Shown: piece after piece, positions 1-40,427 of the stretch | Layout of the letters: each line of letters opens with the position of its first letter | How positions within the stretch are numbered: the first letter of the stretch is position 1 | Source of the DNA: a bacterium | GTDB lineage: Bacteria; Patescibacteriota; Minisyncoccia; Phycocordibacterales; SBAW01 | DNA: 40,427 nucleotides | NCBI GenBank assembly: GCA_021839985.1 | Contig: JAKBZO010000005.1 | Span: 1-40,427 of the forward strand | Direction: 5' to 3' | Translations under genes and position numbers: made by a program | Notes under the pieces: model-generated | What the model was told of the DNA's origin: nothing | Databases searched by the model: none | What the model saw: the letters and a program-made list of their open reading frames with translations, nothing else

Positions 1-95
1 CCGATCTCATGTACGTAAGAGCCTAGATGAAACGGAACAAGAGAAAGGGTTTTAAATGAGCTTGTAGGTGTGAGGGTAGGTGTTAGTAAAAATCT

Positions 96-140
96 ACGCC
101 ACAAAAAGCTCTTTCCAGTGGAAAGAGCTTTTTGTGGCGT
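96..140. terminator. Perfect 22-bp inverted repeat (1-nt centre), probable bidirectional terminator/hairpin
   Basis: ACGCCACAAAAAGCTCTTTCCA-G-TGGAAAGAGCTTTTTGTGGCGT read directly. Confidence 0.7.
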
Positions 141-207
141 TCTGAAAAATTTTCTGCTATTATGGGCGAATCTCGATTCTTGTATCTCGTATCTTGAATC
201 TTGAAAT

Positions 208-280
208 GCGGGCATAGCTCAGTTGGTAGAGCGCTCGACTGATACTCGAAAGGTCCTAGGTTCGACTCCTAGTGCCCGCA
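208..280 (+). tRNA. tRNA-Ile (anticodon GAT)
   Basis: 7-bp acceptor GCGGGCA/TGCCCGC, D-arm GCTC..GAGC, anticodon loop CTGATAC, T-arm CTAGG-TTCGACT-CCTAG. 3' CCA not encoded. First anticodon-stem pair is C-A. Confidence 0.93.
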
Positions 281-501
281 CAAATAACGAACGCAGTGAG
301 TGTATTTTGCGCGGCAAGTACTGCGCCTGCGCACAGTACGGCTAGGAGTCGAAAGTGGTTGAGCATATCGCCGCGAGTCCGAGGTTCTGCGAGGACGAAG
401 CGAGATGCGAAACCCGTACTGCGGCTGTAAGCCGAGACTCGGAGTAGCCCGCACACAGAAAAGTTCCCCCTCGCTCGTTTTCAAGTCAAAGCCTTAGACG
501 T

Positions 502-1119
502 CTATCCAGTCGGCGTCTCGACATTGACGCGGTCATGGTTGCGATACCATGCCGCGATCGCAAGGGCGATCAGAACGATGGTGCCGAAGGCTATCCAACC
601 GGCAAGACTGAATATACCGGAGACTTCTTGCCAGTTCGCGCCGAAGAAATATCCCGTGTAGAGGATGCCGCCGTCGGATGCGAGGTTGCCGAGTATGTCA
701 TAGGTGAGGAACGTGGGATAGGAGACGCCGCTGAAACCGCACAGCAGGCTCGTGAGCGGTTCGACCGTGCCGACGAATCGCGTGAAGAAGATGGCCAGTC
801 CGGGATTATTATGCACATAATGCTCAAGGTGTTTGAAATAGGTCGGGAGTGTTTTGATGCCAAGCATAGAGATCGCGCGGTGTCCGTATCTGCGTGCAAG
901 AAAAAAATCGAAACTATCACCGAGCACGTTCGCGCCGATCGCGGCCGCGAGCGAGAGTGAAAAACTGAAGTAGCCCTGGCTCGCGAACGCGCCGGCGGCA
1001 AGCAACACGCTGTTGGACGGGATCGGCAGTATGATCGCCGCTGAACATACGACCACGAAGATCGCAAGGTATTTGTAGAGAAGCAAGAACGCGAGGAACG
1101 GCGTGATGATAGAACTCAT
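502..1119 (-). CDS. DedA/VTT-family membrane protein
   Basis: MSSIITPFLAFLLLYKYLAIFVVVCSAAIILPIPSNSVLLAAGAF...FFTRFVGTVEPLTSLLCGFSGV matches the DedA pattern. Start placed at internal Met; 4-nt ATGA overlap with the upstream ORF. Confidence 0.8.
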   Translation of the reverse strand: MSSIITPFLAFLLLYKYLAIFVVVCSAAIILPIPSNSVLLAAGAFASQGYFSFSLSLAAAIGANVLGDSFDFFLARRYGHRAISMLGIKTLPTYFKHLEHYVHNNPGLAIFFTRFVGTVEPLTSLLCGFSGVSYPTFLTYDILGNLASDGGILYTGYFFGANWQEVSGIFSLAGWIAFGTIVLIALAIAAWYRNHDRVNVETPTG

Positions 1120-1526
1120 AGCGGCGTAGAAGTGCTGAGGCGCGTGCGGATCGCAGACTGTACGGCGCTTAAGGCGGCGGAGGAACTTAAGTCGGCGTCG
1201 CGCGCATAATGCGCGATCGTGATATGAGGATAATTGTTGTCCGTTATGCGGAGCGTGCTCTGCAAAAAGCTCGGCGGCAGTGCGAAGACGTGATCGATAT
1301 AATCGAAGGTCATCCATGTCTGCAGGGAAGCGACCTCGTCTGCCGTTGCTGGCGTGCGAGTGTGCAGTGCGAAGAAGAGTGACTGATATGCCGATAGTCG
1401 GTGCTCTCTTCGCAGGCGCAGATAATCATAGCCTAAGACGATCACAAAAAGCAGGAGCGCCGCAGCAATGATGGCGATCGTGGTCTTAAGGTAGGGAAGT
1501 ATGCGACGGTAAGTTGGCAGTTCCAT
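1116..1526 (-). CDS. Hypothetical protein with N-terminal TM segment
   Basis: 136-aa ORF; TTIAIIAAALLLFVIVLGYDYL hydrophobic segment; ATGA overlap with the DedA gene implies translational coupling. Confidence 0.65.
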   Translation of the reverse strand: MELPTYRRILPYLKTTIAIIAAALLLFVIVLGYDYLRLRREHRLSAYQSLFFALHTRTPATADEVASLQTWMTFDYIDHVFALPPSFLQSTLRITDNNYPHITIAHYARDADLSSSAALSAVQSAIRTRLSTSTPL

Positions 1527-1549
1527 ATATGTACAGTATACGCCGATGA

Positions 1550-1948
1550 ATTCGTTATGGTTGCCGAGCTCGCGAATATGCAGACCATTTCCTCAGAGGT
1601 TATTTTGACGGCGATGGTTCAAGTTATTCGTACAACGATCCGACGTATCCGAACAGCTTTCGATTCTATATCTCTTTCACTTCTGCGAGCCCAGCATTCT
1701 TTAAGTGGCTGAGAGGGAAACTTTTTGATGTCGCGGGGGTTAAAGGATACATAAGCCGCAATCGCAATAATCCATACCTGCAGCTGAAGTACGCAAAGAA
1801 GGAGTCGGTGCTCATCAGTGAGAAAATGTATTACAAGGGGTCGGTACCTTACTTGCGCCGCAAGCATTTGAAAATTAAGCGATCTTTGTGCATAATCAAC
1901 GGACGCCGGAGTGGTGAAATTGGTAGACACGCTACGTTCAGGTCGTAG
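1550..1948 (+). pseudogene. 5'-truncated LAGLIDADG homing endonuclease remnant
   Basis: Open frame without a start codon (in-frame TGA at 1547-1549): ...DHFLRGYFDGDGSSYSYNDPTYPNSFRFYISFTSASPAFFKWLRGKLFDVAGVKGYISRNRNNPYLQLKYAKKESVLISEKMYYKGSVPYLRRKHLKIKRSLCIING..., typical of LAGLIDADG C-terminal halves. Frame ends at a TAG inside tRNA-Leu. Confidence 0.75.
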
Positions 1949-1988
1949 TGCTCGCAAGGGCATGGAGGTTCAAGTCCTCTCTCCGGCA
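1905..1988 (+). tRNA. tRNA-Leu (anticodon CAG)
   Basis: Acceptor GCCGGAG/CTCCGGC, anticodon stem CTACG-TTCAGGT-CGTAG, long variable arm, T-arm GAGG-TTCAAGT-CCTC. CCA not encoded. Confidence 0.95.
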
Positions 1989-2100
1989 CAAAACAAAGAA
2001 GCCAAAGCGAATAGCTTTGGCGACTATTGTTTTGTAGTATGGAGAAAGGACTTGAAAGCGAGCGCGGGCATCCGATCGGCAGGGCGGGTCGCGCGAGCAG

Positions 2101-2148
2101 GGTCAAGAAATTTTTACGAGCGACCGGCAAGTAAAAATTTTCTTGACC
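2101..2148. repeat. Long hairpin directly upstream of murI
   Basis: GGTCAAGAAATTTTTAC - 13 nt - GTAAAAATTTTCTTGACC: 17 paired bases with one bulged A. Confidence 0.8.
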
Positions 2149-2158
2149 GAGCCCTCTC

Positions 2159-3001
2159 ATGCCCACAGAAATGAAAACTAGACGAACACAGTCGATCGGG
2201 GTATTTGACTCGGGGTTCGGCGGGTTGTCGGTCCTCAAGGAGATCGTGAAGGCATTGCCCGAGTATGACTACGTGTATCTCGGCGACAATGCGCGTGCGC
2301 CGTACGGCTCGCGCTCAAAGGAGGTTGTGTATGAATTCACGAAGCAGGCGGTCGACTTCTTGTTCACGCACGGCTGCGACCTGGTTGTGCTCGCGTGCAA
2401 CACCGCGTCTGCCGAGGCGCTGCGCAAGATCCAGCGCGAGTATCTGCCGAAGAAATACGGACCGCATAAGCGCGTGCTCGGCGTGATCGTGCCAGCGATC
2501 GAAGAGACGGTCGTGCGGACGACGAACGGACGCGTCGGCGTCATTGCGACGCAAGGCACGGTCCGCTCCGGCGCTTTTTCTCGTGAGTTGAATAAGGCGT
2601 CTCCCGGCATACAAGTATTTGAACAAGCGTGTCCGCTTTTGGCGCCGCTGGTGGAAGCGGGCGAACATCGCTCAAAGACCGCCGATCTGATGCTCGCACG
2701 ATATCTCACGCCGCTTCTGCGCAAGCGCATCGACACGCTCGTGCTCGGCTGCACGCATTATGGCCATCTTGAGGGAAAGATCAGGAAGATCGTCGGCCAG
2801 AATGTCGCGATCATCTCAGAAGGAAAGATCGTCGCGAAAAAACTGCAGCAGTATCTCGTGCGGCATTCCGAGCTTGAAGGCGCGCTCGCGCGCAGATCGA
2901 AACTCAAGTTCTATTCCACTGACATCGGCGAGCGCTTCGACGACCTTGGCACGATATTCTTCGGCGCTCCGGTCGTTTCAAAAAAGGCAAAATTGGGCTA
3001 G
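2159..3001 (+). CDS. murI: Glutamate racemase
   Basis: IGVFDSGFGGLSVLKEI, YLGDNARAPYG, VLACNTASA, LGCTHY: MurI motifs. Start may be 2171. Confidence 0.95.
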   Translation: MPTEMKTRRTQSIGVFDSGFGGLSVLKEIVKALPEYDYVYLGDNARAPYGSRSKEVVYEFTKQAVDFLFTHGCDLVVLACNTASAEALRKIQREYLPKKYGPHKRVLGVIVPAIEETVVRTTNGRVGVIATQGTVRSGAFSRELNKASPGIQVFEQACPLLAPLVEAGEHRSKTADLMLARYLTPLLRKRIDTLVLGCTHYGHLEGKIRKIVGQNVAIISEGKIVAKKLQQYLVRHSELEGALARRSKLKFYSTDIGERFDDLGTIFFGAPVVSKKAKLG

Positions 3002-3010
3002 TATGGCTGC

Positions 3011-4345
3011 ATGCTCGGGTACCAAGAATTCTTCAGGGGCAAGAAGATAACCGTCATGGGGATGGGGCTCCTCGGCGGCGTGGGTGACATCCGCTTCTTG
3101 GCGGAGAATGGCGCCGACCTTATCGTGACCGATCTCAAACAAGAGAGCGAACTGTCTCCGTCGCTTGAGGCATTGCGCGAGTTCACTAATATTCGCTACA
3201 CGCTCGGCCGCCATGACCTTGCCGATTTTCAGGGTCGCGACCTGATCATTATGGCGCCGACGACACCGAAAGACTCGGTGTTCGTCGCCGAGGCACGATC
3301 GCACGGGACGCCGATCACGATGTGGGCGGCGCTCTTTTCGCGCTTCGCGCGCGAGGCGGGTGCGACGATCGTCGGCATCACCGGCACGCGCGGCAAGACG
3401 ACCACGACCGTGCTCATGGCGCAGACGCTCACGGCGGCTGGCAAGCAGGTGATCACGGGCGGCAATGTGCAGGGCACGGCGATCCTTTCGCAGCTCCCGC
3501 AGGTGACGCGCGACACGATCGTCGTGCTCGAGCTTGATTCGTGGAAACTGCAAGGCTTCGGCGAAGAAAAACTAAGTCCCGATATCGCGGTGTTCACGAC
3601 CTTCTATCCCGACCATCTCAATTACTATGGAGGCGATATGCAGGCGTACCTTGCCGACAAGGCGCTGATCTTTCTCAACCAGCGGCCGCACGACACGCTT
3701 ATCATCGGCGAGCAATGTGAGAAGATCGTGCAAGAGACCTACGAAGGCAAGATCCCGTCGCACGCGGTCGTGGCGTACGGTGATGACGTGCCGAGCGATT
3801 GGAGTCTGAAGATCCCTGGACAGCACAACCGCGACAATGCCGCGTGCGCGCTTTTTACGCTGCGCATTCTCGGCGTGGGCGAAGATGACATCAAGAAAAG
3901 TTTTGGAGCATTCACCGGTGTCGAGGGCCGTCTGCAGTTCGTGCGCGAGTTCTCTGGTGTGAAGATCTACAACGACACCACCGCCACCACGCCGGATGCG
4001 ACGATCGCCGCTTTGCGCGCGCTTGATCCTGAGGATAAAAAGAACATCGTGCTCATCATGGGCGGAGCGGATAAGGAGCTCGATATGACCGCGCTGATCA
4101 AGGAGATCCCCTTGCATGGTAAAAAAGTCATCATGCTTGACGGCACGGGAACGCAAAAGATGGCCCCGCAACTTGCGGGCTCTATGATATATCATAGTAT
4201 CGCCGAGGCAGTCGATGCCGCGATGGCGGCTGCGAGTGCAGGTGATATCATGCTCTTGAGCCCCGCGTTCGCATCATTCGGTATGTTCAAGAATGAATAC
4301 GATCGCGGCGACCAGTTCATGAAAATTATCAACTCACTGGAATAA
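3011..4345 (+). CDS. murD: UDP-N-acetylmuramoyl-L-alanine--D-glutamate ligase
   Basis: ITGTRGKTTTT P-loop, ELDSWKLQGF, FYPDHLNYY; Mur ligase of MurD type next to murI. Confidence 0.92.
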   Translation: MLGYQEFFRGKKITVMGMGLLGGVGDIRFLAENGADLIVTDLKQESELSPSLEALREFTNIRYTLGRHDLADFQGRDLIIMAPTTPKDSVFVAEARSHGTPITMWAALFSRFAREAGATIVGITGTRGKTTTTVLMAQTLTAAGKQVITGGNVQGTAILSQLPQVTRDTIVVLELDSWKLQGFGEEKLSPDIAVFTTFYPDHLNYYGGDMQAYLADKALIFLNQRPHDTLIIGEQCEKIVQETYEGKIPSHAVVAYGDDVPSDWSLKIPGQHNRDNAACALFTLRILGVGEDDIKKSFGAFTGVEGRLQFVREFSGVKIYNDTTATTPDATIAALRALDPEDKKNIVLIMGGADKELDMTALIKEIPLHGKKVIMLDGTGTQKMAPQLAGSMIYHSIAEAVDAAMAAASAGDIMLLSPAFASFGMFKNEYDRGDQFMKIINSLE

Positions 4346-4347
4346 TT

Positions 4348-5217
4348 ATGAATATATTTAAGATCATGTGCGTGGGCGTATTGATGAGCGTTATGCCGGC
4401 GATCGCGTTCGCGGATACGTCATCGTCCGATCTGCATATCGCACAGGACGGTACGGTGAGCGGCACGAATATCGTCGTGATGCAAAAGTCCGGCACCTCG
4501 AATTTCTTCACGCGTGCGGTGTGGGGCAGTGCGTTCGTGCGCGTCACGGTGCTTGCGCATGGTGATACGGTTGTGACGCGCGAACACGGTGAGTCTGCCA
4601 CGAGCGACACGGTCCAAGCGGGCGACTTGATCGATTTCGACGGTACGCTTACGACCGGCGATTCGCTCGTGGTCAATGCCGCACATATTCGCGACCACTC
4701 GCTTCTGCAGGCGCAGAAGACGATCTCGGGGACGATCCAGAAGCTGAATATGGCACAGAACTCATTCATCTTGCCGAACAATTCATTCGGACAGACGATC
4801 GTAGTCGTCCCGCAAGGACTCTCGATCCAAAAAGGCGCACGCACGATCGGCTTCGGCGATCTTGGGGTGGGCGATAAGATACTCTCCGCATCGGGCACTT
4901 ATGATTACACCACCAACACGCTCACAGCCAGCGCGCTCAGCGTATATCAGAACCCGAGCGTGTTCGTGTGGCAGAATTTCCAAGGTACTCTCAAGAGTGT
5001 CTCTGGTTCAACGCTTCCGACAACGCTCGAACTGACGATCGGTGGCAGCGACTACACGGTCTCACTGCCTACCACGGCGCGCATCTATAATAATGCACGA
5101 GGACTGACGCAACCCGCACGTTTTCAAGTGGGCGACATGGTGCGTGTTTACGGCGCGATCCGCACGACCGACCTTTCTGCGATCGACGCGATCGTCGCGC
5201 GTGACGTGAATTTTTAA
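4348..5217 (+). CDS. Secreted DUF5666-like protein
   Basis: Signal peptide MNIFKIMCVGVLMSVMPAIAFA and repeated OB/beta-type segments (GTVSGTNIVV, GTIQKLNMAQNSF, GTLKSVSGSTLPTTLEL). Confidence 0.55.
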   Translation: MNIFKIMCVGVLMSVMPAIAFADTSSSDLHIAQDGTVSGTNIVVMQKSGTSNFFTRAVWGSAFVRVTVLAHGDTVVTREHGESATSDTVQAGDLIDFDGTLTTGDSLVVNAAHIRDHSLLQAQKTISGTIQKLNMAQNSFILPNNSFGQTIVVVPQGLSIQKGARTIGFGDLGVGDKILSASGTYDYTTNTLTASALSVYQNPSVFVWQNFQGTLKSVSGSTLPTTLELTIGGSDYTVSLPTTARIYNNARGLTQPARFQVGDMVRVYGAIRTTDLSAIDAIVARDVNF

Positions 5218-5237
5218 GAAGCCTCAAGAAAAAGAAA

Positions 5238-5263
5238 ACGCTATCCGATCAGGATAACGTTTT
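5238..5263. terminator. Bidirectional terminator between convergent genes
   Basis: AAAACGCTATCC-GATC-AGGATAACGTTTT, near-perfect stem with A/T tracts between convergent genes. Confidence 0.7.
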
Positions 5264-5283
5264 GGTACTGCAGAGCCCTGTCT

Positions 5284-6144
5284 TCAGGAGCGCCGTACGA
5301 CGGCCATGAGGTATCGCGCAGAGTTGCCGCCGCGGAACGTGCGAGACACATCTGCCGGCAAGTAGGCACTTGAGAGGCTGACCTGGCTGCTTTCTGCGCC
5401 GCGGCGTACGAACTGCTCCCGGATGATCCTTGGAAGATCCGGGTATACCGCGACGGCTTGGTCGTGCGCAAAACAGTCACCGGGATAGTAGCGCCTGAGG
5501 TGATGATACAGCTTCGCGTTGTGATCGCCGTGCCGTTCGTTGCCGAACGGATGGATGAAGTCTTCGGGCCGGATCGATCCGAAGACCCACACGCGTACTT
5601 CGCTTGCATGTTTCGCCTCAAGCGCGCCGAAGATCGAATCGACGACGCTTTCGTGCTCGCGACCCTTCTTCTTGCCGTCGCTGGTGAAATATGTGCGGTC
5701 GAATAGACAGTCGCGGCCGGCGTGTGCGAACACGCATTGCTCCTCGTATGTTGCGACAATGATCGGACAGCCGCCCGCGCTGATGAGACCTGCATCGCCA
5801 AGACGTGACAGAAGCGTGCCGTCCGCTGGTTTTGCGGGGTTGCGGTACAGCGCGATCGTACTCATCCCGATCGAGTTTCCGATCGGAATCCTGATATTGA
5901 GCTCTTGTTGCCTTATGATCTTGCCATTGAACTCGATGGGCGAGGGAGCGTACGCGTGATGCGCCCCGATGCTATACAACGCTTGTGCGATCTTTTTCGC
6001 ATGCTCCGGATGAGCGGCCGCGCTCTCCGGTCCTTGGAGGGGAGCGAGCGACCATTCGGCGCCGACAAAACGTGTGATGCTGAAATCCGCATCGGAATTG
6101 GTGATGGTGATCTGTTCGGAACCTTCAAAGCCATGTACGACCAT
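5284..6144 (-). CDS. YfiH/PgeF-like (Cu-oxidase_4 / CNF1-YfiH fold) protein
   Basis: Core ISAGGCPIIVATYEEQCVFAHAGRDCL resembles the C...HAG core of YfiH. SD GGAAGGAGG upstream of ATG at 6144 (ORF track starts at a GTG at 6153). Confidence 0.5.
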   Translation of the reverse strand: MVVHGFEGSEQITITNSDADFSITRFVGAEWSLAPLQGPESAAAHPEHAKKIAQALYSIGAHHAYAPSPIEFNGKIIRQQELNIRIPIGNSIGMSTIALYRNPAKPADGTLLSRLGDAGLISAGGCPIIVATYEEQCVFAHAGRDCLFDRTYFTSDGKKKGREHESVVDSIFGALEAKHASEVRVWVFGSIRPEDFIHPFGNERHGDHNAKLYHHLRRYYPGDCFAHDQAVAVYPDLPRIIREQFVRRGAESSQVSLSSAYLPADVSRTFRGGNSARYLMAVVRRS

Positions 6145-6334
6145 GATCTGCACCCTCCTTCCAGGATGAACTTAAAGCATGCTTCCATGCTCTTTCTGCA
6201 CTGAAATATAGGCATTCTCACGCATGATGTCAATGCCGTGCGCCGTGTGATCATCGCGTATACTGATGGAATGGACCCCGTTAGAAGTCTGTGGGCAACG
6301 TGTCATGAGACAATGACGGAGCGAGCTGTATTTA

Positions 6335-7666
6335 ATGACCATGCATACTAGTCCCATAAAACTTATAACTTCTAATGGGGTGGAACTTCCGCGGCGCATT
6401 CATATCATCGGTATCGGCGGCATCGGTTTGTCAGCGCTCGCGCGCCTTTTGGTGCATCGTGGACATGTGATATCTGGCACCGAAGACAACCCCAGTCACG
6501 AGACGCTCGATGGCTTGCGCGCAGAGGGCGTCCCGATATCGGAAGACCTTGAACCCTCGCACCTGCCACAAGCCGAGTGCTATCTCTACAGCGACGCATG
6601 GCTTACTAAACACATTGCCGTGCTTGAGGAGGCGCGCCGGCGCGGCGCACTGACGCTTTCATATTTCGAAGCGCTTGGGCGCGTCGCGCAAGAGTATCAG
6701 GTGATTGCCGTCGCCGGCGCGCACGGCAAGACCACGACGACCGCGATGATGATCGACGTGGCTGAGGCAGGAGGGCTTGACCCGTCCGCTATCGTCGGCT
6801 CTCTGCGCGCAAAGACCGGCAGCAATTTTCGCGCGGGCGGTGGAGTGTATTTCATCGTCGAGGCAGATGAATACCGTCGCCACTTCCTTAACTTCACGCC
6901 GCACATTCTCATCATCACCAACATCGATGCCGACCACCTCGACTACTATAAAGACCTTGCTGACATTCAGAGCGCGTTTCGCGAGCTCGTGCAGAAGATC
7001 CCGTCGGATGGTTTCGTCGTGTGCGATCCAGACAATGCTGCGGTGAAGCCGGTGCTCGAGGGCGCTCACTGCACGATCATCGATTACGAAAAATATTTCG
7101 ATCCTCAGTTGCCCCTCAAGGTCTTGTCGCTGCATCGCATCAATGCTGCGGCCGTGCTTGCCGCAGCGCAGGTGCTCGGCATTTCGCAGGCGACCGCACG
7201 GCAAGCACTCGCTGACTTCACTGGTACATGGCGGCGCTTCGAATATAAAGGAACGACGAAAAGCGGTGCGATCGTGTATGACGATTACGGCCATCACCCG
7301 ACGGAAGTGAAGACGACGCTCGAAAGCGTGCGGCAGCAGTTTCAGGGCAAGCACCTCATCGTCGCATTCCACCCGCACCTGTATTCACGCACGAAGATAC
7401 TCATGAAAGAATTCTCGGAAGCGTTCGGCGCGGCGGATGACGTCATTCTCGCACCGATCTTTGCTGCGCGCGAAGCGCCGGACCCGTCGGTCACGAGCGA
7501 GATACTTGCGCAGAGGATCCGCGAGCATGGCACGCCGGCGCAGGCCATGAGCTCGCTTGAGCTCATCGCAGGGTACCTGGAGAACACCGCTGGGCCCGAC
7601 GACATCGTTCTCACTATGGGGGCTGGCGATATCTATAAAGTTGCAGAGACGCTCGTGAGCCGCTAG
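6335..7666 (+). CDS. murC: UDP-N-acetylmuramate--L-alanine ligase
   Basis: IHIIGIGGIGLSALA, AGAHGKTTTTAMM, NIDADHLDYY, YDDYGHHPTEVKTTL: MurC signatures. Confidence 0.96.
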   Translation: MTMHTSPIKLITSNGVELPRRIHIIGIGGIGLSALARLLVHRGHVISGTEDNPSHETLDGLRAEGVPISEDLEPSHLPQAECYLYSDAWLTKHIAVLEEARRRGALTLSYFEALGRVAQEYQVIAVAGAHGKTTTTAMMIDVAEAGGLDPSAIVGSLRAKTGSNFRAGGGVYFIVEADEYRRHFLNFTPHILIITNIDADHLDYYKDLADIQSAFRELVQKIPSDGFVVCDPDNAAVKPVLEGAHCTIIDYEKYFDPQLPLKVLSLHRINAAAVLAAAQVLGISQATARQALADFTGTWRRFEYKGTTKSGAIVYDDYGHHPTEVKTTLESVRQQFQGKHLIVAFHPHLYSRTKILMKEFSEAFGAADDVILAPIFAAREAPDPSVTSEILAQRIREHGTPAQAMSSLELIAGYLENTAGPDDIVLTMGAGDIYKVAETLVSR

Positions 7667-8193
7667 AGCGTGCCCCCAGGTTTTTCAAAGTGTTGCCAAT
7701 CTCGGTTGTCGATCCAGTCGCCGCCCCACGTCCAGCCGCGCTCTTTAAAAAGCTGCACGACGATACTGTCTGCAGTGATGGTGCCGGACACTGAGGGGTC
7801 ATGCGTCGCGCCTTCCGGCACGACGACGCCGTCGCGCTGCGTGTAGGGATTGAGCTTCGGGTTGATGTCGATCGCGCGGCCGAATGAATGATTGGAGAGC
7901 CGATCGGTGCATGCAATGAATCGATAGTTGAATGCAGAGGAGTTGTTGTCTGCCATCGACGCATTGTCGTCCCAGTCGTACGCATTCACGGGGACGATCT
8001 TTTCGATAGGGAAGCCATGCGCACAGAGCTCAGCGAATATTTCTTGGAGGTCTGGCGCACAATCATGGTGGACAACCAGCTCGCCGCTCTGGTATGTGCC
8101 ATCAAATGAGACGTAGGGCACGGTGATGAGGGTGAGCGTTTTTCGGATATCTTCAGGTATGTCTTTGCCGGACAGAGCTTCGTCGAGGGTCAT
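7663..8193 (-). CDS. M15-family D-alanyl-D-alanine/L-Ala-D-Glu peptidase
   Basis: SNHSFGRAIDINPKLNPY ... GWTWGGDWIDNRDWQHFE: M15 zinc ligand pattern. Confidence 0.85.
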   Translation of the reverse strand: MTLDEALSGKDIPEDIRKTLTLITVPYVSFDGTYQSGELVVHHDCAPDLQEIFAELCAHGFPIEKIVPVNAYDWDDNASMADNNSSAFNYRFIACTDRLSNHSFGRAIDINPKLNPYTQRDGVVVPEGATHDPSVSGTITADSIVVQLFKERGWTWGGDWIDNRDWQHFEKPGGTL

Positions 8194-8231
8194 GTGGTTA
8201 GTATATCAAGGTGTGCTATGATGCGGTCAAC

Positions 8232-8936
8232 ATGAGGAAAATGGCAAAACTATCTGTGGTCGCAACGCCGATCGGCAATCTCGAAGATGTCACGCTGCGC
8301 GCGCTTCGAGTGCTGCGCGAGTGCGATGTGATCGCGTGCGAAGATACGCGTCAGACCCACAAGCTTTTGGCGCACTATGATATATCAAAGAAACCGACCA
8401 TCTCATTTCACGGCAATAGCGGCGAAAAGGGTTTTGAAAAGATCATCGCGCTGCTTGAAGAAGGCAAACATGTGGCACTTGTCTCCGACGCAGGGACGCC
8501 GGGCGTGTCCGACCCGGGGCAGGAGCTCGTGTCGCGCGTACGAGAACATTTTGAAGGTGACGTGGCGATCGAAGCGATCGCTGGTCCGTCGGCGCTTGCC
8601 GCGGCGATCTCTGTTGCCGGACTCCGCGCCGCGAGCTTCATGTTCTACGGCTTCTTGCCACTTAAGAAAGGTCGCGAGTCGCTCTTCAGCGAGATCGTAG
8701 AAAGCGAGCGCGCGAGCGTTTTTTATGAGTCGTCTCACCGGATCGTGAAGGCGCTCGAATCGCTCGCTGCGAGACTTCCGGACACCAGGCGAATCGGCGT
8801 CTTCCGCGAACTCACCAAACTTCACGAGGAGGCGATCATTGGCTCCGCGAGCGAGGTATTGGCGCGCGTCATGGCTGATCCCAACAAACAGCGCGGCGAA
8901 TTCGTCGTGATCATAGAAGCAGACACTAGGCGTTAG
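8232..8936 (+). CDS. rsmI: 16S rRNA (cytidine(1402)-2'-O)-methyltransferase
   Basis: LSVVATPIGNLEDVTLRALRVLRECDVIACEDTRQTHKLL, SDAGTPGVSDPG, FYGFLPLKKGR. Confidence 0.95.
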   Translation: MRKMAKLSVVATPIGNLEDVTLRALRVLRECDVIACEDTRQTHKLLAHYDISKKPTISFHGNSGEKGFEKIIALLEEGKHVALVSDAGTPGVSDPGQELVSRVREHFEGDVAIEAIAGPSALAAAISVAGLRAASFMFYGFLPLKKGRESLFSEIVESERASVFYESSHRIVKALESLAARLPDTRRIGVFRELTKLHEEAIIGSASEVLARVMADPNKQRGEFVVIIEADTRR

Positions 8937-9050
8937 GAATTAAGCCCTAGGCTTTAGGAAAACCAACAACTCAAGAGACGCGAGACTTCGCCGCGGGCTT
9001 TTTGAATTTAGAGAATATGCTAAAAGCGCCCGTCTTCCTAACGCCTAACG
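8928..9050. repeat. Intergenic inverted repeat built on TAGGCGT/CTAACGC units
   Basis: GGCGTTAGGAA (8930-8940) against TTCCTAACGCC (9035-9045); extra CTAACGC copy and TAGGCTTTAGG within. Confidence 0.55.
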
Positions 9051-9075
9051 CCTCATAGTGTGCTAAGATAGCACT

Positions 9076-9294
9076 ATGTCGAAAGAAACATCGGTCATTT
9101 TGCTCGGCCTCCTGGTCTTTCTTATGCCTCTTTCGGGCTTCCCAGGCGCATGGCGTACCTTCTTTATCATGGCCGCAGGTCTGGCGCTTGTGATCATTGG
9201 TTTCTTCATGCGATCACGTGCACTCGGAAGCGGCGAACGCCCAAGTGCCGATTCTTTTGTCGAAAGTATTCATCAACCGCCCGCAGAGCGCTAG
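9076..9294 (+). CDS. Small two-TM membrane protein, hypothetical
   Basis: 72 aa with hydrophobic segments VILLGLLVFLMPLSGFPG and TFFIMAAGLALVIIGFFM; -10-like TAAGAT 6 nt upstream. Confidence 0.55.
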   Translation: MSKETSVILLGLLVFLMPLSGFPGAWRTFFIMAAGLALVIIGFFMRSRALGSGERPSADSFVESIHQPPAER

Positions 9295-9339
9295 GTCGTA
9301 TCCCCTCTCTTTCTCGATGCGAACACACGAATATTTCCT

Positions 9340-10614
9340 ATGAAGAAAAAGACAGCCACACCGTCTAGACCCACGTGGCTTAAGAGTGTCGGGGTGGTGC
9401 CGCGCGGTGTCGCACTGCTTAGCGCATCTTTTCTTGCTCTCGCATTTGCGGTGGGCTATGTCGATCTGTCGCCCGCGACCTACAACATCATGGCGGATGC
9501 CAACGCTTCTTCAAGTACGGTGGCACATGTGATTCAGGTACTGCCGCTCGCGCCGAAGCTTGACCTCGCGGCATACAACAAAAAGATACTTCAGATAAGT
9601 AATACGCCGGGCGTCGATGAAGCACAGCTTGCGGCGGTGCGTGCGGCAGGAGAGCGGCTTATTGCGCAAGCGTCCACGACCGCAGAGCGCGACGAGGCAT
9701 CATCAACGCTTGCGGTACATGTTGCCGAGCTGCTTCGCGGCACGACCGCGTCGGCGCAGTCGAATAGTGCGGCGAGCGTGTGGGTGCCGCACGCACTGTG
9801 GCCGGTGAGCGCTGCATATCCGAAGTACGGAGCGATCCTTCCATTCTCACGCATCGTCGCGTACTACGGCAATTTCTATTCGACCCAGATGGGCGTACTC
9901 GGGCAGTATCCGCCCGACGAAATGTTGCAGCGGCTTCGCGATGCGGCGGCACAGTGGGAGGCAGCCGACCCTTCGACGCCGGTCATTCCAGCGCTTGATT
10001 ATATCGTGGTGACTGCGCAGGGAAGTGCCGGTGCCGATGGTAAGTATCGTCTGCGCATGCCGGATAGCCAGATCCAAAAAGCGATCGACTTGGCGGGACA
10101 AGTACACGGTTTGGTCTTTCTCGATGTTCAGGTTGGGCTCAGCGATCTGCAGACAGAACTTCCGCTTCTTAAGCAATATCTGGCACTGCCGCAGGTCGAG
10201 CTATCTATTGACCCGGAATTTTCGATGAAGACAGGCGCGAAGCCGGGCACGGTCATTGGCACCTTCGATGCCTCCGACGTGAACTACGCCGCGAACCTTC
10301 TTGCCGGTATCGTGAAGGCGAACGATCTGCCACCGAAGATCCTCGTCATCCACCGATTCACCGAGGCAATGGTCACCAATTACGAGCAGATAAAGCCGCT
10401 CCCTGAAGTACAGATCGTTATGGATATGGACGGATGGGGGTCGCCGGCGAAAAAGATCGGCACCTACCGTTCATTCATCGCTTCCGAGCCGGTCGAATTC
10501 ACTGGCTTCAAGCTCTTCTATAAGAATGACATCAAGCCGCCCTCAACGCGCATGCTGACGCCGACTGAAGTGCTCGCGCTCACGCCGCAACCGCTCTACA
10601 TTCAGTATCAGTAA
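9340..10614 (+). CDS. Membrane-anchored extracytoplasmic hypothetical protein, possible TIM-barrel glycosidase-like
   Basis: N-terminal TM, then YGAILPFSRIVAYYGNFYSTQMGVLGQYP...VIPALDYIVV...GLVFLDVQVG...KILVIHRFTEAMV; barrel-like strand pattern only. Confidence 0.6.
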   Translation: MKKKTATPSRPTWLKSVGVVPRGVALLSASFLALAFAVGYVDLSPATYNIMADANASSSTVAHVIQVLPLAPKLDLAAYNKKILQISNTPGVDEAQLAAVRAAGERLIAQASTTAERDEASSTLAVHVAELLRGTTASAQSNSAASVWVPHALWPVSAAYPKYGAILPFSRIVAYYGNFYSTQMGVLGQYPPDEMLQRLRDAAAQWEAADPSTPVIPALDYIVVTAQGSAGADGKYRLRMPDSQIQKAIDLAGQVHGLVFLDVQVGLSDLQTELPLLKQYLALPQVELSIDPEFSMKTGAKPGTVIGTFDASDVNYAANLLAGIVKANDLPPKILVIHRFTEAMVTNYEQIKPLPEVQIVMDMDGWGSPAKKIGTYRSFIASEPVEFTGFKLFYKNDIKPPSTRMLTPTEVLALTPQPLYIQYQ

Positions 10615-10652
10615 GAGGTTCTTTATTGATAGTTATTGATAATGGGATCCGT

Positions 10653-11513
10653 ATGACGTCACTCATTAAGGCAGTTCAGGATCGCTGTGGGTTCCTGCTT
10701 GTTCAGGGCTTGCTTGAGAAGGAGCCGAATGGTTGGCGTGTTTTGATCCCCGAGAAAACAAAGTTTGCTGCCCTTCCAGAGGAGCGCAGGGCGTTCGAAC
10801 AAGACAAGGGGTCTTGGCATGTCGGAGCGGGAGGCTGCCTGATGGTACTTCATTGCACGGACGTCTCGGTTGCTCTGATGCGGTACCGCGATGCTGGCGC
10901 GCCGAGTTACGGTGACCACTGGACGCTCGGTTCAGGGCTCACGGCCTCTATCGAGGAGATCGTGCGCCCCCTCCATGTCGCCGTACGCGAGTGCATCGAA
11001 GAATTCGGTGTGGTCACGCCGCGTGGAATAGTCATTCCGACGTTTGGCGATGACGAGCTCGACGGTATCGTCCGCGGGGCAGTGCGCTCGAGCGATTTTC
11101 TTCACCAGAAAGCGACACTCAAAGACTTTGAAGCTGATTCATATCTTTCTGCTGAAGCGTCCTTCAGAAAGGTTCCGGGTGAAGAGACTCTTACCGTTGC
11201 TTTTGAGGGGGTAGGCGAGACGAGTACTGCTGGCATTCTCGCGATCGACCCCAACACGCGCGGCATCGACCTCCTCAAGATCATCGATGTGAAGATACCG
11301 TACCGGCTTGCTGAGATCGCCATCGTGGATGGCGAAGAAGACAAGTACGGCAGGGCGCTCAACGCGCCGATCGGGTGCATGAACATTGAGAATCTCGTTC
11401 CAGGTCGTCAGTTCGACGCTGTATTCCAGCACGGCCAACAGCAAGATTCGACCGGGTATGTGCTCAAGAACATGACACCGCCCCTGCGAGCTGTTATTGA
11501 ACGGTTCCGGTGA
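10653..11513 (+). CDS. Hypothetical protein with divergent NUDIX-like box
   Basis: GSGLTASIEEIVRPLHVAVRECIEEFGVV resembles GX5EX7REUXEEXGU with a longer spacer. Track start at 10626 uses TTG; ATG at 10653 preferred. Confidence 0.5.
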   Translation: MTSLIKAVQDRCGFLLVQGLLEKEPNGWRVLIPEKTKFAALPEERRAFEQDKGSWHVGAGGCLMVLHCTDVSVALMRYRDAGAPSYGDHWTLGSGLTASIEEIVRPLHVAVRECIEEFGVVTPRGIVIPTFGDDELDGIVRGAVRSSDFLHQKATLKDFEADSYLSAEASFRKVPGEETLTVAFEGVGETSTAGILAIDPNTRGIDLLKIIDVKIPYRLAEIAIVDGEEDKYGRALNAPIGCMNIENLVPGRQFDAVFQHGQQQDSTGYVLKNMTPPLRAVIERFR

Positions 11514-11549
11514 TCGATCATCAGGTGATTTGTTTGTTATACTTACACC

Positions 11550-13442
11550 ATGGCAGATGATCCAAACAAGGTGACGTATTTCGCTGTCACCAATTCGCGC
11601 GGCAAAGAAGTGCCGTTCGGTATCAAACGCAAAGACCGCGCGCGCCATATGTATGTGATCGGCAAGACCGGCGTCGGCAAATCGACCCTACTTGAGAACC
11701 TCGCGATCCAGGACATTCGCAATGGGGAAGGGCTCGCGTTCATCGATCCGCACGGCTCGACGGCGGAGAAACTTCTCGAATATGTGCCCGAGCATCGCCT
11801 CAAAGATGTCGTGTACTTTGCGCCGTTTGATATGGAGCATCCGATCGCATTCAATGTGATGGAAGATGTCGGCTATGATAAGCGCCACCTGGTGGTCTCC
11901 GGCCTCATGTCGGCGTTCCAGAAGATCTGGGTCGACGCGTGGAGCGCGCGCATGGAGTACATTCTCTCCAACGCCCTGCTCGCGCTTCTCGAATATCCGG
12001 ACTCGACGCTGCTTGATGTGAACACGATGCTCATCAACAAGAACTTCCGACAGAAGGTGGTCGACAATGTGAAAGATCCGCTCGTGAAGAAATTCTGGGC
12101 GGAGGAATTCGCCGGCTATTCCGACCGCTACACGCAAGACGCCACGCCCGCGATCCAGAACAAGATCGGCCAGTTCTCCAACAACCCGCTCATTCGCAAC
12201 ATCATCGGCCAGCCGAGGTCGTCGTTCGACATGCGTCGTGCGATGGACGAGAAAAAGATCCTCATCTTCAATCTCTCGAAAGGCCGCGTTGGCGATGTGA
12301 ATACGCGCCTGCTCGGCTCGATCCTCGTGACCAAGCTCTATCTATCCGCGATGAGCCGCGCCGATGTACCGCCCTCTCGGCTTGCCGAGCTGCCGAACTT
12401 CTATTTTTATGTCGACGAATTCCAGAACTTCGCCAATAAGAGTTTTGCCGACATTCTCTCCGAGGCGCGCAAGTACAAACTCAATCTCATCATCGCGCAC
12501 CAATATGTGGAGCAGATGGAAGAGGAGGTGCGCAACGCGGTCTTCGGCAACGTCGGCTCGACCATCGTGTTTCGCGTGGGGCCGTTCGACGCCGAGGTGC
12601 TCGAGACCTTGTTCCAGCCGCATTTCGAGGCTGCAGATCTGGTCAATCTCGGCATGGGGCAGATCTATCTCACGCTCATGATCGACGGCATCGGTAGCAA
12701 GCCGTTCTCCGCGACGACGCTCAAACCGTTCGACGCGCCGCCGCAGACATTCGTCGATGAGATCATCGCGTCGTCGCGCGCGCAATTCGCGAAGCCGCGC
12801 AAAGAGGTCGAAGAGTTCATTGCGCAGTGGCAAGCGAATGAAGCGCCACCTGAAGAGCCGAAGAAAGCGCCGGCGCGCAAGACGTGGAGCGGCACCGCAC
12901 CGCGCTCTACTGCGGAGCGGCCGCGAAGCGCACCACCGGCCATGTCGGAACCGGTTTCTGCGCTGCCGCGCCCGCACGCCGAAGAAGAGCCTCGCGAGAC
13001 GACAGAGAAAGCAGCGAGAGAGCCGGCCGCACCGGAGCGTGAGGAGCGCCCCGCGGGCGCGGCGGCGCCAACCCCTGCGCCAATCTCCGTACCTGCTGCG
13101 CACCCTCATCTGAAGATGAAGCCGGCTCATGTCTCGGAGCGAACACCGCATAAAGAACCCATCGCGCCGCGACCGGCACTTGAAGGCAACACCTCTCTGC
13201 GCGACGCTCTTGCCGCTCTCGCCAAACCACAACCTCACATTGAGCCAGCGCCCGAACCAGATACTCACACGGCACCGAAGCCTCCGCCACATAAACAAGT
13301 CTCATTGAAGGAGGCGCTTGAGCGTGTTGCGCCGCCTCCGGCACAGGTGTCGCCCGCATCACCTCACGCGCCGCAGAAGCCCGCCGGCATTCCCAACGAC
13401 ACGCTCAAAGATATGCTCAAGGTCGATGATGTGAACGAATAG
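11550..13442 (+). CDS. VirD4/TraG-like (type IV secretion coupling) ATPase with Pro/Ala-rich C-terminal tail
   Basis: MYVIGKTGVGKSTLLENLAIQDI Walker A, FYFYVDEFQNFA Walker B, conserved IIAHQYVEQM; ~200-aa low-complexity tail. Confidence 0.85.
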   Translation: MADDPNKVTYFAVTNSRGKEVPFGIKRKDRARHMYVIGKTGVGKSTLLENLAIQDIRNGEGLAFIDPHGSTAEKLLEYVPEHRLKDVVYFAPFDMEHPIAFNVMEDVGYDKRHLVVSGLMSAFQKIWVDAWSARMEYILSNALLALLEYPDSTLLDVNTMLINKNFRQKVVDNVKDPLVKKFWAEEFAGYSDRYTQDATPAIQNKIGQFSNNPLIRNIIGQPRSSFDMRRAMDEKKILIFNLSKGRVGDVNTRLLGSILVTKLYLSAMSRADVPPSRLAELPNFYFYVDEFQNFANKSFADILSEARKYKLNLIIAHQYVEQMEEEVRNAVFGNVGSTIVFRVGPFDAEVLETLFQPHFEAADLVNLGMGQIYLTLMIDGIGSKPFSATTLKPFDAPPQTFVDEIIASSRAQFAKPRKEVEEFIAQWQANEAPPEEPKKAPARKTWSGTAPRSTAERPRSAPPAMSEPVSALPRPHAEEEPRETTEKAAREPAAPEREERPAGAAAPTPAPISVPAAHPHLKMKPAHVSERTPHKEPIAPRPALEGNTSLRDALAALAKPQPHIEPAPEPDTHTAPKPPPHKQVSLKEALERVAPPPAQVSPASPHAPQKPAGIPNDTLKDMLKVDDVNE

Positions 13443-13484
13443 ATTCCTTCCGCGGACTCTTAGTTTCGAGTACAATGAGACCCT

Positions 13485-14216
13485 ATGTCTCTCATTGCCT
13501 TAGCGCCCGCCGCGTTCATCGCAGGTTTCTTGATGTTCTTGGCGCCCTGTACGCTGCCGCTTATCCCGGCCTATCTGGTGTTCATTGCCGGTACCTCGGA
13601 ATCGGACATTACTAAGGCTGGCATGTCACGCGTAATCGTTCGACGGCGCATTCTGCAGAACGCCCTCGCATTCATCTTCGGCTTCTCTGTCATTTTTGTC
13701 CTGCTCGGCATCTTCTCGTCATTCATCGGTTCGATGCTCGGCGTGTGGCGCTATACGCTTGGTGTCCGGGTCGCCGGCCTCCTCCTCATACTCTTCGGCG
13801 TTATGATGCTCGGTCTTCGCGTGCCGCTTTTGGCAGGGGAATGGCATCTCCGTATGCCGAGATTCTTACAACTCGGCAAGCCGGAGAGCGCATTCTTGCT
13901 TGGTTCACTGTTCGCGCTCGGCTGGAGTCCGTGTATCGGTCCAGTTCTCGGGTCGATCCTGTTTCTTGCAGCCACCACCAATACAGCCCTTCAAGGCGCG
14001 GTACTCCTCGGGATCTTTTCGCTCGGTCTTGCGACGCCGTTTTTCATAAGCGCGCTATTGATCGATCGCGTTGGTCGGTCGATCGAGAGCCTGACCCGCA
14101 TCTCGTCTGCGCTGTATATGATCGGAGGCATTCTTCTCGTTGTCCTCGGCATCGCGATGTTCACCGGAACCATAGGGCTGCTGTTTGAGCCGATATCCGG
14201 TATACTATTTACATAG
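13485..14216 (+). CDS. ccdA: CcdA/DsbD-like transmembrane thiol-disulfide transporter
   Basis: FLMFLAPCTLPLIPAYLVFIAG and LGWSPCIGPVLGSIL: paired Cys-containing TM motifs. Confidence 0.88.
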   Translation: MSLIALAPAAFIAGFLMFLAPCTLPLIPAYLVFIAGTSESDITKAGMSRVIVRRRILQNALAFIFGFSVIFVLLGIFSSFIGSMLGVWRYTLGVRVAGLLLILFGVMMLGLRVPLLAGEWHLRMPRFLQLGKPESAFLLGSLFALGWSPCIGPVLGSILFLAATTNTALQGAVLLGIFSLGLATPFFISALLIDRVGRSIESLTRISSALYMIGGILLVVLGIAMFTGTIGLLFEPISGILFT

Positions 14217-14261
14217 GCATGTGGCGTATGCCAGCGTCAATTATCCGTAGTTCAGCTTTGT

Positions 14262-14597
14262 ATGATAAAGATATTGCTCAAGTGGATCGTCTTATCAGGT
14301 GCGCTGCTCTTGATCGCACGATTTGTGCCGGGCATCGCTGTCGCGGATCTCTATACGGCACTCATCGTCGCGTTTTTGTGGGGCGCGCTTCTTTTGTTCG
14401 TTAAGCCGGTGCTTTCCATTCTTACGCTACCGATCAATCTTCTTACGCTCGGCCTCTTCTCCTTGGTGGTCAACGCATTTTTGTTCTGGTTCCTCGCGTC
14501 ATTTGTCGCAGGCTTCACGGTCGCCGGTTTCATTCCGGCGCTCATCGGCTCCATCATTCTCTCGCTCGTCGCGTGGGCGCTCCACATCATCCTCTAG
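14262..14597 (+). CDS. Phage holin family IV-like (PF04020-type) membrane protein
   Basis: 111 aa, ~4 TM, LLLFVKPVLSILTLPINLLTLGLFSLVVNAFLFW typical of this family. Confidence 0.8.
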   Translation: MIKILLKWIVLSGALLLIARFVPGIAVADLYTALIVAFLWGALLLFVKPVLSILTLPINLLTLGLFSLVVNAFLFWFLASFVAGFTVAGFIPALIGSIILSLVAWALHIIL

Positions 14598-14618
14598 CAG
14601 GGTAGGAAGCTCAAATAG

Positions 14619-14649
14619 AAAAAACCGCCGGCGAGGTTCGGCGGTTTTT
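14619..14649. terminator. Rho-independent terminator
   Basis: AAAAACCGCCG-GCGAGGTT-CGGCGGTTTTT. Confidence 0.85.
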
Positions 14650-14666
14650 CATGTCCGCGCGTTTCC

Positions 14667-14695
14667 TTGAAATATGACATATTTTATGGTATTGT
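14667..14695 (+). promoter_or_regulatory. Sigma70-type promoter of obgE
   Basis: TTGAAA - 17 nt - TATTGT, ending 6 nt before the obgE ATG at 14702. Confidence 0.6.
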
Positions 14696-14701
14696 TCGCT
14701 C

Positions 14702-15706
14702 ATGGCACTTATCGATAAGCTCACTATTTACGCACGGGCAGGTCGCGGTGGCGACGGCGTTGTGCGTTGGCTGCACCTGAAAGGAAAAGAATTTTCCGGT
14801 CCAGCTGGCGGCAACGGTGGCGATGGCGGTGATGTTTATTTGCGCGCGGTCGCAGACATCGATCAGCTTGCGCGATATCGCGGCGCAAAAACTTTTTATG
14901 CAGAGAACGGTGCTCCTGGAGAAGGAAGAAATAAAGATGGTCGTCATGGTGAAGATCTCTACATCGACCTGCCGCGAGGTTCGATCGCGATCAACAAGAC
15001 GACTGGGGAGAAGTATGAACTCGTCACAACCGGCGAAACTCTGCTCATCCTGAAAGGCGGTCGAGGCGGTGCTGGCAATCGCGTATTCAAGTCGTCGGTT
15101 AATCGGAGCCCCGAGACAGCACTGCCGGGTACAAAAGGAGAGGCGGCTGATCTTGATATCGAACTCCGCCTCATCGCTGATGTCGGCTTGATCGGTCTGC
15201 CGAACGCCGGCAAGTCGACACTCCTCAACACGCTTACTCGGGCAGGTGCGAAAGTCGGCGCTTACGCTTTCACCACGCTCGAACCGAATCTCGGCGCTCT
15301 TGCAGAGTTCGTGCTCGCGGATATTCCCGGTCTCATCGAAGACGCCTCGCAAGGGAAAGGGCTCGGAAATGTCTTTCTGCGACACATAGCCCGCACGCGA
15401 CTCTTGGCCCACTGTGTTTCTCTGGAGGAAAAGGATCCGATGTCTAACTATAAGGTCGTGCGCTCGGAGCTTCAAAAGTGGTCTGGTCTGCCAAAGCAGG
15501 CAGGCGGACTCGAAAACAAAGACGAGATCATTGTCCTCACCAAATCGGATTTCCGAGATGCCTTGGAAATAAAAGAAATATCAGAATCATTCAGATCGTT
15601 AGGACGAGATGTGTTCGTTGTGTCGGCGATCGATGATGAAGAGATAAAAAAGTTCAAAGATGATCTTGTGAAGCTTTTACGATGGGTTCCGACCCAGGAA
15701 AAATAA
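14702..15706 (+). CDS. obgE: Obg family GTPase
   Basis: GGRGGDGVVRWL, GPAGGNGGDGGDVYLRA, IGLPNAGKSTLLN, DIPGLIEDASQGKGLG. Confidence 0.96.
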   Translation: MALIDKLTIYARAGRGGDGVVRWLHLKGKEFSGPAGGNGGDGGDVYLRAVADIDQLARYRGAKTFYAENGAPGEGRNKDGRHGEDLYIDLPRGSIAINKTTGEKYELVTTGETLLILKGGRGGAGNRVFKSSVNRSPETALPGTKGEAADLDIELRLIADVGLIGLPNAGKSTLLNTLTRAGAKVGAYAFTTLEPNLGALAEFVLADIPGLIEDASQGKGLGNVFLRHIARTRLLAHCVSLEEKDPMSNYKVVRSELQKWSGLPKQAGGLENKDEIIVLTKSDFRDALEIKEISESFRSLGRDVFVVSAIDDEEIKKFKDDLVKLLRWVPTQEK

Positions 15707-15805
15707 AATTCGATTGCTCCCATCCTTGCCACTTTTTGGAGCTTGAACACGTGCACGGGGCGCGTGTTTGTTCTTTGCGGCCCCTTTCTGCTATAGTCTT
15801 AGGTA

Positions 15806-17230
15806 ATGAGTTACACCCCCACGATAGGTCTTGAGATACACGCCGAGCTTAATACGACATCGAAGATGTTTTGTCTGTGCCGTAATGACGCTGAAGAGGA
15901 GACGCCGAATCTCAACATTTGCCCGATCTGTATGGCGCACCCGGGAACGCTTCCCGTGATCAACAAAGAGGCGGTGCACAAGGTATTGAAGGTCGGCGCA
16001 GCTCTTGGCGGTAGACTTGCCGATCACACCATCTTTGATCGAAAGAATTATTTTTATCCGGACATCCCCAAAGGTTTCCAGATCAGTCAGTATGAACATC
16101 CGCTTGTATCCGGGGGCTCTCTTGCAGGAGTTGAAATAACCCGTGTGCACTTGGAAGAAGACACTGCGCGTTCGAGTCACCTGCCTGCGCAGGCGGGTGA
16201 AAAAGGGAAGAGTCTGGTCGATTTCAATCGCGCAGGCGTAGCACTTATGGAGCTCGTCACCGAACCGGTCATTCACGACGCAGAGACGGCGGGCACTTTC
16301 GCTCGAGAATTACAGCTATTGTTGCGCTATCTCAATGTCGGCTATGCGAATATGGAGAAAGGAGAGATGCGTGTGGAGGCCAACATTTCAGTGAGCAAAG
16401 ACAGCACATTTGGCACTAAGGTCGAGGTCAAGAATCTCAACTCATTCCGCTCCGTCGAGCGCGCCATTGAACATGAAGTGAAGCGGCAAATAGCCGTGCT
16501 TGAAAGCGGCGGCACGATCACTCAGGAGACTCGCGGTTGGGATGAAAATAAGCAGGCAACATTCTCACAACGTAAAAAGGAATCCTCGCATGACTACCGC
16601 TATTTCCCAGAGCCAGATCTGCCCGCTCTTGTTATTTCAGAGATACCAGAGTTCTCTTTGGTAGCACTTACTGATGAACTGCCGGAACTCCCCGCGGCGC
16701 GTAGAGAACGCTATAAGAAACTCGGATTGAAGGACGACGACGCAATGATGTTCGTTCGCAACACGATCTTTGGAGATTTCTTTGATGCGGTGGTCGCGAA
16801 TGATGTTTCTATCGCTCCGAGTGCGGCGAACTACCTTGCAAGCGATATTGCCGGAAAGATCGAAGATGGGACCATGACCGAGGATTGGCTCAGTCCTTCC
16901 AATGCAGCGAGATTCCACAAACTCATTACTATGGCAGTGAGTGGCGCTCTTTCGTCTCGTGGCACGAAGGACACGCTTGCATTGATGGTGGTCCATGGGA
17001 GCGACCCTGAAGATATAGCGAAGGACAATGGCCTCATACAAGAGAGCAATGAATCTCTGATAACCGAGATGGCACAAAAGATCATTGAAAACAATAGTGA
17101 AGTCGTATCCCAATATCGGTCAGGCAAACTATCAGCACTTCAGTTTCTCATTGGCCAGGGGATGAAGCAATCGAAAGGTTCAGCGAACCCAGGCATGTTG
17201 AAGGAGGTGTTTGAGAGATTGCTCAAATAG
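15806..17230 (+). CDS. gatB: Asp-tRNA(Asn)/Glu-tRNA(Gln) amidotransferase subunit B
   Basis: IGLEIHAELNTTSKMFC, RKNYFYPDIPKGFQISQYE, VDFNRAGVALMELVTEP. Confidence 0.96.
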   Translation: MSYTPTIGLEIHAELNTTSKMFCLCRNDAEEETPNLNICPICMAHPGTLPVINKEAVHKVLKVGAALGGRLADHTIFDRKNYFYPDIPKGFQISQYEHPLVSGGSLAGVEITRVHLEEDTARSSHLPAQAGEKGKSLVDFNRAGVALMELVTEPVIHDAETAGTFARELQLLLRYLNVGYANMEKGEMRVEANISVSKDSTFGTKVEVKNLNSFRSVERAIEHEVKRQIAVLESGGTITQETRGWDENKQATFSQRKKESSHDYRYFPEPDLPALVISEIPEFSLVALTDELPELPAARRERYKKLGLKDDDAMMFVRNTIFGDFFDAVVANDVSIAPSAANYLASDIAGKIEDGTMTEDWLSPSNAARFHKLITMAVSGALSSRGTKDTLALMVVHGSDPEDIAKDNGLIQESNESLITEMAQKIIENNSEVVSQYRSGKLSALQFLIGQGMKQSKGSANPGMLKEVFERLLK

Positions 17231-17364
17231 AGCGAGCCCAGAGAGGGTTTTGCACCCCTCTTCTCCTGCGCATATGGAGAGAACTTACGCCCACCGATCC
17301 GTTGTCCACTCCTGCCGAGAATTTTTGTCTCGCGTAGCCGATACCCTTTGATATACTATATTCA

Positions 17365-18162
17365 ATGGATACATTACAGATATCGGGTAAGTGGTACATC
17401 TCGACTGGTCGTGCTGCAAAGGAGCATGGTTATCATGCTGACTATATCGGTCAACTCATTCGTAGTGGCCAGATAAAAGGCCAGAAAGTTGGTAGAAGTT
17501 GGTATGTGTTGGCAGACTCCCTCACTGATTACTTCGAAAATAATAAAAGCACTAAGAAAGTCCTCAAGAGCAAGAAAGATAATAACAGGACCGTTACCGT
17601 TCATGCCAAGGAAGATGCAACGCACATCTCAGCGCCTATAAAGGAGGATAGGGCGGCTGATCTTTCCAAAGTAGAGTCCGCCAAAGAGCGTGTGCCAGTT
17701 ATGCAGAGTGCGTCGATCGTATCAACGTTGAAGCCTTTGATAAAGACTGAAAAAATTCCAGCCACGGAGACAAAGCTTATGACCTATATACAGGACTCCA
17801 ATGAACAAAATGACGAAAAGAGCATAGTTCCCATAGAGAAATCGTCTGACGACGAGCCCGCGACCCCGATCCACATCAAGACTCTCAGCGGCTTCTCTAG
17901 CCGTTTTGCCGACCCAAAACAGATCGACCCACTGCCGATCGTGCCAAGGGTTACAGGCGGTATGATCCGCACAATGCCCGCTAGTCCGGCCACTCAAGCG
18001 GTATCTGCAGTATCTCAAGGGGTCGGAGTAACCGTGTCTCGACCAGCCGAGGTGAATATTAAAAGTAGTCTAAGGACGACCCATCGTCCGCTGTGGCACT
18101 ATATTTTCATGTTTTTTGCTGGGGCCGTGTTGTTTATTGTTGCAAGCAACATAAATATCTGA
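17365..18162 (+). CDS. N-terminal excisionase/MerR-like HTH protein with C-terminal TM anchor
   Basis: WYISTGRAAKEHGYHADYIGQLIRSGQIKGQKVGRSWYVLADSLTDYF (HTH_17-like), then variable linker, then HYIFMFFAGAVLFIVASNINI at the C-terminus. Confidence 0.7.
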   Translation: MDTLQISGKWYISTGRAAKEHGYHADYIGQLIRSGQIKGQKVGRSWYVLADSLTDYFENNKSTKKVLKSKKDNNRTVTVHAKEDATHISAPIKEDRAADLSKVESAKERVPVMQSASIVSTLKPLIKTEKIPATETKLMTYIQDSNEQNDEKSIVPIEKSSDDEPATPIHIKTLSGFSSRFADPKQIDPLPIVPRVTGGMIRTMPASPATQAVSAVSQGVGVTVSRPAEVNIKSSLRTTHRPLWHYIFMFFAGAVLFIVASNINI

Positions 18163-18192
18163 AGTTCCATATCAAGGGTCAGGTCTATGAAC

Positions 18193-18227
18193 AAAATTCG
18201 GCGGCTACACTAGAACCACCGAATTTT
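18193..18227 (+). terminator. Putative terminator between the two HTH-membrane genes
   Basis: AAAATTCGGCGG...CCACCGAATTTTT hairpin with T tract. Confidence 0.55.
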
Positions 18228-18368
18228 TGGATCAAGTTACCTCTCAACCACGTATCTTCCAAATTTGCAGAATATGTAGGTGTTTGCCGGCTGCTAAAAA
18301 TATAAAAACAAAAATGGTGTTTGTCGAGTTATCCACACCTTGCGCCCGAAAAGTATTAGGAGGATGTG

Positions 18369-21300
18369 ATGGTTGCCGATTATACTAAGTGGCATAGGGA
18401 TTGGTCGCCAGGCGACCGGTCTGTTTTTTGTATGCAAAAAATTAGCGCCCCATTCAGAGAGCCGCAAGGATACACTTCTTCTCGCGACGCGAGTAGAAAA
18501 TTCGATCTATCAAACGACTATATATCTCGTCTATGTCGTTTTGGAAAAGTCGAAGGCGTGCTTATCGGAAAAGTATGGTACGTCAACGACGAGTCACTAG
18601 CAGCTTTCATTGCTCATACTGTTTCGCGGCGCGCAGAATATGCGAAGTCTCTTGCAGAGCAGCGTAAAAAAGAGTATGACGAAAACCTCAGTCGTGTGAC
18701 GAACCAGGTAGAAGCTGCCGCACAAAACGCACAAGAGAAGATAGATAATGGATCGCGTGCGCCGTTGTCTGGCCGAAAGGGACCGATGAAGATCGAAGCT
18801 GTTGTCGGGCGCTCTGCGTCAGTGGCAGGTCGGTTCAGTGCCGCTCTGGCGACTGCTTTTGTGAGCATTGCGCTCGTGGGAGTGGCATATGCGATGCCGT
18901 TCATAGCGACGCCAGCGATATCTTCGCTTGCAAGTGCGGTGCAAGGCGCTCAGTCCGCGTTCTTTTCACAGCCGCAACTAACTGATACTGGCGTATTCAG
19001 CCGAGCACTCTCTCATCTTGAAGAGTTCGGCGCAAGCGTCATCTCTTCACTTATCCGTTCGGTCGCGTCGACGACTTCTTCGCCGCAGATCGTCTATATT
19101 GCGACTTCGACGAGCGCTGTTGCTGGTGGGGTAAGCGGCAATGCGGCGCCTGCGGTAGTGTACTTGCCGTCGCCGACCATTCAAAGAACTACTATAGTGC
19201 AGGGAGGCGTAACGCAAGAAGATCTTACCGCGCAAATGCAGGCGCTTAAGAACTCAGTCCTCTCGCAGATCTTCAGTGCGGGTCCAACGCCAGGATCAGG
19301 AGGTCTCATCAATATGATCGCGGCAAGTCAGCGAGTCAACACGATTTCCAACGCCACTATCTCTGGCGCGTCTATTTCCGGTTCGAGTGTCAGTGGTGGC
19401 TCAGGCTCATTCACTTCACTTGATACCAGCGGAGTCTTGTCCGTCACGGGGACAGGAACCTCGACGATCACAAGCGATCTCAATGTGGGAAGCGGCGTGT
19501 TGTACGTCGATTCGATCAATGGCCGAGTTGGTATTGGCACGACCACTCCGTCCCAGACTTTCACGGTGAGCGGGGATGGTAATTTTACCGGCGTTCTTAC
19601 TGCAGCAAACCTCACCGCATCAGGCGGACTTACCCTTACCGGTCTCGCAAAGAATTCGGTGCTTGCATCCGATGCAACGGGCGCTATCACAGCAACGAGC
19701 ACGCCTTATGTCGCAGCTATCGTTGCGACATCCACATCGGCAACATCAACTCTCGCGGGCGGTTTCGCTGTTGGCGGCGATCAACTTCTCGTCCAACAAG
19801 CGACGGGATATATTGGCATCGGCACGACCTCACCATTCGCACTGCTCTCAGTGAACGGCAGCGGCTTCTTCGGCGGCAGCATGACCGCCACCGACCTCAC
19901 CGCGACCGGCACGGTCACTGCGGTGAACATCCTCGCGACCGGTTCGACCACGCTGCAGAACTTCACGGGCATGAATGCTACGACAACGAACGCCACCACC
20001 ACCAACTTCAACGCCACCGACCTTGTCGCCAGTGCAGCCACTTCCACTTCGCTCTATGCCTCGGTCGCGCACTTTGCCTCAAGCGTCTTCGATTCCTTCA
20101 CCGCCACCCTCGCCACTATCGCCGGTCTCAACGTCACGAACTCCACCACGACCAATGCGACGTCGACCAATTCATACAGCAGCACGCTCGAAGCAGGCGC
20201 TGCATTATTCGGAGGGACCGCAACCTCTTCATTCGCTTCAAACGGTGCGCTGACGCTCTCGCAAGCACTTGCCGAGACGTCTGGCGGTACCGGTCAAAAT
20301 TCGTACACGCTTGGAGATATGCTCTATGGCTCTGGCACCAACACGCTCGCTAAACTGGCAGGCAACACGTCGACCGTACAAAAATTCCTCTCGATGACCG
20401 GCGACGGCACCAATGCCGGTGCGCCATCGTGGCAGGTGTTGCCGGTGTCTGGCACGTTGTCCTACTATTTCTATGGCCTCCAGGCAACCTCTTCTCCGGC
20501 ATATCTTTTGATGCAGTCGGCCGCGACCTCTTCAGAGGTCATAAATACCTATTCGGGCCTTACATCAACAACGCTTATTCAGAATTGGATAACGCCGACT
20601 GGCTTCCCAGCACTTTCATTCATCCCAGCAGGCGAGTATGAATTCCATATACACGCCTCTCAGACAGCCGGTACGGCGGGCACCTTGTATGCCGAATTCT
20701 GGGAAGTAGATTCAACTGGCAAGGACATCGCGAAGATCGGCACATCAGAATCTTCATCGGCGCTTCCGGGCACTGAAACCGAGTACCGGCTGTTCTTCTC
20801 GAATCCCAACACCTACACCATGGCATCGACTGCCTCGCGTATCGTCGCGAAGGTCTACTTCACCTATGTGGGCGGGACCGACACCGTGAATCTCTACTTG
20901 GGCGGTACCGCTGATTCGCATATCACGCTTCCGAGCAACACGGTCGACGCAACGAACTTCGTGCCCTATGTCGGTGCGACAAAGAATCTCGATCTCGGCT
21001 TGTTCAATGCGTCGTCGACAGAGTTCACCACCTCCGGCACGACCTATCTCGCGACAGCGGGCGGCAACGTCGGAGTGGGCACGACTTCTCCATGGCGCTC
21101 TCTCTCAGTGAGTGGTTCGTCGGATCTTGGCGTGAACGCGCTTGCCGGTTCCTTTACCGCTACCTCGACGGCAACATCGACCTTTGCCGGTCCGATCTCA
21201 TCTCCATCAGGTAACCTCATCATCAGCTCTTTCGATGGTGGCAACAAACTCCTCCTCAATCCATACGGCAATGCGGTCGGTATCAACACACTCAACCCGA

Positions 21301-24300
21301 CTTACCAGCTCGACGTGAACGGTACGGGGCGATTTGGTGGTACGCTCAATTTGGCAACGGCACTTTCTTGTACGGGTTCGCAAGCACTTCAGACCGATGC
21401 TTCCGGCAATGTGTCCTGTGGAAATCTTTCTGGCGTCTCCACTATCGCGGGCGCAGCCGGTTGGGTGACGAATAATGTTGGACAGATCACGCTCGCGACC
21501 ACGACCGATCAAGTCGGCATCGGCGCAACGACGACGCCCTATGCGAAGCTCTCGGTTATATCGGGGAGTACAGGCACTACGACACTCGCTCTCGTGCCGT
21601 CTCCGTCGGCAACCGCTCATATCTTTGACATCTACGACAACTTCGGCAACCTCGCATCAGTATTTACCGCGGACGGACACTTCGGCATCGGTACGACTTC
21701 GCCAATGTCGCAGCTCGCGATCAGTAGTTCTTTGACCGGCCCGTCCGACGTGTCGCTCACGTTCGCCGACACATACAGTGGCGTTAATGGTTACGTTGGT
21801 GTCGACAATGGTGACTCGGCGATCGATCTCGGTTCATACACGGCAAGTGACGTACGCCTTGAGACGCATGGTACTGAACGTCTGCGTGTGCTTGGCACCA
21901 ACGGTTATATCGGCATTGCCTCAACATCGCCGTGGGGTCTGCTTTCGATCAACGCGAACGGCAATATCACCCCGGGTACGCCCGAATTCGTCGTCGGCTC
22001 ATCAACGGTGACCGACTTTATCGTAAGTAATGGCGGCAACGTCGGAGTGGGCACGACCTCGCCCTTCGCACTGCTCTCAGTGAACGGTAGCGGCTTCTTC
22101 GGCGGCAGCGTGACCGCGACCAACCTCACCGCCACCGGCACGGTCACTGCGGTGAGCATCCTCGCGACCGGTTCGACCACGCTGCAGAACTTCACCGGCG
22201 TGAATGCAACGACAACGAACGCCACCACCACCAATGCATACGAGTCGAACCTGGTAGCAGTGAACGCAACATCGACCAACCTTTATGCCTCGGTCGCGCA
22301 CTTTGCCTCAAGCATCTTCGATTCCTTCACCGCCACCCTTGCTACCATCACCGGACTTAACGTCACGAACTCCACCACGACGAATGCGACGTCGACCAAT
22401 GCATACAGCAGCACGCTCGCAGCAGGCACTGCATCATTCGGAGGGACCGCAACCTCTTCATTCGCTTCAAACGGTGCGCTCACGCTGGCAGGCCCATTGA
22501 ATGGCCCGCTTCAGGCGAACAACGGACTCGTCTCAGCGACAACGTCAGTGGGCGTTCTGTATGGCGGCACGGGCCTTACCGTTGCGCCGACCTACGGCCA
22601 ACTTCTCGTCGGCAATGCCACCGGCGGCTACGCGCTCACCGCGACATCAAGCCTCGGCCTCCCGACCTTCGGCACGCTCGCTGCCACCTATCCGCTTCAA
22701 TATGACGGCACGGGCACCTTCTCGCTTGCTTTCGGCACCACGACCTCCAACGCCTGGGCAGGCACGCAGACCTTCACCAATGCACCGACACTCAGCAACT
22801 TCACCGGCCTCGTCGCGGCAAACGGGGGAGTGACCTATGCGACCGCGACCACCACGCTCGTCGCCGGTACGAACCTCACCTTCTCAGGCGGCACCCCGGT
22901 CGTTCTCGGCTCATCGCCGATCACGCTCAACGTAGCCAGCTCGGGCAATGTCGCCACCTCGTCGGCCGAGACCGCCGGACAGCTTCCGTACTGGACCACT
23001 ACATCGGGAACTCCTGCTAAGCTCGGCAGCATCGCCACTTCCTCGCTCACGCTCGGCCTCGGTCTGAATTACTCGGGCACACTCGGTTCGCTTGTGGGCG
23101 GCACCTCCGGCAACTTCACGCTCGCGACCTCCTCACTCTTCACGGGAGCGCTCGGTCAGGCTGCATACTTCAACGGCGCGAACGCTCTCACGGCTACCTC
23201 CTCGCTCTTCTTTGCAACGAGTGGCAACGTCGGCATCGGGACGACCACCCCCGGCTCGCTCTTTGCAATACAAGGCATCGCAAACTTCACCACGGCGACG
23301 AGTACCCTCTATTCTTCAGGCGGCATCAACCTCACGAGCGGCTGCTTCGCGATTGCGGGCGTCTGTATCACTGGCACTGGCGGGGGAGGCGGCACGACGC
23401 TCACCGGCCTGCAGGTAAATGATGCGACCAACACCGGCGCCACCCTTCCCAGCAACCTCTACACCTCCCAAACCGCCGTCATCGGCAACACCATCTACCT
23501 CTTCGGCGGGTACAACGGCAGCGCCGTCACCAACGTCATATATAGCGCCCCCGTCTCTAACCCCACCAGCTGGACCAACACCGGCGCCACCCTCCCCGGC
23601 AACCTCGACAGCTCCCAAATCGCCGTCATCGGCAACACCATCTACCTCTTCGGCGGGTACAACGGCAGCGCCACCACCAACGTCATATATAGCGCCCCCG
23701 TCTCTAACCCCACCAGCTGGACCAACACCGGCGCCACCCTCCCCGGCAACCTCGACAGCTCCCAAATCGCCGTCATCGGCAACACCATCTACCTATTCGG
23801 CGGGAGCAACGGCAGCGCCGCCACCAACGTCATATATAGCGCCCCCATCTACTCCAGCAACCCTTCAAACCTCGCCTACAACAACTCGTGGAAAGTCGAT
23901 GGCAATGGCGTGAACTCTGGCGGCGTGAATGTCGGCACTCAGGGTCAGCTCCCGTTCTACAATGCCGCCGGCACTACGCTCTCCGCCACCTCCTCGATCT
24001 TCCTCGCGCAGAGCGGCTACGTCGGCATCGGCACGACCACGCCGAACTGGCTCCTGCAAGTCGCTGGCACACGCCCATCGCTCGCACTTACGGACACCTC
24101 AGCGGGTACGAATCTGAAGCACTGGCTCTTCTCCTCAATGGGAGGAAACCTCTACATCGGCACTTCGACCGATGCGTATGCCACCAGCACGCCATCGGCG
24201 CTCACGATATTGAACAACGGCAACGTCGGCATCGGCACGGCGAGTCCGACACAGAAGCTTGAGGTATCCAGCGTAGGTGGCAGTTATCCACAGGTGAAAA

Positions 24301-26267
24301 TCGACAACACTAGCGCCGGTGGCTCGGCGGGTATGCGGCTCTCCGGTAACAACGGCAGCTCGGTATGGGATGTCGCCTCAAACTGGTCCGGCTCGAACAA
24401 CGAGTTTACCGTCCTCTACAATTCCACGACGAGCGTGATCACCGCATTAACAAATGGCAACGTCGGCATCGGCACGACAGGACCGCTGACGAAGCTTGAC
24501 GTGAATGTTCCAGGTACTACGACGCTCGCGAACATTCAACAGAACTTGAGTAGCAATGGTATCGCGTTGAACGGAGGAGCCTATGGAGCCGGAAATTATT
24601 TGCCGGGTCTTATCTGGTATACCGGCGACCAGGTGAAGCCCAAGGCGGGAGTATGGGCTCAAGAGACCGCGAATGGTTCGTACCTCGACTTCGGTACGTC
24701 GAATAATTATGGTATTGGAATCACTAATACGGCACTGGCCATAGATTATGACGGCAATGTCGGTATCGGGACGACGAGTCCTGTCGCCCCGCTCTCTGTA
24801 GTGGCCGTGTCGTCGGCAACTTCGACGATCACTGTCGGTCGGAGCGAGGTAGGTAGCGAGTCGCAGATCCTCATGTACGGCGGCCTTGGCGGGCATAATT
24901 ATTCGATTACAAACAACAATTTCGTCGACGGGCTCGAGTTTACGCCTTCGACGGCTATAGCCGGCACGGCATTTACCACACCGACACTCGAACTCCTCGG
25001 CAACGGCAACGTCGGCATCGGGACGACGAGTCCGGCGACCTTGCTCGAAGCGGGCGGTTCGACGGCGAACGTGACCTTCGACGGGTATAAGAACTGCACC
25101 GGATTCACGAGCAACGCCAACGGCCTCCTCGCCTGCACCGCATCCGACGAACGCTTGAAGCAAGACATCACGCCGCTTGATAGCGTGGCTACGCTTGCGG
25201 GCATCGATGCACTCAACCCGGTCTCGTTCTATTGGGATCCAGAAACGCAGCGCGGGCCGAGAGAGCAGTTCGGCTTCATCGCCCAGCAAGTGCAGCAGGT
25301 GTTCCCGAACCTGGTCGCCACGAGCTCGCCGACGAGCCTTACGCCTGACGGCACGCTCTCGCTTGACTACAACGGCCTCATCGCGCCGGCAGTCCTTGCG
25401 ATCCAGGAGCTCCACCTCGATCTCAATGCCATTGCGTCGGCGGCCGCATCGTCGACGCCGGAGTCTCAGAGCTTCGCATCGTCGTTCTTCAGCAACCTTT
25501 TCGCGAAACTCGTGCAGTGGTTCGCGGATGCGACGAACGGCATCGGCAAGTTCTTTGCCGGTGAGGTGCACACGAAGGAGATGTGCGTGGCGAAGTCCGA
25601 CGGTACGGAAGCCTGCCTCAATGGCGATGAACTTGCAGCGCTCATGGCGGGCCAGACGACCTCATCGTCAACCACTTCTTCGACCTCAACTTCGACCTCA
25701 ACTTCGACAACGACCTCGACAACGACCTCATCGACGAGCACGTCGACGCCGCCGGTCATTTCAGTGAATGGTGCGGATCCGGCGGAGATTACGGTCGGTG
25801 ACAGCTATGTCGATCTTGGCGCGACGATCACCGGTCCGTCAAGCGACCTCAATCTCGGCATCTCTGCGATCGTCAACGGCGGCGCGACGACCACGGTCGA
25901 TCAGATTCACATCGACACTTCCACCGCAGGAACGTCGACGATCGAGTATGTCGTTGTCGACCAAAACGGACTCATGGGAACAGCGACGCGCACGGTGGTC
26001 GTGAATCCGGTAACGCCCGCGCCGGCACCGACCACATATTCGATCATCGCATCGGTCTCGGGTACTGGTATCGGCGCTATCTCGCCGACCGGCACGACGA
26101 CGGTGACGAGCGGCAACACACAGCAATACACCGTCACGCCGGACGCATCGTCGACCATCAGCGCGCTCATCGTTGACGGCGCATCGGTGGCGACCAGTAC
26201 GACCTACACCTTCTCTAACGTAACCGCGAACCACACGATCGACGCCGAGTTCACCCCGCTGCCATAA
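18369..26267 (+). CDS. Giant (~2,630 aa) surface protein: N-terminal HTH, TM, tail-fibre repeats, Kelch repeats, Peptidase_S74 chaperone, T/S linker, Ig-like and bacterial-repeat domains
   Basis: AGGAGG 5 nt before ATG 18369. HTH YTSSRDASRKFDLSNDYISRLCRFGKVEGVLIGKVWYV; TM ALATAFVSIALVGVAYAMPFI; ~14 copies of VGIGTTSPxxxLxVxG; 3 Kelch-like units; DERLKQDITPL...REQFGFIAQQVQQVFP (S74). Confidence 0.85.
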   Translation: MVADYTKWHRDWSPGDRSVFCMQKISAPFREPQGYTSSRDASRKFDLSNDYISRLCRFGKVEGVLIGKVWYVNDESLAAFIAHTVSRRAEYAKSLAEQRKKEYDENLSRVTNQVEAAAQNAQEKIDNGSRAPLSGRKGPMKIEAVVGRSASVAGRFSAALATAFVSIALVGVAYAMPFIATPAISSLASAVQGAQSAFFSQPQLTDTGVFSRALSHLEEFGASVISSLIRSVASTTSSPQIVYIATSTSAVAGGVSGNAAPAVVYLPSPTIQRTTIVQGGVTQEDLTAQMQALKNSVLSQIFSAGPTPGSGGLINMIAASQRVNTISNATISGASISGSSVSGGSGSFTSLDTSGVLSVTGTGTSTITSDLNVGSGVLYVDSINGRVGIGTTTPSQTFTVSGDGNFTGVLTAANLTASGGLTLTGLAKNSVLASDATGAITATSTPYVAAIVATSTSATSTLAGGFAVGGDQLLVQQATGYIGIGTTSPFALLSVNGSGFFGGSMTATDLTATGTVTAVNILATGSTTLQNFTGMNATTTNATTTNFNATDLVASAATSTSLYASVAHFASSVFDSFTATLATIAGLNVTNSTTTNATSTNSYSSTLEAGAALFGGTATSSFASNGALTLSQALAETSGGTGQNSYTLGDMLYGSGTNTLAKLAGNTSTVQKFLSMTGDGTNAGAPSWQVLPVSGTLSYYFYGLQATSSPAYLLMQSAATSSEVINTYSGLTSTTLIQNWITPTGFPALSFIPAGEYEFHIHASQTAGTAGTLYAEFWEVDSTGKDIAKIGTSESSSALPGTETEYRLFFSNPNTYTMASTASRIVAKVYFTYVGGTDTVNLYLGGTADSHITLPSNTVDATNFVPYVGATKNLDLGLFNASSTEFTTSGTTYLATAGGNVGVGTTSPWRSLSVSGSSDLGVNALAGSFTATSTATSTFAGPISSPSGNLIISSFDGGNKLLLNPYGNAVGINTLNPTYQLDVNGTGRFGGTLNLATALSCTGSQALQTDASGNVSCGNLSGVSTIAGAAGWVTNNVGQITLATTTDQVGIGATTTPYAKLSVISGSTGTTTLALVPSPSATAHIFDIYDNFGNLASVFTADGHFGIGTTSPMSQLAISSSLTGPSDVSLTFADTYSGVNGYVGVDNGDSAIDLGSYTASDVRLETHGTERLRVLGTNGYIGIASTSPWGLLSINANGNITPGTPEFVVGSSTVTDFIVSNGGNVGVGTTSPFALLSVNGSGFFGGSVTATNLTATGTVTAVSILATGSTTLQNFTGVNATTTNATTTNAYESNLVAVNATSTNLYASVAHFASSIFDSFTATLATITGLNVTNSTTTNATSTNAYSSTLAAGTASFGGTATSSFASNGALTLAGPLNGPLQANNGLVSATTSVGVLYGGTGLTVAPTYGQLLVGNATGGYALTATSSLGLPTFGTLAATYPLQYDGTGTFSLAFGTTTSNAWAGTQTFTNAPTLSNFTGLVAANGGVTYATATTTLVAGTNLTFSGGTPVVLGSSPITLNVASSGNVATSSAETAGQLPYWTTTSGTPAKLGSIATSSLTLGLGLNYSGTLGSLVGGTSGNFTLATSSLFTGALGQAAYFNGANALTATSSLFFATSGNVGIGTTTPGSLFAIQGIANFTTATSTLYSSGGINLTSGCFAIAGVCITGTGGGGGTTLTGLQVNDATNTGATLPSNLYTSQTAVIGNTIYLFGGYNGSAVTNVIYSAPVSNPTSWTNTGATLPGNLDSSQIAVIGNTIYLFGGYNGSATTNVIYSAPVSNPTSWTNTGATLPGNLDSSQIAVIGNTIYLFGGSNGSAATNVIYSAPIYSSNPSNLAYNNSWKVDGNGVNSGGVNVGTQGQLPFYNAAGTTLSATSSIFLAQSGYVGIGTTTPNWLLQVAGTRPSLALTDTSAGTNLKHWLFSSMGGNLYIGTSTDAYATSTPSALTILNNGNVGIGTASPTQKLEVSSVGGSYPQVKIDNTSAGGSAGMRLSGNNGSSVWDVASNWSGSNNEFTVLYNSTTSVITALTNGNVGIGTTGPLTKLDVNVPGTTTLANIQQNLSSNGIALNGGAYGAGNYLPGLIWYTGDQVKPKAGVWAQETANGSYLDFGTSNNYGIGITNTALAIDYDGNVGIGTTSPVAPLSVVAVSSATSTITVGRSEVGSESQILMYGGLGGHNYSITNNNFVDGLEFTPSTAIAGTAFTTPTLELLGNGNVGIGTTSPATLLEAGGSTANVTFDGYKNCTGFTSNANGLLACTASDERLKQDITPLDSVATLAGIDALNPVSFYWDPETQRGPREQFGFIAQQVQQVFPNLVATSSPTSLTPDGTLSLDYNGLIAPAVLAIQELHLDLNAIASAAASSTPESQSFASSFFSNLFAKLVQWFADATNGIGKFFAGEVHTKEMCVAKSDGTEACLNGDELAALMAGQTTSSSTTSSTSTSTSTSTTTSTTTSSTSTSTPPVISVNGADPAEITVGDSYVDLGATITGPSSDLNLGISAIVNGGATTTVDQIHIDTSTAGTSTIEYVVVDQNGLMGTATRTVVVNPVTPAPAPTTYSIIASVSGTGIGAISPTGTTTVTSGNTQQYTVTPDASSTISALIVDGASVATSTTYTFSNVTANHTIDAEFTPLP
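19819..20251 (+). repeat. Copy 1 of a ~430-bp intragenic duplication
   Basis: Near-identical to 22048-22480 at a constant 2,229-bp offset (TTCGCACTGCTCTCAGTGAACGG... to ...CAACCTCTTCATTCGCTTCAAACGGTGCGCT). Confidence 0.85.
22048..22480 (+). repeat. Copy 2 of the ~430-bp intragenic duplication
   Basis: See 19819-20251; no net indel between the copies. Confidence 0.85.
23431..23850 (+). repeat. 147-bp tandem repeat, ~2.9 copies, encoding Kelch-like units
   Basis: ACACCGGCGCCACCCT starts at 23431, 23578 and 23725 (period 147). Unit peptide TGATLPGNLDSSQIAVIGNTIYLFGGYNGSATTNVIYSAPVSNPTSWTN. Confidence 0.95.
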
Positions 26268-26285
26268 GGAAGGATAGCTACAAGG

Positions 26286-26328
26286 TTACAAGGGGCACCC
26301 TTGTGCCTAACAAGGGTGCCCCTTGTAA
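26286..26328. repeat. REP-like hairpin pair, left of transposase
   Basis: TTACAAGGGGCACCCTTGT-GCCTA-ACAAGGGTGCCCCTTGTAA, 19-bp perfect inverted repeat. Confidence 0.9.
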
Positions 26329-26378
26329 ATTGTGATATACTAAATGTCAAACAGGCCCGATCCGCTCTACCGACGCGG

Positions 26379-26408
26379 GAGGCCGAACCTTTTTAGAGGT
26401 TCGGCCTC
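26379..26408. terminator. Hairpin, likely terminator of the surface-protein gene or element structure
   Basis: GAGGCCGAACCT-TTTTAG-AGGTTCGGCCTC, perfect 12 bp. Confidence 0.6.
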
Positions 26409-26418
26409 TCTTCTTATC

Positions 26419-26437
26419 ACAAGGGTGCCCCTTGTAA
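26419..26437. repeat. Solo REP-like 19-mer just upstream of transposase
   Basis: ACAAGGGTGCCCCTTGTAA, identical to 26310-26328. Confidence 0.9.
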
Positions 26438-26452
26438 CGTATCTTACACACC

Positions 26453-27079
26453 ATGAGACGTCGTGATTATAAAGAATTCGCTCCAGGAGTTTCGTACCAT
26501 ATCTATAACCGAGGTAACGGCAAGATGGATATCTTCAGGGACGAACAGGATTACTTGAACTTTCTCAGGCGTCTTCGTATTGCGCTTGGAAAGTCGCAGG
26601 GCGCCACCTCGTCGATCCGTCTTACCCCATTCGATCCGAGTTTCTTCTCACTCATCGCATACTGCCTCATGCCGAACCATTTTCACTTCCAGATCAAGCA
26701 GTGCGGGGAAGTGCCGCTTGGAAAACTCCTACTCAAGGTGTGCACCAGCTACTCAATGTACTTTAATAAGAAATATGACCATGTCGGACATGTGTTCCAG
26801 GATCAGTTCAAAGCCGTTCCTATACAGACAGATGGTCAAGCGATCGCGCTGTCCGCGTATATCCACCAGAATCCGAAAGTCGCAAGGTTTGCAGATGCGC
26901 CCGAACAATGGGCGTACAGCAGCTACCAAGATTACATCGGCTCTCGACACGGGAATCTTATCGACCCCAGCTTCATACTCACGCAGTTTACGGATAGGAA
27001 GGCGTATAAGGCCTTTGTCGATGAAAGTTTTGAAGACATCCTTGAGTATAAGAACATCGGGAAACTTATTCTAGATTAA
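26453..27079 (+). CDS. REP-associated tyrosine transposase (RAYT, Y1_Tnp/IS200-like)
   Basis: SYHIYNRGNGKMDIFRDEQDYLNFLRRL, LIAYCLMPNHFHFQIKQ (HUH), VGHVFQDQFKAVPI, ALSAYIHQNPKVARFADAPEQWAYSSYQDY. Confidence 0.92.
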   Translation: MRRRDYKEFAPGVSYHIYNRGNGKMDIFRDEQDYLNFLRRLRIALGKSQGATSSIRLTPFDPSFFSLIAYCLMPNHFHFQIKQCGEVPLGKLLLKVCTSYSMYFNKKYDHVGHVFQDQFKAVPIQTDGQAIALSAYIHQNPKVARFADAPEQWAYSSYQDYIGSRHGNLIDPSFILTQFTDRKAYKAFVDESFEDILEYKNIGKLILD

Positions 27080-27086
27080 AGCCTGC

Positions 27087-27134
27087 CCCCAACAAGGGGC
27101 ACCCTTGTGTTCACAAGGGTGCCCCTTGTTGGGG
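27087..27134. repeat. REP-like hairpin pair, right of transposase
   Basis: CCCCAACAAGGGGCACCCTTGTG-TT-CACAAGGGTGCCCCTTGTTGGGG, 23-bp perfect inverted repeat. Confidence 0.92.
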
Positions 27135-27153
27135 ATGGTATGATGAGAGATAT

Positions 27154-28188
27154 ATGACAAAGATAAAGATCGCGATCAATGGGTTCGGGCGTATCGGGCG
27201 AGCGTTCTTGCGGGTCGCACAAACGCGGCCGGAATTAGAAGTGGTGGCGATCAACGATCTCGGCTCGGTCGAGAATCTCGCCTATCTTTTGAAATACGAC
27301 AGCGTCTACGGCCGCGCGCCGTTTGAGGTAACCAGCCGGCAGAATGCGGACGGCGCAGGCGGCGCGATCATGGTGGAGGGCAGAGAGATCGTCGTACTCG
27401 CGCAGAAAGATCCCGCACTCTTGCCGTGGAAAGACCTTGGTATCGACGTGGTAGTGGAGTCGACCGGCTTCTTCACGCACTTTGAGGATGCGCAAAAACA
27501 TATCACCGCCGGCGCGAAGCGTGCGGTCATCAGCGCGCCTGGCAAGGGTGATGAATCGCTCGGGGCCACGGTGCTTGTGGGTGTGAATGAGGATCGATTC
27601 GGGATCTGTTCGGTCACGAGCAATGCATCGTGTACCACCAACGCGGCAAGTCCGACCATCGCCATTCTTGATGAAGCGATCGGCATCGAAAAGGCCGTGC
27701 TTTCCACCACGCACGCCTACACTGCAAGCCAGTCGATCGTCGACGGTCCGTCAAAGAAAGATGTGAGAGAAGGTCGTGCGGGCGCGCACAATATCGTTCC
27801 GACCTCGACCGGCGCCGCGATCGCAGTCACGCAAGCGTATCCGTCGCTCTCGGGTAAGTTCGACGGCATCTCACTGCGCGTGCCGGTCATCGCCGGCTCG
27901 ATCGCTGACATTACGTTCATCGCAAAGCGCGATACGAGCGCCGAAGAAGTGAATGATATTTTGAAGAAAGCTGCCACGCAGGATCGCTGGAGTGCGGTCT
28001 TCGCGACGACCGATGAACCGCTCGTCTCCAGCGATATCGTCGGCGCGGTTCATGCGTCGATCGCTGACCTCAGTATGACGCGCGTGGTCGGAGGCAACCT
28101 CGTGAAAGTGCTCGCGTGGTATGACAATGAAATGGGATACACGCATTCGCTCGTCGAACACGTCGTGCGGCTCGCGGCGCATATTTAA
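27154..28188 (+). CDS. gap: Glyceraldehyde-3-phosphate dehydrogenase
   Basis: KIAINGFGRIGRAFLR, SNASCTTNAASP, WYDNEMGYTHSLVEHV. Confidence 0.97.
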   Translation: MTKIKIAINGFGRIGRAFLRVAQTRPELEVVAINDLGSVENLAYLLKYDSVYGRAPFEVTSRQNADGAGGAIMVEGREIVVLAQKDPALLPWKDLGIDVVVESTGFFTHFEDAQKHITAGAKRAVISAPGKGDESLGATVLVGVNEDRFGICSVTSNASCTTNAASPTIAILDEAIGIEKAVLSTTHAYTASQSIVDGPSKKDVREGRAGAHNIVPTSTGAAIAVTQAYPSLSGKFDGISLRVPVIAGSIADITFIAKRDTSAEEVNDILKKAATQDRWSAVFATTDEPLVSSDIVGAVHASIADLSMTRVVGGNLVKVLAWYDNEMGYTHSLVEHVVRLAAHI

Positions 28189-28192
28189 CGCT

Positions 28193-28633
28193 ATGCATAT
28201 TTATCTCGCGAGCGACCATGCGGGCTTCGAACTCAAGACAACGCTCGTCGATTTTTTGCGCGAGCATGGCCATGAGGCCGATGATCTCGGCCCCTATGCG
28301 CTCGACGAACAGGATGACTATCCGGATTTCATCGTGCCGCTTGCTCGGCGCGTGGCAAGCGAGCCAGGAAGTTTCGGCATCATCCTCGGCGGATCAGGCG
28401 AAGGGGAGGCGATGGCAGCCAATCGCATTCAAGGCGCGCGCGCGGCAGTATTCTACGGCGGCTCGCGCGGCGTGAACATCGTGCGGCTCTCGCGCGAACA
28501 TAATGATGCGAACATTCTTTCGATCGGCGCGCGTTTCGTTTCAAGCGATGAAGCGAAAGAAGCGGTGTTGCTCTGGCTGGCGACTTCATTCTCCGGCGAT
28601 GCGCGCCATATTCGCAGACTCTCGAAATTCTGA
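28193..28633 (+). CDS. rpiB: RpiB/LacA/LacB-type sugar-phosphate isomerase
   Basis: MHIYLASDHAGFELK, GIILGGSGEGEAMAANRIQGARAA, SREHNDANILSIGARF. Confidence 0.88.
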   Translation: MHIYLASDHAGFELKTTLVDFLREHGHEADDLGPYALDEQDDYPDFIVPLARRVASEPGSFGIILGGSGEGEAMAANRIQGARAAVFYGGSRGVNIVRLSREHNDANILSIGARFVSSDEAKEAVLLWLATSFSGDARHIRRLSKF

Positions 28634-28656
28634 TAGGTGTTAGCCTTACCTTATAT

Positions 28657-29355
28657 ATGATCGAAATAGTACCGGCGATCTTGGAAGTCTCGCTCGCTGA
28701 TATCAAAGAGCGGCTTTTGCAGGTGCGTGGCGCCGTGCGCGCGGTGCAGCTTGATGTCGTGGACGGCGTCTACGCGCGCAACCGCACGTGGCCGTATGCG
28801 GGCGCACATGCGCAAGAAGAATTCACGCATATCGTTGCGCAAGAAGACGGACTGCCGCTGTGGGAAGAATTCGATTTTGAGATCGACCTGATGGTCGAAC
28901 ATGCCCGGCTTGAGTCGGCGCGGTGGGTTGAAGCCGGCGCTTCGCGTATCATCGTGCACGCGGACAGTCCCGATGCGCGTGAGTCGCTGGAGAGTCTGCA
29001 GATGTCGCGCGGCGGCAACACGGGGATCAAAGTTGGCGTCGCGCTGGCGTCAACCGATGAACCAGAGAAGCTCGAAACATTCGATAGTTTGTATGACTTC
29101 GTGCAGGTGATGGGGATCGAGCATGTCGGTTCTCAAGGAAATCCTTTTGATCCGCGCGCACTCGCACTCGTGCGAGCTCTGCATGAGCGCTATCCTGAAC
29201 TTTCGATACAGGTCGACGGCGGCATTGGGGAGGATCACGCGCGCGAGTGTGCGGATGCGGGCGCGAGCCGGCTTGTCGTCGGCAGCACGATCTTCACCTC
29301 GATCGATCCTAGAGGAGCGCTTGAAGATCTGCGCGCTGCTGTGAATAGTCGCTGA
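28657..29355 (+). CDS. rpe: Ribulose-phosphate 3-epimerase family protein
   Basis: IVPAILEVS, VQLDVVDGVYARN, VMGIEHVGSQGNPFD, IQVDGGIGEDHARECADAGASRLVVGSTIF. Confidence 0.85.
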   Translation: MIEIVPAILEVSLADIKERLLQVRGAVRAVQLDVVDGVYARNRTWPYAGAHAQEEFTHIVAQEDGLPLWEEFDFEIDLMVEHARLESARWVEAGASRIIVHADSPDARESLESLQMSRGGNTGIKVGVALASTDEPEKLETFDSLYDFVQVMGIEHVGSQGNPFDPRALALVRALHERYPELSIQVDGGIGEDHARECADAGASRLVVGSTIFTSIDPRGALEDLRAAVNSR

Positions 29356-29385
29356 TCATGAAGTTTCACTTGCTATACTGATGAT

Positions 29386-30222
29386 ATGGTAACAGACGAA
29401 CAAGTACGCAGCATCGAGCAACAAGCGCTCGCGATCCGCGAGACGATCATCACGATGCTCGTTGAAGCAAAGAGCGGCCACACGGCGGGGCCTTTGGGCA
29501 TGGCGGATATCTTCGCCGCATTCTACTTTCATATTCTCAAACACGATCCGCACAATCCGCAGTGGGAAGATCGCGATCGCCTATTTCTCTCCAACGGTCA
29601 CATCACGCCGGTGCGCTATGCGACCATGGCGCACGCCGGATACTTTCCCGTCGAGGAATGTATGACGCTGCGCAAATTCGGCAGCCGCTTGCAAGGACAT
29701 CCGGAGCGCGAGCGCTTGCTTGCGGTGGAGACGACATCCGGGCCGCTCGGCAGCGGGCTTGGTCAGGCATCCGGCTACGCGCTCGGCGCGCGCATGGATG
29801 ACAAGAAATTCCGCGTGTACTGTCTCATGAGCGACGGCGAACAAGATGCGGGCAATACCTGGGAGGCGGCGATGTTCGCGGGTAACAATAAACTTGCTAA
29901 CCTCACGGCGGTGATGGATCGCAACAACATCCAGATCGATGGCGTGACGGAAGTGGTGATGCCGCTTGAACCGCTCGCCGATAAGTACCGTGCATTCGGC
30001 TGGCATGTCATCGAGGTCGATGGGCACAACATCCGGCAGTTCATCGCTGCGATCGACGAAGCGCATGCGATCGTCGAGAAACCGACGCTCATCATGGCGC
30101 ATACGATCCCCGGCAAGGGCGTGCCGGATATCGAGTATGATTATCGCTGGCACGGCAAGCCGCCGACCAAAGAAGAAGGCGAGAGATTTTTAGCGCAATT
30201 GCGACAAACCTATGCTCAATAA
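29386..30222 (+). CDS. Transketolase, N-terminal (TPP-binding) subunit
   Basis: AKSGHTAGPLGMADIFAAFYF, DRLFLSNGHITPVRYA, TTSGPLGSGLGQASGYALGARM, MSDGEQDAGNTWEAAMFAG. Confidence 0.94.
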   Translation: MVTDEQVRSIEQQALAIRETIITMLVEAKSGHTAGPLGMADIFAAFYFHILKHDPHNPQWEDRDRLFLSNGHITPVRYATMAHAGYFPVEECMTLRKFGSRLQGHPERERLLAVETTSGPLGSGLGQASGYALGARMDDKKFRVYCLMSDGEQDAGNTWEAAMFAGNNKLANLTAVMDRNNIQIDGVTEVVMPLEPLADKYRAFGWHVIEVDGHNIRQFIAAIDEAHAIVEKPTLIMAHTIPGKGVPDIEYDYRWHGKPPTKEEGERFLAQLRQTYAQ

Positions 30223-31198
30223 CACACTCAAACTCCGCGAAGATCTTTTTGATGCTTCGGAGCAGAAGCCGACGCGCGATGGTTTCGGTTCTGCGATGAT
30301 GGAGCTCGGCGAGAAAGAGCCGCGCGCGGTGATCGTGTGCGCCGATCTTGCGGAGTCGACGCGCGCGCTCGCATTCAAAATGAAATATCCAGCGCGCTAC
30401 ATCGAGATGGGCGTTGCGGAGCAGAACATGGCGACGGTGGCAAGCGGTCTCGCTAACTACGGCAAGATTCCGTTCATGGCGTCGTATGCGGCATTCTCAC
30501 CGGGGCGCAACAACGAACAGATCCGCACGACGATATCGCTCAATGATGTGCCCGTTAAGATCATGGGCATGCATGCGGGCGTGTCGGTCGGCCCCGACGG
30601 CGCAACGCATCAGGCGCTTGAGGACATGGCGCTCATGCGCGTGCAGCCCAATATGATCGTGATCTCGCCGTGCGACGCGATCGAAGCGCACAAAGCGGTG
30701 CTCGCGGTCGCGCACAATGGCAAGCCGTCGTATGTGCGCTTCGCGCGCGAGAAGACGCCGGTCATGACGACCGTTGAGACGCCATTTGAGATAGGGAAGG
30801 CGAATGAAATGTGGCGCAGTGCTGCGCCTAGTGTGGCGGTCTTTGCGATCGGCCCGCTTCTCTTTGAAGCGCTGAAGGCGGCGCGCGATCTTGATGCGCA
30901 AGGTATCGGTTCGGTCGTCGTGAATGTGCATACGGTCAAACCACTTGATGAGGAGGCGGTGGAGCGCGCGGCGCGCGAGTGCGGTGCCGTCGTCACGGTT
31001 GAAGAACATCAGATCGCGGGCGGACTTGGCGGCGCGGTCGCAGAGGCACTCGCGCGCCGCGCGCCCACGCCCATCGAATTCATCGGCGTCCATGATCGCT
31101 ATGGCCAGTCGGGCGAACCAGCAGAGCTCCTGCGCGAATACGGTCTCGACGCGCAAGCGATCAGCGAGGCAATGAAAAAAGTCATCGCGCGAAAATAG
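30212..31198 (+). CDS. Transketolase, C-terminal subunit
   Basis: RDGFGSAMMELGEKEPRAVIVCADLAEST, YIEMGVAEQNMATVASGLANYGKIPFMASYAAF; 11-nt overlap with the N-terminal subunit. Confidence 0.94.
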   Translation: MLNNTLKLREDLFDASEQKPTRDGFGSAMMELGEKEPRAVIVCADLAESTRALAFKMKYPARYIEMGVAEQNMATVASGLANYGKIPFMASYAAFSPGRNNEQIRTTISLNDVPVKIMGMHAGVSVGPDGATHQALEDMALMRVQPNMIVISPCDAIEAHKAVLAVAHNGKPSYVRFAREKTPVMTTVETPFEIGKANEMWRSAAPSVAVFAIGPLLFEALKAARDLDAQGIGSVVVNVHTVKPLDEEAVERAARECGAVVTVEEHQIAGGLGGAVAEALARRAPTPIEFIGVHDRYGQSGEPAELLREYGLDAQAISEAMKKVIARK

Positions 31199-31276
31199 CA
31201 TCGTCATGCTGATCCCGAGCCACTCCATCTGTGCCGTTAAACTAGCAGCACTGTTCAGTTAGCAGCGTCTATGAAA

Positions 31277-31322
31277 TTCTCTTTCCACTTCCGTGACGAC
31301 CGTCACGGAAGTGGAAAGAGAA
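31277..31322. repeat. Left hairpin flanking the PaaX/Cas2-like gene
   Basis: TTCTCTTTCCACTTCCGTGACG-AC-CGTCACGGAAGTGGAAAGAGAA, perfect 22 bp. Confidence 0.92.
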
Positions 31323-31371
31323 AATGATCCCCATCTCTCATAGTATATTTAGTATATTCATAAACCTTGTT

Positions 31372-31986
31372 ATGAATAACAAAATAAATTCTATCGAATA
31401 CAGGATCTCGCGCCTTACAAGACGTCAACGCACGCAGGACATAGTTCTCATGTCTTTGTATACGCTGAGCGTTTTGGGTGTTGGTATTGTGGCACCGAAC
31501 GCGCTTCAGTTGTTTAAGTATGTTGAAAAATATTTGCCGCAGAAGACAAATATAAAGACTCGCACAAGTCAGGCGATCACTCGGCTGGTTGCCAAGGGCT
31601 TGGTTGTGCGTACAAAAAATGCGGGGCGTACGGTATTACGACTCACACGAAAGGGGAAAGAAGCTGCAAACGCTATCGAAATACGGCAAAAGGTCAGTCC
31701 GCAGAAACCGAAACGCTGGGATGGTAAATGGAGGATCGTGATCTTTGATGTTTGGGAAAAACGTCGAAGTGTCCGGAACAAGCTCCGAATCATGCTGCAC
31801 AATACGGGCTTCGTAAAGATCCAACACAGTGTGTGGGTCTATCCATATCCGTGTGAGGATCTGTTTGTGTTCTTGCGAGCAGACTTGCGGTTGGGACAGG
31901 GTATGCTCTACATTGTTGCAGACGAGATAGAGCACGATGCGCGCCTGCGCCAACACTTCGGCTTACCCGCTTCGCTGTCCTCATAA
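31372..31986 (+). CDS. PaaX-like protein: winged-helix N-terminus plus Cas2-like ferredoxin-fold C-terminus
   Basis: NIKTRTSQAITRLVAKGLVVRTKNAGRTVLRLTRKG (wHTH) and KWRIVIFDVWEKRRSVRNKLRIMLHNTGFVKIQHSVWVYPYPCEDLFVFLRADLRLGQGMLYIVADEIE (Cas2-like). Alternative start 31324. Confidence 0.8.
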   Translation: MNNKINSIEYRISRLTRRQRTQDIVLMSLYTLSVLGVGIVAPNALQLFKYVEKYLPQKTNIKTRTSQAITRLVAKGLVVRTKNAGRTVLRLTRKGKEAANAIEIRQKVSPQKPKRWDGKWRIVIFDVWEKRRSVRNKLRIMLHNTGFVKIQHSVWVYPYPCEDLFVFLRADLRLGQGMLYIVADEIEHDARLRQHFGLPASLSS

Positions 31987-32030
31987 TCATATTCCACTTA
32001 TGCGACGACCGTCGTATAAGTGGAATATGA
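31987..32030. repeat. Right hairpin flanking the PaaX/Cas2-like gene
   Basis: TCATATTCCACTTATGCGACG-AC-CGTCGTATAAGTGGAATATGA, 21-bp stem with one G.T position; begins at the base after the stop codon. Confidence 0.92.
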
Positions 32031-32072
32031 GCTCCATAAGCTTTTAGAGAATAAGCTTAGAGGATCCTTGCT

Positions 32073-33062
32073 CTACAGGAGTGGCGTGAGTTTGTAGCTC
32101 TCCGGCGCCTCCGCGAGCAGCTTCTCGATCTGCTCTCGCGTGAAGAGGCCTTTTTGCGCGCCGATCTCTTGAACCACACCCATCGCATTGATCGGTCCCC
32201 ACAGAAGTGCTTGCTCAAGCGGCAGTCCGAGCGCGAGGGCGGCGACCACGGTCGAGGCGAATGCATCGCCGGCGCCGGTGCGCTCGAACGGCGGCTTGGG
32301 GTCGGGATACATCGGTATGTTCCACATCCGGTCCTGCTCATCGAGCACATAGGCGCCGAAGTGGCCGTCGGTGATGACGACGATCTTGGGTCCGAGCGCG
32401 CGCAGCTCGCGCAAAAGCTCGCGCGAGTCCTCGCTGCTGGAGCCCGTGATGATCTGCGCTTCTTCTTTGTTGCAGAAGAAGATATACGTGCGGGCGTAGA
32501 TGTCGCGCAGCGCTTCTGCGCCGAACTTTATTTGGAACGTCCCCGGCTGGAACGCGAGCTTGGTGTCCGGCCATGCGGCGAACTGTGCGGCGAGCTGTGC
32601 GTGGTAGGGAAGCGAGTTGCCGCTGAGTGATGAGAGATACACCCATGCTGGCGCCTCCGCGGCCTTCGGCGTCGTGTAATCGAACATCTCGTGTTTGATG
32701 AGAATGGTGCGCTCGTCTTCGAACCACAGCACGAAGTGGTAGTTGGTGTGCTTGCCATCCTGCGTCTCCATGAGAGCAGTGTCCACGTCCGCCACCTTCA
32801 GTGCGTCGAGGCACCGCACGCCATGCTCATCATTACCGACATACGCATGCAGTGCGGCAGGAACGCCGAGCTTTGCCGCAGCGACGGCGGCATTGGAGGC
32901 ATTGCCGACCGCGGGTACCTCGACCGAATATTCAAATGGTATTTTGTCGGCAAAGCGCATGCAGAGCGTTGGGTGCTCGGGGTCGCCAGTGACCTGCGCC
33001 TCCTTGAGACGGATGAAATTATCGATAACGATGTCGCCGATAGCAAGAATATCATTCTTCAT
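32073..33062 (-). CDS. PfkB-family carbohydrate kinase
   Basis: VGNASNAAVAAAKLGVPAALHAYVGNDEHG, PFERTGAGDAFASTVVAALALG. Confidence 0.92.
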   Translation of the reverse strand: MKNDILAIGDIVIDNFIRLKEAQVTGDPEHPTLCMRFADKIPFEYSVEVPAVGNASNAAVAAAKLGVPAALHAYVGNDEHGVRCLDALKVADVDTALMETQDGKHTNYHFVLWFEDERTILIKHEMFDYTTPKAAEAPAWVYLSSLSGNSLPYHAQLAAQFAAWPDTKLAFQPGTFQIKFGAEALRDIYARTYIFFCNKEEAQIITGSSSEDSRELLRELRALGPKIVVITDGHFGAYVLDEQDRMWNIPMYPDPKPPFERTGAGDAFASTVVAALALGLPLEQALLWGPINAMGVVQEIGAQKGLFTREQIEKLLAEAPESYKLTPLL

Positions 33063-33138
33063 ATGCCGTGAGTCAGTTGTTGTTAATAGCAGGCGCTAGG
33101 CACTGCGATGGTATCAGTATATCATTGAGGAACAGGAT

Positions 33139-34008
33139 ATGACCTCTATTCGCTCCATGCTCGAACGCGCACGCATCGCCCATCGCGGTGTCGGCCATTT
33201 CAATATTTCCGATTCCAATCAGCTGAAGGCAATCGCGAACGCGGCGCGCGAGACGGGACTGCCGGTCGTGGTCGGTCTCTCGGAAGGCGAGCGCGAATTC
33301 TTGCCGCTCGCGCAGGTTCGCGGCATGATCGACTGCTATCGCGCGGAAGGCCTGCAAATGTTTCTTAACGCCGACCATACCTATTCATTCGACAAGGCAC
33401 GCGACGCGATTGACGCAGGCGTTGATTCGATCGTCGTCGATGGCGCAAAGCTTTCCTACGCCGAGAATGTGAAGCTGGTCTCGCTGGTCGTCATTTATGC
33501 GCGCGGCTCCGGTCGCGACGTGGTCGTTGAAGGCGAGCTTGGCTACATCGGACAGTCATCGCAAGTGATCGACCGCCTTCCGGAGGGCGCGGCTGTTACC
33601 GAAGCAATGATGACCAAGCCGGAGGAGCTGCATCGCTTCGCCATCGAAACCGGCGTCGATGCCATGGCGCCAGCAGTCGGTAATGTGCATGGCATTGTCT
33701 CAAGCGGCCAGCCGAAGCTTTCGATCGAGCGCATCAAAGCGCTTGTGGCGGAATCGCCGGTTCCGCTCGTGCTCCATGGCGGATCAGGTTCGAGCGACGA
33801 AGAATTCCGCGAGGCGGTGGCCGCCGGCATCGCGATGATCCACATCAATACCGAGTTGCGCCTGACCTATCGCCATGGCATCGAACGCGGTCTTGCAAGC
33901 ATGCCGCATGAAGCGGCGCCGTATAAATTCCTGGCACCAGCGGTCGAAGACATGAGCGCCTATGTGGCACAGAAACTGCGGCTGTTCTCTGGCACCAGCA
34001 TGATATAA
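33139..34008 (+). CDS. fba: Class II fructose-bisphosphate aldolase family
   Basis: GHFNISDSNQLKAI, LNADHTYSFDKARDAIDAG, VGNVHGIVSSGQPKLSIERI, LVLHGGSGSSDEEFREAVAAGIAMIHINTELR. Confidence 0.9.
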   Translation: MTSIRSMLERARIAHRGVGHFNISDSNQLKAIANAARETGLPVVVGLSEGEREFLPLAQVRGMIDCYRAEGLQMFLNADHTYSFDKARDAIDAGVDSIVVDGAKLSYAENVKLVSLVVIYARGSGRDVVVEGELGYIGQSSQVIDRLPEGAAVTEAMMTKPEELHRFAIETGVDAMAPAVGNVHGIVSSGQPKLSIERIKALVAESPVPLVLHGGSGSSDEEFREAVAAGIAMIHINTELRLTYRHGIERGLASMPHEAAPYKFLAPAVEDMSAYVAQKLRLFSGTSMI

Positions 34009-34016
34009 TTTCAGCA

Positions 34017-34580
34017 TCATGGTCTCAAGATCTCCAAGAACCGCGTCGACATCGGTCTTGAGCAGCTTCAGAACGCCGAGCTCAAGAACTACTCCTACAC
34101 CACGGTGACCGCCAACTCCGGCACCACCTACACCGCCGACCTCTCGCAAGGCAACGTCTTCAACATAACGCTCACCGGCAACTGCACGTTCGCCCTCAGC
34201 AATGCGCCAGCATCGGGTAAGATGGGGCATGTCTTCTTTTCTTAGTGCAAGACAGCACGGGCGGTCGCACGGCTACCTGGCCCAGTAGCGTCAAATGGCC
34301 GTCGGCAACGGCGCCCATGTTGTCCGCGGCTGCGAATGCAGTGGACATTGTGCGTCTCGCGACGGTCAAGGGGGCACGACCTGGCTCGGTACATTGCAGA
34401 CATCTAACGTCAGGAATTTTCCCACGGCCCTCTGGACCTGGGGGTACAACCCCAACGGCCAGCTCGGCCTCGGCGACACCACCGCCCGCTCCTCTCCGGT
34501 CTAAGTCGGCGCTCTCACCACCTGGTCGAGCGTGGCGGGTGGCGGGTCTGGCTCGTACACCGTAGCCATTCAAACAAGCT
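34017..34580 (+). pseudogene. Degraded phage tail-fibre-like / RCC1-repeat protein
   Basis: Three-frame mosaic: NSGTTYTADLSQGNVFNITLTGNCTFALSNAPASGKMG / LVQDSTGGRTATWPSSVKWPSATAPMLSAAANAVDIVRLATVKG / GTTWLGTLQTSNVRNFPTALWTWGYNPNGQLGLGDTTARSSPV*VGALTTWSSVAGGGSGSYTVAI. Confidence 0.8.
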
Positions 34581-34675
34581 GATCAAATCAATCCTTTACA
34601 GAGGGTTCCCCTCTGTAGGGCTGAAACGATATCCGAGGCTTGCTCGCAGAAGTTTTGTCTGCTATAGTCTCTCTC

Positions 34676-35311
34676 ATGCAAACACTGAACGCACAAAAGC
34701 GCGAAGCGGGGAAGGCGGCGGCATTGCGCCGCACTGGCCAGATCCCAGCGGTCATGTACGGTCGTCACAGCACTGCGGAGTCGATCGCCGTACCGCTTAT
34801 CGATTTTCAGAAGACCTACGCTTCGGCGGGCGAGTCAACGGTCATTACGCTCGAAGGTCTTGATGCGCGCAAGGACGTACTTATTCACGATGTCGAGCAC
34901 GATGCGGTCTCCGGTCTTCCGATCCATGTTGATTTTTATGTGATTGAGAAGGGTCAGAAAGTCACCGTAGCTGTGCCGCTCCATTTCGAAGGTGTCTCAG
35001 GTGCGGTGAAGGACCAAGGCGGTATTTTGGTGAAGGTCATGCACGAACTTGAAGTCGAAGGTGAGCCGAGCGCTCTGCCGCATGCGATCATCGTCGATCT
35101 TGCCAAGCTCGACGCCCTTGGATCTCAGATCCATGTGCGCGATCTCGCACTTCCGAAGGGCGCGACCACTGATGTCGATCCGGAAGAAGTTGTCGCCATG
35201 ATCTCGGTCGCCAAGGAAGAGGTGGAAGAAGCGCCGGCACTCGACATCTCTCAGATCGAAGTCGAGAAGAAAGGTAAGAAGGAAGAGGAAGGAGAGGCAG
35301 CGGCAGAGTAA
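34676..35311 (+). CDS. rplY: 50S ribosomal protein L25 (CTC type)
   Basis: NAQKREAGKAAALRRTGQIPAVMYGRH, DVEHDAVSGLPIHVDFYVI, HELEVEGEPSALPHAIIVDLAKLDALGSQIHVRDL. Confidence 0.93.
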   Translation: MQTLNAQKREAGKAAALRRTGQIPAVMYGRHSTAESIAVPLIDFQKTYASAGESTVITLEGLDARKDVLIHDVEHDAVSGLPIHVDFYVIEKGQKVTVAVPLHFEGVSGAVKDQGGILVKVMHELEVEGEPSALPHAIIVDLAKLDALGSQIHVRDLALPKGATTDVDPEEVVAMISVAKEEVEEAPALDISQIEVEKKGKKEEEGEAAAE

Positions 35312-35327
35312 TTCATTTCATTATGTA

Positions 35328-35360
35328 AAAAGAGCGCGGACCGAAGGTCCGCGCTCTTTT
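35328..35360. terminator. Rho-independent terminator after rplY
   Basis: AAAAGAGCGCGGACC-GAA-GGTCCGCGCTCTTTT. Confidence 0.93.
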
Positions 35361-35391
35361 CTGATCCGATGTTTGGTATACTATTTCGTAT

Positions 35392-36774
35392 ATGCATGTT
35401 GGCGAAGGAATATCCTGGCGCGCTCGAGTCGTTGTGTCGGCTGCGGCCGTGGTGCTGTGCGCGACCGCAGCGCCTGTCGCTCATGCCGAAGTGAGCGCCG
35501 CCGTCTCTTCGCTGCAAGCGCAACTCAACCAGATCAACGCCGAGATCGGTGATCTGAATACCAATCTGCAGAACTCGCAGAAACAGCAAACATCGCTGGA
35601 ACGCGACCTGAGCATCCTCGACGACCAGATCAAAAAATCGCAGCTCGAAATTCAGCGCCGCAACATCACTATCGCGCAGCTCTCGCAAGGCATCCAAGGG
35701 AAAGAGGACACGATCTCGGGACTCAACGATCAACTCAACAACGAATATGAATCGCTTGCGGCGATCATGCGCGAGACCGACCAGCTTGATTCGACGAGTC
35801 TCGTGGTGGCGGCGCTGACCTCGCAAAGCCTCTCGGAATTCTTCGACGATTACTCCGCTTTCAACGCGATCGGGGAACACATGCAGGATTCGTTCACGCA
35901 GATCCAGACCAACAAACAGCTCAACGAGCAGCAAAAGGCCGACCTCGAAGATCAACTGCAAGAAGAGACGCAGTTGCGCCAAGTGCAGCAGCTTCAGCAG
36001 CAGCAGATACAGGATCAAGAGGATCAGAAGAATCAGATCCTCAAAGCGACGAAAGGCCAGGAAGCGGCGTATCAAAAACTGCTGGCGTCGAAACAGCAGA
36101 CGGCGGCGCAGATCCAGGCGGCGCTCTTCGAACTTACCGGTACCAACACGAAGGGTATTTCGTTCGGGCAAGCGCTGCAGTATGCCAATCTCGCAGCGGC
36201 GAAGACCGGCATCCGCCCGGCGTTCTTGCTCGGCCTCATTACTGAAGAGTCGGGGCTTGGCAAAAATGTTGGAACGGGCACGTGGTATGCCGACATGAAT
36301 CCGACGCGCGATGTGCCGATCTTCAAAGCGATCACGCAGTCGCTCGGCATCGATCCCAATGCGATGCCGGTGTCCAAGCGCGCGTGGTATGGATGGGGAG
36401 GGGCCATGGGACCGGCGCAGTTCATTCCGTCGACGTGGGCGCTCTATGCCGGCTACGTGAAGCCGAACTGGACCTATGACCCGTCGAAAGATCGCATCGG
36501 CAGACTCACGGGCAACACGCCGCCCGATCCATGGAACCCAGAAGATGCCTTCATGGCGGCGGCGATCTATCTCACCGACTCGGGCGCCGGTATACAGACT
36601 TATTCTGGCGAATTCAAGGCGGCGATGTGCTACCTCGCCGGCTGCGGCAATACGAACAAGGCCGACCTGCAGTTCTACGGCAATGACGTGATGAGTTTTG
36701 CGGCGAAGTATCAGTGCCAGATCGATATCATCGACGGGAAGTCGAATAGCTCAAGTTGCGCGAGCGCGTTCTAA
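35392..36774 (+). CDS. Secreted coiled-coil protein with C-terminal lytic transglycosylase (SLT_2/MltB-like) domain
   Basis: Signal peptide, long coiled coil, then FLLGLITEESGLGKNVG...WGGAMGPAQFIPSTWALY...NPEDAFMAAAIYL. Confidence 0.85.
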   Translation: MHVGEGISWRARVVVSAAAVVLCATAAPVAHAEVSAAVSSLQAQLNQINAEIGDLNTNLQNSQKQQTSLERDLSILDDQIKKSQLEIQRRNITIAQLSQGIQGKEDTISGLNDQLNNEYESLAAIMRETDQLDSTSLVVAALTSQSLSEFFDDYSAFNAIGEHMQDSFTQIQTNKQLNEQQKADLEDQLQEETQLRQVQQLQQQQIQDQEDQKNQILKATKGQEAAYQKLLASKQQTAAQIQAALFELTGTNTKGISFGQALQYANLAAAKTGIRPAFLLGLITEESGLGKNVGTGTWYADMNPTRDVPIFKAITQSLGIDPNAMPVSKRAWYGWGGAMGPAQFIPSTWALYAGYVKPNWTYDPSKDRIGRLTGNTPPDPWNPEDAFMAAAIYLTDSGAGIQTYSGEFKAAMCYLAGCGNTNKADLQFYGNDVMSFAAKYQCQIDIIDGKSNSSSCASAF

Positions 36775-36830
36775 GAGTCCTCTCGTGTTACACTTGATGT
36801 GTCGGACATTAATCATTAATTCGATATTTT

Positions 36831-37091
36831 ATGCATTATTCTTCTTTTGCGACGATGAATTCGTGGTACGGACCGTGGGGTGGGCCGTTCGCGTCTTTCG
36901 GCTTTTTATTTTTGGTCCTTATCGTGTGGTCGCTTGTGTGGAAAGGCTTGGCGCTGTGGGCTGCTGCGCATGATGAAAGCAAACCGTGGTTCATTGCGCT
37001 GCTCATCATCAACACCGCCGGTATTCTTGAGATCATGTATCTCTATATTTTCCGCAAAGGGCTCCGCAAGGAAAAGAAGGAGACGAACTAA
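36831..37091 (+). CDS. DUF5652-like small membrane protein
   Basis: LVLIVWSLVWKGLALWAAAHDESKPWFIALLIINTAGILEIMYLYIFRKG. Confidence 0.75.
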   Translation: MHYSSFATMNSWYGPWGGPFASFGFLFLVLIVWSLVWKGLALWAAAHDESKPWFIALLIINTAGILEIMYLYIFRKGLRKEKKETN

Positions 37092-37099
37092 TAGGCACT

Positions 37100-37221
37100 A
37101 GACCTCTCAAAAAGTCTCACCTGCTGCGTTGCGGGCTCCGGTGCTCACTCACCGTATATTGAATACGGCTCGCTTCGCTCCTCGCCCGCGCCTTGCATCT
37201 GAGAACTTTTGAAGGAGGTCT
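37100..37221. repeat. 122-bp imperfect palindrome (MITE/cruciform-like)
   Basis: Outer arms AGACCTCTCAAAAAGTCTC / GAGAACTTTTGAAGGAGGTCT; centre CCGTAT-ATTGA-ATACGG at the exact midpoint (~37160). Confidence 0.65.
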
Positions 37222-37222
37222 A

Positions 37223-37260
37223 CTTAAAAACCGCCCGTCGGACGACGGGCGGTTTTTAAG
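37223..37260. terminator. Bidirectional terminator
   Basis: CTTAAAAACCGCCCGTC-GGAC-GACGGGCGGTTTTTAAG, perfect 17 bp. Confidence 0.9.
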
Positions 37261-37271
37261 ACAAAAGAATT

Positions 37272-37298
37272 GCCCCCAGCACGTGCTGTGCTGGGGGC
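37272..37298 (-). terminator. Terminator-like hairpin of the 38-aa gene
   Basis: GCCCCCAGCAC-GTGCT-GTGCTGGGGGC, 11-bp stem; weak T tract on the minus strand. Confidence 0.6.
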
Positions 37299-37333
37299 GG
37301 TGTTGCGCTCTTGCGAGCAGTACCGGAGGCCGG

Positions 37334-37450
37334 TTACTGCGCCGCGGAGCCGTTCGAGGAGTTGGACTCGCCAGCGGCCATGACCAGGGCGCGGTTGGCG
37401 GACAGCTTCTTGCACTTGGCGACGATGACGAACGGTTGCCGTGTTTTCAT
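37334..37450 (-). CDS. Small ORF, 38 aa, uncharacterised
   Basis: MKTRQPFVIVAKCKKLSANRALVMAAGESNSSNGSAAQ*; SD AAGGAG 8 nt upstream of ATG, promoter upstream, hairpin downstream. Below the ORF-track length cutoff. Confidence 0.65.
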   Translation of the reverse strand: MKTRQPFVIVAKCKKLSANRALVMAAGESNSSNGSAAQ

Positions 37451-37532
37451 GCGGGTTTCTCCTTAAGGCGACAGTTGTTGAAGGGCGTACTCCCAAGCGC
37501 CAGTCCTAAAAATAGGTGCGTTGGGTACATTC

Positions 37533-37561
37533 ATCATATAGTACCGGCTTAATTGGCGCAA
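37533..37561 (-). promoter_or_regulatory. Sigma70-type promoter for the 38-aa ORF
   Basis: Minus strand TTGCGC - 17 nt - TATGAT. Confidence 0.6.
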
Positions 37562-37565
37562 GGAG

Positions 37566-37574
37566 TTATCCACA
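37566..37574 (+). promoter_or_regulatory. Perfect DnaA-box sequence TTATCCACA
   Basis: Exact 9-mer, intergenic, 4 bp upstream of the -35 of the 38-aa ORF promoter. Confidence 0.45.
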
Positions 37575-37655
37575 GAATGGTGCGGGCGCCTGCGACGACG
37601 GCAAAACCTACTGATGGGGTTGCGCGACCAGGCGGCCCGTGCTAATCTGTGCGAT

Positions 37656-37865
37656 ATGCAAACGGATATTCATCCCAAGTACGAAACGGACTCGACCATC
37701 ACCTGCGCATGCGGCGCGGTCTTTCCGGTTGGTGCGACCAAGAAGGCGCAGTCGGTAGAGATCTGCAGCCAGTGCCATCCGTTCTACACCGGCAATGAGA
37801 AGACCCTCGACGCCGCCGGTCGCGTTGAGAAATTCAAATCACGCGCTTCGAAGAAGACCAAGTAG
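37656..37865 (+). CDS. rpmE: 50S ribosomal protein L31, zinc-binding type
   Basis: MQTDIHPKYETDSTITCACGAVFPVGATKKAQSVEICSQCHPFYTGNEK. Confidence 0.96.
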   Translation: MQTDIHPKYETDSTITCACGAVFPVGATKKAQSVEICSQCHPFYTGNEKTLDAAGRVEKFKSRASKKTK

Positions 37866-37904
37866 ATACATCCAGCCCGCGCCGCGAAGCGGCGCGGGTT
37901 TTGT

Positions 37905-38909
37905 ATGTCTCAACCTATGAACACTCCTGCGGATATCGCCCGCTACAAGGAAAATCAAAAGACCGCCTATCTTGCGGTCGAGCTTGAGCGTGTGCTTGCG
38001 GAGGAACAAGAGATCGCGGAACTCGCGCAGGACCCCGACATGGGTACGCTCGCGCGCGAAGATCTGGCACGGATCGCAGAGCAGCGAGATGCGCTCATTG
38101 CTCAGATGAATGCGATCCTTGAGCAGGACCGCGCCGAAGAAGAATTTCCCAACGAGCTCATCATGGAGATCCGCGCTGGTGCCGGCGGGGAAGAAGCGGC
38201 GTTATTTTCTGAAGAGCTTGCGCACATGTACGGCGCCTACGCCGACGCGCATGGGTGGACCACCAAGACCCTCTCTGAATCAAAGACCGACCTCGGCGGG
38301 TATAAAGAAGTCATCATCGAAATGCATGGCCGGGACGCCTACCGCATCATGCGGTTCGAGACCGGCGTGCATCGTGTGCAGCGCATTCCTGCTACTGAAA
38401 AGAGCGGCCGCGTGCACACGTCGACCGCGTCGGTCGCCGTCTTCCCGATCCGCAAGAAACCGAAGATCGAGGTCAGCCCGGCAGATATTGAGATGGAGCT
38501 CTCGCGCTCAGGCGGGGCAGGCGGACAGAACGTCAACAAGGTCGAGACCGCGGTGCGCCTCATCCACCGTCCGACCGGTCTTGATGCGCGATCGACCTCG
38601 GAGCGCTCTCAAGCACAGAACCGACTCCACGCGATGGCGCTCCTCATGGCGAAACTCGAACGCCTGCACGAGGAGCAAGAAGAAGCGAAGAACGCTGCTG
38701 AGCGCAAAGACAAGATCGGCTCCGGCGACCGCTCTGAGAAGATCCGCACCTACAATGTCCTTCAGGACCGCGTGACCGATCATCGCATCAAGGAAAGCTG
38801 GCACAATCTTCCCGCGATCATGACGGGCGGCATCGACGCCATCCTTCAGGCGCTCGAGGGGGCAAGCCAGACCGGCGGCTTTTCCGAAGAACCGGATGTT
38901 GACGAGTAA
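37905..38909 (+). CDS. prfA: Peptide chain release factor 1
   Basis: [42 protein letters not shown] (PAT as in RF1), [20 protein letters not shown] (GGQ). Confidence 0.95.
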
Positions 38910-38921
38910 TGCAATAAAAAG

Positions 38922-38947
38922 ACCGGATGCACATGCGTGCATCCGGT
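38922..38947 (-). terminator. Terminator, mainly for the minus-strand TraB-like gene
   Basis: ACCGGATGCAC-ATGC-GTGCATCCGGT, followed on the minus strand by CTTTTTATTGC. Confidence 0.75.
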
Positions 38948-38963
38948 TGGAACCAACGAACAT

Positions 38964-39659
38964 CTACTCATAGTCCGACAGTGCGAACGTTGGCAGCAAG
39001 TCTGTTGACTCTACGGTGAAGCCGGCGTCGAGCAACCGTTGCGAGATGCCAGGTATGTGTGCTGCGCCCCAATATGTTGCAACGTTGTCATGCTCGGCAT
39101 GGCGGATGATGGACGTAGCTGCAATTTCATCTCGCCTGTTGACGATTACGGGATGAGGTTCGTATTCGACTCCACGAAGTATGGGCTCGATCACGGCCTG
39201 CTTGACCCACCTCTTCGGGTTTTCGATCGCATAGTCGAACCGAGCTATACGTCGGATCATCTCGTCTATATTGTACAGCGACGGTACCTCGCGGCATATT
39301 TGATCCGTCGCCATATCGGATGACACCCATGTTGCTTGAATAGGGATGCGGTCTGTCTGTGATCCGATCTTGAGGTCTCGAAGCCGTCTGACAAGCTTGG
39401 CCATCTTGAACATAAGCCGCTTATGCATGCGCCTTGCGTCCGATGATCCAAGGTTTGGCTCTGGATCAATCGCCTCACGCAACACTTGGTACCCTGCGCG
39501 TTCGTATTCGAACAGTCTCCGTGATACCTCAGCAAAGAAGACGAGTGGCGCGATGTGCATCATGCCGATAAGCACTACGCGACGTTTCTTTTTTGCTAGC
39601 GTGATCACGGGCAGTTGAAGGTGCCCATCCACGATATGAATGATCTCATTGAGCTTCAT
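38964..39659 (-). CDS. TraB/GumN (Tiki-like) family protein
   Basis: VVLIGMMHIAPLVFFAEVSRRLFEYERAGYQVLREAI and NVATYWGAAHIPGISQRLLDAGFTVE: paired G-x-x-H motifs. SD GGAAGGA before ATG 39659. Confidence 0.7.
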   Translation of the reverse strand: MKLNEIIHIVDGHLQLPVITLAKKKRRVVLIGMMHIAPLVFFAEVSRRLFEYERAGYQVLREAIDPEPNLGSSDARRMHKRLMFKMAKLVRRLRDLKIGSQTDRIPIQATWVSSDMATDQICREVPSLYNIDEMIRRIARFDYAIENPKRWVKQAVIEPILRGVEYEPHPVIVNRRDEIAATSIIRHAEHDNVATYWGAAHIPGISQRLLDAGFTVESTDLLPTFALSDYE

Positions 39660-39693
39660 TTTGCAGTTCCTTCCAAAAAACAAGACTGCAGAC

Positions 39694-39722
39694 AGATTAC
39701 ATATATTTATATAACTTGTCAA
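39694..39722 (-). promoter_or_regulatory. Consensus sigma70 promoter of the TraB-like gene
   Basis: Minus strand TTGACA - 17 nt - TAATCT. Confidence 0.75.
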
Positions 39723-39727
39723 GCATG

Positions 39728-39756
39728 TTGTGCTTCGAACAACCTTGTGCTAATCT
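39728..39756 (+). promoter_or_regulatory. Promoter of rpsB
   Basis: TTGTGC - 17 nt - TAATCT, ending 7 nt before the rpsB ATG. Confidence 0.6.
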
Positions 39757-39763
39757 GTCCATC

Positions 39764-40427
39764 ATGACCGAAAAGACAAATCCGCTTATCGATAAACTGT
39801 TTTCAGTTGGCGCACATTATGGCTATGCGAAATCTCGCCGCCATCCGTCAGTGCGTCGTTTTATCTTTGGAAGCAAGGGCAACGTCGAGATCTTCGACCT
39901 TGAACAGACGTCTGCCATGATGGAGAAAGCGCTCGCTTTCCTCACGACCGCGGCCGCAAAGCGCGAGACCGTGCTCTTCGTCGGCAGCAAGCCGGAAGCG
40001 CGCGGCGCTCTCGAGCGCGTCGCTCGTCGCCTCAATCAGCCGTTCGTGATCGGTCGCTGGATCGGCGGTTCGCTCACCAACTGGAGCGAGATCAAGAAGC
40101 GCCTCGCGCGCCTTCAGGAGCTTACCGATATGCGCGAGAAGGGCGAGGGTGCGAAGTTCACCAAACTCGAACGACTGCTCCTTGAGCGCGAAGAGAAAGA
40201 ATTGGATGCTATGTTCGGCGGTCTGCGCGGCCTTGAGAAGACGCCGTCGGCAATGGTGGTCGTCGACTCGCGCAAAGAAGCGACAGCGATCGCGGAGGCA
40301 GCCAAGCTCGGCATTCCGGTCGTTGCACTCATCAATTCTGATTGTGATGCGAGCGTCGTGAACTATGCGATCCCGGCTAACGATTCGTCGCGCCACACCA
40401 TCGAGCTCGTTCTCGGTGAGATCGCAC
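39764..40427 (+). CDS. rpsB: 30S ribosomal protein S2, 3' end beyond window
   Basis: MTEKTNPLIDKLFSVGAHYGYAKSRRHPSVRRFIFGSKGNVEIFDLEQT...FVIGRWIGGSLTNW...; no stop in window, so absent from the ORF track. Confidence 0.95.
   Translation, partial: MTEKTNPLIDKLFSVGAHYGYAKSRRHPSVRRFIFGSKGNVEIFDLEQTSAMMEKALAFLTTAAAKRETVLFVGSKPEARGALERVARRLNQPFVIGRWIGGSLTNWSEIKKRLARLQELTDMREKGEGAKFTKLERLLLEREEKELDAMFGGLRGLEKTPSAMVVVDSRKEATAIAEAAKLGIPVVALINSDCDASVVNYAIPANDSSRHTIELVLGEIA

Follow-up and report, generated by a model that had tools for sequence, protein, structure and literature searches.

The window, by which we mean the whole 40,427-nucleotide stretch analysed here, belongs to a 736-kb draft assembly of a patescibacterial genome (G000). 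At 31277-32030 (+) it holds a cassette of three parts (palindrome, gene, palindrome), which sits between two convergent genes outside the element: the C-terminal part of a transketolase (tkt, 30212-31198, +), which served in the empty-site test described below, and a PfkB/ribokinase-like gene (pfkB, 32073-33062, -). The left palindrome (31277-31322) has 22-bp arms that are 100% complementary around a centre of AC, with CGACCG at 31297-31302. The right palindrome (31987-32030) has 21-bp arms, also centred on AC, with CGACCG at 32006-32011 and a single G.T pair, the one exception that the original prediction had noted. Neither palindrome is assigned a strand. They share the pattern TTCCACTT-N4-GACGACCGTC-N4-AAGTGGAA, which is exact at 31283-31316 and 31992-32025, and their RNA folds have energies of -37.2 (left) and -30.2 (right) kcal/mol, with z about -10. 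The two long hairpins are thus where they were claimed to be and far beyond chance, as 100 shuffles of the window gave an expectation of 0 for the shared pattern.

The gene between them (31372-31986, +) encodes a 204-aa protein with a winged helix-turn-helix (wHTH) and a Cas2-like domain. The longest open reading frame is 31324-31986 (220 aa, open from an ATG at 31324), but homology with the rest of the family sets in only around residue 14-23, so 31372 is plausible as the predicted start. The last base of the stop codon is 31986, and the right palindrome therefore opens at the very next base, as predicted. A possible -10 element of the gene, TATATT (31344-31349, +), can be read directly from the sequence downstream of the left palindrome, where it had been reported. 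In keeping with the label "CRISPR-less", Cas1 was not found in the G000 genome (94.6% complete). A repeat search of the 2.5 kb around the gene gave no CRISPR array.

The protein and its Cas2-like domain

Profile searches agree with the original domain call: the window protein matches PaaX_M, which is Cas2-like, with E=1e-18, and it scores 29.9 bits against the CRISPR Cas2 family TIGR01573 (cut-off 24.5). Its score against the PaaX equivalog TIGR02277 is 42.4 bits where the cut-off is 264.6, and it is not a full PaaX. PaaX-family repressors (TIGR02277; PDB 8a39) have the same order of parts, a winged helix followed by the PaaX_M domain. However, the proteins studied here are only ~200 aa long, no further domain was found in them (including the PaaX C-terminal part), and they do not belong to a catabolic operon.

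Among 76 family members, all 76 match PaaX_M and 69 match the PADLOC Cas2 model, while Y1_Tnp is not among the matched families. Residues G111, W132, D133, W136, R137, F141, D142, R151, G162, Q167, P174, C177 and F212 are conserved in at least 90% of members and S169 is invariant; the Cas2 signature (D142, R151, Q167, S169) stands at 99-100%. The best-conserved His column in the family alignment reaches just 34%. An AlphaFold model of the window protein (pLDDT 86) has a long N-terminal helix, a winged helix and a Cas2-like fold. Its nearest solved structure is PaaX 8a39 (E 2e-5), then come winged-helix proteins, and Cas2 structures match weakly (about 0.025).

E. coli PaaX aligns with the family but has D142, R151, Q167 and C177 replaced, and Rv0674 lacks the Asp. 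Judged by alignment, then, the family keeps Cas2-like residues that are missing in these two PaaX relatives, and this is the main ground to suspect catalysis. We know of no catalysis by PaaX-type Cas2-like domains.

CRISPR Cas2 proteins (TIGR01573, PF09827) resemble the window protein in their fold, its profile score being above the NCBIfam cut-off, as well as in the Asp that ends strand 1, the Q.SV block and the palindromic repeats that adjoin the gene. Here, however, the domain is fused to a winged helix, and the repeats bracket the gene instead of forming an array with spacers. With no Cas1 in the genome, this is not a CRISPR Cas2 system.

Palindromes around the gene and across the genome

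Relatives of the window gene were collected with one similarity search seeded with the window protein. Among 118 related genomes, 45 carry between one and seven of them, and in a phylum-wide sample of 287 genomes they turn up in 88 (about a third), with as many as 11 in one genome, i.e., the distribution is patchy and multicopy. All of these genomes are drafts, so contigs come from draft assemblies, and gene and open reading frame calls were simple.

Across 90 oriented loci, palindromes scoring at least 13 lie within 150 bp of the gene in 39 of 88 left slots and 46 of 87 right slots, whereas at distances of 150 to 750 bp only 0-4 of 80-88 slots per 150-bp bin have one. Nearly all of the near-gene palindromes are built on a few symmetric hexamer centres: CTATAG, CGRYCG, CTATCG, CATATG and the CATG type. 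Using a motif-centred score, 62/90 loci have such palindromes on both sides, and the left and right copies are far more alike at one locus (identity 0.85) than between loci (0.40). Loci from the phylum-wide set have such pairs as well (e.g., L186, L189, L193, L199 and L200). The remaining 28/90 miss the both-sides threshold, and loci that at first seemed empty carry imperfect palindromes, with the left copy often over a -10 box. In the sister genus (g2), imperfect palindromes that overlap the -10 box are numerous, and in L053 and several other relatives the left palindrome itself overlaps a TATAAT-like box. The E. coli paaX control has no such palindromes. When mapped onto the protein tree, the palindrome centre class needs 20 changes (shuffled mean 33.5, minimum 27; Mantel 0/1000), so it tracks the tree. 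The expectation that copies would flank PaaX/Cas2-like genes is thus borne out and reaches across the phylum, which strongly supports reading the hairpins as mobile-element ends or binding sites.

We considered carriage by plasmids or phages and rejected it: PLSDB and INPHARED gave no match, and IMG/VR gave one weak relative (L269), which has no palindromes.

A pattern search of the G000 genome, which had been proposed as a check, found eight copies of the palindrome: the pair in the window and six "solos". A "solo" in this context is a copy that does not flank a gene of the family, of which G000 has a single one (by PaaX_M). About 357 kb of G000 was also read in stretches. The congener G002 has seven copies, of which one pair brackets the orthologous gene and most of the rest occupy orthologous sites. 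Solos of the cognate palindrome were present in 13/13 genomes examined. In the eleven besides G000 and G002, the palindrome of at least one gene was searched in its own genome and gave one to eight solos per family; for G110 and a few families, nothing matched beyond the copies at the gene. Copies are therefore dispersed, but instead of hairpins spread genome-wide with no link to these genes, we found one wHTH-Cas2-like gene per palindrome family.

Except for one within a predicted open reading frame, solos are intergenic. Their gaps are codirectional, convergent and divergent in 27, 8 and 8 cases, compared with 46, 15 and 15 for background gaps; the orientation classes are the same, so solos are not concentrated at promoters. 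This bears on the reading in which the protein is a PaaX-type repressor of its own gene. Its operators would be the palindromes, one at the promoter of the gene, one at the 3′ end and a few elsewhere as a regulon, and ordinary horizontal transfer would have spread the gene. In favour of this reading, the protein's relatives in fold and sequence are PaaX regulators, recognition of duplex DNA would call for a symmetric, conserved centre such as is seen here, and genus g2 has a left site that overlaps a TATAAT box, with a spacer that need not pair, as expected of an operator. The left palindrome is near or over the promoter in many loci. However, the 3′ copy and the solos have no promoter bias, and a matching second copy follows the stop codon again and again. 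An operator also has no need for its non-conserved positions and locus-specific outer arms to pair, and the family retains Cas2 signature residues that E. coli PaaX lacks. We consider this reading rather unlikely, though it is a main rival.

Only 4/71 palindrome copies have a T-rich tail on either strand, which argues against bidirectional transcription terminators between genes. The hairpins are strong, and convergent genes flank some of them, the window pair included, but the left copy is upstream of its own gene's promoter. Moreover, the centres are restricted to symmetric hexamers of a few kinds, and ordinary terminator-like hairpins of G000 have other loops. Terminators are thus scarcely credible. 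The RNA element offered in the original prediction is also unlikely, because the left copy lies outside the transcript and the solos lie between genes in all orientations. We rejected it, with Rfam giving only sub-threshold hairpin look-alikes.

By inspection, no bases are conserved outside the palindromes, either in 15 copies of the window family or in 56 copies of ten other families. This matters for another reading, in which the palindromes are REPs moved in trans by co-resident Y1/HUH transposases (RAYT-like) and the wHTH-Cas2 gene is a passenger or the repressor of those transposases. Y1_Tnp genes are common enough to be candidates (11/12 genomes tested), and the window has one at 26453-27079. 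However, the inspected copies have no common tag outside the palindrome, G002 (83% complete) yielded no Y1 gene despite its seven palindrome copies, and the RAYT-like gene in the window adjoins different hairpins (26377-26410 and 27087-27134). The palindromes flank wHTH-Cas2 genes, and each gene's palindrome has a sequence of its own that tracks the protein tree; mobilisation in trans is accordingly quite improbable.

The Y1_Tnp/RAYT-like gene itself (26453-27079, +) encodes 208 aa and lies 4.2 kb upstream of the cassette; the strong hairpins on each side of it have no core in common with the cassette palindromes. Elsewhere, a Y1_Tnp gene remnant (G088:C16:5923-6150) lies near the right palindrome of the wHTH-Cas2 cassette L111.

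Empty sites and the origin of the paired arms

The original prediction had asked whether orthologous loci lack the whole unit, and in G003 and G001 they do. G000 and G002 carry the cassette between tkt and pfkB, while in G003 only 11 bp, with neither cassette nor palindrome, separate these genes, in G001 they are neighbours that likewise lack both, and in G004 they are also together without the cassette. Solos of G000 at the secY|gmk, uvrC|ddl and L162 junctions are similarly missing in G003 and/or G001. The absence of both cassette and solos at orthologous sites points to insertion. For the tkt|pfkB cassette, gain appears the simpler reading with G004 as outgroup. Several palindrome sites and the cassette are held in place in both G000 and G002, so movement is not frequent.

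None of the insertion junctions was read to the exact base. We looked for a constant target duplication and rejected one of fixed length: outer direct repeats of at least 17 bp occur in just 4/62 loci, at inconsistent distances (control maximum 14). A search of G002 with the flank of the palindrome in the uvrC region returned only other palindromes and short repeats. Exact direct repeats do flank individual cassettes (21 bp at L092, 18 bp at L125 and 17 bp at L069; control pairs reach at most 14). At L054 (G001), the cassette follows fusA, and a second, diverged coding end of the EF-G C-terminus lies on the other side, 89 bp right of the gene; the two EF-G ends share 26 bp exactly. This duplication is as in 3′-end-targeted integration or import by recombination.

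The original prediction took two hairpins that differ in sequence while each pairs with itself as a sign that the fold is selected. The observation extends to all 15 copies in G000 and G002: none of them varies in the eight- and ten-base blocks, and 10/10 variable pairs outside the blocks have double changes, giving 41 double-change cells compared with 15.1 when shuffled (0/500). When the register is slid, pairing collapses. Orthologous palindromes of G000 and G002 differ by compensatory changes, e.g., C-G to T-A and G-C to A-T. Both gene-flanking copies have their centre flipped from AC to GT, for which two transitions, we infer, would suffice inside the RY constraint. Recombination between the two palindromes was tried as a candidate and rejected, the gene having the same orientation in G000 and G002.

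Perfect hairpins can arise, and be repaired, through template switching in replication (PMC8794818), so complementary variation alone is no proof of selection on the fold. Within a genome the palindrome core is constant, while the outer arms are locus-specific yet complementary; examples from G095 are CCAAACCCAAAT-core-ATTTGGGTTTGG and CCCCCCCACCAT-core-ATGGTGGGGGGG. Pairs depart from the commonest one 211 times in 11 families, counting the mismatch in which each stem has to end, and 111 of these departures are Watson-Crick double changes. Two G095 loci (L254 and L255) have 184 bp in common, comprising the left flank and the core, and the match ends exactly at the core edge. Beyond that edge, L254 continues as the mirror of its own left flank and L255 diverges. 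Similarly, on contig C23 of G000 the 12-base arm TCTCGCGCCCGA mirrors the right flank, and the C26 version is without that mirror. Several families have mirrored flanks that fit template switching.

Perfect pairing could therefore be purely mutational, with template switching copying one arm over the other and extending into the flank, in which case covariation is silent on function. The described mechanism and the mirrored flanks in G095 and G000 favour this reading. However, it leaves unexplained why the palindromes bracket one gene family, why the core is invariant within a genome and differs between genomes, and where the solos come from, so we lean somewhat against it as a complete account. 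As the source of the mirrored arms, it can hold alongside the explanation we prefer. Of the earlier interpretation, then, the link between gene and hairpins and the mobile-element or binding-site readings stand, while the RNA element and covariation as proof of selection are weaker points.

Comparison with known systems and a possible mechanism

REPtrons are REP palindromes associated with TnpA_REP (RAYT), a Y1-HUH protein (PMC8266576, PMC2817692, PMC3116915). The system described here resembles them in several ways: one small protein gene is flanked by its own palindrome, the palindrome is dispersed between genes, protein and palindrome co-diverge, and the gene has a low copy number. It differs in that the protein is wHTH + Cas2-like with no HUH motif, and the palindromes are longer (40-60 bp), near-perfect, built on a fixed symmetric centre (CGRYCG/CTATAG) and extended by locus-specific paired outer arms. 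Furthermore, the tetranucleotide tag at the foot of REPs (GTAG/CGTC) was not seen, and there are about 3-10 copies, not hundreds. The HUH transposase, a defining feature of REPtrons, is absent, so this is not a REPtron. IS200/IS605 elements also have a single small gene between hairpin-forming ends, but here there is no HUH chemistry and no TnpB, solo hairpins are abundant, and the ends are full palindromes of 40+ bp.

Our preferred explanation, to which we give a probability of roughly 55%, is a REPtron-like mobile or domesticated system run by the wHTH-Cas2-like protein. The architecture is observed: a small gene bracketed by two copies of its own 40-46 bp palindrome, which is dispersed as solos too. 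Binding, cutting and movement are inferred. The protein would bind the palindrome as a dimer: its winged helices would contact the conserved blocks of the arms, and the paired Cas2-like domains would sit on the symmetric centre (CGRYCG or CTATAG type). It may then cut or nick at the centre, perhaps on extruded hairpin or cruciform DNA, so that palindromes could move into new intergenic sites, as could the whole cassette, though less often. Copying around the hairpin would mirror neighbouring bases into the other arm and so keep pairing perfect. Under this explanation, the palindrome-bracketed Cas2-like gene is probably mobile. The protein probably also represses itself in some lineages, because there the left copy overlaps the promoter. 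Counting against the explanation are the missing constant target duplication, the infrequent movement, the loci below the both-sides threshold, the operator-like sites of the sister genus and the repressor PaaX as nearest solved structure.

More tentatively, this may be an undescribed class of mobile element in Patescibacteria-type bacteria, in which the single wHTH-Cas2 protein is the recombinase or nuclease. It would recognise its own long palindrome, cut it at the centre, mobilise both palindrome and cassette, and produce the mirrored arms wherever they land. In the open-access literature we found no description of it: neither PaaX mentioned with Cas2, nor a Cas2-like winged-helix protein with palindromes. 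To our knowledge, none of the transposable elements or REP-like systems described relies on a protein with the Cas2 fold.

If this is true, it places a Cas2-fold nuclease linked to palindromic repeats within a mobile element free of CRISPR, which bears on the origin of Cas2 and of CRISPR repeats; the unsolved origin of Cas2 would gain a testable relative that is associated with palindromic repeats outside CRISPR. Confirmation would also mean that 88 of the 287 sampled genomes of the phylum carry a new gene/palindrome system, and it would account for one set of "PaaX family regulator" annotations in streamlined genomes. Even under the repressor reading there would be something new: a regulator found across the phylum whose palindromes are paired and perfect and have mirrored arms. 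Protein-DNA specificity is directly testable, because every gene comes with a palindrome of its own.

Reading G000 also brought out other repeats. A second dispersed palindrome family with the centre CTTAAG (ACTCATTCTAATGTTCTTAAGAACATTAGAATGAGT) occurs at L155:1251-1292, 1551-1594 and 6881-6918 and at L157:2821-2870, two of its copies being 300 bp apart; no cognate gene for it was found in G000. Single long palindromes with other arms lie at L157:1337-1396, L159:12510-12565 and L152:18177-18214 (centres CGGTCG, CTATAG and CGGCCG), as if they were the remains of lost members of the gene family.

Two regions of the same G000 assembly, C23:1-3974 (L157) and C26:9901-13323 (L158), are homologous and 86% identical, and this metagenome-assembled genome probably mixes two related strains or species. 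At L157 (C23) 2475-3063, the 3′ end of tRNA-Ala (TGC) occurs three times (ATCTCCTCGGGTCCACA and degraded copies) around ~500 bp missing in C26, which looks like the remnants of tRNA-targeted integration. Low-complexity repeats of the AGCTTTTAG/CTAAAAGCT type, which are quasi-palindromes, occur at L157:290-485 (uvrC), L150:7774-7840, L153:1851-1919 and L154:19529-19600. Some of these repeats sit within the uvrC coding sequence, and their length differs between the two strains.
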